DNA of 64,000 bases from Asticcacaulis sp. AND118. GTDB lineage: Bacteria; Pseudomonadota; Alphaproteobacteria; Caulobacterales; Caulobacteraceae. Under the pieces are notes generated by a model. The model was given only the letters and a program-made list of their open reading frames with translations. It searched no databases and was not told the DNA's origin. Below are positions 1 to 64,000 of this stretch, piece by piece. Position 1 is the stretch's first letter; the number at the start of each line of letters is the position of its first letter. A program made the position numbers and the translations under genes. Location: assembly GCF_020535245.1 (NCBI RefSeq), contig NZ_CP084910.1:472501-536500 (forward strand), in the 5' to 3' direction.

Positions 1-45
1 CGAACGCGGCCAACGACGGATGTCGTCGGTGCGTTTAGTTGAGAG

Positions 46-2927
<2,882 letters not shown>

Positions 2928-3000
2928 CCCTCAAATAAACGCACCGAAAACCGTGCGCGTTCATAACGACAATGTCTTCTCTTAACTTGTGTTTGATTGA

Positions 3001-3115
3001 CCTGGTGGCTATGCCGGCCGGTCCCCACCCGATCCCATTCCGAACTCGGTCGTTAAGCCTGCCTGGGCCAATGGTACTTCGTCTTAAGGCGCGGGAGAGT
3101 AGGTCGCCGCCAGGT
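3001..3115 (+). rRNA. rrf: 5S ribosomal RNA
   Basis: About 115 nt. The ends CCTGGTGGC and GCCGCCAGG pair as helix I, and the conserved CCGAACTCGG and GGGAGAGTAGGTCG segments are present. It follows the 23S 3' end by about 70 bp, as the distal part of the rRNA operon. Ends are estimated from the pairing and may be off by 1-3 bases. Confidence 0.95.
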
Positions 3116-3157
3116 CTATCAAACACAAGCACTAACCCTTCACTCACTCTACGCATC

Positions 3158-3187
3158 AAAGACCGGTCCACCAAAGACCGGTCTTTT
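3158..3187 (+). terminator. Hairpin between 5S and tRNA-fMet
   Basis: AAAGACCGGT (3158-3167) pairs perfectly with ACCGGTCTTT (3177-3186) across a 9-nt loop and is followed by one more T. It could be an intrinsic terminator of the rRNA part or a processing hairpin before the tRNA. Confidence 0.55.
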
Positions 3188-3226
3188 GCTTACCCAGAGC
3201 CTAAACCCTCCGGGTATCCCAGGTGT

Positions 3227-3303
<77 letters not shown>

Positions 3304-3306
3304 GCC

Positions 3307-3352
3307 TTAAACACACAAAAGGCCTCCTGATGGAGGCCTTTTGTGTGTTTAA
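3307..3352 (+). terminator. Terminator after tRNA-fMet
   Basis: A perfect 21-bp inverted repeat (arms 3307-3327 and 3332-3352, loop TGAT) with core AAAAGGCCTCC/GGAGGCCTTTT just after the tRNA. The T-tract lies inside the stem, so it can work in both directions. This is the likely end of the rRNA operon. Confidence 0.85.
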
Positions 3353-3367
3353 ACCCCGGATAGGGTC

Positions 3368-3405
3368 GTTTGAACTGACGACTAAGCTAAAATGTCAGTT
3401 CAAAC
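3368..3405. repeat. Inverted tRNA-derived fragments
   Basis: GTTTGAACTGACGAC (3368-3382) matches, in reverse complement, the T-arm of the upstream tRNA-fMet except for one end base. GTCAGTTCAAAC (3394-3405) repeats the same T-arm in direct orientation. Together they form a 12-bp stem with a 14-nt loop. It looks like debris of repeated recombination at the tRNA gene. Confidence 0.7.
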
Positions 3406-3448
3406 GCCGCCGCGCCCCGTGCGGCAAGTTCGGGGAGCATTAGCGACC

Positions 3449-3469
3449 CAAATCTGGCTCCCGCACCCA
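3449..3469 (+). repeat. 21-bp duplicate of the tRNA-fMet 3' end (att-like)
   Basis: The 21 bases here are identical to the last 21 bases of tRNA-fMet (3283-3303) and run from the T-loop through CCA. A direct repeat of a tRNA 3' end is the usual footprint of a tyrosine-recombinase element using the tRNA as attB. Only 145 bp separate the copies, so any element is gone or only a remnant remains. Confidence 0.75.
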
Positions 3470-3549
3470 ACGGATCGCAAAATATACCAACCGCCCGGCG
3501 CACTACCGCGGCAGCTTTTTTTTGCCTCGATGTTGGCCGCGCATAATAA

Positions 3550-3579
3550 AAAAAGCCCGCCTGTAATGGCGGGCTTTTT
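3550..3579 (-). terminator. Terminator downstream of hpt
   Basis: AAAAAGCCCGCC (3550-3561) pairs with GGCGGGCTTTTT (3568-3579) over a 6-nt loop. Read on the minus strand it follows the hpt stop codon by 22 bp and ends in a T-run; it is symmetric enough to act in both directions. Confidence 0.85.
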
Positions 3580-3601
3580 ACGTTCAACGGTCAGCGAAAA
3601 C

Positions 3602-4111
3602 TCAGTCCAGTGCACCGATAAATGGCAGGCCGCGCAAACGGCCACCATCATCAAGGCCGTAACCGACCAGATAACGTTTCGGGGCTTCCCAACCTACATA
3701 GTCGGCTTCGATCTGGCGCTCGATCGGCTTCGACGCCATCACGGCGGTGAGCACCTCCGTGGCGCCGGCGCGCAGCAGGTGATCGCGCGCGAACTTCAGC
3801 GACGCACCGGTATCCAGCACGTCGTCCATGATCAGAACCTGCTTGCCGCTCACCGGGCGTTGCAGGTCGGCGCGCAGGATCATTTCACCGCTTTGGCGAC
3901 CGTCGCCATAGGACGACAGCCACATGGAATCGAACCCGATGCCCAGACCCTGACGGGCCAGCGCGCGGGTCAGGTCGGCGGCGAACCAGATGCCGCCGGT
4001 CAGCAGGCAGATGCCTACCGTGTCTTCGGTCAGGCGCGGGGCCATCTCCTTGGCCATAGCTTCGATGCGCGTGGCGATGTCCGCCTCGCTCAGGAGAATG
4101 TCGTAGGTCAT
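3602..4111 (-). CDS. hpt: Hypoxanthine phosphoribosyltransferase
   Basis: 169-aa cytosolic purine-salvage enzyme converting hypoxanthine or guanine plus PRPP to IMP or GMP. The PRPP-binding loop VLIMDDVLDTGAS spans residues 92-104 and is the family signature. An early LLTGG loop (37-41) and a C-terminal VGYGLDD segment also fit. Length is normal for bacterial Hpt. It is followed by a strong terminator and lies 15 bp downstream of the zinc-ribbon membrane protein gene on the same strand, so the two may be co-transcribed. Confidence 0.95.
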   Translation of the reverse strand: MTYDILLSEADIATRIEAMAKEMAPRLTEDTVGICLLTGGIWFAADLTRALARQGLGIGFDSMWLSSYGDGRQSGEMILRADLQRPVSGKQVLIMDDVLDTGASLKFARDHLLRAGATEVLTAVMASKPIERQIEADYVGWEAPKRYLVGYGLDDGGRLRGLPFIGALD

Positions 4112-4126
4112 GTGAACTCGGTAACT

Positions 4127-5092
4127 CTAGTGATGAGCTTCGGCAGAGGGCGCGCCGTGCGCGGGCCGCAGCTCGGCTGGTTTTTCCGTAGCATGACCGG
4201 ACGCCGTTGTCGCGTCTCCATGCGCGTTTTCAGTACCGTGACCGGCATCGCCGGCCGGTGCGGCATCATGGGCCGGAGCGCCGTGGCTGTCTTCCGTACC
4301 GGGAGCAACCGCATCCTGAGAGTCCCCACCGTGCGCGGCCTCTTCGCCGCCGCCGCCGTCATCGTCGCCCGAACCGTGGAGTAGCGACGGCCGTACGCGG
4401 GCCATGTCCTTCATCGCCTGCATGTCGAAGGCGAGGTCGATGGTCTTGACGCGGTTCTGGGGGTCGGGAATGTCGAAGGTCAGGGTGCGCGTCTCGTTGG
4501 CTTCGAGCGTCAGACCCAGAGGCGGAATGAGGGTGGTGTCGAACGGATGCGCCTGCTTGTCCATCAGGGTGACGCGCACGGGCGGCACCGGATTGGCTTC
4601 GTTGCGGATGTTTTTGACCTTAAGAGTCACGGTGGCGACGAACTGGCCGCCGCGCAAGGTGTTTTCCAGCTTCCTGTCCAGCACTTCCAGCCCGGCGGCG
4701 TTGACCGGTATGCCGACAGCGGCATAGGCGCCGCTCAGGCGGGGGAAGGCGCGCACGAGGTCGACGCGCAGCAGGAAGGCGGTGCCCAGCATCACGACAA
4801 AGGTCGCGGCCAGCGCGCCCCAGATGATGCCCTGCGCCATCAGCGCCTTATGGCGTTTCTGACTTTCGATCATGTCGCGATAGAGCGACGGAATCTTCTT
4901 CGCCTTGACTTCCTTGAGGCCCGTGGCAGGTTTTTCCACGGCCTTTTCGATCGGCAGCTCGATCGGATCTTCCGGCTTTTCGGCATGCCAGGTGGTCTTG
5001 CACGAGGCGCAGCGCACAGTGCGGCCCTGAGGCCCCAATTGGGCCTCATCGATCGCGTAACTCAGCGCGCACTTGGGACAGGTCAGAAGCAT
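4127..5092 (-). CDS. MJ0042-type zinc-ribbon membrane protein (DUF3426-like)
   Basis: 321 aa. The N-terminus has a zinc ribbon of the MJ0042 type with CPKC (5-8) and CASC (about 28-31). One membrane helix follows at about 90-115 (GALAATFVVMLGTAFLL), then a DUF3426-like extracytoplasmic domain (about 150-225). The last 80 residues are low-complexity and rich in His, Ala, Gly and Asp, with about a dozen histidines, which suggests metal binding; this tail may be strain-specific. It is divergent from ftsE with only 38 bp between the starts, so the promoters overlap. The function of the family is not established. Confidence 0.85.
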   Translation of the reverse strand: MLLTCPKCALSYAIDEAQLGPQGRTVRCASCKTTWHAEKPEDPIELPIEKAVEKPATGLKEVKAKKIPSLYRDMIESQKRHKALMAQGIIWGALAATFVVMLGTAFLLRVDLVRAFPRLSGAYAAVGIPVNAAGLEVLDRKLENTLRGGQFVATVTLKVKNIRNEANPVPPVRVTLMDKQAHPFDTTLIPPLGLTLEANETRTLTFDIPDPQNRVKTIDLAFDMQAMKDMARVRPSLLHGSGDDDGGGGEEAAHGGDSQDAVAPGTEDSHGAPAHDAAPAGDAGHGTENAHGDATTASGHATEKPAELRPAHGAPSAEAHH

Positions 5093-5130
5093 GTGGACGA
5101 ATCGCTACATAAGGCCCGTTAACCAAACGG

Positions 5131-5952
5131 GTGCTTAACCTTTTTGGCCGAAAAGCATTAACAAGACCTCAAAACGCGATACGGGAACCCGTGGTAATCA
5201 CCTCCGAACACGACGATCTCTTCGAGCCGGATCACAGCCAGGTGGTTGTGTTCCGTGACGTCGGTCTGGGCTATGAAGGCGCCGGGCACACGGGGCATGA
5301 TCCTGAGCATTACATACTGAAAGATTTGAACTTTGCGCTGCCGTCGGGGTCTTTTCATTTCCTGACCGGGCCGTCGGGGGCGGGCAAGACCTCGCTGTTG
5401 CGCATGATCTATCTGGCGCAGCAGCCCTCAGCGGGCGACATCAGTCTGTTCGGTGAGCGGTTGAACTATGCCGACCGCAGGCAGACGGCGGAGATGCGCC
5501 GGCGCATCGGCATTGTCTTTCAGGATTTTCGTCTGCTCGACCACCTCGATGTGTTCGATAACGCCGCCCTGCCGCTGTTCGTGCGCGGCGAAGACCCGCG
5601 CCGGTTCGAAGCCGATGTCATCGAACTGCTGACCTGGGTCGGGCTGAAGAACCGTCTGCACACCATGCCCGACGTGCTGTCGGGCGGGGAGAAGCAGCGA
5701 CTGGCTATTGCGCGCGCTGTGATCAACCGGCCGACCCTGATTCTGGCCGACGAGCCGACCGGCAATATCGATCACGCCATGGGCCTGCGCATCATGCGGC
5801 TGTTCATCGAATTGAACCGTTTGGGGGCGACCGTGCTGATCGCCACCCACGATGAAGCGCTGATCCGCGCGTCGGGCATGCCGGTGCTGGAACTGCGCGA
5901 CGGGCGGTTGTTCAGGCGCGACCTGACCCAGACGGTGAAGGTGGCCCCATGA
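5131..5952 (+). CDS. ftsE: Cell division ATP-binding protein FtsE
   Basis: 273-aa ABC ATPase that with FtsX forms the divisome complex controlling peptidoglycan hydrolases. Visible are Walker A GPSGAGKT (80-87), Q-loop Q131, signature LSGGE (183-187) and Walker B LILADEP (203-209). A GTG start is used here. This gives an N-terminal extension of about 40 residues over the usual FtsE of about 220-230 aa; a downstream GTG near residue 21 is an alternative start. It overlaps ftsX by ATGA, so translation is coupled. Confidence 0.93.
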
Positions 5953-6827
5953 CCGCCGGGAAACGCCTGCGCCGCCGCGATTTGCTGCCCGATCAGGACA
6001 CGCGCGAAGTGTCGCTGCACTACGTCATTTCTGTCCTGTTCTTTCTGGCGGCCTTGTCAGCCCTGATCGCGCTGGCCTCGAACCGCGCGGCGTCGGGCTG
6101 GTCGCGCGAAATCCGTGCCGAAGTGACGGTGCAGGTGCGGCCTACAGGGCTGGAAAGCGGCTCGGTCGCCGCCGCGCGCGCGGCCGAGGTGCTGGCCGGA
6201 GTGCCAGGTGTCACCGAAGCCGCGGCCATCGAACCCGAACGGGCCAAGGCCCTGATCAAGCCGTGGCTGGGTGACGCGGTGCTCGAAGACCTGCCCCTGC
6301 CCAATCTGGTCGAGGTGCGGCTGGACGAGGCCAAACCCGCCAAGGTGACGGCCCTGTCCGAGGCCCTGTCGGAAAAGGAGATCGACGCCACGATCGACGA
6401 TCATACGACCTGGTTGCAGGACATCGAGACCTCGGCTCTGATCATCCGCCTGATTTCGCTGGGTATCTTCCTGCTGATCGCGTCGGCGGCGGCGGCGGTC
6501 GTCGGCTTCGCCACGCGGGCGGGCCTGATGGCGCGCGCCAATATCGTCGAGGTGCTGAGCCTGTGTGGAGCGACGGATCAGTTCATCGCCGGGCGGTTTC
6601 AGTTCCGCTTCGCGCAGATGGCGGCGGTGTCGGGCTTGCTGGGCGGCGTGGCGGCCGCTCTGGTCATGGCTGTGATCAAGCTGACCGGTTCGTCACAAAG
6701 CCTGCTGCTGGCTCTTCCCTTTTCGTGGCTTGACCTGTTAGTATTATTACCGTGTCCGGTGCTGGCCGCCTTGATTGCCGCGGGAACGGCGCGTATCGTC
6801 ACCTTGAAGATGCTGGGGAAAAGCTGA
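5949..6827 (+). CDS. ftsX: Cell division protein FtsX (ABC permease)
   Basis: 292-aa inner-membrane permease-like subunit of FtsEX. There is one N-terminal membrane helix (about 28-46), a periplasmic extracellular loop domain (about 50-160) and three C-terminal helices, the standard FtsX topology. The start overlaps the ftsE stop in ATGA; its TGA stop overlaps the ATG of the next gene by one base. The coupling suggests one operon ftsE-ftsX-YdcF-like-plsC. Confidence 0.9.
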   Translation: MTAGKRLRRRDLLPDQDTREVSLHYVISVLFFLAALSALIALASNRAASGWSREIRAEVTVQVRPTGLESGSVAAARAAEVLAGVPGVTEAAAIEPERAKALIKPWLGDAVLEDLPLPNLVEVRLDEAKPAKVTALSEALSEKEIDATIDDHTTWLQDIETSALIIRLISLGIFLLIASAAAAVVGFATRAGLMARANIVEVLSLCGATDQFIAGRFQFRFAQMAAVSGLLGGVAAALVMAVIKLTGSSQSLLLALPFSWLDLLVLLPCPVLAALIAAGTARIVTLKMLGKS

Positions 6828-7480
6828 TGCGCCGCCTTGTGGCCGTGCTCCTGATCGTTGGGTTGTGGCTGGCGGGGCTCTATGCCTTTGCCGACCGCGT
6901 GATCCATTCGACGCCGGCCGCCGAGCCGGAAGACGCCGCCGACGCCATTGTGGTGCTGACGGGGGCGTCGGATATGCGCATCAAGGAAGGTATGCGGCTG
7001 CTGGAGCGTCGCAAGGGCGCGCGGCTCTTGATTTCCGGCGTCAATCGCGAGGTCAAGCGCGAAGAGCTTCTGCCGGTCACCGAAGGCTCAAAGAAACTCT
7101 ACGAATGCTGCGTCGACCTCGGCTACGAAGCGCAGACGACTCTCGGCAATGCCTATGAGGTGGCCGAATGGGCGAAGGCCAAGGGCTTTGACGACCTGAT
7201 CGTCGTCACCTCCGATTACCACATGCCGCGCAGCCTACTGGAGATCAAGGGCACCTTGCCCGGTGTGAAGCTGCACGCCTATCCGGTGGCCACGCCGACG
7301 CTGGACGCGCGCGCCTGGTGGAAGTCGTGGCGCAGTTCGCGCGTGCTGGTGGTCGAATACACCAAATATCTGGCCATACTGGCCCGTGACCTGTTCACCA
7401 GCGTCACCAGCCGTTTCGACCATAAAGAAGATCAGACAGCCGGCGCCAGCGAGGCCTCGGCGGAAGGTTCGGCGTCTTGA
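6827..7480 (+). CDS. YdcF/SanA-like DUF218 protein
   Basis: 217 aa. One N-terminal membrane anchor (residues 3-22) precedes a DUF218 domain with the typical AIVVLTGA strand, a SGVN loop and the VVTSDYHMPRS motif. Family members (SanA, YdcF, ElyC) act on the cell envelope, but no reaction is established. The ATG at 6827 overlaps the ftsX stop and is preferred to an upstream in-frame ATG lying inside ftsX. Its stop overlaps the plsC start. Confidence 0.87.
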   Translation: MRRLVAVLLIVGLWLAGLYAFADRVIHSTPAAEPEDAADAIVVLTGASDMRIKEGMRLLERRKGARLLISGVNREVKREELLPVTEGSKKLYECCVDLGYEAQTTLGNAYEVAEWAKAKGFDDLIVVTSDYHMPRSLLEIKGTLPGVKLHAYPVATPTLDARAWWKSWRSSRVLVVEYTKYLAILARDLFTSVTSRFDHKEDQTAGASEASAEGSAS

Positions 7481-8196
7481 ATTTCTTGCGTTCCGTTGTG
7501 TTCATGGTCTGGCTCTATGGCCTGATTGTGCTGGTCGGCGTTCTGGGCACGCCGTTTATTTTCATTTCAGACCGTATGGCGATGCGGGCTGTGCGCTTCT
7601 GGGCGCAGATGGTTTTGTTCGGTTTGCGGTTGATCTGCGGCGTCAAGGTCGAGTTTCGCGGTTTGGAACATCGTCCGGAGGGCGCGGCCCTGATCGCGGG
7701 CAAGCATCTGAGTATGCTCGACACGATCGCACCTTTCGTCGTGCTGGATAACCCGTGCTTCGTGCTGAAGAAGGAGCTGACCTATCTGCCGTTTTTCGGC
7801 TGGTATATCTGGCGCACCAAGATGATACCCATCCGGCGTGCGGATGCCGCCAAGGCGCTGAAAGCCATGGTGATCGATGCGCGCGACCGTCTGGCCCATG
7901 GCCGTCAAATCCTGATCTTCGCCGAAGGCACGCGCTCTGAGGTCGGCGCCGACCCGGAATATAAACCCGGCGTGGCGGCGCTCTATCGCGATCTGGAGAC
8001 GCCCTGCCACCTGCTGGCCACCAATTCGGGCCAGTGCTGGCCGGCGCACGGCATTACGCGCAAGCCGGGCACAGTGGTCTTTGAATTCCTGCCGCCGGTG
8101 CCGGCGGGTCTCAAGCGCGGCGAGTTCATGAGCGAGATCAAGACGCGCATCGAAGCGGCGTCGAATGCGCTTATCGCCGAGAACGGCAAGCGCTGA
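7477..8196 (+). CDS. plsC: 1-acyl-sn-glycerol-3-phosphate acyltransferase
   Basis: 239-aa membrane acyltransferase making phosphatidic acid from lysophosphatidic acid. It has an N-terminal hydrophobic segment (7-30), acyltransferase motif I H77-x4-D82, and motif III EGTR (150-153). A TTG start overlaps the TGA of the upstream gene (TTGA), consistent with translational coupling. It is last in the ftsEX operon and is followed by repeats and a hairpin terminator. Confidence 0.92.
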   Translation: MNFLRSVVFMVWLYGLIVLVGVLGTPFIFISDRMAMRAVRFWAQMVLFGLRLICGVKVEFRGLEHRPEGAALIAGKHLSMLDTIAPFVVLDNPCFVLKKELTYLPFFGWYIWRTKMIPIRRADAAKALKAMVIDARDRLAHGRQILIFAEGTRSEVGADPEYKPGVAALYRDLETPCHLLATNSGQCWPAHGITRKPGTVVFEFLPPVPAGLKRGEFMSEIKTRIEAASNALIAENGKR

Positions 8197-8208
8197 GTTT
8201 TTAGCTCT

Positions 8209-8259
8209 GTCGCGCATGGCTTCCAAAAACCGTTGCACACTTTTTGGCAGGCGCTTTTA
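8209..8259 (-). repeat. Family D palindromic repeat, copy 1
   Basis: Imperfect palindrome GCGCATnn..CCAAAAACCGTTGCACACTTTTTGG..GCGC. Related copies lie at 8708, 18472, 37020 and 58961. The core resembles the CGAAAAGTG..CGGTTTTCGG palindromes scattered through Rhizobiales genomes. It sits just after the plsC stop. Confidence 0.75.
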
Positions 8260-8268
8260 AATGCAAAA

Positions 8269-8290
8269 GCCCCGGTTGGAGAACCGGGGC
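8269..8290 (+). terminator. Hairpin after plsC
   Basis: GCCCCGGTT (8269-8277) pairs with AACCGGGGC (8282-8290) over a 4-nt loop; the downstream sequence CAATCGTTTGTTCTTT is T-rich. Likely intrinsic terminator for the ftsEX-plsC operon. Confidence 0.75.
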
Positions 8291-8314
8291 AATCGTTTGT
8301 TCTTTGGGCTTTTG

Positions 8315-8452
8315 GAGCGGAATGATTTCTGATGGAATCATTCCGCTCAAGCCGCCATTGCGGCGGCGGCCAAGGTGGCGGAGCCACCGCCCGGCGAGGG
8401 CGTAAACAAAATCCAGATCATTATGTTTCCATAAGAAAACATAATGATCTAG
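8315..8452 (+). repeat. Family A multi-hairpin repeat, copy 1
   Basis: 138 bp in three parts: a hairpin GAGCGGAATGATT..AATCATTCCGCTC, a GC-rich middle with GGTGGCGGAGCCACC, and a hairpin AGATCATTATGTTT..AAAACATAATGATCT ending CTAG. It lies between convergent genes and ends one base before the stop codon of the minus-strand peptide gene. Other copies: 22005, 43747 and 48529. Confidence 0.9.
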
Positions 8453-8453
8453 A

Positions 8454-8639
8454 CTACTTGCACTTCTTTTTGCACTCGACCCATGCCGCCAGGCATTTCG
8501 TCTCTTCCTTGCCGGATTTCTGGCAGGCCTGATAGGCGTCGTTGCACTTCTTTTTGCAATCGACCTGCGCATAGACGCTGCCGGCCAGTAACGACGATGC
8601 AGCGATCGCGGCGATCGCGATCTTACCCAGATGTTTCAT
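8454..8639 (-). CDS. Secreted cysteine-rich mini-protein
   Basis: 61 aa. A clear signal peptide of 24 residues ends VYA-Q. The mature 37-residue peptide is lysine-rich and has six cysteines spaced CX3CX6CX9CX6CX3C, which reads the same from both ends and begins and ends with a CKKKC motif. This predicts a helical hairpin zipped by three disulfides. I do not recognise a family; CX3C hairpins occur in alpha-hairpinins and in twin-CX3C chaperones. A usable Shine-Dalgarno (GGGAGG) precedes the ATG, which supports real translation. Not an obvious toxin; function unknown. Confidence 0.7.
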   Translation of the reverse strand: MKHLGKIAIAAIAASSLLAGSVYAQVDCKKKCNDAYQACQKSGKEETKCLAAWVECKKKCK

Positions 8640-8707
8640 TGGACGCCTCCCTTGGCGATTTTTCCCAATTTTACCGCGCCTTAACCCGGTTTCGAGCGGC
8701 GCTTTTT

Positions 8708-8757
8708 AGAGCGATATGCCGAAAAGTGTAGGCGGTTTTCGGCAATCATATTGCGAC
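8708..8757 (+). repeat. Family D palindromic repeat, copy 2
   Basis: AGAGCGATATGCCGAAAAGT..GGCGGTTTTCGGCA..ATATTGCG; imperfect palindrome upstream of the cysteine-peptide gene. The rest of 8640-8893 shows no gene, only a second small hairpin (GAAGCGAGTGAC/GTCACTCGCTTC, 8772-8797). Confidence 0.7.
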
Positions 8758-8893
8758 ACAACAAACGTCCGAAGCGAGTGACGCTGTCACTCGCTTCGGC
8801 CTGGCCGATGGTGCATGCCGGCCATTGGTAAATACTGTATCCCAAATTCAGGATTCGCCAAGAGGGAGAATAACATCGGTATATTGATACCGA

Positions 8894-9052
8894 TCAGCGG
8901 AGGGCCAGAACCGTCGCGGGCGTGGCCTTGTCCGAAACCGCATCCGGCGCGTCGGGCAGCAGCAGGAGTGCGGGCGCGGCCGCCAGCGCCAGCAGGCCGA
9001 GGCTGAGCAGGACGGCGCGTCCGGCAGGGCTGGTCAGGAGGGTTTTGATCAC
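8894..9052 (-). CDS. Small membrane protein, translationally coupled
   Basis: 52 aa, GTG start, beginning MIKTLLTSPAGRA. The hydrophobic stretch (about 13-36, rich in Leu and Ala) predicts one membrane helix, followed by a short Asp/Ala tail. The GTG overlaps the TGA of the upstream DUF2059-like gene in GTGA, the classic coupling arrangement, which is the main evidence that it is a gene. No family recognised. Confidence 0.5.
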   Translation of the reverse strand: MIKTLLTSPAGRAVLLSLGLLALAAAPALLLLPDAPDAVSDKATPATVLALR

Positions 9053-9864
9053 GGTTTTTCGAATTCCTGGACAATCTTCAGCGCGGAAATCTGCATGATC
9101 AGTTCGGCATTCTTGTCCAGTTCACCGGTATCGTCGATGCGCATCTGGGTCAGCTTGCGCTGGGCGTCGGTGTCGTTGACGCGCGCCAGATAGAGCAGTT
9201 CTTCCTTGCTGAGATTCTGGGCGTGGCCGCGCGCCGTCAACAGCAGGATCTTGTCGCCCAGATCGGTCGAGACCGTGGCGACGATGGTGGCCAGACGGTA
9301 GCGGTCGCTTTCGCTCAGGCCGTTGAAGTCGATATATTTGCCCACTTCACCCACAATCAGGCGCATGTGCACTTCGCCGACGAAATGGCGGATGATGGCT
9401 TCGGTGCCGTCCACCTCAAGCATCTGACGGGCCAGTTCGACGCGCTCGCCATAGGCGCCGCTGCTCTGGGCCGGGCCGACGGGGCCGACATCCTGCGCGG
9501 CAACGGTGACGGGGCGCGCCGGGGTGTCGATCATGTCGATCGACGGGGCGATCTCCCCGGTGGGCTGAGCGACGGGCGAGGCGTTGACCCTGGCCGGACC
9601 GAGCGCAGGTGGCGGGGTCATCGACGTGGTTTTGACAGCGGGGGGCGTTACCGGCGTCGGGGCGGATGGCTTGGCTTGTGGCGCGGGCGGGGCTTCCGGT
9701 GCGGTCAGCGGCGGGTTCATCCGCTTCTGCTGCGGCTTGGGCATGACGGCGATGCGCGCACCCGGTTCACGCTCCTGCGCCACCGCCGGAGCCGCCAGAC
9801 CGAGCAGACACAAGCCTGCCAATACGCTTTTCAGATACACCACTCGAACCCCCATATGACCCAT
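9049..9864 (-). CDS. Exported DUF2059-like protein
   Basis: 271 aa. Signal peptide near residues 10-29 (ends AVAQ). A Pro/Ala/Thr-rich linker (about 40-120) leads to a helical C-terminal domain (about 140-270) with LARQMLEVDGTEAIIRHF and SKEELLYLARV elements, resembling DUF2059. Several start codons are possible (ATG at residues 1 and 4, or a later GTG). It shares order and layout with the next gene upstream, so the pair looks like diverged paralogs. Function unknown. Confidence 0.7.
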   Translation of the reverse strand: MGHMGVRVVYLKSVLAGLCLLGLAAPAVAQEREPGARIAVMPKPQQKRMNPPLTAPEAPPAPQAKPSAPTPVTPPAVKTTSMTPPPALGPARVNASPVAQPTGEIAPSIDMIDTPARPVTVAAQDVGPVGPAQSSGAYGERVELARQMLEVDGTEAIIRHFVGEVHMRLIVGEVGKYIDFNGLSESDRYRLATIVATVSTDLGDKILLLTARGHAQNLSKEELLYLARVNDTDAQRKLTQMRIDDTGELDKNAELIMQISALKIVQEFEKP

Positions 9865-9882
9865 TGCCCCGCTATTACCGGT

Positions 9883-10542
9883 TTAGCCCGAAATGGCTTC
9901 CTTGAACGTCTTGATGATCTTCACGACGGCCTCGACCATATAGCTCTGGATCTGCTGGGCATTGGCTTCGGGATTGGCGAACTTGCTGGCGTTATATTTC
10001 GCGGCGACCGGACCCGAATTGGCGCTGATCAGGGTCAGGATTTCTTCTTCGCTGAAACTGGCCGACTGGGCGGCGGCGATCTGGTCGATGACGCTGACTT
10101 CGGCTTCCTTGAGCACGCGGTCGGCGATCTGGTTGAACTTCAGTTCGTCGGCGGCGGACAGGTTTGTCGCGCCCTTGCGCTCCAGAATGACCATCTTCAC
10201 GGCGGCCTTGGTGTTGGCCAGGATCAGGCGTACATTTTTCGACGTGCCGTTGGCTTCCATCAGTTGCTTGTACAGAGCGACGCGGCGGGTCTTGCGCGCG
10301 GCGGCGGCCTTGTCTTCCGGCGATACGGTCGCGGCGGCCGTGCCTTCGATGCGCGGGGTCATGCCGATCAGGGCCGGATCGATCTCGATCTTCGGGGCCA
10401 GCGGCGCTTCGGGGGTAAGGAAGGAGCCCTGCAGCGAGGGCGGCACGACCGGCTGAGCCGTCGTCGTTTGCGCCCCAGCATGACCCCCGGCCAACAGGCC
10501 TGCGATCATGAGTCCTGACGTCAGAATACCCCAGCGCGCCAT
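9883..10542 (-). CDS. Exported DUF2059-like protein
   Basis: 219 aa with signal peptide (ends AGAQ, about residue 25), a proline-rich segment, and a helical domain (about 85-215) containing LYKQLMEANGTSKNVR and SEEEILTLISANSGPVAAKY, the latter like the DUF2059 core. It precedes its likely paralog by 18 bp on the same strand, so they form an operon with the small membrane protein. Its role is not established; periplasmic location is inferred. Confidence 0.75.
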   Translation of the reverse strand: MARWGILTSGLMIAGLLAGGHAGAQTTTAQPVVPPSLQGSFLTPEAPLAPKIEIDPALIGMTPRIEGTAAATVSPEDKAAAARKTRRVALYKQLMEANGTSKNVRLILANTKAAVKMVILERKGATNLSAADELKFNQIADRVLKEAEVSVIDQIAAAQSASFSEEEILTLISANSGPVAAKYNASKFANPEANAQQIQSYMVEAVVKIIKTFKEAISG

Positions 10543-10641
10543 ATGATACCCCCAGCTACCCGCACACCATGCCGGGTAGACCAGACGTTAACCAATTCCC
10601 GGACGGGTGGCAACGGCGGAATCTCTTAGAGAGAACTCTGT

Positions 10642-10766
10642 CCTTCCTTCTCCCCGTAAACGAGGAGAAGGTGGACGAAGGCAATGAGGCCGGATGAGGG
10701 GCAGAGTCGCTGAAAAATTGCTCCTCACCCCGACCCTTTCCCCGCACGCGGGGAGAGGGGGAGGCT
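10642..10766. repeat. Family C repeat pair, copy 1
   Basis: Inverted pair of arms built on CTTCTCCCCgtaaaCGAGGAGAAGG and CCCCGCACGCGGGGAGAG, with CCTCACCCCGACCC between. The right end touches the secA stop codon at 10766. It fills most of the 223-bp gap between secA and the DUF2059-like genes. Confidence 0.8.
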
Positions 10767-13606
10767 TAAATCAGCGCGCCGTGGCAGTGCTTGAACTTCT
10801 TGCCGCTACCGCAGGGGCACAGACCGTTGCGCGACGTGCCTTCCCAGCCGGCGGGCAGGGCCGAAACCGGCAGGGCCTCGCGCTGTTCCGGCGTCAGGTC
10901 GTCGCTCAGTTGCGGCGCGCGCTCGTTTTCGCCGGTCAGCGGGTTGAGGTGGATTTCCTCGAACTGCACCGGCTCCGGCGCGGGCTGGCCCTGGAAGCGG
11001 ATTTCCACGGTCATCAGCCAGCGCGTGACGTTGTGGCGCAGATTGACCAGCAGCGTCTCGAACAGGGCGAAGGCTTCCGTCTTGTATTCGTTCAGCGGAT
11101 CGCGCTGACCGTAGCCGCGCAGGCCGATGACGGCGCGCAGGTGGTCGAGGTGCATCAGGTGCTCGCGCCACTGCATGTCGATCATCTGCAGCAGGAAGTT
11201 CTTTTCCAGCGCCTTCATCTGGTCCGGACCGAGCAACTGGAGGCGTTCCTCCATCTTCTGCGCGGCGATGGTCTGGATACGCTCTTCGATCTCCTCGTTG
11301 GCGATGCCTTCCTCGGCGGCCCACTCGTCCAGCGGCAGGTCGAGGCCCAGGAGGCGCTCGCACTGTTCGCGCAGGCCGACAATGTCCCACTGCTCGGCAT
11401 AGGCCTTGGGCGGCAGGTGGCGCTCGACGAGGTCGCGGATGGTCTCTTCGCGCATTTCGGAGACGATTTCCGAGAGGTCCTCGGTGTCCATGAACTCCTG
11501 ACGCTGCTCGAAGACGGCCTTGCGCTGGTCGTTGACCACGTCGTCGTACTTCAGCAGGTTCTTGCGGATTTCGTAGTTGCGCTGCTCGACGCGCTTTTGC
11601 GCGGTGGCGATGGCCGAGTTGAGCAGCTTGTGCGTGATGGCCTCGCCTTCTTCGACGCCCAGCGTCTTCATCATGGCGTTGAGGCGGTCGCCGGCGAAGA
11701 TGCGCATCAAATCATCTTCACAAGACAAATAGAATTTTGAAGTGCCGGGGTCGCCCTGACGGCCCGTACGGCCGCGGAGCTGGTTGTCGATACGGCGGCT
11801 TTCGTGGCGTTCGGTGCCGAGCACGAACAGACCGCCCGCGGCCAGCGACTTCTGCTTGAGGTCGGCGATCTGCCCTTCGACCTCGGCCTTCTTGGCCAGC
11901 ATCTGCTCGTTGGAGACCTCGATGCCGGCCTGAGCCTGTTCGTCGATCCACTTCTGCACGCGCATGTCGACGTTACCGCCGAGCTGGATGTCGGTGCCGC
12001 GGCCGGCCATGTTGGTAGCGATGGTCACGGCGCCCGGCACGCCGGCGTCGGCGATGATGAAGGCTTCGTTTTCGTGGTGACGGGCGTTCAGCACATTGTG
12101 CGGGATGCCCTTGCCCTTGCCGGTCACGACGTCGTAGGCGGCGTCGCCCAGCTTCGCCAGTTCCTTCCTGTCGAGCTTTGCATATTCAGCCTTAACCGCG
12201 CGGGTCTCGACGTCGTAGGCGTAGTCCTTCAGATATTCCGACAGGGCGTCCGACTTTTCGATCGAGGCGGTGCCGACGAGGATCGGTTGACCGCGCACAT
12301 AGCAGTCGGCGACCTGATCGGCGATGGCCTTGAACTTTTCCTTTTCGGTGCGGTAGACCTCGTCGTCGTAGTCGATGCGCTTGATAGGGCGGTGCGTCGG
12401 GACTTCGAGCACGTCCATCTTGTAGATATCGCCGAATTCCGCGGCTTCGGTCGCCGCCGTGCCGGTCATGCCCGACAGCTTTTCGTACATGCGGAAATAG
12501 TTCTGGATGGTCACCGAGGCCAGGGTCTGGTTTTCCGGCTGGATGGCCACGGCTTCCTTGGCTTCGATGGCCTGGTGCAGGCCTTCCGACAGGCGGCGGC
12601 CCTGCATCATGCGGCCGGTGAACTCGTCGATCAGGACGATCTCGCCGTCCTTGACGATATAGTCCTTATTGATGGTGTAGAGGGTGTTGGCGCGCAGAGC
12701 CTGATTGGCGTGGTGAACCAGCGAGACGTTAGCGGCGTCGTAGAGGCCCGTCGTGTCTTCGGCCAGATGTCCGCCCGCCGTCAGCATTTCTTCGAGGCGC
12801 TCGGAACCGGCTTCCGACAGCAGCACCTGACGCTGCTTCTCGTCCAGTTCGAAGGTGTCGGCGTCCCGGATCAGTTCCTTGATCAGCGCGTCCAGCACCT
12901 TGTACAGCTCGGAGCGGTCTTCAGTCGGACCGGAGATGATCAGCGGGGTGCGGGCTTCGTCGATGAGGATCGAGTCGACTTCGTCGACGATGGCGAAGTG
13001 GTGGCCGCGCTGAACCATTTCCTCACGGTTATAGACGAGGTTGTCGCGCAGATAGTCGAAGCCGAATTCGTTATTGGTGCCGTAGGTCACGTCCGACCCA
13101 TAGGCGGCCTTGCGCGCGCCGGGCGACATGCCGGAGACGATGACGCCGGTGGACAGGCCCAGAAAGCGATAGACGCGGCCCATGAAGTCGGCGTCGCGCT
13201 TGGCCAGATAGTCGTTCACCGTGATCAGGTGCACGCCCTTGCCCGACAGCGCGTTGAGATAGACAGGAGCCGTGCCGACCAGCGTCTTGCCTTCGCCGGT
13301 GCGCATTTCGGCGATACCGCCCTGATGCAGGATCAGGCCGCCGGTGAGCTGAACGTCGTAGTGGCGCTGACCGATCGAGCGGCGGGCGGCTTCGCGCACC
13401 GTGGCGAAGGCTTCGTCGAGCAGCGAATCGAGGGACGCGCCATTGGCAATGCGTTCGCGGAAGAGGACGGTCTGGTGGGCCAGTTCCTCATCGCTCATCG
13501 CCATCATTCTGGGTTCCAGCGCATTGATGCGGGCGATACGCCCGTTCATCGATTTCACCTTGCGCTCATTAGCGGAGCCGAACAGAGATTTGGCGAAAGC
13601 CAGCAT
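10766..13606 (-). CDS. secA: Preprotein translocase ATPase SecA
   Basis: 946-aa motor of the Sec pathway, cytosolic and membrane-associated, driving unfolded preproteins through SecYEG. Walker A GEGKT lies at 104-108 and the DEAD-like DEVD box at 208-211. The motif FDYLRDN, the helicase region [11 protein letters not shown] and [10 protein letters not shown] are intact. The C-terminus ends in the SecB/zinc-binding [12 protein letters not shown] motif. Full length for an alphaproteobacterial SecA. It is divergent from the parvulin lipoprotein gene. Confidence 0.98.
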
Positions 13607-13813
13607 GAGATACCCGACAATAAGATTTCTGTTTTTTGTCCTGTCCGCCGCGCCCCATTCACCTGTTTAGCGAATATCAAGGTGTCACGGTTAAGGCGTA
13701 ATAGGGCAAATAGGCGTGAGCCGGCGCTTTTCAAGCGCGCGGACTGACTTAAGCTTGCGCTTGCGGTCTGTCAATGTAAGCTTGGGCTGACGATTATCGG
13801 GGATAAGATCAGT

Positions 13814-14818
13814 ATGGGGCGTTGGACGAAGTTCAGGCAGTTGGCCGTGGTGGCGGTCTTGACCTTGACCGTGGCGGCCTGTGACAAGCCGACGCTGGAC
13901 GAGCGTCCGCCGGAGCCCGGCGACGTCGCCGTGGCCCGCATCGACGGCCATACCATCTGGGCGTCGGACGTACGCTACGAAGCCATCCAGCAGGGGCTGA
14001 TCGGCGATGGCGAGCCCTTCGATCTGGCCTCTCCGCTGTTCCGCCGCACGCTCGAAGAGGTCATCGACCAGAAGCTTCTGGCGCAGGCGGCCCTGAAAAA
14101 GGGCATCGACCGCACCGAGCTGGCGCAGCGGCGCATCGCGGCGGCGCGCGAGGACATTCTGGGGCACATGCTGCTGGAATCGAGCGTCGACGCCGCCATC
14201 GACGACAAGAAGGTCAAGGATCTCTACGACGAGCAGGTCAAGCTGGCCCAGAAATCGGAGGAGATCCGCGCCCGGCTGATCCTCGTCAAGACGCGGCCCG
14301 AAGCCGAGAACGTCGTGCGTCAGCTTCAGGGCGGCAGCCTGTTCGAAGCCATGGCCATGGAACGCTCCGTCGATCAGGCGACGCGCTTCAACGGCGGCGA
14401 CATGGGCTATTTCACCACCGACGTCATCCCCGAAAGCTACCGCGCCACGCTGATGGCCGCCAGGCCGGGTCAGATCGCCGGGCCGGTGCAGATCGACGGC
14501 GGCTGGGCCGTGTTCAAGGTCGAGGAACGCCGCCCGGAACAGCCGATGACGATCGAGGAGGCGCGTCCGGGCATCGTTTCGGCGCTCAAGCTGGAACAGG
14601 TGCGCGGTCTGCTCGAAGGGTTGCGCGACGGCGCGCGGGTCGAGTTTCTGGTCAAGGGGCTCAACAGCAACGAGGACCGCGAACCGGCTTCGGCTCCGGC
14701 CGGCGCCGTGGGGGCCAGCGCCAGCGACAGTTCATCGGGCGACGGCGTGGGCGAAGGGCCGGAAAGCGCCGACGCTTCGGCATCGTCTTCGTCTTCGCGG
14801 TCGGCGGCTAAGAAGTAA
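13814..14818 (+). CDS. Parvulin-type peptidyl-prolyl isomerase lipoprotein
   Basis: 334 aa. A signal peptide with lipobox (TVAAC, Cys23) marks a lipoprotein. A SurA/PpiD-like N-terminal helical region (about 40-145) and a parvulin rotamase domain (about 150-255, with FNGGDMGYF and GQIAGPVQIDGGWAVFKV) follow. The tail is Ser/Ala/Asp-rich. The likely role is periplasmic folding of outer-membrane proteins. It faces away from secA and precedes argJ, an arrangement I recall from Caulobacter. Confidence 0.88.
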   Translation: MGRWTKFRQLAVVAVLTLTVAACDKPTLDERPPEPGDVAVARIDGHTIWASDVRYEAIQQGLIGDGEPFDLASPLFRRTLEEVIDQKLLAQAALKKGIDRTELAQRRIAAAREDILGHMLLESSVDAAIDDKKVKDLYDEQVKLAQKSEEIRARLILVKTRPEAENVVRQLQGGSLFEAMAMERSVDQATRFNGGDMGYFTTDVIPESYRATLMAARPGQIAGPVQIDGGWAVFKVEERRPEQPMTIEEARPGIVSALKLEQVRGLLEGLRDGARVEFLVKGLNSNEDREPASAPAGAVGASASDSSSGDGVGEGPESADASASSSSSRSAAKK

Positions 14819-14821
14819 TCT

Positions 14822-14884
14822 CTCCTCCCCTGCGGAGCGGGAGAGGGCCGGGTGGCCGGTGCCAGACCACGAAGGGGGGGAGGG
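14822..14884 (+). repeat. Family C half repeat
   Basis: CTCCTCCCCtgcggagCGGGAGAGGGCCGGGTG single arm right after the parvulin stop codon. Possible transcription attenuator between this gene and argJ. Confidence 0.6.
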
Positions 14885-14978
14885 ACCATTCCGCACGCGC
14901 CCCATACAAAAGTCTTCACAGCGTCATGATTTGAGGCTAAGCCGCGCCTTTTGTTCCTTTTGACTGGAGCCGCGCGCC

Positions 14979-16433
14979 ATGAGCAAGCCGCCTTCCTCGA
15001 CCGGCAAAACCACCGACACCCCTGTCGCGGCGTCCAGCCAGGAACGTACCTCGTCGAGTCCGCTCGGTGCGGCGCTCGATCCTTTGGCCAGCGTGCTGAA
15101 AAAAGCCGTTCAGACCGGGGCCGAACTGGTCGGCGTCCACACCTCCGCTGCTCCGGCTCCTGCCGCCGAAGCCGTGAAGCCGGCCACGGGCAAGCCGGGT
15201 CTGGCCGTCTCGCCGCTGGCCGTCGATCTGCCGCCCATGCCGCCGGTGCCGGGCGTCGAGATCGCCATCGCTCAGGCCGGTTTCTATAAGCACGCACGGC
15301 CCGACCTGCTGGTGATGACGTTCGCCGAAGGCACGACGGCGGCGGGCGTCTTTACGCGCCACACCATCGGTTCGGCGCCGGTCGACTGGTGCAAGAAGCA
15401 ACTGGCGGCCAATGAAGGCAACGAAATCCGCGCGCTGGTCGTCAATGCCGGCTGCGCCAACGCCTTTACGGGCAAGCTGGGGGCCGACGCCGCCCGCCGC
15501 ACTGCCGCTGCCCTGTCACGCCGGCTCGATTGCCGCCAACGCGACATCCTGCTGGCTTCGACCGGCGTCATCGGCGTGGTGCTGGACGATTCCAAGATCG
15601 CCGCGCAATTGCCGCTGATCGAGGAGTCGTTCAAGGCCGACGCCTGGCACGCGGCGGCGCAGGCCATCATGACCACCGACACCTTCCCCAAGGGCGCGTA
15701 CGAAACCGCGCAAATTGACGGGGTGGAGGTCAGGATCGCCGGCATCGCCAAGGGTTCGGGCATGATCGCGCCGGACATGGCGACCATGCTGGCCTTCATC
15801 GTCACCGACGCCACCCTGAGCGCGGGCGTGCTGCAAAGTCTGCTCGGCCTCTATACGCGCACGACCTTCAACAGCGTGACGGTGGACGGCGACACCTCGA
15901 CCAACGACACGGCGCTGCTGTTCGCCACCGGGGCCGCGGGCGCACCGAAGATCAGCCGCGCGGGCGACAGGCGTCTGGCCGACTTCCGCGACAAGCTGGA
16001 GAAAGTTATGCATTCTCTGGCGACCCAGCTTATCCGCGACGGCGAAGGCGCGACCAAGTTCGTCAAGGTCACGGTTACGGGGGCTTCGTCGCCCGCGTCT
16101 GCGCGCAAGATTGCCAAGTCGATCGCCGAAAGCCCGCTGTGCAAGACCGCCTGGGCCGGTGAAGACGCCAACTGGGGCCGCATCGTCATGGCCGTCGGCA
16201 AGACCGAGGAAGAGGTGGACCGCGACCATATCGCCATCCGCTTCGGCGACCTCGTGGCGGCCGAAAACGGGGCGGTGTCGCTGACCTATAACGAGGCGGC
16301 GATGAGCGCCTATATGAAGAACGAAGAGCTGGAGATCAGCGTCGATGTCGGCGTCGGTCGAGGTTCGGCGCACGTCTATACCTGCGACCTGACGCACGGC
16401 TATATCAGCATCAACGGCGATTATCGGTCGTAA
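14979..16433 (+). CDS. argJ: Bifunctional ornithine acetyltransferase/N-acetylglutamate synthase
   Basis: 484-aa arginine-biosynthesis enzyme moving acetyl from N-acetylornithine to glutamate. The autocleavage motif GSGMIAPDMATML (259-271) places the nucleophilic Thr at 269. The core is typical and ends YISINGDYRS. Unusual is an N-terminal extension of about 75 residues, low in complexity and rich in Ala, Pro, Ser and Thr, before the normal start region (AVSPLAVDLPP). No in-frame ATG exists between residue 1 and the core, so the extension is likely translated. Confidence 0.95.
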   Translation: MSKPPSSTGKTTDTPVAASSQERTSSSPLGAALDPLASVLKKAVQTGAELVGVHTSAAPAPAAEAVKPATGKPGLAVSPLAVDLPPMPPVPGVEIAIAQAGFYKHARPDLLVMTFAEGTTAAGVFTRHTIGSAPVDWCKKQLAANEGNEIRALVVNAGCANAFTGKLGADAARRTAAALSRRLDCRQRDILLASTGVIGVVLDDSKIAAQLPLIEESFKADAWHAAAQAIMTTDTFPKGAYETAQIDGVEVRIAGIAKGSGMIAPDMATMLAFIVTDATLSAGVLQSLLGLYTRTTFNSVTVDGDTSTNDTALLFATGAAGAPKISRAGDRRLADFRDKLEKVMHSLATQLIRDGEGATKFVKVTVTGASSPASARKIAKSIAESPLCKTAWAGEDANWGRIVMAVGKTEEEVDRDHIAIRFGDLVAAENGAVSLTYNEAAMSAYMKNEELEISVDVGVGRGSAHVYTCDLTHGYISINGDYRS

Positions 16434-16503
16434 GCGCCAGTCTTGGCCGATGGCGTCGCAGTCGTCGCTCGGCTGTATTCATATGCAGCCGCCGCTAGCC
16501 GGC

Positions 16504-16608
16504 TAGAGCGCAATCCGATAAAGTGGGCACCCCTTTTCGGAAAAATTGCGCGACCACTCAAAAACTTAGAGCGAGATGATGTTTCCACTTTAAATCATCT
16601 CGCTCTAG
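16504..16608 (+). repeat. Family F composite palindrome, copy 1
   Basis: About 105 bp: an imperfect palindrome TAGAGCGCAATCCGATAAAG..CTTTTCGGAAAAATTGCGC, then a hairpin GAGCGAGATGATGTTT..AAATCATCTCGCTC. A nearly identical copy in opposite orientation lies at 45796. It occupies the argJ-mutT gap together with a family B arm. Confidence 0.85.
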
Positions 16609-16643
16609 CCCTCGACTCAAGACTGACGCTTATGCGACAAACA

Positions 16644-16719
16644 TACCTCCCTGGCTATGCCGGGGAGGGGGACCGCACGAGCCGCCAAAGGCGGTGAGAT
16701 GTAGTGGTGGGGTTTCTTA
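16644..16719 (+). repeat. Family B single arm
   Basis: One arm only: TACCTCCctggctatgccGGGGAGG, then GGGACCGCACGAG, a GCCGCCAAAGGCGG hairpin and GTGGTGGGGTTTCTT. It matches the left arms at 19390, 50162, 54714 and 56811 but has no facing partner; it ends 16 bp before mutT. Confidence 0.8.
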
Positions 16720-16734
16720 TCTCAAGGATGTGGC

Positions 16735-17133
16735 ATGAAAACCGTACTCGTCGTCGCGGCGGCTCTGATCGACAATGACGGGCGGGTGCTGATCGCCCAG
16801 CGCCCGGAGGGCAAGTCGCTGGCCGGGCAGTGGGAGTTTCCCGGCGGCAAGGTCGAGCCCGGCGAAACCCCCGAAGCGGCGCTGATCCGTGAGCTTGAGG
16901 AAGAGCTGGGCATCACGACCAAGGCCGCCTGTCTGGCCCCGTTCGTCTTCGCCTCGCATACCTATGAGACGTTTCACCTGCTGATGCCGTTGTACCTGAT
17001 CCGCCGCTGGGAAGGCACGCCGCAGGCGAAGGAGCACACCGCGCTAAAATGGGTACGGCCTAAGGACATGCGCGACTATCCGATGCCGCCGGCGGACTTG
17101 CCGTTGGTGGCGTATCTGAACGATTTTATTTGA
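16735..17133 (+). CDS. mutT: (d)NTP pyrophosphohydrolase MutT
   Basis: 132-aa Nudix hydrolase that removes 8-oxo-dGTP from the nucleotide pool. The Nudix box runs from G38 to I60 with the G-x5-E-x7-REUxEExGU pattern intact (E44, R52-E53, E56-E57). It begins MKTVLVVAAALID as in MutT and has the AQRPEGK and QWEFPGGK landmarks. The gene follows argJ, with repeats in the gap; a hairpin GCTACGACATTGTGTCGTGGC (stem only, no T-run) follows its stop. Confidence 0.93.
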   Translation: MKTVLVVAAALIDNDGRVLIAQRPEGKSLAGQWEFPGGKVEPGETPEAALIRELEEELGITTKAACLAPFVFASHTYETFHLLMPLYLIRRWEGTPQAKEHTALKWVRPKDMRDYPMPPADLPLVAYLNDFI

Positions 17134-17170
17134 AAGGCTACGACATTGTGTCGTGGCCCCGATAAGTCGA

Positions 17171-17482
17171 TTAATTTTTAAGTAACTTGCTGATGCCCCA
17201 TACGGCTCCGCCGACTATGGCAGCACCCGCAAGGAAGGGGGCTGCTGCTGCCGCACCTGCTACTGTTGCGGCGCCTATCACAGTGGCTTTCGCCGCAACA
17301 ATGCCGATACCTGCCGTAGCCGCCGTACCAATTGTGCCGCCTGTTGCAAGAGTTGCGCCCACGGCAGAACCAACCTGAACAGCGAGTGGTCCTGATTTGC
17401 TAGCATGCTTTGTTATGACGCCAGAGGCAAGGCCAACACCCGCTCCGACCGCCGTCTTCGTAACGCCGTTTTTACCGGCCAT
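17171..17482 (-). CDS. Gly/Ala-rich hydrophobic small protein
   Basis: 103 aa, about half Gly, Ala, Val and Thr, with a hydrophobic central and C-terminal region (about 35-98) containing glycine-zipper-like GxxxG/AxxxG spacing, and a Lys-rich C-terminus (SKLLKN). No signal peptide. Flanking DNA is more AT-rich than its neighbours. It resembles membrane-inserting peptides in composition only; function unknown. A good ribosome-binding site (GAGGGGAT) precedes the ATG. Confidence 0.6.
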   Translation of the reverse strand: MAGKNGVTKTAVGAGVGLASGVITKHASKSGPLAVQVGSAVGATLATGGTIGTAATAGIGIVAAKATVIGAATVAGAAAAAPFLAGAAIVGGAVWGISKLLKN

Positions 17483-17576
17483 GATATCCCCTCGAATTAA
17501 AGTTAATGGCTCGTTTATTTTTGGGGAATTGGGCTGTGAGTCAATTGACTTCTATGCGGTATAACGCCGTTGTGAA

Positions 17577-18458
17577 TTATAGCTTCCCTTCCTTCACCCC
17601 CAGCACATCGGCCAGACGCACCTTGGCGGAGCCTGGACGCAGTGGCTTTTGCTGGCTTTCATGCGGGGTCCAGCCGGACAGGGTGATGATCTCGAACGTG
17701 GCGCGCACGCCGCCTTCCGGGTGCGGATAGCGTTCGGCGTAAAGTTCAAACGCCCGGCTGAGAATGGCGCGGCTCAGCCCCTTGCGCGGGCGGTCAAACA
17801 GGATATTGGTTTCCCCCATCGCCCGCAGATCGCGCAGCAGGTTGAGCGGGTGGGCGTAGCTGACCACCACCTTGTCCGTATCGACCACCGGCATGTTGAA
17901 CCCGGCGCGGCGCAACAGGTCCACGCAGTCCGGCCCTTCGGCAAACGGTGCGATGCGGGCGCCGGTGCCGCCGCGAATTTCCAGTTCGGCCTCCATCAGC
18001 ACCGTGCGCAATTCGCGCAACGTTTCGCCGCCGAATTGCGAGGCGATCAGCAGGCCGTCGGGCCGCAGGGCACGGCGCAACTGCACCAGCACGCCGGGCA
18101 GGTCGTTGGTGGTGTGAAAAGCCAGAGACGACACCACCAGATCGAGCGTCTCGTCGCCAAAGGGCAGGGCCTCTTCGTCCAGCACGACGGCGGGGTGGTG
18201 CTTTGCCGACAGGTCGCTCTCGATCAGATAACCGATCTTGGCCGCCACATCCGGCATTTCGGCCAATAGCTCCGCAAAGCTGCCGTCGCGTCGGCCGATC
18301 TCCAGCGCCACCTCGAAGCGGCGATTGATGGCGGCCAGCGTATCGAGCATGTCCTCGACGCTGCGGCGTTTGAGGAAGTTGGCCGTCGTAAAATCGCCCG
18401 CCATGCGGTCGAGACGGCGGCGCAGCAGTTGACGATCGAAGAGGCGCGGTGTTGTCAT
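17577..18458 (-). CDS. SAM-dependent methyltransferase (BioC/NDUFAF5-like)
   Basis: 293 aa; ATG at 18458 chosen because MTTPRLFDRQLLRRRLDR matches the typical N-terminus of this family, while the open frame continues upstream without support. A class I methyltransferase fold: ALEIGRRDGSF in place of the glycine-rich SAM loop, then LDLVVSSLAFHTTNDLPG. The altered first motif (EIGRRDG rather than ExGxGxG) is notable. The alphaproteobacterial family next to comF-grxC is usually annotated as a methyltransferase related to NDUFAF5; substrate unknown. It is divergent from comF. Confidence 0.85.
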   Translation of the reverse strand: MTTPRLFDRQLLRRRLDRMAGDFTTANFLKRRSVEDMLDTLAAINRRFEVALEIGRRDGSFAELLAEMPDVAAKIGYLIESDLSAKHHPAVVLDEEALPFGDETLDLVVSSLAFHTTNDLPGVLVQLRRALRPDGLLIASQFGGETLRELRTVLMEAELEIRGGTGARIAPFAEGPDCVDLLRRAGFNMPVVDTDKVVVSYAHPLNLLRDLRAMGETNILFDRPRKGLSRAILSRAFELYAERYPHPEGGVRATFEIITLSGWTPHESQQKPLRPGSAKVRLADVLGVKEGKL

Positions 18459-18471
18459 GCGGTGCAGATAT

Positions 18472-18520
18472 AGCGCATCCCGAAAAGTGTGAAGCGGTTT
18501 TCGGAACGAGATGCGCGACA
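18472..18520 (+). repeat. Family D palindromic repeat, copy 3
   Basis: AGCGCATCCCGAAAAGTGTG..AAGCGGTTTTCGGAACGAGATGCGC lies in the divergent gap between the methyltransferase and comF, so it overlaps both promoter regions. Confidence 0.8.
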
Positions 18521-18539
18521 GCTTAAATGGTAGGTGGGG

Positions 18540-19382
18540 ATGCGACTGTCCATAGGGGGGCTGAAAGAGTGGGCGGAGGCGCAGGCCATCGGACCGCGTC
18601 TGCGCGGCGGTGGGGCGCGGTGGCTCGACGCTTTCTATCCGCGTCAGGCGCTGAATCACGATCCGGATTTGCGCGACTATGCCGGGGTGCGCGAGGCGGT
18701 GCAGGCCGGAGGTCTGACGGCGGGGGACTGGAGCGCCATCCGTTTCCTGACGGGGCAGGGCTGCGACATGTGCGCCCGGCCGTTCGAGGGCGGGGTGTTT
18801 CTGGGGGCCGGGGTCCTGTGTGACGGCTGCACGCAAAAGCCGTTTCCGTTCCGGCGGGGGCGGGCGGCGTGCCTCTATGACGGGGCGTCGAAGGGGCTGA
18901 TCCTGGCCTTCAAACACGCCGACCGGCTCGATTTGCGACCGATCCTGTCGGGCTGGCTGTCGCGCGCCGGGGCCGACCTGATGGACGAGGCCGATGTGGT
19001 TGTGCCCGTGCCGCTGCATTGGCGCAGGCTGTTCCAGCGGCGCTATAATCAGGCGGCGGAACTGGGACGGCCTCTGGCGCGACAATATGCAAAGGACTTC
19101 GTGCCGGACGCCCTGATCCGCCAGCGTCCGACCGATGTGCAGTTCAGCCGCGCCCGCACGGCGAAGGGCCGTCGCGAAGATCGCTTCGAGAATGTGAAGG
19201 GCGCGTTTGCGGTGACGGGTGCGGGGGCGCGCCGTTTGCGCGGGCGGCGGGTGTTGTTGGTCGACGATGTATTCACGTCCGGCGCAACGCTGTCGGCCTG
19301 TGCGCGGACCTTGCTGGACGCCGGCGTGCGTCAGGTCGATGTGCTGGTTCTGGCCCGCGCCGTCCCGGCGGTGGAGGTGTAG
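18540..19382 (+). CDS. comF: ComF family phosphoribosyltransferase-like protein
   Basis: 280 aa. It has a short zinc-binding region (CDMC..CDGC, about 75-100) and a C-terminal phosphoribosyltransferase-like domain with RVLLVDDVFTSGATLSA. In competent bacteria ComF helps take up single-stranded DNA; here competence is not shown. A GTG six bases upstream (18534) is an alternative start. It is followed by a family B repeat unit and then grxC. Confidence 0.9.
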   Translation: MRLSIGGLKEWAEAQAIGPRLRGGGARWLDAFYPRQALNHDPDLRDYAGVREAVQAGGLTAGDWSAIRFLTGQGCDMCARPFEGGVFLGAGVLCDGCTQKPFPFRRGRAACLYDGASKGLILAFKHADRLDLRPILSGWLSRAGADLMDEADVVVPVPLHWRRLFQRRYNQAAELGRPLARQYAKDFVPDALIRQRPTDVQFSRARTAKGRREDRFENVKGAFAVTGAGARRLRGRRVLLVDDVFTSGATLSACARTLLDAGVRQVDVLVLARAVPAVEV

Positions 19383-19389
19383 ATGCCTA

Positions 19390-19565
19390 TACCTCCTCAG
19401 CTTGCTGGGGAGGGGGACCGTCGAGCATAGCGAAGACGGTGGTGGGGTATCTTGCGATATTTCCGCCGGCTCAGTTGCTCAAATTCAGTAAGAACCCCCA
19501 CCACCACATCTCGCCGACCTCTGGTCGTCTCGTGCGGTCCCCCTCCCCGACAAGTCGGGGAGGTA
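19390..19565. repeat. Family B unit without gene (comF-grxC gap)
   Basis: Two facing arms: left 19390-19454 (TACCTCCtcagcttgctGGGGAGG...GGTGGGGTATCTTG) and right 19491-19565 (AAGAACCCCCACCACC...CCCCGacaagtCGGGGAGGTA), separated by 36 bp. The same architecture as 50162-50696 but no gene between the arms. Confidence 0.85.
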
Positions 19566-19679
19566 TGAAAAAGAGCTTATTCCCCCTGTCATTCGCGGGC
19601 CACAGGCGCTTCTTTAAAACTTACAAGCCCTTGCCTATATAATTGTTTGTGACAAGGTTACGTTTTGACAGTGAAACCC

Positions 19680-19934
19680 ATGCCGAATATCGAAATCTAC
19701 ACCAAGCCCTACTGCCCCTATTGCGAGCACGCCAAGGCGCTGCTCGACGCCAAGGGCGCTGAGTACACGGAAATCGTGGCGTCCAACGATCCGGAGCTGC
19801 GCAAGCAAATGAACGAGCGATCGGGCCGCGCCACCTATCCGCAAATCTTCATCGACGGTCTGCATGTGGGCGGTTGCGACGATCTGGTGTCGCTGGACTC
19901 GCGCGGCGGTCTGGACCCTTTGCTGGCCGCGTAA
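19680..19934 (+). CDS. grxC: Glutaredoxin 3
   Basis: 84-aa thiol-disulfide oxidoreductase that uses glutathione. The active site CPYC is at residues 12-15 after the strand MPNIEIYTKPY; the conserved TYPQIFIDG and GGCDDL segments are present. ATG at 19680 is preferred to upstream TTG/GTG codons because the protein then has the normal length and N-terminus. It is directly followed (TAAATG) by the nitrilase gene. Confidence 0.95.
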   Translation: MPNIEIYTKPYCPYCEHAKALLDAKGAEYTEIVASNDPELRKQMNERSGRATYPQIFIDGLHVGGCDDLVSLDSRGGLDPLLAA

Positions 19935-20777
19935 ATGCCCAACGCTTCCCCGTTCAAGGTTGCCCTGCTCCAGCTCACCTCGCCGGCCGATCCCGCGCGC
20001 GCCTTCGAACAGCTTAAACCCCTGTACGAAACGGCAGTGGCGGCGGGTGCGCAGCTTATACTGACGCCGGAATGTTCCAACCTGATGGAGCAGCGCAAGG
20101 AGAAGAAGGCGCAGGTCGTGACGACGCTGGACGCCGATCCCTGCGTGGCTGGCGTCAAGGCGCTGGCCATGCGCTATCGCGTCCCGACCCTGCTGGGTTC
20201 GGCCATCGTGCGCTCGCCCGCCGATGGCGAAGACCGTGCGGTCAATCGCACCCTCTATTTCGATGCAAGCGGCGAAGAGGCGGCCTTCTACGACAAGATC
20301 CACCTGTTCGACGCCACCACGCCCAATGGCGACGTCTACCGCGAATCGGCCGGCGTATGCGGCGGCGAGCGCGCCGTGATCGCCCAGACACCGTGGGGCG
20401 GGCTGGGCCTGACCATCTGCTACGACGTGCGTTTCGGCTATCTGCACCGGGCGCTGGCGCAGGGCGGGGCGTCGATGATCGCCGTGCCGGCGGCCTTCAC
20501 TGTGCCGACCGGTCAGGCGCACTGGGAGGTGCTGCTGCGCGCCCGCGCCATTGAAACCGGCTGTTTCGTTTTCGCCCCGGCTCAGGGCGGTCAGCATGAA
20601 GACGGGCGTAAGACCTGGGGCCATTCGATGATCGTCAACCCGTGGGGCGAGGTCATTGCCAAACTCGACCACGACCATCCGGCGGTGCTGATGGCCGATA
20701 TCGACCTGTCCGAGGTCGCCCGCGCCCGCACCGCCATCCCTCAGTTGCAACACGACAGGACGTTTGTACGCGTATGA
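19935..20777 (+). CDS. Nitrilase-family carbon-nitrogen hydrolase
   Basis: 280 aa. The catalytic triad E46 (LTPECSN), K121 (FYDKIHLFD) and C162 (TICYDVRF) is complete. It resembles the Nit1/NitFhit branch, several members of which hydrolyse deaminated glutathione; that substrate would suit its position after glutaredoxin but is inferred. The ATG follows the grxC stop with no gap and its stop overlaps the DUF1178 start. Confidence 0.88.
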   Translation: MPNASPFKVALLQLTSPADPARAFEQLKPLYETAVAAGAQLILTPECSNLMEQRKEKKAQVVTTLDADPCVAGVKALAMRYRVPTLLGSAIVRSPADGEDRAVNRTLYFDASGEEAAFYDKIHLFDATTPNGDVYRESAGVCGGERAVIAQTPWGGLGLTICYDVRFGYLHRALAQGGASMIAVPAAFTVPTGQAHWEVLLRARAIETGCFVFAPAQGGQHEDGRKTWGHSMIVNPWGEVIAKLDHDHPAVLMADIDLSEVARARTAIPQLQHDRTFVRV

Positions 20778-21208
20778 TCCGCTATGCCTTGAAATGCGAG
20801 CACGCGCATGAGTTCGAGGCGTGGTTCTCGAACTCGGCCGCCTTCGACGAACAGAAGGCGAGGGCGCTCGTCGAGTGCCCGCATTGCGGCAGCGCACATG
20901 TGGAAAAGGCCATCATGGCGCCGATGGTGCGCACGTCCGAAACGGCCGAAAACAGGCACGCCGATATGCGCAAGGCCGTGGCCGAGGCGATGTATAAGGT
21001 GCGTAGCCACGTCGAACAGAATTTCGACTATGTGGGCGAAGGCTTCGCGCGCGAGGCTCGTGACATGCACGAAGGGCTGGCGCCGGAGCGCCCCATCTAT
21101 GGCGAGGCCAGCCGCGACGAGGTGCGCGAACTGATCGACGAGGGCGTGCCGGTGGCGCCGCTGCCCATTCCGATCGGCGAAAAGCCGAAACCCAAGACGC
21201 TAAACTGA
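20774..21208 (+). CDS. DUF1178 family protein
   Basis: 144 aa; starts MIRYALKCEHAHEFEAWF with a Cys/His pair near the N-terminus and CPHC at 35-38, suggesting a zinc ribbon. The C-terminal half is charged and helical. ATG overlaps the nitrilase stop (ATGA). The grxC-nitrilase-DUF1178 order is common in alphaproteobacteria. Function not established. Confidence 0.9.
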   Translation: MIRYALKCEHAHEFEAWFSNSAAFDEQKARALVECPHCGSAHVEKAIMAPMVRTSETAENRHADMRKAVAEAMYKVRSHVEQNFDYVGEGFAREARDMHEGLAPERPIYGEASRDEVRELIDEGVPVAPLPIPIGEKPKPKTLN

Positions 21209-21209
21209 A

Positions 21210-21387
21210 CTCTCCTCCCTACGCTTTAGCGTGGGGAGGTGGCATTTTTCGCATAGCGGAAAATGACGGAGGGGGATTTCTCCGTCACTTCAATATGCCG
21301 TGGCCCTGGTTTCTTCCGTGTCGTCCCCCTCCGTCTGCTCACTGCGTTCGCAGCCACCTCCCCATCGCTTCGCGACAGGGAGGAGAG
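21210..21387. repeat. Family C repeat pair, copy 3
   Basis: Facing arms CTCCTCCCTacgctttagcgTGGGGAGG and CCTCCCCatcgcttcgcgacAGGGAGGAG with GACGGAGGGGG/CCCCCTCCGTC inside. Fills 178 bp of the 257-bp gap after the DUF1178 gene. Confidence 0.8.
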
Positions 21388-21465
21388 TTGATGCCGACAC
21401 GCGGGAGGAGGGTGTTAACGCTTTCTTGGCCGCGCTCTTGCATAGGTAGGGGCGAAGGAGCCGCC

Positions 21466-21936
21466 ATGAAACATCTTGCGCTGATCGCTATTCTTCTGAC
21501 GACGCCGGTTATGGCCGCGACGCCTGCGGTCAATCCGCTGTCGAAGGAGCCGCTCTATGCGGCCATCATCAAGGACGCCGGGACGCTGAAGACCCGCACG
21601 CAACGTCTGGCCAAAAGCCCGTCCTTAAGCCTTCTGAGCTCGTCGGGCTTCAAGTCCTATGCGCATGATATCCGCGACTTGTCGGAGCGTAATCTGAAGG
21701 GCCATCTCGACCTCAAGGCGCGGGGCACGGACAACGATCTGAAATGCGTTTTGAAGGGCGTGTCGGTCGATTTGCCGATCCGTTTGCAAGCCATCGAAGA
21801 CGCGAAGACGCCTGACGCGCTCAAGGGGGCGCTGGATGACATGGTCTATCTGCTCGAAGACAATATCGAGGTCATCGTGACTCCGGCCACGACGGATTCG
21901 GGTCTCGACTGCGTGATCGAGTTCGGGAACTCGTAA
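21466..21936 (+). CDS. Exported hypothetical protein
   Basis: 156 aa with signal peptide MKHLALIAILLTTPVMAA; start set by ATG after GGCGAAGGAG. The mature part is mostly helical with two cysteines (LKCVLKG and LDCVIEF) that could form a disulfide. No family recognised. Flanked by repeats on both sides. Confidence 0.75.
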   Translation: MKHLALIAILLTTPVMAATPAVNPLSKEPLYAAIIKDAGTLKTRTQRLAKSPSLSLLSSSGFKSYAHDIRDLSERNLKGHLDLKARGTDNDLKCVLKGVSVDLPIRLQAIEDAKTPDALKGALDDMVYLLEDNIEVIVTPATTDSGLDCVIEFGNS

Positions 21937-21945
21937 GATTTATTG

Positions 21946-22233
21946 ACCACGGAAAACACAGAAAGCACGGACGTCATTGCGTCGATCTATTCGCGCGAAG
22001 CGTTCTAGATCATTATGTTTTCTTACGGAAACATAATGATCTAGATTTTGTTTACGTCCTCGCCGGGCGGTGGCTCCGCCACCTTGGCCGCCGCCGCGAT
22101 GGCGGCTTGAGCGGAATGATTCCATCAGGAATCATTCCGCTCTAATGTCGCTATTGACGCCATTGATGTGAGAGCCCTTCGGGCACGCTTTTTCAAGCGC
22201 TCGGAGTCCGTGCTTTCTGTGTTTTCCGTGGTT
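21946..22233. repeat. Family E inverted pair enclosing other sequence
   Basis: ACCACGGAAAACACAGAAAGC (21946-) and its inverse GTCCGTGCTTTCTGTGTTTTC..GGTT (22206-22233) face each other; a family A copy lies between them. The right arm ends exactly at the stop codon of the DsbD-like gene. A second pair lies at 42655-42750. Confidence 0.85.
22005..22144 (-). repeat. Family A multi-hairpin repeat, copy 2
   Basis: Full 139-bp copy, reverse relative to copy 1: CTAGATCATTATGTTTTC.. to ..AATCATTCCGCTCTA. It sits between convergent genes (21466-21936 forward, the DsbD-like gene reverse) and inside a family E pair. Confidence 0.9.
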
Positions 22234-24273
22234 CTATTTCTTCAACACCTTCACCACGTCCTTCGTACTCAGCATCTGCCCCAGCACCACGGGATCGGCA
22301 TTGCCCTTGCCGTAATAGACGTAGAGCGGCACCCCGGAACGTCCGTTCTGGCTGAGATATTGCGAGATGGCCGCGTCCTGATTGGTCCAGTCGCCGACCA
22401 TGTACACCGTACCGGTGGTCTTCAGCGCCTCGCGGAAGGCTTTCGTTTCGAAAACCAGCCGCTCATTGACCTTGCACGTCACGCACCAGGCGGCGGTCAG
22501 ATTGACCAGCACCGGCTTGCCCTGCGCGCGCAGTTCGGCGATGCGCGCGGTGGAAAAGGCTTCGTGATCGACCGCTACGCGCACCGGGGCGTCGGGTTTC
22601 TGCACGGCGGCAGCCGCGGCGACGGCCAGCGCCATGACGATGAACACCGGCCGCAACACACGCGGCCCTCGCGGCCACCACAGACCCGCCGTCAGAAGCG
22701 CACAGGCCAGCACCAGCGCGAACAGGCCCAGCCCCGATACCTGCTGGGCGAAGACCCACAGCATCCACAACGCGGCCCCGTACATGGGTACGGCCAGAAT
22801 GTGCCTTAGCCGGTCCATCCACGGGCCGGGTCTGGGCATCTTCGCGGCCACGGCGGGCACATAGGTGATAAGGAAGGTCAGGGCGACGACCGGCAGGGCG
22901 AAGCCCAGCCCCAGGGCGAGGAAGATGGCGAAGCTGACCAGCCCGCCCTGCGCCAGAGCCACGCCGATGGCCGTGGCCATGAAGGGCGCGGTGCAGGGCG
23001 CGGCGACCACGACGGCCAGCACGCCGGTCAGCAAGGCGGTCACGTCGGGGTTATTGACTGACAAGCGTCCGCCGGCCAGCGATTGCAGGCCGGAACCAAT
23101 CTCGAACAGGCCGGACATGTTGAGCGCTACGGCCAGCAGCAGCAGGGACAGGGCCGCCGTCACCCACGGCGACTGCAACTGAAAGCCCCAGCCCAGCGCC
23201 GAGCCGAGCCAACTCAACAGCCCGCCCAGAAGAGCGAAGGTGATCAGCACGCCGAGACCGTAAAAGAGCGACTCGCGCCGACCTGCCGCGCCGTCATGCC
23301 CGGCCTTGGCCAGCGCCAGCAGCTTCATCGACAGCACCGGGAAGACGCAGGGCATCAGGTTGAGGATCAGCCCGCCGACAAAGGCCAGCGCCATGGCTGC
23401 CAGCACACTGCCGAGATTGATGGCGGGACGGGCTGCGGGCGGTGCCCCCAATCCGCGCGCGGCAGCGGGTAACGTGCCGGGGGCGGCGCTGATCTGGTAC
23501 GAGCGGCCCGAAGCGAAACGGATGACGGCTTCGAATGGGCCTTCGACAGCGGATTTGGTTTTCAGCGCGAAGGTAAAACCCTGCGGACCCAGTTCGATGG
23601 CCTGTTTGGCGGCGGGGTCGATGACGCCGCCTTTCAGCGGGAACAGATAGGCCCCGCCGGGGTGGGCAAAGTCGGTTGCCGCCGTCGCATCGGCGGGCGC
23701 GATCAGGCCCAGCGTCAGGGTATCACCGGTGACCGCATAGGCGCCGTCGGTCTTCAGCGGGACGGGCAGAGCCGCGCGAATTTTACTGAAATCCGTCAGT
23801 GCTTCGGACTTTGGCGTGACCTTGAGGTCGAGCGTCAGATTGACCGTCTCCGGCACGCAGACCTTTTCGCAGACGAGGAAATCGACCTGCGCGCGGAGGG
23901 GCAGCACGCCGTCCTTCAGCACTGAGCCGTTGGTGATCTGCGCCAGGAGGGCCGTCTCGCCGCTATAGCCGAAATTGGTGAGGCCCATATAGGGCTGCAC
24001 TTCGGGGGTGGGGAAGACGAGGTCGGACGCGGTGACCCCGGTGGGCAGGGTCCACGTGACTTTCGGCGCAAGGCCGGTATCGCCGGGATTCTGCCAGTAG
24101 GTGTGCCAGCCTTTCAGCGGCGTGTGGCGGATGGCCAGCCAGACCTCACCGCCGGGGACGACGGTGGTTTCGGCGATCAGTTCGGTGGTGAGGTGCGCGG
24201 TCTTGACCGGCTCGGCCTGAGCGGCAGAACAGAGGGTGAGAAACGCGAAGACCGACGCGAAAAATTTAAGCAC
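22234..24273 (-). CDS. DsbD/ScsB-like thiol-disulfide interchange protein
   Basis: 679 aa with GTG start at 24273, chosen because the signal peptide MLKFFASVFAFLTL..AQA begins there; the open frame upstream only translates a family C repeat. The periplasmic N-terminal domain has C135/C139 (VCEKVC). Eight or so membrane helices include C309 (MPC) and C427 (APC), the electron-relay pair, and a C-terminal thioredoxin domain has C597-VT-C600. It passes electrons from cytosolic thioredoxin to periplasmic thiol proteins. The N-terminal domain is of the ScsB type rather than classic DsbD. Confidence 0.9.
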   Translation of the reverse strand: MLKFFASVFAFLTLCSAAQAEPVKTAHLTTELIAETTVVPGGEVWLAIRHTPLKGWHTYWQNPGDTGLAPKVTWTLPTGVTASDLVFPTPEVQPYMGLTNFGYSGETALLAQITNGSVLKDGVLPLRAQVDFLVCEKVCVPETVNLTLDLKVTPKSEALTDFSKIRAALPVPLKTDGAYAVTGDTLTLGLIAPADATAATDFAHPGGAYLFPLKGGVIDPAAKQAIELGPQGFTFALKTKSAVEGPFEAVIRFASGRSYQISAAPGTLPAAARGLGAPPAARPAINLGSVLAAMALAFVGGLILNLMPCVFPVLSMKLLALAKAGHDGAAGRRESLFYGLGVLITFALLGGLLSWLGSALGWGFQLQSPWVTAALSLLLLAVALNMSGLFEIGSGLQSLAGGRLSVNNPDVTALLTGVLAVVVAAPCTAPFMATAIGVALAQGGLVSFAIFLALGLGFALPVVALTFLITYVPAVAAKMPRPGPWMDRLRHILAVPMYGAALWMLWVFAQQVSGLGLFALVLACALLTAGLWWPRGPRVLRPVFIVMALAVAAAAAVQKPDAPVRVAVDHEAFSTARIAELRAQGKPVLVNLTAAWCVTCKVNERLVFETKAFREALKTTGTVYMVGDWTNQDAAISQYLSQNGRSGVPLYVYYGKGNADPVVLGQMLSTKDVVKVLKK

Positions 24274-24292
24274 GCTATCACCAGAAATATGC

Positions 24293-24403
24293 CCCCTCTC
24301 CCTTGAGGGAGAGGGTTGGGGTGAGGGGGACGACGAGAGCAGAGCGTGGGGCTCCCCCCTCATCCGCCGCTATCGCGGCACCTTCTCCCTCAAGGGAGAA
24401 GGG
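24293..24403. repeat. Family C repeat pair, copy 4
   Basis: CCCTCTCCCttgaGGGAGAGGG and CCTTCTCCCtcaaGGGAGAAGG arms with GGTGAGGGGG/CCCCCCTCATCC inside. It fills the whole gap between the ptsP stop and the DsbD-like gene start, so it forms that gene's 5' leader region. Confidence 0.85.
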
Positions 24404-24406
24404 AAA

Positions 24407-26671
24407 TCACAGATTCACATTCAGCTTTCGCGCCAGCGCCAGTACCTCACTGCGCAGCGAGCCATAGGATGAACCCATCAGCTTCTGGATGGCCTTTGCC
24501 GCCTGATCGCGATCCAGCGACAGGATCATGCGCTTGACCTGACCGATGCCGGCAGGCGGCATGGACAGGCGGTTGAAGCCCAGCGCGATCAGCACGAAGG
24601 CCTCCAGCGGCTTGCCGGCGATTTCACCGCACACCGATACCGGCGTGCCGGAATCCTCGGCGGCTTTCTGGATGGCCGACAGGGCGCGCAGCATCGGCGG
24701 CGACAGCACGTCGTAGCGGTCCGACATGCGCGGATTGGTGCGGTCGGCGGCAAACAGGTACTGCGTCAGGTCGTTGGTGCCGACGCTGGCGAAATCGACC
24801 ATCGGCAGCAGGGCGTCGAGGTGGAACAGCAGCGACGGACATTCGATCATCACGCCCACGCGCAGGATATGCGGCAGCGGCCGGCCGCGGCGGCGGGCCC
24901 ACTGACATTCGATATCGACCAGTTCGCGCGCCTGACGGAATTCGTCGACCGAGGCGACCATGGGGAACATGATACGCAGTTCGCGGCCCTTGGCGGCGGT
25001 GAGCAGCGCGCGCACCTGCATCCGCAGCAGGGCCGGGCGGTCCAGCCCCATGCGGATGGCGCGCCAGCCCAGAGCCGGGTTTTCCTCGCGCTCGGTCTCC
25101 ATGTAGGGCAGGATCTTGTCGCCGCCGAGGTCGAGCGTGCGGAAGATGACCGGCTTGTCGCCCGCCGCGTCCATCACCCGCTCGTACAGTTCGGTCTGGC
25201 GTTTCAGGCGCGGCAGGTCTTCGGAAACCATGAACTGGAACTCGGTGCGGAACAGGCCTATGCCTTCGGCGCCGGTCTCCTGCATGATTTCCAGATCGAA
25301 TTCCAGACCGGCATTCATCAGCATGGCGACGCGGTGGCCGTCCAGCGTCACCGCCTCGACGTCTTTCAGCTTTTCAAACTCGGCGCGACGGGCCGCGCGC
25401 ATGTCCATGCGCGACACGGCGGCGCCCAGAATGTCCGGACGCGGACGCAGATAGGCTTCGCCGGTTTCGCCGTCGACCACGACCTGATCGCCCTGATTGA
25501 CCTTGTCGCGCAGGCGGTCCAGCCGCCCGACGCAGGGGATTTGCAGGGCGCGCGCCACGATGGCGGCGTGGTTGGCCGCCGAGCCTTCTTCGAGCAGGAT
25601 GCCTTTCAGCTTCTTGCGATCGTATTCCAGCAGGTCGGCGGGGCCCAGATCGCGCGCCACCAGAATGGCGTTGTCGGGGATTTCGCGGGCCACCGTATTC
25701 TTGCCCGCCAGTACGCGTAACAGCCGGTTGCCGAGGTCTTCGAGATCGTGCAGCCGCTCGCGCATATAGGCGTCGCGGGCATTGTTGAGCTTGGCGCGCT
25801 GTTCGTTGCGCACGCGCTCGACGGCGGCTTCGGCGGTCAGGCCCGAGCGCACGGCCTCGACCAGATTGCGCGTCCAGCCGCGGTCGTGGGCGAACATGCG
25901 ATAGGTTTCGAGCACGTCGAAGGTCGGCCCGGCCAGACCATGCTGACCTTCGAACATCTGATCGATCTGATCGCGCAGGTCGCCGATGGCGGTCAAAAGC
26001 CGCGCCTCTTCGGCGATGGCGTCGTCCGACAGCAGATGATCGGGGGTGACGGGTACCTCGTGCAGGATGACGACGCCTATGGCAATGCCGTCGGCGAAAC
26101 TCGACCCCTTCAGCCGCTCCGGCCGTTGGGGGGCGATTTCGATGTCTTTCAGCTCGTCATCGCTGACGAGGTCGCCGGCCACCATTTCAGCCAGCACCAT
26201 GGCGATGATCTGAAGGTCTTCGACCTCGTCCTCGCCATAGGTGCGCATGGCCATATTCTGCACGACCAGCACGCCGATGGTACGGCCGCCGCGCAGCAAG
26301 GGCACGCCGAGGAAGGAGTTATAGGGGTCTTCGCCGGTTTCCGGACGGTAGGCGAAGCTGGCGTGCGACGGCGCGTCGTTGAGGTTCAGCGGCTGACCCG
26401 AACGGGCGACCTCACCGACCAGACCTTCGCTGAGGCGCAGGCGCGTATTGTGGACGGCTTCGCGGTTGAGGCCTTCGGTGGCGAACAGTTCCAGTTCTTC
26501 GGAAGTGCGGCGCAGATAGATCGAACACACTTCGGCGATCATCGAGCGGGCGATGATTTCCACCACGCGGTCCAGACGGGCCTGGGCCGAGGCGCCATCG
26601 GCCATGACTTCGCGGATCTGCCGCAGCAGACCGCGCTGACCGCGTGCACCCTGAACCAGACTTGGACTCAA
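24407..26671 (-). CDS. ptsP: PEP-protein phosphotransferase EI-Ntr (PtsP)
   Basis: 754 aa if TTG at 26671 is used; it has a good SD (GGGGAG, 8 nt upstream) and gives the expected length, while the frame stays open upstream. An N-terminal GAF domain (about 10-160) is followed by the EI domains: the swivelling phosphohistidine domain with AANHAAIVAR, and the PEP-binding barrel with FRTEFQFM and VGTNDLTQY. It starts the nitrogen PTS phosphorelay, often coupled to (p)ppGpp control in alphaproteobacteria. ptsP usually lies beside lysC; here an MCP gene separates them. Confidence 0.93.
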   Translation of the reverse strand: MSPSLVQGARGQRGLLRQIREVMADGASAQARLDRVVEIIARSMIAEVCSIYLRRTSEELELFATEGLNREAVHNTRLRLSEGLVGEVARSGQPLNLNDAPSHASFAYRPETGEDPYNSFLGVPLLRGGRTIGVLVVQNMAMRTYGEDEVEDLQIIAMVLAEMVAGDLVSDDELKDIEIAPQRPERLKGSSFADGIAIGVVILHEVPVTPDHLLSDDAIAEEARLLTAIGDLRDQIDQMFEGQHGLAGPTFDVLETYRMFAHDRGWTRNLVEAVRSGLTAEAAVERVRNEQRAKLNNARDAYMRERLHDLEDLGNRLLRVLAGKNTVAREIPDNAILVARDLGPADLLEYDRKKLKGILLEEGSAANHAAIVARALQIPCVGRLDRLRDKVNQGDQVVVDGETGEAYLRPRPDILGAAVSRMDMRAARRAEFEKLKDVEAVTLDGHRVAMLMNAGLEFDLEIMQETGAEGIGLFRTEFQFMVSEDLPRLKRQTELYERVMDAAGDKPVIFRTLDLGGDKILPYMETEREENPALGWRAIRMGLDRPALLRMQVRALLTAAKGRELRIMFPMVASVDEFRQARELVDIECQWARRRGRPLPHILRVGVMIECPSLLFHLDALLPMVDFASVGTNDLTQYLFAADRTNPRMSDRYDVLSPPMLRALSAIQKAAEDSGTPVSVCGEIAGKPLEAFVLIALGFNRLSMPPAGIGQVKRMILSLDRDQAAKAIQKLMGSSYGSLRSEVLALARKLNVNL

Positions 26672-26804
26672 CGCTTGGGCTCCCCATACAACCGTTTGTC
26701 CCGATAATGGGAAAGGTTTTCGCGGCTGTCTACAGAGCCTTGTCCCCCGAGACAAGTCACGAAGACTTTACGGGGTCACATACGGGAAACAAATGGACGT
26801 AAAG

Positions 26805-28280
26805 CTACGCCACCAGCGTTTCGACCCGGCGCTTCACCTCGTCCGAGGCGCGCGAGATCGAGTCGAAGGTCGAGGTGACGTGGCCCAGGCTGGCCTCGAT
26901 CTCGCCTACCGCGCCGACAGCCGAGTGCATGTTGCCGGAGATTTCCGAGGTCACCGTGCTCTGCTGCTCCAGCGCCGAAGCGACGGCCACCACATTGTCG
27001 AGCACCGAGGTCATCTGCGAAATGACTTCATCGAGCGCGGCGGCGACATCGGAGGTGATGGTCTGCATCGAGGCGATTTCCTGCGCGATGCGGGCCGAGG
27101 ACGAGGCCGACTGATTGGCCAGCGACTTGACCTCCGACGCCACGACGGCGAAGCCCTTGCCGGCTTCGCCCGCACGGGCGGACTCGATGGTGGCGTTGAG
27201 CGCCAAAAGGTTGATCTGGCTGGCGATGTCCTGAATGAAGATCACGACGCTGCCCATCGCGTCGGCGCTTTCGGTCAGGTGCCCGGCGGAGCTTTGCACG
27301 CGGCCCGTCGAGGCGAAGGCGGTTTCGACGGCCAGACGCGCCTGATTCATGTTCTGGGCGATCTCGTGCACGCTCTGGCGCAGTTCCTCGGCGGCGGCGA
27401 CCGAATTGATGATCGATCCGGTCTCGGTCGAGGCCCCGGCGGCCCCGGCGACCATCTGGTTGGCGGTGACGATACGTGACACCACATCGCCCAGATCGGT
27501 GTTGATCTCCTGCGACAGGTGGTCGTTGCGCAGGCGCTTTTCGACCTCGGCGGTGGTGTCGACCGCGAACTTCACCACCTTCACAACCTTGCCGGCTTCG
27601 TCGATGATCGGGTTGTAGGTCGCCTGAATGTAGACGGGGCGGCTGCCCTTGGCGAGGCGCTTGAAATTGGCGGATTTATAATGCCCGGCGCGCAGGTCGG
27701 CCCAGAAGGCGGCGTAGTCGGGCGAGGCGACGTAGGAGGGCTCGCAGAACAGGCGGTGGTGCTGGCCGTCCAGTTCGTGCGCCGCATAGCCCATCACCTT
27801 GAGGAAGTTGGGGTTGGCGGTGAGGATCTGACCTTCCGGCGTGAATTCGATGATGGCCTGCGACTGACCCAGCGCGCGCATCTTGCCCGACGCGTCGATC
27901 TCGCTTTCCTTGGCGGCGGTGATGTCCGAGGCGCATTTGACGACCTTCACGACATTGCCGCGGCGGTCGCGCACCGGCGTGTAGGCGGCCTGAAGCCAGA
28001 CGACCTGACCGTCGCGTCCGAAGCGGCGGAACTCGCCCGTCTTCGATTGCCCCGCCGCCAGATCGCTCCAGAAGCGTGCATAGTCCGGGGAGGCGGTATA
28101 GGCCGGATCGCAGAGAATGCGATGGTGCCGCCCGCGCAGTTCGCCGGCCGTATAGCCCGTCGCCTTGAGGAAGTTGTCGTTGGCGCTGAGGATGTCGCCC
28201 CTGGGCGAAAATTCGATGACGGCCATTGCGGCGTTCAGTGCGGCCAGTACGGCGTCGGAATCTTTGGGTGAGAAAAACAT
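26805..28280 (-). CDS. Soluble PAS-PAS methyl-accepting chemotaxis protein
   Basis: 491 aa, no membrane helix or signal. Two PAS domains (about 10-125 and 130-245), each with the GYTAGEL/GYAAHEL and WLQAAY/YIQATY landmarks of the BdlA/Aer2-like group, precede an MCP signalling domain (about 260-491) with the hairpin tip [20 protein letters not shown]. BdlA-like proteins sense redox or energy state and affect motility or biofilm dispersal; the ligand here is unknown. Its position between lysC and ptsP looks like an insertion. Confidence 0.92.
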
Positions 28281-28372
28281 GGGTGCAGGTCCGATAGGTT
28301 AAGCGAATCCGGTCAGGTCGGCGTATCGAATCTGCCTCCGGGTAGATTAAAGAAACGATGGTATGGCAAAGG

Positions 28373-28386
28373 TTTCGTATACGAAA
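28373..28386. promoter_or_regulatory. Palindrome upstream of the MCP gene
   Basis: TTTCGTATACGAAA is a perfect 14-bp palindrome 93 bp before the MCP start, in the 394-bp gap (28281-28674) after lysC. No gene is visible in that gap. It could be an operator; no regulator is identified. Confidence 0.35.
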
Positions 28387-28609
28387 TGATCTGCAATGGG
28401 TTGTTTTGAGCCATCTTCTGAAAATTTCGCGATTTTGTAACAAAAAGGCCGGCTCCCACCCCGAAGGTTCCCGCCCTTTTCACAGGTACGGGTTGCGTTA
28501 CGTAAGGTAAAAGCAATCGATTTCATATCGTTATGCTTGTAAAAGGCCTGACCACTCTTCCGTAAACACTGTGACCCACGCGGCGTGTTCTCAGGTCCCG
28601 TTCGCAAAA

Positions 28610-28665
28610 AGGCCGTCCGGCACCCGGCGCAACGCCGGGCGCTGAACGGCGTCTGTTTTTTACGC
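28610..28665 (-). terminator. Terminator of lysC
   Basis: On the minus strand GCCCGGCGTTGCGCCGGGTGC and a flanking GCCGTTCAG..GGACGGC pairing end in CCTTTTTG. It lies just after the lysC stop codon. Confidence 0.65.
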
Positions 28666-28674
28666 GGTCGGGGC

Positions 28675-29931
28675 TTACTGCCCGATCTTGTCCAGATCGT
28701 AGGCGGCGTGAAGGGCGCGCACGGCCAGTTCGGTATAGGCTTCGTCGATCAGGACCGAGATCTTGATTTCCGAGGTCGAGATGACCTGGATATTGATGCC
28801 CTTGTCCGACAGGGCGCGGAACATGGTTTCGGCGACGCCCGTGTGCGAGCGCATGCCGACACCGACGATCGACACCTTGGCGACGTTCTCGTCGACCTTG
28901 ATGGCGTCGAAGCCGATCTCGGCCTTGGCGGCTTCCATGATTTCGGCGGCGACCTTGGCGTCGCGGCGGCCGACGGTGAAGAGCTGATTGGCGTATTCGC
29001 CCGACCGCTTTTCCGACTGCACGATCATGTCGACATTGATGTTGGCGGCGGCCAGTTTAGAGAAGACGGCGGCGGAGACGCCGACCTTGTTCGGCAGGCC
29101 CAGCAGGGTGATCTTGGCTTCATCACGGCTGAAGGCCACGCCGGAAACAATATGCTTTTCCACGATTTCGTCCTCGTCGCACACGATGGTGCCCTGATCG
29201 ATGTTTTCGCCGGGTTCGACGAATGAAGAGAGTACGCGCACCGGCACGCGCTGACCCATGGCCAGTTCGACCGAGCGGGTTTGCAGCACCTTGGCCCCCA
29301 GCGACGCCATTTCCAGCATTTCCTCAAAGGAAATCTTCTTCAGGCGGCGGGCCTTGGCTTCGACGCGCGGGTCGGTGGTGTAGACGCCGTCGACGTCCGT
29401 ATAGATGTCGCAGCGGATGGCCTTGACGGCGGCGGCGACCGCCACGGCCGAGGTGTCGGAACCGCCGCGGCCCAGCGTGGTGATGCGGCCCGATTCCGTG
29501 ACGCCCTGAAAGCCCGGCACGACGACGATCTGACCGGCGTCCAGCGCGGTTTCCAGCCTGGCCGGCGGGATGTCGAGGATGCGCGCCTTGCCATGCACGT
29601 CCGAGGTGATGATCGGCACCTGCCAGCCCATCATCGAAACGGCGTCGTAGCCCATATTGCGCAGCGTCATGCTCAGCAGTCCGGCGGTGACCTGCTCGCC
29701 CGAAGCCACGACCACGTCGTATTCGTCGTCGCCTTCGATGGCCTTGCCTGTCGCTTTACCCGCGCCGTCGGTCCAGGCGACCAGTTCGTTGGTCTTGCCC
29801 GACATGGCCGACACGACGACCGCCACGCGGTGACCGGCATCGAACTCGGCGGCCACCAGTCGGGCCGCCCTGCGGATGCGTTCGAGGTCGGCCATCGAGG
29901 TGCCGCCGAACTTCATCACGAGACGAGTCAT
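28675..29931 (-). CDS. lysC: Aspartate kinase
   Basis: 418 aa; ATG at 29931 chosen because MTRLVMKFGGTSMADL is the canonical start. The first enzyme of the aspartate pathway to Lys, Thr and Met. The kinase domain (about 1-245) shows KFGGTS and GRGGSDTSAVAVA; two ACT domains follow (about 265-410, VGVGMRSHTGVAETMF) for feedback control by lysine/threonine. It is divergent from ubiG. Confidence 0.96.
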   Translation of the reverse strand: MTRLVMKFGGTSMADLERIRRAARLVAAEFDAGHRVAVVVSAMSGKTNELVAWTDGAGKATGKAIEGDDEYDVVVASGEQVTAGLLSMTLRNMGYDAVSMMGWQVPIITSDVHGKARILDIPPARLETALDAGQIVVVPGFQGVTESGRITTLGRGGSDTSAVAVAAAVKAIRCDIYTDVDGVYTTDPRVEAKARRLKKISFEEMLEMASLGAKVLQTRSVELAMGQRVPVRVLSSFVEPGENIDQGTIVCDEDEIVEKHIVSGVAFSRDEAKITLLGLPNKVGVSAAVFSKLAAANINVDMIVQSEKRSGEYANQLFTVGRRDAKVAAEIMEAAKAEIGFDAIKVDENVAKVSIVGVGMRSHTGVAETMFRALSDKGINIQVISTSEIKISVLIDEAYTELAVRALHAAYDLDKIGQ

Positions 29932-30094
29932 TAATCCGTCTTTCTCTTCAAACAGTACAAGGACGTACACAAAAAATGCGCGCCCGCTTTACTGCCCGTG
30001 CGCGCCCCTGTGAAGCTTTTTTGCGAAAAAAGCGCATACGTAAGGTGCTTTTTGCGCTATTCCCTGCCTGAAACGGCTGTTTTCGGAGCGTGAC

Positions 30095-30904
30095 ATGACC
30101 AGAGCGGCAAAAAATCGAGCAAAATCAGTTGCAAATGAGACGGATTTGGCGGTGGCCGCCCCGGCCGGTCCCAGCATCGACGCCGAAGACGTGGCGCGCT
30201 TTTCGGCGCTGGCCGCCAGGTGGTGGGACCCCAAGGGCGAGTTCGCGCCGCTGCACAAGTTCAATCCCAACCGCGTGCGCTTCATCCGCGACACCTGCGT
30301 CGACCATTTCCTGCGCGACCCGCGCGCCGTCGCGCCCTTCGAGGGCCTCAGGCTCATCGATATCGGTTGTGGCGGCGGGCTGCTGTCCGAGCCGATGAAG
30401 CGCATGGGCTTCGACGTGACGGGCATAGACGCTTCGGAAAAGAATATCGGCACGGCTAAGGCTCATGCCGCCGAGGTCGGGCTCGATATCCGTTATCTGG
30501 CCCAGACGGTCGAGCAGGTCGTGGCGGGGAAGGAACCCGGCTTCGACGTAGTGCTGACCATGGAGGTCATCGAGCACGTCAACGACCCCGAAAGCTTCCT
30601 CAGGACCTGCGCCTCGCTGGTCAAGCCGGGCGGGTTGCTGTTCGTCGCCACGCTGAACCGCACGCTGAAGGCCCACGCGCTTGGTATTGTGGCGGCGGAA
30701 TATGTGCTGCAATGGGTGCCCAAGGGCACGCACGACTGGACCAAGTTTCTCAAGCCGGAAGAGATCGAGGGTTTTTTGCAGGGCACGGGCCTGACGCCCG
30801 ATCCGGCGGTCGGGGTGAGCTATAACCCCTTTACCGCGACATGGGCCCTTTCAAACGATACTTCGGTCAACTATATGATCGTCGCCCGGCGGGATCTGTT
30901 GTAG
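30095..30904 (+). CDS. ubiG: Ubiquinone O-methyltransferase UbiG
   Basis: 269 aa. SAM loop [14 protein letters not shown] (87-100) and the family signature [23 protein letters not shown] (36-60) identify UbiG, which performs both O-methylations of ubiquinone synthesis. The N-terminal 28 residues are a variable leader. Divergent from lysC, an arrangement also seen in Caulobacter relatives. Confidence 0.95.
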
Positions 30905-30913
30905 TTCCGCCGT

Positions 30914-31031
30914 TCCCCTCTCCCTTGAGGGAGAGGGTGCCCCTGAGGGGCGGGTGAGGGGGCGACTCCGCACCACCTCATTTCTGAACGCCCCCCTCAC
31001 CCCGGCCCTCTCCCTCAAGGGAGAGGGGGAG
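30914..31031. repeat. Family C repeat pair, copy 5
   Basis: Nearly perfect pair: CCCCTCTCCCttgaGGGAGAG..GGGTGAGGGGG and CCCCCCTCACCCCGGCCC..CTCTCCCtcaaGGGAGAG. It fills the ubiG-prmC gap and ends 10 bp before the prmC start. Confidence 0.9.
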
Positions 31032-31040
31032 GCTGTATAT

Positions 31041-31910
31041 ATGACCGACACTGACCTGACTCTCGTTTCCGCCTGGAAGGGCGCCCAGACCCGCCTCAAG
31101 GCCGCGAATATCGACTCACCCGCCATCGACGCCCGGCTGCTGCTGGAGGCGGCGACCGGCTTTACGCGCACCGACATCCTGACCGATCCGTACAAGCTGC
31201 TGACCGCCGGGCAGAAGGCGACGCTGGACGACTATCTGAGCAAGCGCGAAAAACGCATTCCGGTGGCGCGTATCCTGGGCCGCAAGGGCTTCTGGAAGCT
31301 GTTGTTCGACCTGACGCCCGCCGTGCTGGTGCCGCGTCCGGAGACCGAGTGCATCGTCGACATGATCCTCAAGACGACGGAGGAGGGGCAGGCCTTCACC
31401 CTGGCCGATCTCGGCGTCGGGTCGGGCGCCATTTTGCTGTCGGTCCTCAGTGAGCGTCCGGCGGCCAGGGGCCTCGGCACCGACGTGTCGGAAGAGGCGC
31501 TGGCCGTGGCGCGCGACAACGCCGCCAATCTGGGCCTCGCAGGGCGCGCGGCCTTCCTGCGCACCTCCTGGGCTTCGGGTCTGGCCGACGCCAGCTTCGA
31601 TTTCGTCGCCTCCAACCCGCCCTATATCCGCAGCGACGTGATTCCGACGCTCGATCCGGAAGTGCGCGAACACGACCCGCATCTGGCGCTCGACGGCGGC
31701 GAATCGGGTCTGGACGCCTATATCGACATGATCCCCGAAGCCTTCCGCATTTTGAAGGCCGGCGGCACAGCGTGGATGGAAATCGGCTACGATCAATCGG
31801 CCGAGGTCGAGGCTTTGATGAAAAAGGCGGGCTTTTTCAATGTGGTGACCTTCAAGGACCTGTCGGATTTGCCGCGCATCGTGATCGGGCAAAAGCTGGT
31901 CATGCAATAA
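31041..31910 (+). CDS. prmC: Peptide chain release factor N5-glutamine methyltransferase
   Basis: 289 aa; ATG at 31041. It methylates the GGQ glutamine of release factors RF1/RF2. The catalytic SNPPYI motif is at 191-196 and the SAM loop ADLGVGSGAI at 122-131; the VPRPETE signature is at 97-103. The open frame upstream only reads through a family C repeat. prmC followed by a DUF4167 gene is a conserved alphaproteobacterial pair. Confidence 0.95.
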   Translation: MTDTDLTLVSAWKGAQTRLKAANIDSPAIDARLLLEAATGFTRTDILTDPYKLLTAGQKATLDDYLSKREKRIPVARILGRKGFWKLLFDLTPAVLVPRPETECIVDMILKTTEEGQAFTLADLGVGSGAILLSVLSERPAARGLGTDVSEEALAVARDNAANLGLAGRAAFLRTSWASGLADASFDFVASNPPYIRSDVIPTLDPEVREHDPHLALDGGESGLDAYIDMIPEAFRILKAGGTAWMEIGYDQSAEVEALMKKAGFFNVVTFKDLSDLPRIVIGQKLVMQ

Positions 31911-31933
31911 TCGTGCACCGCACGCAGGCTTGA

Positions 31934-31978
31934 AAATCCGTCTGTTTCCGAAAATTTCTCTTGGAAACGGACGGATTT
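31934..31978 (+). terminator. Hairpin after prmC
   Basis: A 16-bp stem (31934-31949 with 31963-31978, one G-U) with a 13-nt loop. The first arm is AAATCCGTCTGTTTCC. No clear T-run follows, so it could be a weak terminator or RNA-stabilising hairpin. Confidence 0.55.
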
Positions 31979-31983
31979 GGCGC

Positions 31984-32267
31984 TAACAGTGAAAATGTCT
32001 CACGCCATCATGGATTGATTGCCGGACGGTCTGACCGCTTCCGAGATCATGCACAGACGAAACGCTGTGCCCATAGGCGGAAACCTGAGCGCCTGCGTAG
32101 GGGGGCAAAGCCCGGTGCAGGCCACAGCGTGAACCCCTGAAAACGACACAAACACACCCGGCACTCCATTCAAGGCCCTGCGTCAAACAGCAAACAGGTC
32201 CTGCGGCACATAAACAGATTCGCCCCGCGCCCATGAATGCGGGGCCTTGCCTTAACGGTTACATCGC
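31984..32267 (+). ncRNA. Structured leader or small RNA before the DUF4167 gene
   Basis: 284 bp with no credible frame but several local stems: CACAG..CTGTG, AGGCG..CGCCT, GCCTGC..GCAGGC enclosing GGGGGGCAAAGCCC, and CCCCGC..GCGGGG near the start of the gene. I do not recognise a known Rfam class. It may be a 5' leader regulating the next gene or an independent RNA. Confidence 0.35.
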
Positions 32268-33266
32268 ATGAAAGACTTTCGGGGTATGAAACGGCAACGC
32301 AGCCGTAATCGCAAACCCTCCGGTAATCAGAACAATCCCAATCGCGCCTACGAATCGAACGGGCCGGACGGGGCGAAGGTGCGCGGCAATGCGCAGACCA
32401 TCTACGAAAAGTATCAGCAACTCGCCCGCGACGCCAATTCGTCGGGCGACCGCGTGCTGGCGGAGAATTATCTGCAGCACGCCGAGCACTATTTCCGCCT
32501 GATCCGTCAGATGCAGCCCCAGCGTCCGGTGTCGGAATTCCTGCAACGCGACCCCTTCTCAACGGGCTTCGACTTCGACGAGGATCTCGACGGCGAGCCG
32601 GTGGAAACGACCGAGGCCGAGGGCGATCAGCCCGAAGCCGAGGGTGGCGAAGGCGATCAGCCGCGCTATGAAAACCGTCGCGACCGTGACCGTAATGACC
32701 GGGACCGCAACCGCGACCGTGATCGCAATGATCGCGACCGTGATCGGGACCGGGGTGATCGTAACCGCGACCGCGACGACCGTAATGGCGACCGTAACGC
32801 CAATGCCGAGCGTGCGCCTAACGCTGATCGCGACAACGGCGACGACCGCCCCCGTCGCGAAAGCCGTCGTGAGCGTTACGAGCGCCGCCGCCAGCAACGT
32901 CTGACGGATCAGGAAGATACGGCCCCCAGCGGTCATATCGCGTCGACCGAACCTCTGGGTGCGGCGCCCGCTGCCCCCGAAGTGGCCGGTTTTGAAGTCG
33001 TGACGCCGCGAGCGACGCCGATCGCGCCGATTGCTGAAACACCTGCCGCTGAGGCGCAACCGGAGCCGCGTACGCGCGGCCGCCGCCGCAATGTGGAAGC
33101 CGAAGCACCGGCGGAGTCGCTTGGCGACAGCCACCTGCCGGCCTTCCTGCGCGTGCCGGTGCCTGCCGCCGCGCCGGAAGCCCCCGCTGCTGAGGTCGCT
33201 GCCGAAGAGGGCGAGGCCCCCAAGCGCCGCACCCGCCGCAAGAAGTCGGAAGAGGCCGAAGCCTGA
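32268..33266 (+). CDS. DUF4167 domain protein with Asp-Arg repeats
   Basis: 332 aa. The N-terminal DUF4167 domain (about 8-85) has NPNRAYESNGPD, KVRGNAQTIYEKY and ENYLQHAEHYFR, diagnostic for the family. Residues about 130-205 are low-complexity runs of DRDRND type, then an Ala/Pro/Glu-rich tail ending in basic residues. The charged disordered part suggests nucleic-acid or ribonucleoprotein contact; this is inferred. Function of the family is not established. Confidence 0.9.
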   Translation: MKDFRGMKRQRSRNRKPSGNQNNPNRAYESNGPDGAKVRGNAQTIYEKYQQLARDANSSGDRVLAENYLQHAEHYFRLIRQMQPQRPVSEFLQRDPFSTGFDFDEDLDGEPVETTEAEGDQPEAEGGEGDQPRYENRRDRDRNDRDRNRDRDRNDRDRDRDRGDRNRDRDDRNGDRNANAERAPNADRDNGDDRPRRESRRERYERRRQQRLTDQEDTAPSGHIASTEPLGAAPAAPEVAGFEVVTPRATPIAPIAETPAAEAQPEPRTRGRRRNVEAEAPAESLGDSHLPAFLRVPVPAAAPEAPAAEVAAEEGEAPKRRTRRKKSEEAEA

Positions 33267-33268
33267 TC

Positions 33269-33327
33269 CCCTCTCCTCCCTGTTGCGTAGCAATGGGGAG
33301 GTGGCAGCCCGCAGGGGCGGAGGGGGC
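33269..33327 (+). repeat. Family C half repeat
   Basis: CTCTCCTCCCtgttgcgtagcaaTGGGGAGG..GGCGGAGGGGG, single arm just after the DUF4167 stop codon. Confidence 0.7.
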
Positions 33328-33347
33328 GTCGCAGACCTCACCTGATC

Positions 33348-33379
33348 AAAAGCGCTCCGGACCTTCCGGGGCGCTTTTT
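33348..33379 (+). terminator. Intrinsic terminator
   Basis: AAAAGCGCTCCGG pairs with CCGGGGCGCTTTT over a 5-nt loop (ACCTT), followed by another T. Symmetric; serves the DUF4167 gene and perhaps the convergent TonB-like genes. Confidence 0.85.
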
Positions 33380-33931
33380 CTATGCTGTAGCTGCCCAGAT
33401 ATAGCTTAGGCGGATCGGGTAAGGTGCTGAGACGGATTTACCTTTTACAGGCTTGATGCCTGCCGCTGTCTCGAACAGGGGCACGGTTGCGGCGGCCAAT
33501 GGGGCCAATGGGGTATTTGTCTCCGCCCGGCAGTCGCTCAGCTTCCCTGCCTCGTCGGCTATGCAGGTCAAATGGATCAGGCTTTGCGCCGGGATCGTCT
33601 CGTCGTTGAGCGCCTTGCCGGCTTCATCCATCGTTGGAAAATGAAGATAATCGATATCCACAAACCTGGCGGGCTTTTACATCGGTGGCTCAGGCGGCGT
33701 GCAGATACATGTTTGCGGGAGATTGCGACTTGCCGGAAGGGTTGCCGGTGGTGGGGGCAGGTCTATGGCAATGGCACATTCGTCACAGCCCTTTAAAGCG
33801 GGCGCATATAACAGGCTGCGCAAATCAGGCAGGGTGGAAAGATTGAACACGGCCAATCCATGCACTGCCAGCGCAATCGCAGTGGCAAGAAACAGTTCAA
33901 TGCCGGATGAACCTCGCGCTCCAACCTTCAT
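33380..33931 (-). pseudogene. TonB-like gene interrupted by an in-frame stop
   Basis: Two blocks in the same frame read as one protein. Block 1 (33931-33677): ATG coupled by ATGA to the upstream gene, a membrane helix (ELFLATAIALAVHGLAVF), a Cys/Pro-rich periplasmic linker ending PPEPPM, then TAA (33679-33677). Block 2 (33661-33380) resumes five codons later with a TonB C-terminal-like domain (HLTCIADEAGKLSDC..PLFETAAGIKP..RLSYIW). Either a nonsense mutation split the gene, or the second block starts at its GTG. TonB transfers energy to outer-membrane receptors. A single base error at TAA would restore it. Confidence 0.6.
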
Positions 33932-34206
33932 TGCGTTGTGCCCGTCCACGAATAACGCACGCGCAGATAATACGGCCGCTCTGCGATGCTCAGTCTTCTG
34001 GTGATCGCATGGCGCTCGAACAGCGTTTCCGTGGCCCGAGCCAGCGTGGCGTTTGCATCGTCTGATATGCAGTTCTTAAGGCGTCCGCGCGGTGCAGGCT
34101 CGCAGGTGACTTCGATGGTCGCATCCAGCCTGTTCGGAACCGGGCCTAATATCTGTCCGGCTTCCGCGGACAGGGCCGGATGTTCGGTAAACGGCCGCAT
34201 AGGCAT
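33928..34206 (-). CDS. TonB C-terminal-like fragment
   Basis: 92 aa without signal peptide or membrane segment. VTCEPAPRGRLKNC..LARATETLFE..YYLRVRYSW follows the same pattern as the TonB C-terminal-like domain in the neighbouring broken gene (C-x-G-x-L-x-x-C, then a beta-strand end). It probably lost its N-terminal part; in other frames upstream nothing convincing is seen. Its stop overlaps the next gene's start. Confidence 0.5.
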   Translation of the reverse strand: MPMRPFTEHPALSAEAGQILGPVPNRLDATIEVTCEPAPRGRLKNCISDDANATLARATETLFERHAITRRLSIAERPYYLRVRYSWTGTTQ

Positions 34207-34317
34207 TCATACCCGTGCACTCCCTGTGCTTAGCATTGCAAAGTATCGTGCTTTCGCATTTTGGCAAGTGACCTTACTCCCCTTGTCTCTGTCCCTTGTT
34301 TGCTTTAATCGCGCAGC

Positions 34318-35817
34318 ATGACCGAAAATGCTCCCAATCCCGCCGAATTTACCGAATTTCGTCCTGAGGCCCGTGCGCCGCGCGGCTTCGCCGACAAGCG
34401 CGCTTCGCAGATCGCCGTCGAGCGCCGTCTGATCTCGAAAGTTTCGGAAGTCTACGAATCCTTCGGCTTCGAAGCGCTGCAAACCTCGGCCTTCGAATAT
34501 GCCGACGCGCTGGGCAAGTTCCTGCCCGACGCCGACCGTCCGAATGTCGGCGTCTTCTCGTTGCAGGACGACGATGATCAATGGATGGCCCTGCGCTACG
34601 ACCATACGGCGCCGCTGGCGCGTTTCGCGGCGCAGAACTGGGAGACCCTGCCCAAGCCGTTCCGCCGCTACGCCTTCGGGCCGGTGTGGCGCAACGAAAA
34701 GCCGGGGCCGGGCCGTCTGCGCGAATTCATGCAGTGCGACGCCGACACGGTGGGCACCGATCGTCCGGAAGCCGATGCCGAGATCATCGCCCTGGCCGTG
34801 GCCGGGTTCCGCGCCAATGCCCTGCCGACCGTGCTCAAGATCAATAACCGCAAGCTGCTCAACGGTCTTCTGACCGCGCTGGGGGCCGATACGCCGGCGC
34901 AGCAGATGGGCGTGCTGCGCGCCATCGACAAGCTGGACCGACTGGGCCTCGAAGGCGTCGAGCTGCTGCTGGGCGGCGGGCGCAAGGACGAGTCGGGCGA
35001 CTTCACCAAGGGCGCGGGCCTGAACGATCAGGCTATCGCTGCAGTTCTGGGCTTCGTCGCCGCGGGCCGTGACGCGACGGGCGGTCAGGCCGAGCGCGGC
35101 GCGGTGCTGGAAAAGCTGGCCGCCGTGCTGGCCAATTCGCCGGAAGGACAGGCGGGTCTTGAGGACCTGTCGCGCATCTCCGCGGCGCTGGCCGGGCTGG
35201 GCGTGTCCGAAGCCGAGGCCATTTTCGATCCGTCGATCGTGCGGGGCCTGGAATATTATACCGGCCCGGTGTTCGAGGCCGAACTGCTGATGGAAACCCG
35301 CGACGAAAAGGGCAACCTTGTGCGCTTCGGCTCGGTCGGCGGTGGCGGACGTTATGACGACCTCGTGGCGCGCTTCACCGGCGAACGCGTGCCGGCGACC
35401 GGTTTCTCGTTCGGCGTGTCGCGTCTGGCGGCCGCCTTGTCGCTCGCTGAAGACGGCGCGTTGCAGCCCGTGCGCGGCCCCATCGTCATCATCGCCTTCT
35501 CCGAATCGGACATGGGGGCCTATTTCAAACTGGCTGCGGACATCCGTGCGGCGGGCCTCGCGGCGGAGGTTTATCTCGGCCGTTCGGGCATGAAGGCGCA
35601 GATGAAATATGCCGACCGCCGTTTATCCCCAGCCGTCGTCATGCTGGGGGGCGACGAACTGGCAAATGATACCGTTACCATCAAGGATCTGGATCAGGGC
35701 CGTTTATTGGCGGCTCAAATTACGGATAACAAGGAATGGCGCGAAGCCCGTCCGGGCCAGGTAACATTGCCCCGCGCGGAAGCGATCAACCATCTGAAAT
35801 CCATTGTAAATTCGTGA
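34318..35817 (+). CDS. hisS: Histidine--tRNA ligase
   Basis: 499-aa class II synthetase charging tRNA-His. Motif 2 region FRRYAFGPVWRNE and REFMQCDADTVG, and the histidine-specific RGLEYYTGPVFEAE, are present. LRYDHTAPLARF and REFMQCDADTVG resemble the eukaryote-like HisRS group more than E. coli HisRS. Some alphaproteobacteria, including Caulobacter, are known to pair a divergent HisRS with a tRNA-His lacking G-1; this enzyme may be of that type. It begins with ATG at 34318 with no strong SD. Confidence 0.95.
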   Translation: MTENAPNPAEFTEFRPEARAPRGFADKRASQIAVERRLISKVSEVYESFGFEALQTSAFEYADALGKFLPDADRPNVGVFSLQDDDDQWMALRYDHTAPLARFAAQNWETLPKPFRRYAFGPVWRNEKPGPGRLREFMQCDADTVGTDRPEADAEIIALAVAGFRANALPTVLKINNRKLLNGLLTALGADTPAQQMGVLRAIDKLDRLGLEGVELLLGGGRKDESGDFTKGAGLNDQAIAAVLGFVAAGRDATGGQAERGAVLEKLAAVLANSPEGQAGLEDLSRISAALAGLGVSEAEAIFDPSIVRGLEYYTGPVFEAELLMETRDEKGNLVRFGSVGGGGRYDDLVARFTGERVPATGFSFGVSRLAAALSLAEDGALQPVRGPIVIIAFSESDMGAYFKLAADIRAAGLAAEVYLGRSGMKAQMKYADRRLSPAVVMLGGDELANDTVTIKDLDQGRLLAAQITDNKEWREARPGQVTLPRAEAINHLKSIVNS

Positions 35818-35931
35818 TATATTTACCTTGCGTCAGCAATGACATCGTTGTCAGAAAAATTAACGATCTTTATGGATTTTTGACAAAACCGCGTTCCGGT
35901 TAAATATTTTTGACGCTTGGCGATAAAAGCG

Positions 35932-36086
35932 TTGACACGGGCACAAAAAAGCTGTTTTCTCCGTCTCAAGAGAACAGAACTTCGCCAGAGAGATGAAGTC
36001 AGTTCCCGGCGTTTCGGGGAGGAAACGCCTGCTTAACAAGGAAAGAGGCCCGGCATTGATTATCCCCCATGCCGGGCCTCTTTTCG
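35932..36086 (+). ncRNA. Candidate small RNA after hisS
   Basis: A promoter-like TTGACACG (35932-35939), 11 bp, then GCTGTTTT is near the Caulobacter housekeeping pattern (TTGACGS-N10-14-GCTANAWC). About 30 bp on, a possible transcript has hairpin GGCGTTTcggggaggAAACGCC (36009-36030), whose loop contains GGGGAGG, and ends in a strong terminator at 36044-36084. The 326-bp gap between hisS and tetR otherwise holds no gene. Confidence 0.45.
36044..36084 (+). terminator. Intrinsic terminator
   Basis: AGAGGCCCGGCAT (36044-36056) pairs with ATGCCGGGCCTCT (36069-36081), followed by TTT. It lies 226 bp after the hisS stop, which is far for hisS itself and fits better as the end of the candidate small RNA. 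Confidence 0.8.
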
Positions 36087-36143
36087 TTTGCCGTCCCAGA
36101 ACCGGGACACCTCGGTTTTGACGAAGGCGTCAATTTCTCTCAA

Positions 36144-36749
36144 TCATTTGTTAAGATCGTTGCAGGCGGCGCGGACCAGCCAGCGAATCTGCTGCGCCAG
36201 CGCCTGAGGCGGCACGGCGATAAGACGTTCCTCCAGCCCGACGAAGACGATGCCGTGCACGGCCGAGAACAGGGTGCGCGCGACCAGCACCCGGTCTTCG
36301 TCCGACGCCTGGGGCATCAGGGCCGTCATCGGCGCGCTCATATGGCGGAACAGGCCGAGCTGCGCCTGAACATTCCATTCGGGCAGGGCGGGGTTTTTCA
36401 GCCGCATCTCGAACAGGGCGCGCCAGAGCTGAAGATTCTGCCGCGCGAAGTCGTAATAGGCCAGCGCGATGCCTTCCAGCACCTGTGCCGGCTGATCGGC
36501 GGGCACGGACGCCGCCCCGGCCTCCAGCGCCGCGTCGAGGCGGGTCATGGTACGCTGCGCCAGCCGCAGCATCAGGTCGTCCATGTCGGCGACGATATTA
36601 TAAAGCCCCCCCAGCGCCACGCCGATATCGGCCGCCAGATCGCGCGCCTTCAACGCGCCGACGCCCTCTTCGCAGATACGCTTTTCGGCGGACTGCATCA
36701 GGGCTTCGAACTGGGCTTCGCGGCGGCGGGCGGTGGCGGTCGGGGCCAT
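36144..36749 (-). CDS. TetR family transcriptional regulator
   Basis: 201 aa. An N-terminal HTH (about 10-55: ALKARDLAADIGVALGGLYNIV) is followed by a helical ligand domain of the TetR_C type. ATG at 36749 preferred to GTG six bases upstream. Its start faces a set of three TGAAC-N3-GTTCA palindromes, so it is probably self-regulated. Ligand unknown. Confidence 0.9.
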   Translation of the reverse strand: MAPTATARRREAQFEALMQSAEKRICEEGVGALKARDLAADIGVALGGLYNIVADMDDLMLRLAQRTMTRLDAALEAGAASVPADQPAQVLEGIALAYYDFARQNLQLWRALFEMRLKNPALPEWNVQAQLGLFRHMSAPMTALMPQASDEDRVLVARTLFSAVHGIVFVGLEERLIAVPPQALAQQIRWLVRAACNDLNK

Positions 36750-36784
36750 GAACACTCTCGGTCAGAACATTTTCGTAAAAAATT

Positions 36785-36854
36785 TGAACATCGTTCATTT
36801 TTATATTGAACGATGTTCAAATCTGTGCGATATCACAATTGTGAACGGCGTTCA
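36785..36854. promoter_or_regulatory. Three TGAAC-N3-GTTCA operators
   Basis: TGAACATCGTTCA (36785-36797), TGAACGATGTTCA (36807-36819) and TGAACGGCGTTCA (36842-36854) share identical half-sites; the first two form a larger 15-bp inverted repeat. Centres are 22 and 35 bp apart. They lie directly upstream of the tetR start and of the small membrane protein gene transcribed the other way. Confidence 0.75.
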
Positions 36855-37019
36855 TAGCACATCGTGTCCCCACGCGAAAGCGCTGTTCACGGATGTGACC
36901 GGAATACCCCGGGGGCGGGGCTCCGGTCATGAGGGGAAAGGGCGGGGCCGGTGTCCCCCGGTTCCGCCCATACCTCTTGCAAGGCTTCACGCGCGGGCTG
37001 TTCAGGGCGCGGTTATCTA

Positions 37020-37065
37020 AGCGCATCCCAAAAAGTGTGAAGCGGTTTTTGGATTCGGATGCGCG
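37020..37065 (+). repeat. Family D palindromic repeat, copy 4
   Basis: AGCGCATCCCAAAAAGTGTG..AAGCGGTTTTTGGATTCGGATGCGC, 29 bp before the small membrane protein gene. Confidence 0.8.
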
Positions 37066-37093
37066 TTCTTATCTACGAAGAGGATATGTCGTC

Positions 37094-37330
37094 ATGGTTC
37101 GTTTTAAGTCTTCCTCGCGCACGATGATGGTTCTGGGTGGCGCTCTCGCCTTTGCGCCTCTGGTGATGATCTACATCGTGCTGGGTCAGGTGCAGCACGG
37201 CGTGTCCTACGCTAACGAGATGGCCGGTCACTTCACCCGCTATCAGTTTCAGGCCGAGATCGGCGGCTTCCTTCTGGCGATAGGCGCTGTGCTGCGAATC
37301 GCCGGTCTGTGCTTTACGAAACGCGATTAA
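37094..37330 (+). CDS. Small two-helix membrane protein
   Basis: 78 aa; ATG at 37094. Two hydrophobic segments (about 12-32 and 53-70) with a short polar loop; basic at both ends (MVRFKSSSR, TKRD). The frame stays open upstream, but that part translates a family D repeat. Being divergent from tetR and next to its operators, it may be a target. No family recognised. Confidence 0.6.
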   Translation: MVRFKSSSRTMMVLGGALAFAPLVMIYIVLGQVQHGVSYANEMAGHFTRYQFQAEIGGFLLAIGAVLRIAGLCFTKRD

Positions 37331-37416
37331 GGCCGGATTGTCAAAAAACGGACCCGGATAATGAAAAGCCCCCCGGCGCGAACCGGAGGGCTTTCAGGTG
37401 GAGATTTGCGGTTGCG

Positions 37417-37475
37417 CCGCCCTCTCCACCGCTTCGCGGTCCCCCTCCCCATGCCTTCGGCATAGGGAGGAGAAG
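37417..37475 (-). repeat. Family C half repeat
   Basis: CCACCGCTTCGCGGTCCCCC and CTCCCCatgccttcggcaTAGGGAGGAG, single arm that ends 4 bp before the stop codon of the M13 peptidase gene. A GAAAGCCCCCCGG..CCGGAGGGCTTTC hairpin just left of it (37364-37394) is a likely terminator. Confidence 0.7.
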
Positions 37476-37478
37476 ACA

Positions 37479-39617
37479 TTACCAGATGCGGACGCGGTCT
37501 TCCGGCTTCAGGTAGTATTTGCCGCTGGTGACGCCGAACGTCTTATACCAGTCGTCGATATTGCGCATCGGGCCGATGACGCGGAATTCCGCTGGCGAAT
37601 GCGGATCGGAGACGACCTGCTGACGGATGGCGTCTTCGCGGTACTTCGAGGCCCAGACGCCAGCGAAACCGAAGAAAACGCGCTGATCGCCGGTGAAGCC
37701 GTCCAGCACCGGGCCGCCGTCCGGATGCGACAGGCGATAGGCGGTCAGGCCCATCAGCACGCCGCCCAGATCGGCGATGTTTTCGCCCATGGTCAGGCCG
37801 CCCTGCACCTTGGCGCCGGGGACCGGTTCATAGGTGTCGTACTGTTCGCCGAAGACCTTGGCCTTGGCGTCGAACTTGGCGGCGTCCTCGGACGTCCACC
37901 AGTCGCGAAGGAAGCCGTCGCCGTCCGATTTGCGGCCCTGATCGTCGAAGCCGTGGGTGATTTCGTGGCCGATCACGCCGCCAATGGCGCCGTAATTGAC
38001 CGCCGGATCGGCCTTCGGGTCGAAGAAGGGCGGCTGCAGGATGGCGGCGGGGAAGACGATCTCGTTACGCGTGGAGGAATAGTAGGCGTTGACGGTCTGC
38101 GGCGTCATACCCCATTCCAGCGGGTCCACCGGCTTGTCCAGCTTGTTCAGGCTGTCGGCCCAGTCGAACTGCGCCGAACGGACGACGTTGCCGAACAGGT
38201 CGCCGGCCTTGATCTCCAGCGCCGAATAGTCTTTCCACTTGTCCGGATAGCCGATCTTGACGCCGAACTTGCCGAGCTTTTCGTGGGCCCTGGTCTTGGT
38301 TTCGGCGCTCATCCAGTCGAGGCCGTCGATGCGCTTGCCCATGGCGGTCTTCAGGTCGCCGACCAGCTTTTCCATCATGGTCTTGGATTCGGCGGGGAAG
38401 TAGCGTTCGACATAGGCCTTGCCGAGCGCTTCGCCCAGAGCGCCTTCGGTCACCGAGATCGAGCGCTTCCACAGCGGACGCTGCGCCTTGGCGCCGGCCA
38501 GGTCGCGCGAATTGAATTCCCACGCGCGGTTGGAGAAGCGTTCCGACAGGTAGGGGGCGGCCTCGTTGACCGTCTTGAAGGTTTCCCACGCCTTGAGGGT
38601 TTCCAGCGGCGTGTCGGCGAAGACCTTGGCGATCTTCGGGAAGGCCGTGTTCTGGGCGACGACGATCTTCCTGGCCTTGTCGAGTTTGGCGGCCTTGAAG
38701 AAGGTCGGGAAGTCGAAACCGGGCGCGAAGGCGGCGATTTCCTTTTCCGTCATCGGGTTATAGGTCTTGTCGTCGTCGCGGCTTTCGATGCGCGTCCACG
38801 ACACCTTGGCGATTTCGGTTTCAAACGCCACGATGGCGGCGGCGGTTTTGGCCGCGTCGGGATAGCCGACCATGCGCAGGATGTCGGTGACATAGGCCTC
38901 GTAAAGGGCCTTCTTGTCCTTGAAATTATCTTCCAGATAGTAGTTGCGGTCCGGCAGGGTCAGGCCCGACTGGAACATGTAGAGGATGTTGATGTTCGGG
39001 TTCTTCTGGTCGTCATAGATGGCCGGGGCGAAGATGGACGAACCGAACTGACCCATGGTGCTGCCCATATAGGCCGCCATTTCCGTCTTCGACCTGATGC
39101 CGCGGATCTTGACGAGCGTTGGGGCCAGGGGCGCGATATCGAGCGTATTGCGCGCCTTCTGATCCATCATCGAATTGTACAGGTCGGCGATCTTCTGCTC
39201 GTCGCCGCTCAGGTTCGTCTTGGCCGACAGGTCGTCGATGATCGCCTTCAGGCGGTTGTCCGACAGGTTGCGCAGAGCCACGAACGCGCCGTAGGACGTG
39301 CGGTCCGCCGGGATTTCGATGGCGTCGACGGCCTTGCCATTGGCGTAGCGGAAGAAGTTGTCGCCGGGATTGACCGAGGTGTCCATGCCCGCAATGTCGA
39401 AGCCCCAGGTGCCGAAGGTCTTGGCGACGGTCGAAGTCGCATCGGCGCTGCCGCCGCTGGTGGCATCGGCGGTGAGGCCCAGCGCGTCGAGGGAGGTCAG
39501 GCTTTGTTGAAAGCAGTGCTCATCGAGGCAGGCGCGTTCACCGGCAAAAGCAGGCGCGGCCAGAGCGACCGCGAGGGCGGTGCCGGCGAAAATTCGATAG
39601 TGTGGACGCATAGTCAT
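37479..39617 (-). CDS. M13 family zinc metallopeptidase (PepO/neprilysin-like)
   Basis: 712 aa from ATG at 39617. Signal peptide ends AFAGE. The long N-terminal M13 domain and the C-terminal catalytic domain are both present; zinc motif HEITH (in VIGHEITHGFDDQG) and ENIADLGG carry the third ligand. A CXXXC pair near the mature N-terminus (ACLDEHC) is close to the start. Probably a periplasmic oligopeptidase. The open frame continues 23 codons upstream without support. Confidence 0.93.
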   Translation of the reverse strand: MTMRPHYRIFAGTALAVALAAPAFAGERACLDEHCFQQSLTSLDALGLTADATSGGSADATSTVAKTFGTWGFDIAGMDTSVNPGDNFFRYANGKAVDAIEIPADRTSYGAFVALRNLSDNRLKAIIDDLSAKTNLSGDEQKIADLYNSMMDQKARNTLDIAPLAPTLVKIRGIRSKTEMAAYMGSTMGQFGSSIFAPAIYDDQKNPNINILYMFQSGLTLPDRNYYLEDNFKDKKALYEAYVTDILRMVGYPDAAKTAAAIVAFETEIAKVSWTRIESRDDDKTYNPMTEKEIAAFAPGFDFPTFFKAAKLDKARKIVVAQNTAFPKIAKVFADTPLETLKAWETFKTVNEAAPYLSERFSNRAWEFNSRDLAGAKAQRPLWKRSISVTEGALGEALGKAYVERYFPAESKTMMEKLVGDLKTAMGKRIDGLDWMSAETKTRAHEKLGKFGVKIGYPDKWKDYSALEIKAGDLFGNVVRSAQFDWADSLNKLDKPVDPLEWGMTPQTVNAYYSSTRNEIVFPAAILQPPFFDPKADPAVNYGAIGGVIGHEITHGFDDQGRKSDGDGFLRDWWTSEDAAKFDAKAKVFGEQYDTYEPVPGAKVQGGLTMGENIADLGGVLMGLTAYRLSHPDGGPVLDGFTGDQRVFFGFAGVWASKYREDAIRQQVVSDPHSPAEFRVIGPMRNIDDWYKTFGVTSGKYYLKPEDRVRIW

Positions 39618-39786
39618 ATCCGTACAGTTGCGGGATTTTTGGTTGTCAGATGGGTTCATTTGCAACGAAGCGGCACCATGGCGCATTTTTTGGCCGGCGT
39701 CTCATAAATTTTCTTTCATATTCCCGTGGCATGGGTCACCTTGCCGGATAAGGGAAATCGATTGTTTTTGACGAGGGAAAATCGCC

Positions 39787-41613
39787 TTGGTGACGAATCT
39801 GCTGCCTGAGGGCAGCGCGCAACACGTGGCCCATGCGGGCACATCGTCGTCGGGGATCGCCTTTCTCATCGCGGCGGCGGTGTTCGTGCCCTTCTTCCAG
39901 CGCTTCCGCGTGTCGCCGGTGCTGGGTTTCCTGCTGGTCGGCGCGCTGCTGGGGCCGTTCGGGCTGGGCCGGCTGGAAGACTTCATTCCGTTCGTCTCCG
40001 TCTTCACCATTTCGCAGACCGAAGACGTGCGGCAGCTTGCCGAGCTGGGTGTGGTCTTCCTGCTGTTCTCCATCGGGCTCGAACTGACCTGGGAACGCCT
40101 GAAAGCCTTGCGGCGCATGGTGTTCGGGTTGGGCGTGTTTCAGATCGTCCTCTGTGCGGCCCTGCTGACCGGGCTGTTCCTCCTTATCGGTCGCAGCCTC
40201 GGCGGCGCGGTGGCGGTGGCCATGGGATTGGCCCTGTCCTCGACGGCCATGGTCATGCCGGTGCTGGCCGAGCGCAAGCGGCTCAATTCACCGACGGGCC
40301 GCAGCGTTTTCGCCGTGCTGCTGGCGCAGGATCTGGCCGTGGCCCCGATCCTGATCACCGTCGTTGTGCTGGCTTCGGGCACTGAGTCCTTCGGCATCAG
40401 CGGGCTTCTGGCGCTTATTCCGGCGGTGTTCGCCATGGCGCTGCTGGTCATCGGGGGTCGTCTTCTGCTGCGGCCCCTGTTCCGCTCGGCAGCGATGGCC
40501 AAGAGCGCCGAGCTGTTCATGGCGGCCTGTTTCCTCGTCGTGCTGGTGTCCGGGCAACTGGCGGTCTGGGCCGGGCTGAGCATGGGGCTGGGGGCCTTTA
40601 TCGCGGGTGTGCTGCTGGCCGAAACTGAATACCGGCGCGAGATCGAAATGATGGTCGAGCCGTTCAAGGGCCTGCTGCTGGGCCTGTTCTTCGTTACGGT
40701 CGGTGCGCGCCTCGACTTCGCGGCGGTGATGTCCGAGCCGGTGCTGGTGCTGGGCCTGACGCTCGGCCTGATCCTCATCAAGGTCGCCGTCGTCGCGCCG
40801 CTGGCGCGCGGCTTCGGCATGAGCTGGCGCGGCGCGCTGGAAGCGGCGCTGGTGCTGGCGCCCGCCGGGGAGTTCGCCTTCGTCATCATCGACGAGGCGG
40901 TGGGGCGCAAGCTGGTGCCGGTGGGCTTCGGTCACGCCGTCATCGTCTCGGCGATTGTCAGCATGTTCCTTGTGCCGGTTCTGGCGGCCTTCGGCGCGCG
41001 CTTCAACCGCAAGACGGCGGCCGCCGAGGCCGAAACGACGGTCGCGCCGGCGCAGATTTCCGAGCAGGTCGACGTGCTGGTCGTCGGTTACGGGCGCGTG
41101 GGCGAACTGGTCGCCGACATGCTGCGCCGGCATGACATCTCCTTCGCCGTGATCGACGCCAATGCGCGGGTCACCTCACGGGCGCGCAAGAGTGGGGTCG
41201 AAGCCTGGTACGGCGACGCCTCGCACCCGGACATGCTGCATCGCATGGGCATCGACAATGTGCGCGCCGTGGTCGTCACCGTGTCGAACGCCGCCTTTAC
41301 CGACACCGTGGTCGCCGCCGTGCGTCAGGTGCGTCAGGACGTCGGCCTGATCGCTCGCGCCCGCGATGCGCGACACGCCGAAAAGCTCTATGAGCTGGGG
41401 GTCACCGACGCCGTGCCGGAAACCATCGAAGCTTCGCTGCAACTGGCGGAAAATACGCTGGTCGATCTGGGCGTGCCGATGGGTCTGGTGCTGGCCTCGG
41501 TGCACGAAAAGCGCGACGAGTTCCGGCAGGACATGCTCAAATACGCCCCCGACGGTCGCGTGCCGCGTATCCTGCGCAGCACGAAACGCAGCGTCAAGGC
41601 GGTGGAGGGGTAG
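39787..41613 (+). CDS. KefB/KefC-type cation:proton antiporter (CPA2)
   Basis: 608 aa with TTG start (a GTG follows at once and is an alternative). About 12 membrane helices in the first 400 residues (Na+/H+ exchanger fold; GLALSSTAMVMPVL and LLAQDLAV are typical), then an RCK/TrkA-N domain (about 415-540) with nucleotide loop VVGYGRVGELVA. K+ efflux role is inferred from family; no KefF/KefG subunit gene is adjacent. Confidence 0.92.
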   Translation: MVTNLLPEGSAQHVAHAGTSSSGIAFLIAAAVFVPFFQRFRVSPVLGFLLVGALLGPFGLGRLEDFIPFVSVFTISQTEDVRQLAELGVVFLLFSIGLELTWERLKALRRMVFGLGVFQIVLCAALLTGLFLLIGRSLGGAVAVAMGLALSSTAMVMPVLAERKRLNSPTGRSVFAVLLAQDLAVAPILITVVVLASGTESFGISGLLALIPAVFAMALLVIGGRLLLRPLFRSAAMAKSAELFMAACFLVVLVSGQLAVWAGLSMGLGAFIAGVLLAETEYRREIEMMVEPFKGLLLGLFFVTVGARLDFAAVMSEPVLVLGLTLGLILIKVAVVAPLARGFGMSWRGALEAALVLAPAGEFAFVIIDEAVGRKLVPVGFGHAVIVSAIVSMFLVPVLAAFGARFNRKTAAAEAETTVAPAQISEQVDVLVVGYGRVGELVADMLRRHDISFAVIDANARVTSRARKSGVEAWYGDASHPDMLHRMGIDNVRAVVVTVSNAAFTDTVVAAVRQVRQDVGLIARARDARHAEKLYELGVTDAVPETIEASLQLAENTLVDLGVPMGLVLASVHEKRDEFRQDMLKYAPDGRVPRILRSTKRSVKAVEG

Positions 41614-41647
41614 GCCCTCTGACAATTATAAAAGACGGGGATGGACT

Positions 41648-42466
41648 ATGCGGCAGGTGTTGAAGACAGCAGGGGCCTGGCTCTGTGCGGTTCTGGCGTT
41701 CGGGTTGGTAACGGCTCACGCCGCTCCGGCTTCACAGGGTTTCAAGTGGCCCAAAGGGAAGCAGGCGGCTATCGTCCTCACCTATGACGATGGCCTCAAA
41801 TCGCATCTGGACGTCGCCATTCCTCAGTTGAACGCCGCCCGGATCAAAGGCACCTTTTTCCTCAATGGGTCCGAAATGACGCCCGCAGAGATGGTGCGGT
41901 GGCGCGTCGCTGACAAGGCCGGGCACGAACTCGGCAATCATTCTCTGTTCCATCCCTGTCCGCGGACCATATTGCCGAACCGCGAGCGCTACGCGACCGA
42001 GACCTACGATGTGGACGGCATGATGCGGGAGGTTTCGGCCATGAACAGTCTGCTGTTCGGGATCGACGGTCGCCGGGTCCACACCTACGCCTATCCCTGC
42101 AGTCAGTCTCTCGTCGGCGGGAACGATTACGTGCCGGCCATGCGCCAGTCAGGTCTTGTCAAATACGCACGGACCGGCGGCGATCCTTACAAGTCTGTGG
42201 TGGTCAATTTCGCCGATCTCGATATCTATAACGTGCCCAGCAACGGGCCGGTCGACAGCCCTTCGGGGGCGACCTTGATCGAATATGCCGAGCGGGTGCG
42301 CGCGGCCGGTGGTTTGGGCGTGCTTCAGTTCCACGGCGTGGGCGGGGACTATCTGGAGGTTTCGGCCGAGGCGCATCAGGCGCTGGTGACCTATCTGAAA
42401 TCCCATCCTGACATCTGGGTCGTGACGTTTCAGGAGGCCATGGATTACGTCGTTGCGCACAGGTGA
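41648..42466 (+). CDS. Polysaccharide deacetylase family protein
   Basis: 272 aa; ATG at 41648, signal peptide ending AHAAP. The NodB-type domain has TYDDG (catalytic Asp and metal-binding Asp) and the metal-binding HxxxH GNHSLFH. It removes acetyl groups from cell-wall or exopolysaccharide sugars; exact substrate unknown. The longer open frame upstream overlaps the antiporter gene and is a shadow. Confidence 0.9.
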   Translation: MRQVLKTAGAWLCAVLAFGLVTAHAAPASQGFKWPKGKQAAIVLTYDDGLKSHLDVAIPQLNAARIKGTFFLNGSEMTPAEMVRWRVADKAGHELGNHSLFHPCPRTILPNRERYATETYDVDGMMREVSAMNSLLFGIDGRRVHTYAYPCSQSLVGGNDYVPAMRQSGLVKYARTGGDPYKSVVVNFADLDIYNVPSNGPVDSPSGATLIEYAERVRAAGGLGVLQFHGVGGDYLEVSAEAHQALVTYLKSHPDIWVVTFQEAMDYVVAHR

Positions 42467-42498
42467 AGTGTAGACAAGACGACGGAGGAGAAGACTGC

Positions 42499-42573
42499 AT
42501 GACCGAATATAGCTTCGATCTGAATAACGGGGATAAATCGGACGCAGACGAATGCGCCTTTGAAGCGAACTGA
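42499..42573 (+). CDS. 24-codon ORF, possible DUF6894 fragment
   Basis: Begins MTEYSFDLNNGDKSD and ends after 24 codons. The SD GGAGGAG lies 10 bp upstream of the ATG, better than many real genes here. The start pattern YxFDLxxGD resembles the N-terminus of DUF6894 proteins, so it may be a truncated one. Could also be chance. Confidence 0.35.
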   Translation: MTEYSFDLNNGDKSDADECAFEAN

Positions 42574-42654
42574 TCCGTTCCGTTACTGCGGCGGAGGTGT
42601 CTTACAGTCCAATGTCAGCGGTGGACGTGATTAAGCAAAACGCAGGCTAAGATG

Positions 42655-42750
42655 TCCGTGCTTTCCGTGTTTTCCGTGGTTCCAATCGGCAAGGCACAAG
42701 CGCGTTCCGCCGTTATTTTTTTAACCACGGAAAACACGGAAAGCACAGAC
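42655..42750. repeat. Family E inverted pair
   Basis: GTCCGTGCTTTCCGTGTTTT..CCGTGGTT (42655-42681) faces AACCACGGAAAACACGGAAA..GCACAGAC (42723-42750); 41 bp between. It occupies most of the gap before the TyrA-like gene stop codon (42756). Confidence 0.85.
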
Positions 42751-42755
42751 GTAAA

Positions 42756-43511
42756 TCAGTCCGCCTGACGATGCGCTTCCAGCCGATCACGCAAGGAATC
42801 GATCTCGGCAAAGAAGCGCTTGCGGATTTCGGACGCGAACGGATTATCGCGCTCGATCGACATGAACAGCTCGTCCGAGTCGCCCTGCACCAGACCCACG
42901 CCCTGCATCATCAGGTCGTAGGAGCGCGTGGTGTGGACGCGCGGCAGGGGCTCAAGACCGCTCAGCACCTTGGCGATCATGTGCGTCAGGCCCTGCACGG
43001 CGGCCAAGGCGCGGTCGTGGATTTCCGGCGTCGCCATCGACACCTTCAGGTCCAGCGTCTTTTCGAGGAAGCGCACGATGGGGCTCAGGTGGCGCACCCG
43101 CACCGGGCAGACGACGATTTCCATGTCGTGGATGCCGTAGCGCGCTGATTGCGGGCCGAACAGCGGATGGGTGCACAGGATCGATACCTGCGGCGGCAGG
43201 ACTTCCTGCAGCCAGGCGGCGGGCTTGACCTTGACCGAGCCGACATCGATGACGAGGCCATTGAGCGGCACGTGCGGCGCGATCTGTGCGGCCAGCGCCT
43301 TCAGCGTGCGGATCGGCGTGGCGAGGATCACCACCTTGCAGGCGGCGGCCTCTTCCAGCGACACCAGCGAGACATTGTGGCGTTTGGCGTAGGCCTTGGC
43401 TTCTGGGGAGGGGTCATAGGCCCGGATGTCGAAATAGGGCGCGAGGTGGCGCACAATCAGCCGCCCGAAGGCGCCCAGTCCGAACAATCCGAGTTTATGT
43501 ACCTTTTTCAC
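42756..43511 (-). CDS. Prephenate/arogenate dehydrogenase family protein
   Basis: 251-aa NAD(P)-dependent TyrA-like enzyme for the late step of tyrosine synthesis. Nucleotide loop GLFGLGAFG (8-16); the family HPLFGPQSARYG segment carries the catalytic His. The C-terminal helical region is shorter than in full TyrA and no ACT domain is present. Prephenate versus arogenate specificity cannot be told from sequence alone. Confidence 0.85.
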   Translation of the reverse strand: MKKVHKLGLFGLGAFGRLIVRHLAPYFDIRAYDPSPEAKAYAKRHNVSLVSLEEAAACKVVILATPIRTLKALAAQIAPHVPLNGLVIDVGSVKVKPAAWLQEVLPPQVSILCTHPLFGPQSARYGIHDMEIVVCPVRVRHLSPIVRFLEKTLDLKVSMATPEIHDRALAAVQGLTHMIAKVLSGLEPLPRVHTTRSYDLMMQGVGLVQGDSDELFMSIERDNPFASEIRKRFFAEIDSLRDRLEAHRQAD

Positions 43512-43703
43512 TGTCTTGCGCCGCGGGTCTGGTCTGTTTGGAGAAAGGCAGGGCAGTTAGCATGTTCGCAAAGGGGCGGCGAGAATAAACGCGCTTTGGG
43601 CGTGTAATTAGATGGATTTTGCCGTTTATGGGGTGCTATCTGCAAGAATTTTGCACGCTATGGCAAAAATTTGCTGGAAAGTTTCCTTTGCTACAAAAGA
43701 AAA

Positions 43704-43734
43704 CCGGTTGCCGATGCAACAATACGGCAACCGG
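43704..43734. terminator. Hairpin in the 43512-43907 gap
   Basis: CCGGTTGCCG (43704-43713) pairs with CGGCAACCGG (43725-43734) over an 11-nt loop. It lies upstream of the TyrA-like gene and next to a family A repeat. The rest of the 396-bp gap shows no gene. Confidence 0.5.
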
Positions 43735-43746
43735 CTTCAAATAATA

Positions 43747-43886
43747 CTAGATCAGTATGTTTTCTTATGGAAACATAAGGATCTAGATTTTGTTTACGCC
43801 CTCGCCGGGCGGTGGCTCCGCCACCTTGGCCGCCGCCGCAATGGCGGCTTGAGCGGAATGATTCCATCAGAAATCATTCCGCTCTA
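43747..43886 (-). repeat. Family A multi-hairpin repeat, copy 3
   Basis: Full 140-bp copy in reverse orientation, CTAGATCAGTATGTTTTC.. to ..AATCATTCCGCTCTA, ending 21 bp from the stop codon of the EF-hand gene (43908). Unlike copies 1, 2 and 4, the neighbours here are tandem, not convergent. Confidence 0.9.
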
Positions 43887-43907
43887 AACTATAGGCGCGG
43901 GAGGGTC

Positions 43908-44645
43908 TTACCAGCCGCCGAAAAGGCCGCCCTTTTTCTTCTGCTCCTTTTCTCGCTCGACGGCGCGTTGTTCCAGACCGCGCTGAAGCGGTGTCTTCGG
44001 CAGTTCGTCCGGGGTCAGCTTGCCGTCCTTGTTGGCGTCGAGCAGGCGGAAGCGTTGCGAGGTGGCGCGGGTCCATTCCTCGGCGGTGATGCGGTAGTCG
44101 AAATTGGCGTCGGCGGCGCGGATGGGCTGAGGCTCGTTGATCAGGCCGAACTGGGCCGCGCCCTGCACGCTTTTGACATAGCGGTTGGCGGCAGCGTTCT
44201 TGTCGCCCTCGTCTTCGGCGCGGCGCGGGGTCTTCGGCTGGGCGACCATTGGGCTGAAGCCGGTGATTTCGGGGGCCAGCTCGGTTTCGTAGAAGGTGTT
44301 GTCCTGAGACGTAATGACGCCCTTGCCGTCGCGGTCGACGATGGCGAAGAAGCGCATGGCGTCGGCCTGAAACTCTTCGGGAGAGAGGGCGCCGTCCTTG
44401 TCGGTGTCGGCGCCGGCGAACCACAGGGCCACCGGATAGGGGTCCTTCAGCGGAGCCTTGAAGACTTCCCCCGACGGGCTGAAGAAGACCGACTGTCCGA
44501 CCGTGCGGCCGCTGGGCGGACCGGCAGGCTCTTCACCCGACGGCGGCGGACCGGAACGCGGCGGCAGGGCCGGGCCTTGCGCCAGAGCCGGAAGGGCCGT
44601 GCAGGCCATCAGGAGGCCGAGAAGGGGAGAAAATTTCGAGGTCAT
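43908..44645 (-). CDS. Exported EF-hand calcium-binding protein
   Basis: 245 aa; ATG at 44645, signal peptide ending ALAQ. Pro/Gly-rich segment (about 25-50), then four EF-hand loops: DTDKDGALSPEE, DRDGKGVITSQD, DANFDYRITAEE and DANKDGKLTPDE. The C-terminus is Lys/Glu-rich. Probably periplasmic calcium binding. Divergent from a second EF-hand gene, sharing a 335-bp AT-rich gap (44646-44980) that likely holds both promoters. Confidence 0.85.
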   Translation of the reverse strand: MTSKFSPLLGLLMACTALPALAQGPALPPRSGPPPSGEEPAGPPSGRTVGQSVFFSPSGEVFKAPLKDPYPVALWFAGADTDKDGALSPEEFQADAMRFFAIVDRDGKGVITSQDNTFYETELAPEITGFSPMVAQPKTPRRAEDEGDKNAAANRYVKSVQGAAQFGLINEPQPIRAADANFDYRITAEEWTRATSQRFRLLDANKDGKLTPDELPKTPLQRGLEQRAVEREKEQKKKGGLFGGW

Positions 44646-44980
44646 GACTCTGGTCCCGCCAATTTTGGTCTGTTGTGGGGTCTGTATGTGATTTTTACAT
44701 GGTGTGATTATGGCGGGGATGACATCTGACCTCGGAAAAAATTCTGGCAGACGCGGAAATTTTCGGCGTTCCGGATAGGGCGTTTTTGCCGCCCGGAAAG
44801 CAAATCCATATTTGTGTATTCGTTGTCGTGAAAAAGCATATTTCATGTATTGAATCGGGCTAAATTGCGTCAAATTATGCATGTTATTGAAATTGTTATT
44901 AATTAAACGCCTTGTTAATCGCGTTTTGTTTCCGTTTTACAGCCTGCCGATAGTGGCGGGCGCTTGAACGGAGATGACAG

Positions 44981-45760
44981 ATGCAGATCGGATCGATGTC
45001 TGCCTCCGCCATGTCGCAAATGCACGCGAAGATGTTTTCGAAGATCGACGCAAACAGCGACGGCGGAATAACGCTGGAGGAGATGACCACCTCCGCCACC
45101 GAGAAGAGTAAGGCCAAAGGCGGCAGCGAGGATAGTTCCAAGATCGCCGAACGCTTCGCCAGCATGGATGCCAATGGCGATGGCTCGGTAACCGAAGAAG
45201 AAGGCCTCAGTTTCTTCCAGAGCCAGATGTCCTCGGAAACCCTGGGCGGCATGTTGCAGGCTCAGGAAGCAGGTCAAGGGGGTGGCCAACCCTTGGGGCC
45301 GCCGCCGAGTGGCGGGGCTGGCGGCGGCGGTCAGCAGCCGGCGACCTTCGACGAACTCGACACCAATCAGGACGGCACGGTCAGCCTCGACGAGATGCTG
45401 GCGTCGTCGGAAAGCGAGGAGACCGAGGACACCGAAAAAACCTCGCGCCTGACCGAACTGTTTTCGAAGATGGATGCCGATGGTGACGGCTCGGTGACCG
45501 AAAGCGAGAAATCGGCCTTCGATGAGCAGATGCGCGCCGAGGGCCCGCCGCCTCCACAGGGTATGGGCCCGCAGAACTGGTCGTCGGAAGACAGCGAAGA
45601 TACCGCCTCGACCAGCGCGTCGTCGGCCAACGCGACCTCCACGGTCGACAGCCAGACGGCGGCCAGGATGGCGGCGCTCACCGCACAATGGATGCAGTCC
45701 ATGGCGGCGCTCATGGCCGATCAGGTCGAGAACGGCTCGACCGTATCGGTCGCGGCCTGA
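44981..45760 (+). CDS. EF-hand protein, XopAW-like
   Basis: 259 aa without signal peptide. Begins MQIGSMSASAMSQM, then four EF-hand loops (DANSDGGITLEE, DANGDGSVTEEE, DTNQDGTVSLDE, DADGDGSVTESE) separated by a Gly/Pro/Gln-rich linker and followed by a Ser/Thr-rich tail. The layout is like proteins annotated as XopAW-family type III effectors in Xanthomonas and related sequences. No type III secretion genes are in this window, so that name should not imply secretion here. Confidence 0.8.
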   Translation: MQIGSMSASAMSQMHAKMFSKIDANSDGGITLEEMTTSATEKSKAKGGSEDSSKIAERFASMDANGDGSVTEEEGLSFFQSQMSSETLGGMLQAQEAGQGGGQPLGPPPSGGAGGGGQQPATFDELDTNQDGTVSLDEMLASSESEETEDTEKTSRLTELFSKMDADGDGSVTESEKSAFDEQMRAEGPPPPQGMGPQNWSSEDSEDTASTSASSANATSTVDSQTAARMAALTAQWMQSMAALMADQVENGSTVSVAA

Positions 45761-45795
45761 TCCTTTTCGGGCAGGTAGAAGGCCTGCCCGTTTGC

Positions 45796-45899
45796 TAGAG
45801 CGAGATGATTTAAAGTGGAAACATCATCTCGCTCTAAGTTTCCGAGTGGTCGCGCAATTTTTCCGAAAAGTGGTGCCCACTTTATCGGATTGCGCTCTA
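45796..45899 (-). repeat. Family F composite palindrome, copy 2
   Basis: TAGAGCGAGATGATTTAAAG.. to ..CGGATTGCGCTCTA: the inverse of 16504-16608 with only a few differences over about 104 bp. It lies between the EF-hand gene and the DUF805 gene, which are convergent. Confidence 0.85.
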
Positions 45900-45902
45900 A
45901 AA

Positions 45903-45922
45903 GGCCGGGATCGCTCCCGGCC
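45903..45922. terminator. Terminator between convergent genes
   Basis: GGCCGGGA (45903-45910) pairs with TCCCGGCC (45915-45922) with an AAAA/CTCTTT flank. It serves the EF-hand gene and probably DUF805. Confidence 0.75.
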
Positions 45923-45948
45923 TCTTTCCTGTCAGTTGACGGTCAGAC

Positions 45949-46344
45949 CTATTCAAAGGTCTGGGCGACCTGAGCGACGGTCGAACCGCCGCCGTACTTG
46001 TTCGGGCCCTCGGTGCCTTTCAGACAGTAGAAGACCAGCAGGACGATGCCGCCGATCAGCGGCACCAGGCTGATAAACAGCCACCAGGCGCTGCGGTTGG
46101 TGTCGTGCAGCCGGCGGAAGCTCAGGCCCAAGCTGGGCAGGAACAGGGCCAGCGAGATCACGAGTTGTATCACGCTGAATATACCGAAGCTGCCATTCGC
46201 GCTTTCCACAGCGCCAAGGATGGCGGGGATGATTACGGCGAGAAACTGAAACAGCGCGAACCACCAGAATTCGGATCGCGTGGCGCGCCCGGAAAACTTG
46301 GCGTAGTTTTTCAAACCGCTTTGTACCGCTTCGACAAAACCCAT
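45949..46344 (-). CDS. DUF805 membrane protein
   Basis: 131 aa. FSGRATRSEFWWF near the N-terminus and FRRLHDTNRSAWW in the middle are the family signature, with about three or four membrane helices. Function unknown. Upstream (46368-46393) a hairpin of CGCCCCTGTGACGCAGGGGTG lies in the leader region. Confidence 0.88.
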   Translation of the reverse strand: MGFVEAVQSGLKNYAKFSGRATRSEFWWFALFQFLAVIIPAILGAVESANGSFGIFSVIQLVISLALFLPSLGLSFRRLHDTNRSAWWLFISLVPLIGGIVLLVFYCLKGTEGPNKYGGGSTVAQVAQTFE

Positions 46345-46557
46345 TTTAAAGCCCTATGTGTATCTGCGCCCCTGTGACGCAGGGGTGACTATAGGAAGGG
46401 TTTTTGAAACGTGAAAGCCGGAAATGGCGTAGCCCTTTACTGCGCCTCCGTGTGCTTTCGTTTTGCGCAATCTGGGCGTGTCTGAGTTAAGGCTTGGTTT
46501 ACCGGAGCAAGGCTATCGTCCCTGTCGAGTGGCGTACACATACAGGGAGTCCTCGCT

Positions 46558-48528
46558 ATGTCTTTGCGGACCGCATTTGCCTTCAAAAAAAATGCGGACA
46601 TGGTTCGCGCCATTGATCAGTCGCTGGCCGTCATCAGCTTCGACACGGACGGCAAGATACTCGAAGCGAACGGCAACTTCCTGAAGACGGTAGGCTATGC
46701 GGCCAGCGAGATCGTGGGCCGCCATCACCGCGTCTTCATGCCCGACGGTCAGGCCGACACCGAAGCCTATCGCACCTTCTGGGCCGACCTGCGCGCCGGG
46801 CATTTCCGCGAGGGCGAGTTCCGCCGCGTGGCCAAAGGCGGGCGCGACATCTGGCTGCAGGCCACCTACAACCCCATTACCGACGGCAGCGGGCGCGTGA
46901 CCCGCATCGTCAAGATCGCCTCGGACATCACCGCCGACAAGCGGCGCGCCATCGACGACGCGGGTCAGATCGCCGCCATTCAGCGCTCTCAGGCCGTCAT
47001 CGCCTTCGACCTCGACGGCACCATACTGGACGCCAATGATAACTTCCTTTCGGCCATGGGGTATAGTCTGGACGAAATCAGAGGCCGTCAGCACCGCCTG
47101 TTCGTCGATCCGGAAGAGGCGCAGTCGCCGCAATATGCCGCCTTCTGGGCCGCGCTCAAGGCCGGACGCTATCAGGAGGGCGAGTTCCGTCGCCTCGGCA
47201 AGGGCGGGCGCGAAGTGTGGATTCGCGCCACCTATAACCCGATCATGGACGCCGAAGGCCGCCCCTTGAAGGTCGTCAAGTTCGCCATGGACGTGACCGC
47301 CGAAAAGCGCCGTAATGCCGAGTATGAAGGCCAGATCGATGCTATTCGCCGGTCTCAGGCCGTGATTTCCTTCGCGCTCGACGGCACGATTCTCGACGCC
47401 AACGACACCTTTTTGCGTGTGACGGGCTATGACCTGGCCGAGGTGGTGGGGCAGCATCACCGGCTGTTTGTGGCCCCGACCTATGCCGAGGGCGAGGACT
47501 ATCGCACCTTCTGGCAGAAACTGGCCCGCGGCGAGTCGCTGTCGGCCATCTATCAGCGCTTCGGCAAGGGCGGACGCGCCATCTGGCTTCAGGCTACCTA
47601 TAACCCCATTCTTGACGCTGCCGGACGGCCGGTGAAGGTGGTCAAATACGCCACCGACATCACCGCCAATATGGAAGCCCGTTCCCGCGCCGTGGCCTCG
47701 GCCGAAGAGACGCTGAACAATGTCGAGGCCGTGGCCGCCGCCGCCGAGGAGATGAACGCCGCCGTCAACGACATCGCCCACGCCATGCTGCGCAGCAAGG
47801 AGGCGGTCGACAAGATACACGCCCGCACCTCTTCGGCGGGCGCTTCGACCGGGGCCATGCGCCGCGCCGCTCAGTCGATGGACGGCGTAGTGCAACTGAT
47901 CGCGCAGGTCGCGGGGCAGATCAACCTGCTGGCGCTCAACGCCACCATCGAATCCGCACGGGCGGGCGAGGCGGGCAAGGGCTTCGCCGTCGTCGCCAAC
48001 GAGGTCAAGATACTGGCTGGTCAGACCAGCGCCGCCACCGCGCGCATCTCTTCGGAGATCGCCGGAATGCAGGCCCTGTCCGACGAGGTCGCCGGCGCGC
48101 TCGACACCATCACCGAAGCGGTGAGCGAGGTGCAGGGCTTTGTCGATACGGCGGCGCATTCCATGCAGGAGCAGGCGAGCGTCACCAACGACATCTCATC
48201 CAGCATGTACGGCGCCGCCGAAGGCGTGGCGGAGATCGGCCGCAATCTCGACGACTGGATCATCGGCATGGAGGAGCGCCGCTTCGACGCGCGCGTGCGC
48301 ACGTCGCGGCAGGCGGTGATCATCGCGCCGGGCCGCCCGACCATCGTCTGCACGGTGCGCAATCTTTCGAAGAGCGGCGCCAAGCTGATCGTGCCGGACG
48401 TTCATGCGGTGCCCGACAGCTTCGATCTGGAGATCAATGGCGAGCCGGCGCGTCGCGTCCGTATCGCGCGTCGCGGATCGGGCGAGGTCGGGGTGAAGTT
48501 CATGGATGCGCTGGCGATAGCCGCGTAA
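46558..48528 (+). CDS. Triple-PAS methyl-accepting protein with PilZ domain
   Basis: 656 aa, soluble. Three PAS domains (about 18-130, 138-252, 260-375), each with a GY..E..G..H..F and [16 protein letters not shown] signature; then an MCP signalling domain (about 380-560) with [20 protein letters not shown]; then a C-terminal PilZ-like domain (about 575-655) with RFDAR (RxxxR) and NLSKSG (NxSxxG), the c-di-GMP-binding motifs. This suggests a BdlA-like sensor joined to a c-di-GMP receptor. It shares the PAS type with the 26805-28280 gene. Start ATG follows GGGAG. Confidence 0.92.
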
Positions 48529-48660
48529 AGCGGCATGATTTCTGATGGAATCCTTCCGCTCAAGCCGCCATTGCGGCGGCGGCCAAGGTGGCGGAGCCAC
48601 CGCCCGGCGAGGGCGTAAGCAAAATCCAGATTATTTCTATAAGAAAACATAATGATCTAG
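48529..48660 (+). repeat. Family A multi-hairpin repeat, copy 4
   Basis: Degenerate copy (first arm AAGCGGCATGATT; shorter last loop). It fills exactly the space between two convergent stop codons: the MCP gene ends at 48528 and the TAG of the next gene (48657-48659) is part of the terminal CTAG. Confidence 0.85.
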
Positions 48661-49499
48661 CTGCTGTCCTCGATGTGGACCAGCCACCACGGATAACCGT
48701 TTCCGCAGGGCGTTTCGTCTTTGTGCATGCCGGGCGGGGTCGGAAGGTCGCGCATCACATAGGCAAAGCGTCGTGACACGGCCCAGTAGTCGGGGCGGGG
48801 AACCTCCGGATCGAAGGCCTTGCCGTCGGGCCAGCGGCCTGTCGCGTGGGCTTCGCTCTGCGTAATGGCATTGGCGCGGCGCGCGGCGATGCGCGTAAAG
48901 CGGTCCCACAGCGGCTTATCGGTCTCGTCCAGTATCGCCTTATCGCCATAGGTCAGCCAGTGCGGATCGGCGGGCCGCGCCTCCGGCCACGTCTCGCCGT
49001 CAAACCAGTTGCCGACGCGTTCGGCATGGCCTTCGGCCCAGCCATTGAAGCGCCGGAGCTGCTTGAGGAAACGCTCGGTAAGCTCTTCTTCCGTAAGTGC
49101 GCGTCGAGGCGGCGGGCCGAGGTCGAGGGGGACCGGCGGCGAATAGAGCTGAGTGAACAGGCGCTCGGCGCTGAGGATGAAACGCCCGGCGCGGATGGCC
49201 TCCAGATGAGTTTGGGGCTGCGGCAGGGCGGTGACGAGGGCCAGCAGCCGGTCGGCGGCCTCGCGCAGGCGCTGCCGCGCGGCCGGGGTTTCGCTCTTGC
49301 CTTCCATTTCTTCGGGGAGATGGCAGACGATGCGATCGGCGACCATCAGGGTGCGCGCCGCGCGCTCTCCGTCGCGATAGGTTTCGGGGTCGGGCAGGGC
49401 CTCGACCGTGGCGGCGATCTTGTCCGCGAAATCGCGCAGCAGGGCGACCCGCGCCCGCAGCGCGGCATTGTCCTCAGGCGTGCGCTTGGGTCTAGCCAT
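48657..49499 (-). CDS. Hypothetical protein, cytosolic
   Basis: 280 aa, no signal peptide. The first half is helical and charged, starting MARPKRTPEDNAALRARVAL; the second half is Trp/Pro-rich (NGWAEGHAERVGNWFDG, DYWAVSRRFAY). I do not recognise a family; the composition looks like an uncharacterised Caulobacterales protein. Its stop codon is contributed by a family A repeat. Confidence 0.65.
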   Translation of the reverse strand: MARPKRTPEDNAALRARVALLRDFADKIAATVEALPDPETYRDGERAARTLMVADRIVCHLPEEMEGKSETPAARQRLREAADRLLALVTALPQPQTHLEAIRAGRFILSAERLFTQLYSPPVPLDLGPPPRRALTEEELTERFLKQLRRFNGWAEGHAERVGNWFDGETWPEARPADPHWLTYGDKAILDETDKPLWDRFTRIAARRANAITQSEAHATGRWPDGKAFDPEVPRPDYWAVSRRFAYVMRDLPTPPGMHKDETPCGNGYPWWLVHIEDSS

Positions 49500-49578
49500 C
49501 GCCTAAGGATAAGCGCGGTTGGCGCGGCGGGGATAAATGACCTGCATTGGGTGCCATTGCGCGTCAATATTGAGCTAA

Positions 49579-49686
49579 ATGGTTCAGTGTTCCGCCGCCC
49601 GTCTCGACGCTTCGTTCGCCGCGCTGGATCAGGTCGTTCAGGCATTGAAACAGAAGGAGAGAGACGATGGACGGGACAAAGGGTAA
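49579..49686 (+). pseudogene. ArsR-type regulator with internal deletion
   Basis: 35 codons: MVQCSAARLDASFAALD is like the N-terminus of ArsR repressors (LDAxFxALADPTRR), and LDQVVQALKQKERDDGR is like their C-terminus, as if the whole HTH centre had been lost by deletion between similar LD sequences. It overlaps the SRPBCC gene start, as intact ArsR-SRPBCC pairs do. The HTH is absent, so it cannot repress. Confidence 0.5.
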
Positions 49687-50158
49687 TACCACGACGGAGC
49701 GGGTGTCGGATCGCGAACTGGTCGTGACGCGGACCGTCGACGGTCCGGCGCGCCTCGTGTTCAAGGCGTGGAGCGATTCGGCGCTGTTTCAACGCTGGTG
49801 GACGCCCAGGTCGTTCGGCATGACCATTCATTCCTGCGAAATGGACGTGCGCACCGGTGGCGGCTATCGGCTGGTGATCAGCCATCCGTCGATGCCGGAG
49901 CCGATGGCCTTCTTCGGCAAATATATCGAGGTGGTGCCCGACGCCCGCATCGTCTGGACGAACGAGGAAGGCGGCGAAGAGGGGGCCGTGAGCACGGTGA
50001 CCTTCGAGGAACGCAGGGACAAGACACTGGTCGTCTGGCACGACCTTTATCCGTCGAAAGAGGCGCTGGACGAGGCCATGGTATCGGGCGCCACAAGCGG
50101 CTTCGACGAACAGTTCGATCAGTTGGATGAGATGGTTTCAACGCTGGACGCGGAGTGA
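49667..50158 (+). CDS. SRPBCC/AHSA1 domain protein
   Basis: 163 aa. Opens with an SRPBCC fold: LVVTRTVDGPARLVFKAW and FQRWWTPRSFGM. Homologs (activator of Hsp90 ATPase-like) bind hydrophobic ligands and often follow an ArsR gene; here that gene is only a remnant. The SD AGGAGAG precedes ATG. Function unknown. Confidence 0.88.
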   Translation: MDGTKGNTTTERVSDRELVVTRTVDGPARLVFKAWSDSALFQRWWTPRSFGMTIHSCEMDVRTGGGYRLVISHPSMPEPMAFFGKYIEVVPDARIVWTNEEGGEEGAVSTVTFEERRDKTLVVWHDLYPSKEALDEAMVSGATSGFDEQFDQLDEMVSTLDAE

Positions 50159-50161
50159 ATC

Positions 50162-50696
50162 ATACCTCCCCGGCTATGCCGGGGAGGGGGACCGCACGAG
50201 CCACGAAGTGGTGAGATGTGGTGGTGGGGTATCTTGAGGGGGACACGATGAACGACGCCATCAAGCGCAAGACCGCTCTGGCTCGACAGATGCGCAAAGC
50301 GTTGACCACGCCGGAATGGTTGCTGTGGGAACGGCTGAAACATCGCACCGATGGGCTCATCTTCAAGCGCCAGTACGCTGTCGGTCCGTATATCCTTGAT
50401 TTTTATTGCTTCAAGGCACGGCTGGCTGTTGAGGTGGACGGCACCTTACACAGTCTGGATGAACGGGCGGAAAAAGACGCGACGCGCGATGCGTGGTTAC
50501 AGTCGCAGGGCCTTGAGGTTTGCCGCCTCGCCGCCGCTGATGTGTACCGGGATGCTGATGCTGTCGCGGATGGGGTGAGGTTGCTGGCACTGGAAAGAGC
50601 GGCGCGTTTTTCAAAGATATAAGAACCCCCACCACCGCATCTCACCGCCTTCGGCGGCTCGTGCGGTTCCCCTCCCCAGCGGAGCTGGGGAGGTAT
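50162..50696. mobile_element. Family B unit carrying a DUF559 gene
   Basis: Left arm 50162-50236 (TACCTCCCCggctatgccGGGGAGG...GTGGTGGGGTATCTTG) and right arm 50621-50696 (AAGAACCCCCACCACCGCATC...CCCCAGCGGAGCTGGGGAGG). The gene occupies the space between: ATG 11 bp from the left arm, TAA inside the first bases of the right arm. Other units have identical arms but 36-50 bp between. This pattern looks like an autonomous or loaded form of a small element; mobility is not shown. Confidence 0.6.
50248..50622 (+). CDS. DUF559 endonuclease-like protein
   Basis: 124 aa. A DUF559 (Vsr/PD-(D/E)XK-like) fold: TPEWLLWERLK near the N-terminus (E23), then ILDFYCFKARLAVEVDG with D51, E62 and D64, and H68. 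These match the putative catalytic positions of the family. It lies exactly between the inverted arms of a family B repeat unit. Start ATG follows GAGGGGGA. Biochemical function of DUF559 is not established. Confidence 0.88.
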   Translation: MNDAIKRKTALARQMRKALTTPEWLLWERLKHRTDGLIFKRQYAVGPYILDFYCFKARLAVEVDGTLHSLDERAEKDATRDAWLQSQGLEVCRLAAADVYRDADAVADGVRLLALERAARFSKI

Positions 50697-50699
50697 AAG

Positions 50700-50981
50700 T
50701 TAGTAGATGTCCCTATCGTAAATAGTGGCTTGTTTGTATTTACAAATTAGAACTATTTTTCCGTCATGATACAAAAAAATGTGCCGTTTAACGACTAAGA
50801 AGCCATTGCTTTTGTATTGCGTAACATCGCCCGACCAACTCATTGGGTGTGGTATTTCATCACCTATGGCGGGAAGCACGTAACCAAAATCAGTCGGGTA
50901 ATGAGTCTGCATATCATTTAGGCTGCCGTCTTCCGTCTCGCAGAAGATATGAATTTCATAGTCTTCAAGTAATTCGTTCAT
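50700..50981 (-). CDS. AT-rich hypothetical protein
   Basis: 93 aa, acidic and aromatic (YEIHIFCETEDGSLNDMQ; DGKIVLICKYKQATIYD). Base composition is clearly more AT-rich than neighbours. No family recognised. It sits directly beside the family B element and ends 4 bp from it, so lateral transfer is likely. No obvious SD before ATG 50981. Confidence 0.6.
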   Translation of the reverse strand: MNELLEDYEIHIFCETEDGSLNDMQTHYPTDFGYVLPAIGDEIPHPMSWSGDVTQYKSNGFLVVKRHIFLYHDGKIVLICKYKQATIYDRDIY

Positions 50982-51036
50982 CGAGCGATTTCTTCATTCA
51001 ACGCGACTGTCTCAGAAACCGGGTAGTGCTCAAAGC

Positions 51037-51066
51037 AAAAAGAGCGGGTCGTGAGACCCGCTCTTT
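51037..51066 (-). terminator. Hairpin downstream of groEL
   Basis: AAAAGAGCGGGTC (51037-51050, near) pairs with GACCCGCTCTTT (51055-51066) around GTGA. A second stem ACCTTCCGATGC..GCATTGGAAGGT (51134-51171) lies closer to the groEL stop. Confidence 0.8.
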
Positions 51067-51177
51067 CCACATAAGACTCGAAAATTTTTCGAAGAACCGC
51101 TTCGAGAAAAATTTTCACAGTATGGTCTAAAGCCACCTTCCGATGCGGGCGTTAGCCTGCATTGGAAGGTGAGGCGC

Positions 51178-52848
<1,671 letters not shown>

Positions 52849-52901
52849 TCAGAACAGGACGAGGGGGCGGTTAGGGCTCAGAGAGGCCCCGCCCGAACGC
52901 G

Positions 52902-53192
52902 TTAGCGTTCAACCACGCCCAGAATGTCGGATTCTTTCAGGATCAGCAGGTCTTCGCCGTCCAGCTTGACCTCGGTGCCGCCCCACTTGCCGAACAGCAC
53001 GCGGTCGCCGGCCTTCACGTCGAGAGCGACTTGCTCGCCCTTGTCGTTGCGGTTGCCCGGTCCGACGGCGACGACTTCGCCTTCCTGCGGCTTTTCCTTA
53101 GCCGTATCAGGGATGATGATCCCGCCCTTGGTCTTGGCTTCTTCTTCAACGCGCTTCACGAGGACGCGGTCGCCCAGCGGACGAAAGCTCAT
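52902..53192 (-). CDS. groES: Co-chaperonin GroES
   Basis: 96-aa cap of the chaperonin. [18 protein letters not shown] and [16 protein letters not shown] (mobile loop) are conserved. First gene of groES-groEL, controlled by the CIRCE site upstream. Full length. Confidence 0.98.
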
Positions 53193-53222
53193 GTGATGTC
53201 TCCGATGTTATTCGTGGATGTG

Positions 53223-53249
53223 TTAGCACTCAGCGCTCGCGAGTGCCAA
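53223..53249. promoter_or_regulatory. CIRCE operator (HrcA)
   Basis: TTAGCACTC-N9-GAGTGCCAA, one base off the consensus inverted repeat TTAGCACTC-N9-GAGTGCTAA, 31 bp before the groES start. It is the binding site of the heat-shock repressor HrcA, which is not in this window. Confidence 0.95.
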
Positions 53250-53260
53250 CGCGCCCCTGA

Positions 53261-53288
53261 GTTAGGATCACGGCCCGCGAGAGTCAAG
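53261..53288 (-). promoter_or_regulatory. Probable groES promoter
   Basis: On the minus strand CTTGACTC (-35-like, 53288-53281) and CCTAACTC (-10-like, 53266-53259) are near the Caulobacter housekeeping pattern and lie just upstream of CIRCE. A heat-shock sigma promoter could overlap here. Nothing else is seen in the 53193-53521 gap. Confidence 0.4.
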
Positions 53289-53521
53289 GATTTGAGTTGT
53301 GGATGAATGTGAATTTTTTGCGCCAAATTCAAGGGCGACCATCGGCGACTGATATGGCGCGGAAGAGAGGACCGGCCCTGTGCGGGCATCGTCGAAGCCG
53401 ATAGTCTGGGCCGGGTGCCGTAAAGAAATGATACCGCCCCGGATGGATGGGGAGATATGAGAGAAACGGAACACCACGCCTGAAGCGTAGAACGACAAAA
53501 CCAAACACAGGGAAACCACAC

Positions 53522-54691
53522 ATGATCGATCGTCGTCAACTGGGGCTGGGCATGGGCGCTCTGGCCCTGTCGAGCACCGCGCATGCTGCGTCGGCGCGGC
53601 CGTGGCCGTACCTGATCGGCGCCGACGTCTCGTGGATTCCGCAGGACGAGGCGCAGGGCGCGGTCTTTTTCGAGAACGGCGTGCAGAAAGACCCGCTCGA
53701 CATCCTCAAAGGCGCGGGGTTCAATGCCATCAAGCTAAGGGTGTTTGTCGATCCGGAAAACGGCTATTCGAAAAAAGACCCGCAGGCCAAATGGTGCGGC
53801 CTCGACCAATCCATCGCCTTCGCCAAACGTATCCGGGCGCGCGGCTTCCACCTCAGCCTGACCTTCCACTACAGCGACACCTGGGCCGATCCGCAGCATC
53901 AGGACAAACCCGCCGCGTGGAAGGACCTCCCCTTCGACAGGCTGGTCGAGGCCGTCCACGCCCATACGCGCGACAGCCTCACCGCTATGAAGACGGCCGG
54001 TGTCGCGCCCGATCTGGTGCTGATCGGCAATGAGACGACGTTTGGCACATTGTGGCCTGACGGGCGGGTGCCGCTGCCCGTGCCGACCGGCAATCCGCAG
54101 ACCGACGCCGTGCATCTGAACGTGCCGGGCGCGGGCGGTTTCGACCGTTTCGCCGCCCTGCTCAAGGCGGGATTGGCGGGCGTGCACGAGGCGACGCCGC
54201 AAGCCAAGACCGCCGTGCACAACCATCTGGGGCGGCACTGGGAGATCGTGAAGCACTGGACCGACAGCCTGAGGGCGCGCGATGTGCGCTGCGATGCTGT
54301 GGGCTTTTCCTGCTATCAGCAGGCGGCGGAAGGCGACTGGGAAAACACCTTCGCCAATTTCGGCAAGCGCTATCCTGAGATGGGCGTCTTCGTCGCGGAA
54401 TATTCAAGCCGCAAGCGCTATGTGAACGATATTGCGTATAAGGCCGGGGCCTGGGGCGGCTATATCTGGGAGCCGACGCGGCATCAGGAGGCCATCTTCG
54501 ACAAGGACGGCGAAAACGCCGGCGAAGGCCCGCGTCCTAACCTGCTGTCGCAGGGGATCAACGCGGCAGAGGCCCCCGGTGCGGCGCCTGCGACCGAGGC
54601 CCCGAAACACAAACGCACTATCGGCGGGCGCTACGACGCCAACGGGTTGCTGAGCCTCTATCGCCAGATGGCGAAGGATTACGCGAAGTAA
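53522..54691 (+). CDS. GH53 endo-beta-1,4-galactanase
   Basis: 389 aa; ATG at 53522, signal peptide ending AHAA. A GH53 barrel: GADVSWIPQDE, FHYSDTWADPQHQDKPAAW, catalytic acid/base E171 in IGNETT and nucleophile E293 in VAEYSS. It degrades galactan and arabinogalactan side chains of plant pectin. No other pectin-use genes adjoin it, but the enzyme suggests plant-derived polysaccharide as food. Start chosen at the first ATG with signal peptide; the frame stays open upstream. Confidence 0.93.
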   Translation: MIDRRQLGLGMGALALSSTAHAASARPWPYLIGADVSWIPQDEAQGAVFFENGVQKDPLDILKGAGFNAIKLRVFVDPENGYSKKDPQAKWCGLDQSIAFAKRIRARGFHLSLTFHYSDTWADPQHQDKPAAWKDLPFDRLVEAVHAHTRDSLTAMKTAGVAPDLVLIGNETTFGTLWPDGRVPLPVPTGNPQTDAVHLNVPGAGGFDRFAALLKAGLAGVHEATPQAKTAVHNHLGRHWEIVKHWTDSLRARDVRCDAVGFSCYQQAAEGDWENTFANFGKRYPEMGVFVAEYSSRKRYVNDIAYKAGAWGGYIWEPTRHQEAIFDKDGENAGEGPRPNLLSQGINAAEAPGAAPATEAPKHKRTIGGRYDANGLLSLYRQMAKDYAK

Positions 54692-54713
54692 TCATATCGC
54701 CTCAACCTAATCA

Positions 54714-54883
54714 TACCTCCCCAACTTGTTGGGGAGGGGGACCGCACAAGCGAACGCAGTGAGTGAGATGTGGTGGTGGGGTTTCTTGCTTGAGCGGCAA
54801 TGCATCTGCGGATGGATAGATCGCTAGCCACCCCACCACCACTCGCTCCGCTCATGGTCCCCCTCCCCGCCAGCGGGAAGGTA
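54714..54883. repeat. Family B unit without gene
   Basis: Left arm TACCTCCCCaacttgttGGGGAGG..GTGGTGGGGTTTCTTG and right arm CCACCCCACCACC..CCCTCCCCGCCAGCGGG, about 40 bp between. It lies between convergent genes: the GH53 gene and the phosphatase-family gene. Confidence 0.85.
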
Positions 54884-54887
54884 TAAG

Positions 54888-55715
54888 TTACTTCAGTTCC
54901 ACATCCGCGACGACGGGGAAGTGGTCCGAAATCACCTTGCCCGTAAAGCTGTCGGTCAGGGTGGCGAAGCGCGTCACTTTCAGCGCGCGATCGACGAAGA
55001 TATGGTCGATCGGCTCGCCATCCGTGCGGCGGATGTCGAAGCCGTTGAAAGTGCCCGGAGGACCGAAACGGACGGCGGCCTCGCTGCGGGCGTCTTTCAG
55101 GGGGCTGGTGTCGGCGGTAAAGCGCTTGTACGGCGCGCTGTCCGGACCGGTATTGAAGTCCCCCAGCACGATCAGGCGCGCGCCCGGCACCTGCGGCAGG
55201 GCCAGAATCTGCGCCGCGCAATTGTCGCGCGCCTTGACGCCGACATGGTCGAAATGGGCGTTGCGCACGTCGAAGACCTGCCCGCTGCGTTTGTCCTTGA
55301 GGATCAGGCGCGTGAAGGTGCGCGGCAGGGCAGCGTCGGCGTCCTTCGACGGCGTGTCCGGCGTCTGGCCGCACCATTGCGTCGTCGCCGACAGCTTCTC
55401 GAAGCGTTCGCGACGCCAGAAGACGGTAGTGGTCTCACCCGCTTTCGCGCCGTCGTCGCGGCCGACGCCGTAGTGCGCATAACCGTCCAGCGCCTGCGCG
55501 AGGTCGTCGACCATCGGCAGCAGGGCCTCCTGCACGCCCAGCACGTCCGGCGCGAGGAAGGCGATCTGCGCGGCCATGTGCGGGCGGCGCTCCGGCCACG
55601 GCGGCACGTCCTGCGGATTGTCGTAGCGGATATTGTAGCTCATCACGCGCAGGGTCTCGGCGGTGGCCGGAGTGGCGACGAGCAGGGCGGCGGCGAGCAG
55701 GAGCAGACGTTTCAT
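54888..55715 (-). CDS. Endonuclease/exonuclease/phosphatase family protein
   Basis: 275 aa, signal peptide ending ATAE. EEP-fold: SYNIR (N-terminal Asn), VQEALL (metal Glu), NAHFDH, LGDFNTG (Asp/Asn) and SDHFPV (His). Exported members act on phosphoesters of lipids or nucleotides; which one is unknown. Confidence 0.9.
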   Translation of the reverse strand: MKRLLLLAAALLVATPATAETLRVMSYNIRYDNPQDVPPWPERRPHMAAQIAFLAPDVLGVQEALLPMVDDLAQALDGYAHYGVGRDDGAKAGETTTVFWRRERFEKLSATTQWCGQTPDTPSKDADAALPRTFTRLILKDKRSGQVFDVRNAHFDHVGVKARDNCAAQILALPQVPGARLIVLGDFNTGPDSAPYKRFTADTSPLKDARSEAAVRFGPPGTFNGFDIRRTDGEPIDHIFVDRALKVTRFATLTDSFTGKVISDHFPVVADVELK

Positions 55716-55771
55716 ACGCGCATTTTACGGGCGGCGGCGGGTGCGGTCCAATGACATTCCTATGAAGGCGG

Positions 55772-56743
55772 CTATAAAGCCGGCGTCGTCACCGTCGCGC
55801 CCTGCTGCTCCAGTTGCTGCAACGCCCCGCCGGGCGCGAGCAACGCCGACAGGGGCAGGACGATCAGCGACTTGCCCGGCGTTTGCAGGGCGTCGGTGAT
55901 CGAGCCGACCGTCTGTTCCACCGCCTTGCCCAGCATGGCTTTCGTCGACGGCGCGCCTTCGAGGCAGGCCAGAAGCGCGGAATCGGGCGACAGGCGCTGC
56001 ACGGTCTGAAGGTCGCCGACGGCCCAGGCCTCGGTGGCGGCGCGGGCGTGTTTGAGCGCGAAATCGATCTCGTCCAGCGTGGCGGCGACGCAGGCCATCT
56101 GCTGCGGCTGACTGAAATCGTCGATGCGGCCCAGCGTCTTCGCCACCGAGAAATTGCCCGACGGTTGGGTTTTCAGTTTTTGCGCCTTCGCGAAACGCAG
56201 CAGGGTCTTTTCCGGATCGCGCGTGGCGATGCCGGCCTTGTCGTAGACGTCTTCGCGCAGCGCGGCGGCGGCCCACAGCGGCGACAGCTTTTTGTATTTT
56301 TCGCGGTCGAGACCATGCGCATCGATCAGGGCGTTGAAACGCTGCGACAGGGGAGCGGGCAACACCTCGTCCAGCTTTTTGCCCAGCGGCAGGCGGCGGT
56401 CCATCAGCAGACGCGTCCCGCCGATCAGCCCGCCTTTCGCTTCTGGCGCGGTCAGCAGCACGTTGGACAGGCCGATAACGCGCTCGACGCGTCTGGAATC
56501 CCACGAGACGCGCTTGGTCATCACCGGCATGGCCCCCAGCACATAGACCTGGCTGTCGCCCTTGCGCACGCGCCACAGGGCCGGACCGGGCAGGCGCGCC
56601 GTGACCACGACGTCGGTGATCCATTCCTCGCCGTCGCGGATGGCCCGGCCTTCGCGGAGAGTTTGGCCGTCGCTGAGGGTTTCCTGCGCGGCGACGGGCA
56701 GCGCGGTCAGCATGAGCGCGGTGAGAAGGACGGGTAGGCGCAT
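55772..56743 (-). CDS. TraB/GumN-like protein lacking the catalytic histidines
   Basis: 323 aa from ATG at 56743 (SD GAGG upstream; an ATG eight codons earlier is an alternative); signal peptide ending VAAQ. The fold fits TraB/GumN (WRVRKGDSQVYVLGAMP), but the first GxxH motif reads GAMP (70-73) and the C-terminal GxxH (normally before G-G-A-L) has no histidine either. If the family uses those for metal, this one would be inactive. Exported. Function unknown. Confidence 0.75.
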   Translation of the reverse strand: MRLPVLLTALMLTALPVAAQETLSDGQTLREGRAIRDGEEWITDVVVTARLPGPALWRVRKGDSQVYVLGAMPVMTKRVSWDSRRVERVIGLSNVLLTAPEAKGGLIGGTRLLMDRRLPLGKKLDEVLPAPLSQRFNALIDAHGLDREKYKKLSPLWAAAALREDVYDKAGIATRDPEKTLLRFAKAQKLKTQPSGNFSVAKTLGRIDDFSQPQQMACVAATLDEIDFALKHARAATEAWAVGDLQTVQRLSPDSALLACLEGAPSTKAMLGKAVEQTVGSITDALQTPGKSLIVLPLSALLAPGGALQQLEQQGATVTTPAL

Positions 56744-56810
56744 GGCGGGGTTCCTCATCAGCGCCATATAAGGCCGTATCGCCGTGACAGAAATGGGGCA
56801 TTCTGAATCA

Positions 56811-56992
56811 TACCTCCCCAGTTTACTGGGGAGGGGAACCGCACGACGCGCGAAGCGCTAGATGCGGTGGTGGGGGTTCTTAAAACGGCCCAGCGGTTTC
56901 GCAGGCTGAATGTCCGCAAGATACCCCACCACCACATCTCACTCACTGCGTTCGCTCGTGCGGTCCCCCTCCCCGGCATAGCCAGGGAGGTA
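56811..56992. repeat. Family B unit without gene
   Basis: Left arm TACCTCCCCagtttactGGGGAGG...GGTGGGGGTTCTT and right arm AAGATACCCCACCACCACATC...CCCGGCATAGCCAGGGAGG. 40-45 bp between. Separates the TraB-like gene from the XRE gene. Confidence 0.85.
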
Positions 56993-57002
56993 TGAAATGG
57001 CG

Positions 57003-57236
57003 TTACTCCCCCTTCACAGCCAGATCACCCTCGTCCGGCAGATATTCCATAATATCCCCCGGCTGGCACTCCAGCAGGAAGCAAATCTTCGACAGGGTGT
57101 CGAAGCGCATGCCCTTCACCTTGCCGGTACGCAGAAGCGACATCTGCGTTTCCGAGATGCCGACCCGCGCCGCCAGATCCTTGGCCCGCATCCTGCGCCG
57201 GGCCAGCATCACATCGAGCGTTACATTGACCGGCAT
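57003..57236 (-). CDS. XRE-family HTH regulator (YozG-like)
   Basis: 77 aa; ATG at 57236. The helix-turn-helix DLAARVGISETQMSLLRTGK (about 20-40) and CQPGDIMEYLPDE at the C-terminus are typical of the small HTH_26 type. It overlaps or nearly overlaps the stop of the DUF2975 gene (57238). DUF2975-XRE pairs are a common two-gene unit, probably regulatory. Confidence 0.9.
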   Translation of the reverse strand: MPVNVTLDVMLARRRMRAKDLAARVGISETQMSLLRTGKVKGMRFDTLSKICFLLECQPGDIMEYLPDEGDLAVKGE

Positions 57237-57237
57237 A

Positions 57238-57726
57238 TCAGACGTACTGCTCCAGTTCCGCCGACAGGGCCTCACGCCGGGCCTGAAGCGTACGCAGGCG
57301 CTGAGCGACACCGATCAGGATCAGCCCAAGAGCCACGAAGGTCAGGGTCAGCAGGACGTCATTCGCGACGCCGGGTTGCCGGCCGGTATTGTGATAAACC
57401 TCGCGCCATACCCACGGCGTGACGTTCAGCCCTATAGCCAGACCGCCAAGGACCAACCCCGCCCCGCTTAGACGCAGGCCCTTACACAGGACCGGTTCCA
57501 GCGGCGCATCCGGACGAACACGGGCGATCATGTCGGCGGCGAACCACAGGGCCATAGCGAAGAAGGCATAGGGCAACAGCGGCAAGCCGCCCTGCATCAG
57601 CGCCAGACCGAAAATGTCGGGCCGATGGCCGATATGCGCCCATAGTTTTGGCAACTGAACGACCGTCAGCAGGACCATGGTTACCAACGGGATACCGATG
57701 AGGATTTTAAGAATAAACGCCTTCAT
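57238..57726 (-). CDS. DUF2975 membrane protein
   Basis: 162 aa, four predicted membrane helices, ATG at 57726 overlapping the previous gene's stop (ATGA). Begins MKAFILKILIGIPLVTMVLL. The middle gene of a three-gene operon that ends in XRE. The longer open frame upstream is a shadow of the first gene. Confidence 0.8.
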   Translation of the reverse strand: MKAFILKILIGIPLVTMVLLTVVQLPKLWAHIGHRPDIFGLALMQGGLPLLPYAFFAMALWFAADMIARVRPDAPLEPVLCKGLRLSGAGLVLGGLAIGLNVTPWVWREVYHNTGRQPGVANDVLLTLTFVALGLILIGVAQRLRTLQARREALSAELEQYV

Positions 57727-58205
57727 ACGAAACTCTCCATCTCGGTCTGGAGCTTTTCGCCTGCTGCGGTGATCAGCCACAAAAGCAGCCCGATCCATCC
57801 GATGGTCAGCGGTTCGACTTCGAAATCGTAGCGCACGCCGCGGAAACGGTCTTCGATGATGGGCAGCACAGTCGGGGCGAAGACGATGGCGGTGAGCGCC
57901 CCGGCGATCAGGTTGCCGCCGATTTCGCGCAGGCCTCTGACCAAGGCGGGACCGAAGGCCGCGCCCTTGTCCAGCCGCAGGAAGCCGCTGCCCGCGCACC
58001 ACGCGGCGGCGAGGTAGAAGCCGGTGGCCAGCATGGTCACCCAGTATGCGGAAATCAGGATCAGGTTGCGCCACAGATCGCCCTCGACATAGGGCAGGTC
58101 AGAGATGGCGGCGGTTTGTTCGCGCAGCCAGGCGAGGCCGACCAGCAGGACGACGGCGCGGCTGGCCCAACCGATCTGGCTCAACGGCCATTTGGAAGCG
58201 AACAT
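57723..58205 (-). CDS. DUF2975-like membrane protein
   Basis: 160 aa, four predicted membrane helices. Related in layout to the next gene (long central helices then FEVEPLTIGWIGLLLW). First gene of the operon; upstream it has the SD GAGGGAG and a hairpin. Confidence 0.75.
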   Translation of the reverse strand: MFASKWPLSQIGWASRAVVLLVGLAWLREQTAAISDLPYVEGDLWRNLILISAYWVTMLATGFYLAAAWCAGSGFLRLDKGAAFGPALVRGLREIGGNLIAGALTAIVFAPTVLPIIEDRFRGVRYDFEVEPLTIGWIGLLLWLITAAGEKLQTEMESFV

Positions 58206-58216
58206 GAGAAACTCCC

Positions 58217-58236
58217 TCGGATTTATTTATCCGAGA
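58217..58236. promoter_or_regulatory. Hairpin in the DUF2975 leader
   Basis: CTCGGATTTATTTATCCGAG: 6-bp stem and 8-nt loop, in an AT-rich gap (58206-58264) directly before the SD of the first DUF2975 gene. Could be an operator for the XRE protein or the end of the upstream gene's transcript. Confidence 0.4.
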
Positions 58237-58264
58237 GGTATATAAATTTAAATAAAACTTAAAG

Positions 58265-58939
58265 TCAAGAGCCGGTGAGCCGTAGCCCCAGCGCCTGTTT
58301 CACCTGCCGCGCCTGACGGGCCAGATCGGTGAGGGCCCAGCCCGGCACCGCCATCAGCACAAAGGCCGACAGCGAAAACGCCAATGTGCGCAGGGCATGG
58401 TTGTCGTCGAAGAGGAAGGTCAGGCCCGACATCAACAGCCACCCGGCGGAGGGAATAATCATCCAGTCGCGGCGGCAGGCCGCGCCGGTCACCGCGCTGA
58501 TCAGGGCGAAGACGACGGCCAGAAACGCCATGTTGGAGACGGGGCTGTAGACGCCCGCGACGAAGCTGCCCACCGAATAGACGAAGATGCCGGCCCCGGC
58601 GAACAGCCACGCCGCCGAGACGGCTTCGGTGCGCCAGTTGGACAACAGGCTGTGGCGGCGCACGCGCACCGCGATCACCACCGTGCCGATCAGGCCGGCG
58701 ACAAAATAGAGCAGGCCATAGGGCAGGGCGGGCAGCAGGCCGGCATAGGCGAGGCTCATGCACAGATGACCGATGCCCAGAACGCCACCCCACCACAGCA
58801 GGATCGGCCCACCGGCCAGACCGGCGGATTCGCCGCGCTCCATCAGCCGCCGCAGCCGCGTCAGTTCGTCGTCCATCCCGGCGACGTCTTCGGGCGAGAG
58901 TGGCGGTAACAGGCTATCGAGCTTGGGGCCCTGGATCAT
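58265..58939 (-). CDS. Multi-pass membrane protein
   Basis: 224 aa. N-terminal soluble segment (LSPEDVAGMDDELTRLRRLM) then about five to six membrane helices. No family recognised. It lies upstream of the DUF2975 operon in the same orientation. Confidence 0.75.
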   Translation of the reverse strand: MIQGPKLDSLLPPLSPEDVAGMDDELTRLRRLMERGESAGLAGGPILLWWGGVLGIGHLCMSLAYAGLLPALPYGLLYFVAGLIGTVVIAVRVRRHSLLSNWRTEAVSAAWLFAGAGIFVYSVGSFVAGVYSPVSNMAFLAVVFALISAVTGAACRRDWMIIPSAGWLLMSGLTFLFDDNHALRTLAFSLSAFVLMAVPGWALTDLARQARQVKQALGLRLTGS

Positions 58940-58960
58940 GGCGCGCTCCCTCTTTATCTT

Positions 58961-59012
58961 TGTCGCGCATCTGGGTCCAAAAACCGTTGCACACTTTTTG
59001 GGATGCGCTCTT
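58961..59012 (-). repeat. Family D palindromic repeat, copy 5
   Basis: GTCGCGCATCTGGGTCCAAA..ACCGTTGCACACTTTTTGGGATGCGC between the membrane protein gene and the M15 gene. Confidence 0.8.
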
Positions 59013-59051
59013 AAGCGTTACCACTGATTGTCCGAACGTAAAGCGGAATCG

Positions 59052-59774
59052 TCAGCGACCCGAAGCGGTGTCCTTGCGGCTGTCTTCGGCGGGCAGTCGG
59101 GCGGCCTGAAAATGCATGCCGTCCGGCTGCGGCCAGTGACCGCCCCACACCCAGCCTTCGGCGCGGAAGGCGTCGATGACGTAGCGGTTTTCCGGCAGGG
59201 CCAGGTTGGGTTCGGCGTCGCCCAGCGCATTGCGCGCCGGGTCGAAATCGACGGCGCAGCCATAGGCGTGGGTCGACAACCTTCCCGATGCACCTTCCGA
59301 TGTGCGGATGGGGCGGAAATTGTAGCCGCCGCCCACGGCGTCGAGGCCGAGGCGTCTGATCTCGGTCTGGCTCTGTCCGGCCTCGGTCCAGATGCGGTCG
59401 AGCGCGCGCTCCAGCGAGGGGGCAGCAAGACGGTGCACCTGAAGCGTACGGATAGGCAGTTTCGCGTCCCAGGCGGCGTGGGCTTTCCACGGCAGGCGCA
59501 CAGTTACGAGATTGTCCGCGACCCACTGCGGGTCGGCGCTGACGCCTGTGTCGGTAACGCCTGTGCCGGTCACACGGGCAGGCTCGCCGAAAGCTTCGCG
59601 GCAATCGACATAGGCCGGGAAGGCGGCCGTGGTGCGCTCGGCCATATCTTCGATAAGGGTGTGGAAGGTAGCGATCGGCAAACGCCCGGCGCAGGCGACC
59701 AGAGCGGCAAGGCCTGAAAAGACGAACAGGGGCGCGATGACGCGCGAGAGGCGCTTGACTAAGGGGGTGTGCAT
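59052..59774 (-). CDS. M15-like peptidase (VanY/CwlK type), probable lipoprotein
   Basis: 240 aa. N-terminal LVAC fits a lipobox at about residue 28. The catalytic domain has STHAYGCAVDFDP (His and Asp zinc ligands) and WGGHWPQPDGMHFQ (C-terminal His). Acts on peptidoglycan peptides, releasing D-Ala or cutting L-Ala-D-Glu type bonds; which bond is not certain. Confidence 0.88.
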   Translation of the reverse strand: MHTPLVKRLSRVIAPLFVFSGLAALVACAGRLPIATFHTLIEDMAERTTAAFPAYVDCREAFGEPARVTGTGVTDTGVSADPQWVADNLVTVRLPWKAHAAWDAKLPIRTLQVHRLAAPSLERALDRIWTEAGQSQTEIRRLGLDAVGGGYNFRPIRTSEGASGRLSTHAYGCAVDFDPARNALGDAEPNLALPENRYVIDAFRAEGWVWGGHWPQPDGMHFQAARLPAEDSRKDTASGR

Positions 59775-59897
59775 TCGGGGTTGATGTACGCGGGATTGAG
59801 GGTGGTTTTATAGCGCGTCTTCGTGGCCGGATTATGCGCGAATGAGGGCACGCCCCCTGCTTGCCAAGGCGGCGGAAATCCCGATAGTGGGAGGTAA

Positions 59898-60605
59898 ATG
59901 GCAAGATGGGTGAAGATGATGACGCAGCGGCGGCAATGGATGATCGGCATGGTGGCCTTGCTGGCTGCGGCGGGGCTGCAGGGTTGTTTCCCCTCGCAGG
60001 AAAAGCCCGCCGAAAAGGTCGAAGCGCCGAAGCCCGCGCCGGCCAGGCCCAAGCCGCTCTATCGCGATCTGGCCGTGCCGCCGGATTCGGTGCGCGTGCT
60101 GATCCAGACCACCAAGGGCGATATCGTCGTCGAACTGGATGGCAAACGCGCGCCGATCTCGACCGCCAACTTCCTGCAATATGTCGATTCCGGGAAAATG
60201 ACCGACGCCAGCTTCTGGCGCGCCATGAAGTCGGGCAATGGCGGCTTCATTCAGGTCGAGGCGTCGGGTCATCGCTTTACGCCGATCCCGCACGAGCCGA
60301 CGTCGCAGACCGGCCTGTCGCACACCGACGGCACCATTTCCACGGCGCGTTATGCCGTGGGCACGGCCAGCAACCAGTTCACCATCTCGGTCGGCGATAT
60401 GAGCTATATGGACGCCGGCCGCGCCGACGGCGATCCGGAAGACGACAATCAGGGTTATGCCGCTTTCGGCAAGGTCGTGTCTGGCATGAGCGTGGTGAAA
60501 AAAATCCTCAACGGCAAGATCACCAAAAAGAAGGTCGAAGGCGGCTGGGACGGCCAGAACCTCGAAGAACCGGTGAAGGTGCTGTCGGCCAAGCGGCTGA
60601 ATTAG
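59898..60605 (+). CDS. Cyclophilin-type peptidyl-prolyl isomerase, lipoprotein
   Basis: 235 aa. Lipobox LQGC (Cys30). Cyclophilin domain (about 60-230): TTKGDIVVELDGKRAPISTA, GGFIQVEA, and ASNQFTISVGD instead of the usual NSQFFI. The key Arg and Phe residues appear partly altered, so activity is likely but not certain. Periplasmic. Divergent from the M15 gene. Confidence 0.9.
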   Translation: MARWVKMMTQRRQWMIGMVALLAAAGLQGCFPSQEKPAEKVEAPKPAPARPKPLYRDLAVPPDSVRVLIQTTKGDIVVELDGKRAPISTANFLQYVDSGKMTDASFWRAMKSGNGGFIQVEASGHRFTPIPHEPTSQTGLSHTDGTISTARYAVGTASNQFTISVGDMSYMDAGRADGDPEDDNQGYAAFGKVVSGMSVVKKILNGKITKKKVEGGWDGQNLEEPVKVLSAKRLN

Positions 60606-60620
60606 GGGGACGTTCTTATA

Positions 60621-60739
60621 TCCCTCTCCCTTGAGGGAGAGGGTGGCGCGAAGACGATAGTCTTTGGGCCGGGTGAGGGGGAATTATAAACGCGGTGTTT
60701 CACCCCCTCACCCAACCCCTCTCCCTCAAGGGAGAGGGA
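60621..60739. repeat. Family C repeat pair, copy 8
   Basis: CCCTCTCCCttgaGGGAGAGGG..GGGTGAGGGGG and CCCCCTCACCCAACCC..CTCTCCCtcaaGGGAGAGGG. The rest of the 312-bp gap (60606-60917) holds only an AT-rich stretch with TTGACG at 60796, a possible -35 for tldD. Confidence 0.85.
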
Positions 60740-60917
60740 CGATATGAATTTCTGTATAAAATATCTCAAATCGGCGTTTATTAACAAAAAGCAACTTGAC
60801 GCTTTTTTGACACGATGATCGTCTCAGCCGTAACGGAGCGGGCGTGGGAGCGCGGCGTTCCGGGGTTGAATCCATTTACTTCCGGGCATCTTTTCCAAAT
60901 CTCAAAGGAGATACGCC

Positions 60918-62552
60918 GTGCAAAGACGCGACTTTCTGGCCCTGACCGGGCTGACGGCGGGCAGCCTGCTCGTGCCGTCGCTTTACGGGCGCGCCGTCGC
61001 CGCCGAAGTGCTGCAGGAGACGATCGACGTCAAGGTGAAGAAGACGCTGGCTGACGCCGGTCTGAACGCCGCCACGTCTTCGGGCGCCAGCTATTGCGAC
61101 GTGCGCGTCGGGCGGTACCTGCGTCAGTTCGTCATCACGCGCGAAGATCGCGTCGAGAACGTGGTCAATACCGAGTCGCTGGGCGTGGGCATCCGCGTCA
61201 TCGCCGACGGGGCCTGGGGCTTTGCCGCCACCAACGACATGACGACCGACGCCGTGGCCCGGGCCGCCAAACAGGCCGTCGCCATCGCCAAGGCCAACGC
61301 CAAGATCCAGACCGTTCCGGTCAAGCTGGCGCCGGTCAAGGGCGTGGGCGAGGTGACGTGGAAGACGCCGATCAAGAAGAACAGCCTGAACGTGCCGATC
61401 AAGGAAAAGGCCGACATGCTGATCGACGTCAACGCCGCCGCGCTGAAGGCCGGGGCCGACTACGTTAATTCGATGATGTTCCTCGTCAACGAGCAGAAGT
61501 ATTTCGCCTCGACCGACGGCTCCTATATCGATCAGGACGTCCACCGCATCTGGGCCCCGATGACGGTCACCGCCATCGACAAGGAGTCGGGCAAGTTCCG
61601 CACCCGCGACGGCCTGTCGGCCCCGATGGGTCTGGGTTACGAATATCTCGACGGCGACGCGAAGCAGAAGTTCGTCGATCCGGCGGGCGTCACCGGCTAC
61701 GGCCTCAGCTACGACATGAAGGAAGACGCCATCGCCGCCGCGAAACACGCGCGCGAAAAGCTGAAAGCGCCTTCGGTGAAGCCGGGCAAGTACGATCTGG
61801 TGCTCGATCCCAACAATATGTGGCTGACCATCCACGAATCCGTCGGCCACCCGACGGAACTGGACCGCGTGCTGGGCTATGAGGCCAACTACGCCGGCAC
61901 CTCCTTCGCCACGCTGGACAAGCGCGAGGCGAAGTTCCAGTACGGTTCGGACATCGTCAACATCGTCGCCGACAAGACGCAGTTCGGTTCGCTGGGCTTC
62001 GTCGGTTACGACGACGAAGGCGTCAAGACGAAGAAGTGGGACATCATCCGTGACGGCAAGCTGGTCGATTACCAGACCATCCGCGATCAGGCCCATATTC
62101 TGGGCAAGACGGAATCGGACGGCTGCTGCTACGCCGACTCGTGGTCGTCGGTGCAGTTCCAGCGCATGGCCAATATCTCGCTGGAGCCCGGCAAAAAGAA
62201 GCTCAGCGTCGCCGACATGATCAAGGGCGTCGAAAACGGCATCTATATCGTCGGCGACGGCTCCTTCTCGATCGACCAGCAGCGCTACAACGCCCAGTTC
62301 GGCGGCCAGCTCTTCTACGAGATCAAGAACGGCAAGATCACCCAGATGATCGAGGACGTGGCCTATCAGATCCGCACGCCGGAATTCTGGAACGCCTGCG
62401 CTGCCATCTGCGACGAAAGCGATTACCGCATGGGCGGCTCCTTCTTCGACGGCAAGGGTCAGCCGGGTCAGGTATCGGCCGTGTCGCACGGTTCCTCCAC
62501 CACCCGCTTCAACGGCGTCAATGTCATCAACACCGCGCGGTCGCTCGGTTAA
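60918..62552 (+). CDS. TldD-family metallopeptidase with Tat signal
   Basis: 544 aa. Tat signal: RRDF (3-6) then a hydrophobic stretch ending AVAAE at 30. Zinc motif H306-E307-x3-H311 (IHESVGH) and the TldD core. TldD/TldE normally work as a cytosolic heterodimer on small peptides; here the signal indicates export. Followed by its partner after 24 bp. Confidence 0.92.
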   Translation: MQRRDFLALTGLTAGSLLVPSLYGRAVAAEVLQETIDVKVKKTLADAGLNAATSSGASYCDVRVGRYLRQFVITREDRVENVVNTESLGVGIRVIADGAWGFAATNDMTTDAVARAAKQAVAIAKANAKIQTVPVKLAPVKGVGEVTWKTPIKKNSLNVPIKEKADMLIDVNAAALKAGADYVNSMMFLVNEQKYFASTDGSYIDQDVHRIWAPMTVTAIDKESGKFRTRDGLSAPMGLGYEYLDGDAKQKFVDPAGVTGYGLSYDMKEDAIAAAKHAREKLKAPSVKPGKYDLVLDPNNMWLTIHESVGHPTELDRVLGYEANYAGTSFATLDKREAKFQYGSDIVNIVADKTQFGSLGFVGYDDEGVKTKKWDIIRDGKLVDYQTIRDQAHILGKTESDGCCYADSWSSVQFQRMANISLEPGKKKLSVADMIKGVENGIYIVGDGSFSIDQQRYNAQFGGQLFYEIKNGKITQMIEDVAYQIRTPEFWNACAAICDESDYRMGGSFFDGKGQPGQVSAVSHGSSTTRFNGVNVINTARSLG

Positions 62553-62576
62553 CCGGCTGATTGGGAGATTACTGAA

Positions 62577-63911
62577 ATGGGCATCCTTACCGAAGCCGAA
62601 GCCAAGGCCATTCTCGACAAGGTCATCAAGCTGTCGAAGGCCGACGAATGCACCGCCACCCTGTCGGGCGCCATCAACGGCAATATCCGTTTCGCGCTGA
62701 ACAACGTCTCGACCAGCGGCATCGTCACCAATACCGAACTGGGGGTCCAGGTGGCCTTCGGCAAGCGCGTGGGCATCGCCACGATCAACGCCTTCGACGA
62801 CGCCTCGCTGGAGCGCGTGGTGCGCCGCGCCGAGGATCTGGCCAGGCTGGCCCCGGAAAATCCGGAATTCATGCCGGCGGTGGGCAAGCAGACCTACACC
62901 CCGACCAAAACCTTCACCGAGGCGACCGCCGCCGTGACGCCGGAACAGCGCGCCGAGGTGGCGGCCAAGTCGATCGCCCCGTGCAAGCAGGCCAAGCTGA
63001 TCGCCGCCGGCTTCCTGTCGGACGGGCAGGGCTTCTCGGCCTTCGCCAATTCCAATGGCAATTTCGGCTATCAGAAGTCGACCTCGATGGACTATACCTG
63101 CACGGTGCGCACCGAGGACGGGCGCGGTTCGGGCTGGGTGGCGCGCAACCTTCAGGACGTGACGGCCTTTAAGCCGGACACCGAAATCCAAATCGCCATG
63201 AAGAAGGCCGCCGAATCCGCCGATGCCAAAGCTTTGGAGCCCGGCAAGTACACGGTGATCATGGAGCCGGCCGCCACGGCGGGCCTGATCTCCTTCATGA
63301 TGAACTATTTCGACGCCCGCTCGGCCGACGAAGGCCGCAGCTTCCTGTCGAAAAAAGGCGGCGGCAACAAGCTGGGCGAACAGGTCTACGACCCGCGCGT
63401 CACGCTTTACGCCGACCCGTCGCATCCGGAAGCCGCCGTTCTGCCGTGGGACGGCGAAGGCCTGCCGCGCAAACGCCTGCTGATCATCGAAAAAGGCAAG
63501 GTGGTCAATCTGCAATATTCGCGCTTCTGGGCGCAGAAGCAGGGCAAGACCGCCGACGCCTCGCCGGGCAATCTGATCATGGAAGGCGGCACCAAGTCGA
63601 CCATGGACCTCGTCCGTTCGACGCAGAAGGGTATTCTGGTCACGCGCACCTGGTACATCCGCATGGTCGATCCGCAGACCGTGCTTTTGACCGGCCTGAC
63701 GCGCGACGGCACCTTCTATGTCGAAAACGGCCAGATCAAGCACCCGGTGAAGAACTTCCGCTTCAACGAGTCGCCGGTCATCATGCTCAACAATATCGAA
63801 GAGCTGGGTAAGCCGGTGCGCGTCGGCGACGATGAATCGCCGTTCGTGATGATGATTCCGGCGATGAAGCTGCGTGACTTCACGTTCACGTCGTTGTCGG
63901 ATGCGGTGTAG
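62577..63911 (+). CDS. TldE/PmbA-like partner protein
   Basis: 444 aa without signal peptide (MGILTEAEAKAILDKV). It lacks the HExxxH motif, as TldE proteins do, and has the family folds (AFGKRVGIATINAFDDASLE; GGTKSTMDL; GNLIMEGG). Expected to pair with TldD from the gene before it. If both work together, it may be exported as a complex with TldD. Start ATG follows GGGAG. Confidence 0.88.
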   Translation: MGILTEAEAKAILDKVIKLSKADECTATLSGAINGNIRFALNNVSTSGIVTNTELGVQVAFGKRVGIATINAFDDASLERVVRRAEDLARLAPENPEFMPAVGKQTYTPTKTFTEATAAVTPEQRAEVAAKSIAPCKQAKLIAAGFLSDGQGFSAFANSNGNFGYQKSTSMDYTCTVRTEDGRGSGWVARNLQDVTAFKPDTEIQIAMKKAAESADAKALEPGKYTVIMEPAATAGLISFMMNYFDARSADEGRSFLSKKGGGNKLGEQVYDPRVTLYADPSHPEAAVLPWDGEGLPRKRLLIIEKGKVVNLQYSRFWAQKQGKTADASPGNLIMEGGTKSTMDLVRSTQKGILVTRTWYIRMVDPQTVLLTGLTRDGTFYVENGQIKHPVKNFRFNESPVIMLNNIEELGKPVRVGDDESPFVMMIPAMKLRDFTFTSLSDAV

Positions 63912-63919
63912 TTGCAAAC

Positions 63920-63972
63920 CTCCCCTCTCCCTTGAGGGAGAGGGTGGCGCAACGCGCCGGGTGAGGGGGAGG
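63920..63972 (+). repeat. Family C repeat, truncated by window end
   Basis: CTCCCCTCTCCCttgaGGGAGAG..GGTGGCGC..GGGTGAGGGGG; first arm after the TldE gene, the facing arm is likely outside the window. Confidence 0.75.
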
Positions 63973-64000
63973 TCAAAAGACTCGGTATGCAGTCTGTGAC

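Follow-up and report, generated by a model that had tools for sequence, protein, structure and literature searches.

In REPIN/RAYT systems, many intergenic palindrome pairs, some of them gene-less, accompany a cognate gene with the same repeats on either side of it; the cognate gene encodes TnpA-REP, a Y1 HUH transposase. MITEs and their parent insertion sequences are likewise short elements with inverted repeats, some carrying a gene and others none. Among mobile-element nucleases, I-Bth0305I is a homing endonuclease of the EDxHD type and the protein of a mobile intron.

Another class of repeats is the intrastrand-triplex motif (TM; earlier 'PIT'), classically CCCTCTCCC..GGGAGAGGG..GGGTGAGGG, which according to the available sections of its description has been reported in more than 260 genomes and is associated with instability of the E. 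coli genome (PMC4666352). The same sections count 23 copies in MG1655, five inverted pairs among them, and state that the motif's authors saw no mobility gene near the E. coli copies, that the triplex is stable in vitro with stable formation in vivo unsupported, and that in an earlier study the motifs were without promoter or terminator activity (PMC4666352). DUF559 proteins, for their part, have been connected with repair: in the accessible part of PMC12907096, the Caulobacter DUF559 protein VsrA is described as Vsr-like and as needed for the SOS response that follows deletion of a cytosine methyltransferase, and a role as mismatch repair enzyme is proposed for it.

Here we describe a locus in which these two subjects meet, a DUF559 gene enclosed by a pair of convergent arms of a genomic repeat. 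The window, by which we mean the whole 64,000-nucleotide stretch of DNA that was analysed, comes from an Asticcacaulis genome (G000) of 4.05 Mb in 4 contigs, and its relevant features are as follows.

50160-50235, plus strand: left arm, family B, with CCTCCCC hairpin GGGGAGG, second stem and GGTGGTGGGG; third purine tract toward the gene
50248-50622, plus strand: DUF559 (PF04480) nuclease-like gene, 124 aa, ATG start (ORF, Pfam profile)
50621-50696, minus strand: right arm, family B, inverted (match to the 76-bp left arm on the other strand)
19389-19568, no strand: gene-less unit, two convergent arms, 36 bp between matched arms (arm matches)
54711-54887 (end approximate), no strand: gene-less unit, right arm diverged (arm matches)
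56811-56995 (end approximate), no strand: gene-less unit, left arm diverged (arm matches)
16642-16718, plus strand: solo arm, partner not seen in the following 200 bp (arm match; absent from the preliminary description)
30915-31028, no strand: gene-less unit, arm family other than B: classic triplex motif CCCTCTCCC..GGGAGAGGG..GGGTGAGGG (motif match)
24294-24327, plus strand: classic triplex motif (G000:C1:496794-496827)
63923-63967, plus strand: classic triplex motif (G000:C1:536423-536467)

A preliminary description of the window, made from the letters alone, had claimed that arms at 50162 enclose a 124-aa DUF559 gene, with the ATG just inside the left arm and the TAA in the first bases of the right one. 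This arrangement is real: the ATG lies 12 bp past the end of the left arm, and the TAA (50620-50622) shares bases with the beginning of the right arm. Positions 50162-50202 and 50656-50696 form an inverted repeat that is 88% complementary, and the arm at 50162-50231 folds stably as DNA (z -5.17). Its tracts are CCTCCCC (pyrimidine), GGGGAGG (complementary purine) and GGTGGGG (mirrored purine, T for A being allowed). The arms, at about 75 bp and with this third purine tract, are unlike the repeats of REPIN/RAYT, and the GTAG/CGTC tag at the hairpin foot is absent from the window arms, whose ends on direct reading are TCATACC or ATACC.

The neighbours of the gene, named from their translations, are an SRPBCC-like ORF, a 93-aa ORF and groEL. 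The 93-aa ORF occupies 50700-50981 on the minus strand between the right arm and groEL, a gap that holds other genes in some relatives. Unlike in Vsr (VSP) repair, whose nuclease cuts at T:G mismatches, no cytosine methyltransferase gene was found among the immediate neighbours; for VsrA the methyltransferase gene is a distant one. Tandem-repeat and Rfam searches at the locus returned nothing, and PADLOC gave a weak DpdF match and nothing else.

The protein itself had been proposed to be PD-(D/E)XK-like and to stand in the place of a transposase, and both points find support. In a Pfam search the window protein matched only DUF559/MTES_1575 (92.8 bits, cut-off 20.6), with neither a Y1 HUH transposase nor any other known transposase family among the matches. 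The closest structural matches of its AlphaFold model (pLDDT 88) are 3hrl, a Neisseria endonuclease-like protein, the homing endonuclease I-Bth0305I (3r3p) and 5hmC-dependent restriction enzymes, with Vsr matching more weakly; a profile search agrees, giving 3hrl, PvuRts1I and I-Bth0305I. The model and profiles support a predicted Vsr-fold, PD-(D/E)XK-type, nuclease-like protein. Residues E23, Q42, D51, E62, D64 and H68, which do not vary across alignments of 16 and of 36 proteins, are candidate active-site residues, D51 being partly invariant by construction because the 35 relatives in the larger alignment were fetched with a pattern that includes it. In sequence family, predicted fold and conserved acidic and His residues the protein is like Vsr and the Vsr-like DUF559 proteins (VsrA, NGO0050 of structure 3hrl, E. 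coli ycjD); the available accounts of these, however, describe them as repair or unknown proteins without framing repeats, whereas here the gene is repeat-framed. By fold and profile it is also near the mobile-element nuclease I-Bth0305I, but the DUF559 gene is free-standing between repeats and not part of a mobile intron.

The same arms recur through the genome. With the left arm as query against G000, 40 of 95 candidate regions were scored, and even as lower bounds the counts reach at least 62 matches, which resolve into at least 24 convergent pairs and 14 unpaired arms, a diverged partner being visible for 5 of the 10 unpaired arms inspected. All 24 pairs found among family-B neighbours no more than 600 bp apart are convergent, and no other orientation was seen. 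At least 22 of the pairs lack a gene, their matched parts being 32-69 bp apart, and the two with gene-sized gaps (385 and 398 bp) both contain DUF559. In having inverted repeat pairs that also flank a cognate gene, the family resembles REPIN/RAYT. The earlier claim of facing arms with short spacers at 19390, 54714 and 56811 agrees with the three gene-less units tabulated above. Its further suggestion, that these are derivatives of the loaded element, survives in part: the arms are common to both forms, but the spacers of about 43-52 bp (judged by eye from 16 rows, most units being present on both strands) are alike among themselves and unlike the DUF559 gene, so the gene-less units do not look like gene-deleted copies, and simple deletion derivatives were ruled out on this ground. 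This, together with the lack of a known transposase and of a clear target-site duplication, also sets the system apart from MITEs and insertion sequences. Elsewhere in G000, one DUF559 locus has a complete left arm and only a remnant on the right side (L002), another carries an arm family other than B (L004), and a third (L005) belongs to a conserved DUF559 site found in 15 genomes.

To place these arrangements in a wider context, we turned to the genus. DUF559 matches were present in 23 of 25 Asticcacaulis genomes (the window genome and 24 others), 119 matches being placed by local tblastn, three of them twice. For each gene, the 260 bp upstream were aligned with the reverse complement of the 260 bp downstream, a score of at least 16 was taken as framing, and pseudo-gene positions within the same loci served as the null. 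Inverted arms framed 78 of 100 genus genes as against 62 of 5071 pseudo-gene positions, while 22 of 100 scored below 16; three rows of L052 (the same DNA as L068) and L118, with its short flank, are omitted from this count. When loci were grouped by shared flanks, 45 sites were obtained; with one conserved site put aside, 38 of the other 44 include one framed member or more. The conserved site is the one found in 15 genomes, where a different arm family frames 9 of 15 genes. These 15 loci, with 'long ORF' DUF559 genes, had been considered as a control and were dropped from that use; they are reported apart because all are one conserved site. Also in the genus, one locus (L068, G011:C12:93823-98841) contains three DUF559 genes within about 2 kb, with matching arms on each.

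Arms and proteins have diversified together. Across the 105 of 119 matches that passed length and flank limits, arm similarity followed protein identity (Mantel rho 0.35, 0/300 permutations), and it did so for loci at different sites (rho 0.30, 0/500 permutations), where 30 of 34 pairs with at least 70% protein identity share arms (arm score of at least 20). Arm family and DUF559 protein clade therefore co-diversify, also at unrelated sites. Arms are present in two genomes without any DUF559 match (G024 and G006), which rules out a strict dependence of the arms on DUF559.

The pairing extends well beyond the genus. Outside Asticcacaulis, in Sphingomonas, Sphingobium, Brevundimonas, Phenylobacterium, Caulobacter and others, 57 of 66 DUF559 genes are framed, these being the usable loci among the best 80 of at least 587 confirmed loci from named genomes, with L329 omitted for its short flank and 13 Asticcacaulis loci kept out of the count. 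Loci for 30 matches from 150 sampled Pseudomonadota genomes gave 21 of 29 framed, or 22 of 30 with the window genome's own framed locus (L381), and the joint null for these two sets was 31 of 2473. Arms beside DUF559 genes in related genomes had been put forward as the comparison to make against chance, and the outcome is 78/100 in the genus and 57/66 outside it (among the same best 80) against nulls of 1.2-1.3%. Of eight plasmid-borne loci hand-picked for breadth (seven of them from Cyanobacteria and Deinococcus; flank limits slightly different, no null of their own), six score at least 16, and the other two, at 9.5 and 10, have arm-like matches. Three loci from a plasmid collection (L170, L171, L172) have low arm scores (10, 9 and 11); both arms are visible at L171 and L172, the right arm lying inside an annotated ORF, and no left arm was seen at L170. 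On the Sphingomonas parapaucimobilis plasmid NZ_CP155755.1 (L171), the framed DUF559 gene interrupts a transhydrogenase operon, and the right arm encodes its C-terminus. On three cyanobacterial plasmids (L413, L417, L418) DUF559 genes adjoin genes for DUF1156, which has a defence role, or BREX PglX, and are perhaps inserted in defence loci. In phage records DUF559 was found in 4 of 50,697.

The arms share with the triplex motif the order pyrimidine-purine-purine and the occurrence of inverted pairs; they depart from that motif, as the available sections of PMC4666352 describe it, in being tied to a gene, in falling into more arm families and in having a convergent gene-bearing form. A triplex rule was applied that requires a pyrimidine tract, a complementary purine tract and a mirrored purine tract (A or T opposite A) as exact 7-mers, leaving out L052 and L381. 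It was matched on either side in 55/101 loci of the genus, 52/67 outside it (among the best 80 of at least 587) and 25/29 of the phylum sample, against 48/2577 in the null; on both sides, the figures were 28/101, 35/67 (same selection), 12/29 and 2/2577. With an unmirrored third tract as control, 23/101, 29/67 and 22/29 loci matched (null 26/2577), and with a pyrimidine mirror 7/101, 19/67 and 12/29 (null 20/2577). At the level of sequence, the arms of the genus fit an intrastrand-triplex rule, and mirroring is a distinguishing feature there, a weaker one outside the genus and hardly one in the phylum sample, in which the mirrored and unmirrored rules cannot be separated because near-symmetric CCCTCTCCC arms are common there. 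Within the genus the third tract points toward the gene rather than away from it in 45 versus 15 left arms and 38 versus 11 right arms; in at least two Deinococcus loci it seems, by reading, to point away.

Furthermore, the classic motif and DUF559 co-occur. Of the 150 Pseudomonadota genomes, 27 contain the motif pattern and none contains it in reversed letter order. Clear DUF559 matches were present in 21 of the 27 motif-bearing genomes versus 10 of 123 others (Fisher p 4e-13), and by genus in 15/19 versus 6/68 (p 6e-9), with 15 of 46 DUF559-hit genomes scored as lacking (best match E 2.9e-5 to 8.8e-4; many very long open frames); if weak matches are included, the counts become 22/27 and 24/123. 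The association is incomplete in both directions, 6 of the 27 genomes having the motif and no clear DUF559, and 10 having DUF559 without the classic motif. Among the places listed for four genomes (G067, G087, G095, G115), all four classic-motif pairs with a gene-sized gap hold DUF559 inside; in G115, one motif pair around a broken DUF559 gene has the same orientation and is not convergent.

The E. coli representative of the family, ycjD, lies between sapF and fabI, and a 381-bp stretch around it was matched in 3365 of 5426 E. coli genomes. In strain L410 the end of ycjD overlaps a degenerate triplex motif, and a further motif 167 bp past the stop codon is identical in all 35 bases to copies in Table 1 of the motif description, as far as that source is available (PMC4666352). 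In strain KE47 (L170) the motif overlapping the end of the gene reads intact by eye. No left arm was visible at ycjD in the E. coli loci that were opened. Two inspected strains without ycjD have efflux-pump genes after sapF, which rules out the sapF-fabI interval as a clean empty site; in the accessible part of PMC12817139, efflux-pump genes after sapF vary by phylogroup. The KE47 sequence, NZ_CP141089.1, is a 4.9-Mb 'plasmid' record and is probably a mislabelled chromosome, because it carries sapF-ycjD-fabI.

Comparison of sites between species bears on how these units come and go; the names groEL, thiC and acnA used here are readings of translations or sequence. The earlier proposal to compare empty with filled sites is answered most directly at the acnA site. 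Among six species sharing the neighbour gene, one (the window genome, L003) has the full element, one a single arm with partial spacer, and in four the stop codon runs into a terminator-like hairpin with no repeat, so that filled, single-armed and empty states occur at this site. A target-site duplication there would be TAA at most, and no clear one was found at the acnA site or in three units compared between relatives. Downstream of thiC, DUF559 lies within about 1.5 kb in 6 of 25 species; in the 13 listed pairs, of 15 in all, the flanks are 83-91% and the proteins 41-55% identical, hence different DUF559 clades occupy one site. At a third site (L061), three relatives have another gene and only the end of the right arm, and a fourth has the left arm and, after it, other DNA of about 1.07 kb that closes with a short hairpin. 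The acnA, thiC and L061 sites thus show gain, loss or swap. Framing is widespread and the states at acnA differ, so that the picture which the preliminary description had set against its own reading, namely DUF559 genes unlinked to arms with no empty/filled polymorphism, was not what was seen.

On a finer scale, three bipartite units and one solo arm distinguish two relatives that are 93% identical over 400-kb stretches, and in place of the three units the relative has 25-56 bp of other sequence. The exact 7-mer rule gave 7 clusters on 400-kb stretches, 2 unresolved and 5 called absent in the other genome, 2 of the 5 having a visible diverged counterpart; a polymorphism rate from this rule or from a narrow arm regular expression was abandoned, since the units are too few. 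Some sites are old: DUF559 is found no more than 2.4 kb from groEL in 7 of the 25 species, and one locus recurs in 15 genomes. This suggests that movement is slow or that the genes have been domesticated. As an insertion comparison the groEL site was set aside, for it differs on either side and offers no clean junction. In one genome (G008, L107) the element joins two flanks that four relatives have at separate places, two of these relatives on different contigs, and the flanks of L039 (G022) match two different DUF559 sites; because of these two cases, DUF559 elements may mark chromosome rearrangements.

The pairing of DUF559 with convergent arms, and its breadth, are direct observations, and on balance we favour reading them as a two-part repeat element of the REPIN/RAYT kind, in which triplex arms would be served by a Vsr-fold DUF559 nuclease replacing the Y1 transposase. 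The repeat would be the pair of convergent hairpin or intrastrand-triplex arms, and its partner the nuclease encoded between such a pair. We infer that DUF559 would bind or cut the folded arms when they are single-stranded, during replication or repair, and that mending of the break could copy a unit, with or without the gene, to an intergenic site or lose it from one; cutting of the arms and mobility by DUF559 would both follow from this scheme. Gene-less units would be non-autonomous and depend on the nuclease in trans, much as REPINs depend on RAYTs. Against this scheme stand the chance that the arms by themselves could recombine with the help of host enzymes, and the role in mismatch repair proposed for VsrA in the accessible part of PMC12907096.

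A bolder form of this reading we advance only tentatively, as somewhat more likely to fail than to hold. It would make DUF559 framed by triplex arms a separate class of mobile element, with one small Vsr-fold nuclease (124 residues in the window) as sole protein, acting on folded or triplex DNA ends. Such a class would supply the mobility factor missing for the triplex repeats of more than 260 genomes, would count E. coli ycjD among its members, either domesticated or in decay, and would extend through Alphaproteobacteria and other Pseudomonadota as far as Deinococcus and Cyanobacteria.

The nuclease might instead be a homing enzyme, which cuts gene-less arms and is copied into them by repair from a loaded copy with the same arms, the gene being a selfish rider in a repeat family spread otherwise. 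The presence of I-Bth0305I among the closest characterised folds, the sharing of arms and not of spacers by loaded and gene-less forms, and the different clades at one site in different species would all fit. Nevertheless, at none of the acnA, thiC and L061 sites does a gene-less unit in one species face a loaded unit of the same family within the same two arms in another, and relatives at the acnA site have no repeat, a single arm or the full element; we regard homing as unlikely.

Lower in our estimation, and improbable, is that DUF559 is a Vsr-type repair nuclease merely carried, duplicated and lost as unstable hairpin or triplex arms break and are repaired. The need for VsrA in the SOS response of cells without a cytosine methyltransferase, as given in the accessible part of PMC12907096, the link of the motif to E. 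coli instability in the available sections of PMC4666352, and the element at a rearrangement breakpoint in G008 speak for it, but passive cargo does not predict a single gene family, co-diversification of arm and clade, or genome-wide co-occurrence. That the arms are terminators or intergenic insertion hot spots near which short genes end up by accident is very improbable, for although the window arm folds stably and the stretch after thiC differs between species among the sequences listed, random positions in the same loci give only 1.2-1.9% across the framing and triplex-rule nulls, gene-sized family-B gaps hold DUF559 in both cases, and the earlier study cited in the available sections of PMC4666352 speaks against terminator activity.

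Returning to the two-part element, the comparison with REP/RAYT made in the preliminary description stands, in that the pairing, its breadth and the gene-less pairs are all seen. Its statement that no such system had been described needs qualification: the repeats are known (PMC4666352) and the DUF559 protein is known as Vsr-like (PMC12907096), both from sources available in part, and no paper was found that joins the two. In the open-access literature, where subscription journals are mostly absent and silence is weak evidence of novelty, no link of DUF559 or ycjD to repeats was found, nor any paper with 'DUF559' and 'inverted repeat' together.

Because the gene-in-repeat arrangement recurs in distant bacteria, DUF559 is a good candidate for what spreads or maintains the hitherto unexplained triplex repeats. 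It offers these motifs a concrete and testable partner, one that is framed by them, has diversified in step with them and is found together with them across genera. Conversely, the uncharacterised DUF559 family, ycjD included, gains a genomic context and a likely substrate. If the favoured reading is right, the pairing would be a second way, unrelated to the first, of building a partnership of the REP/RAYT type.
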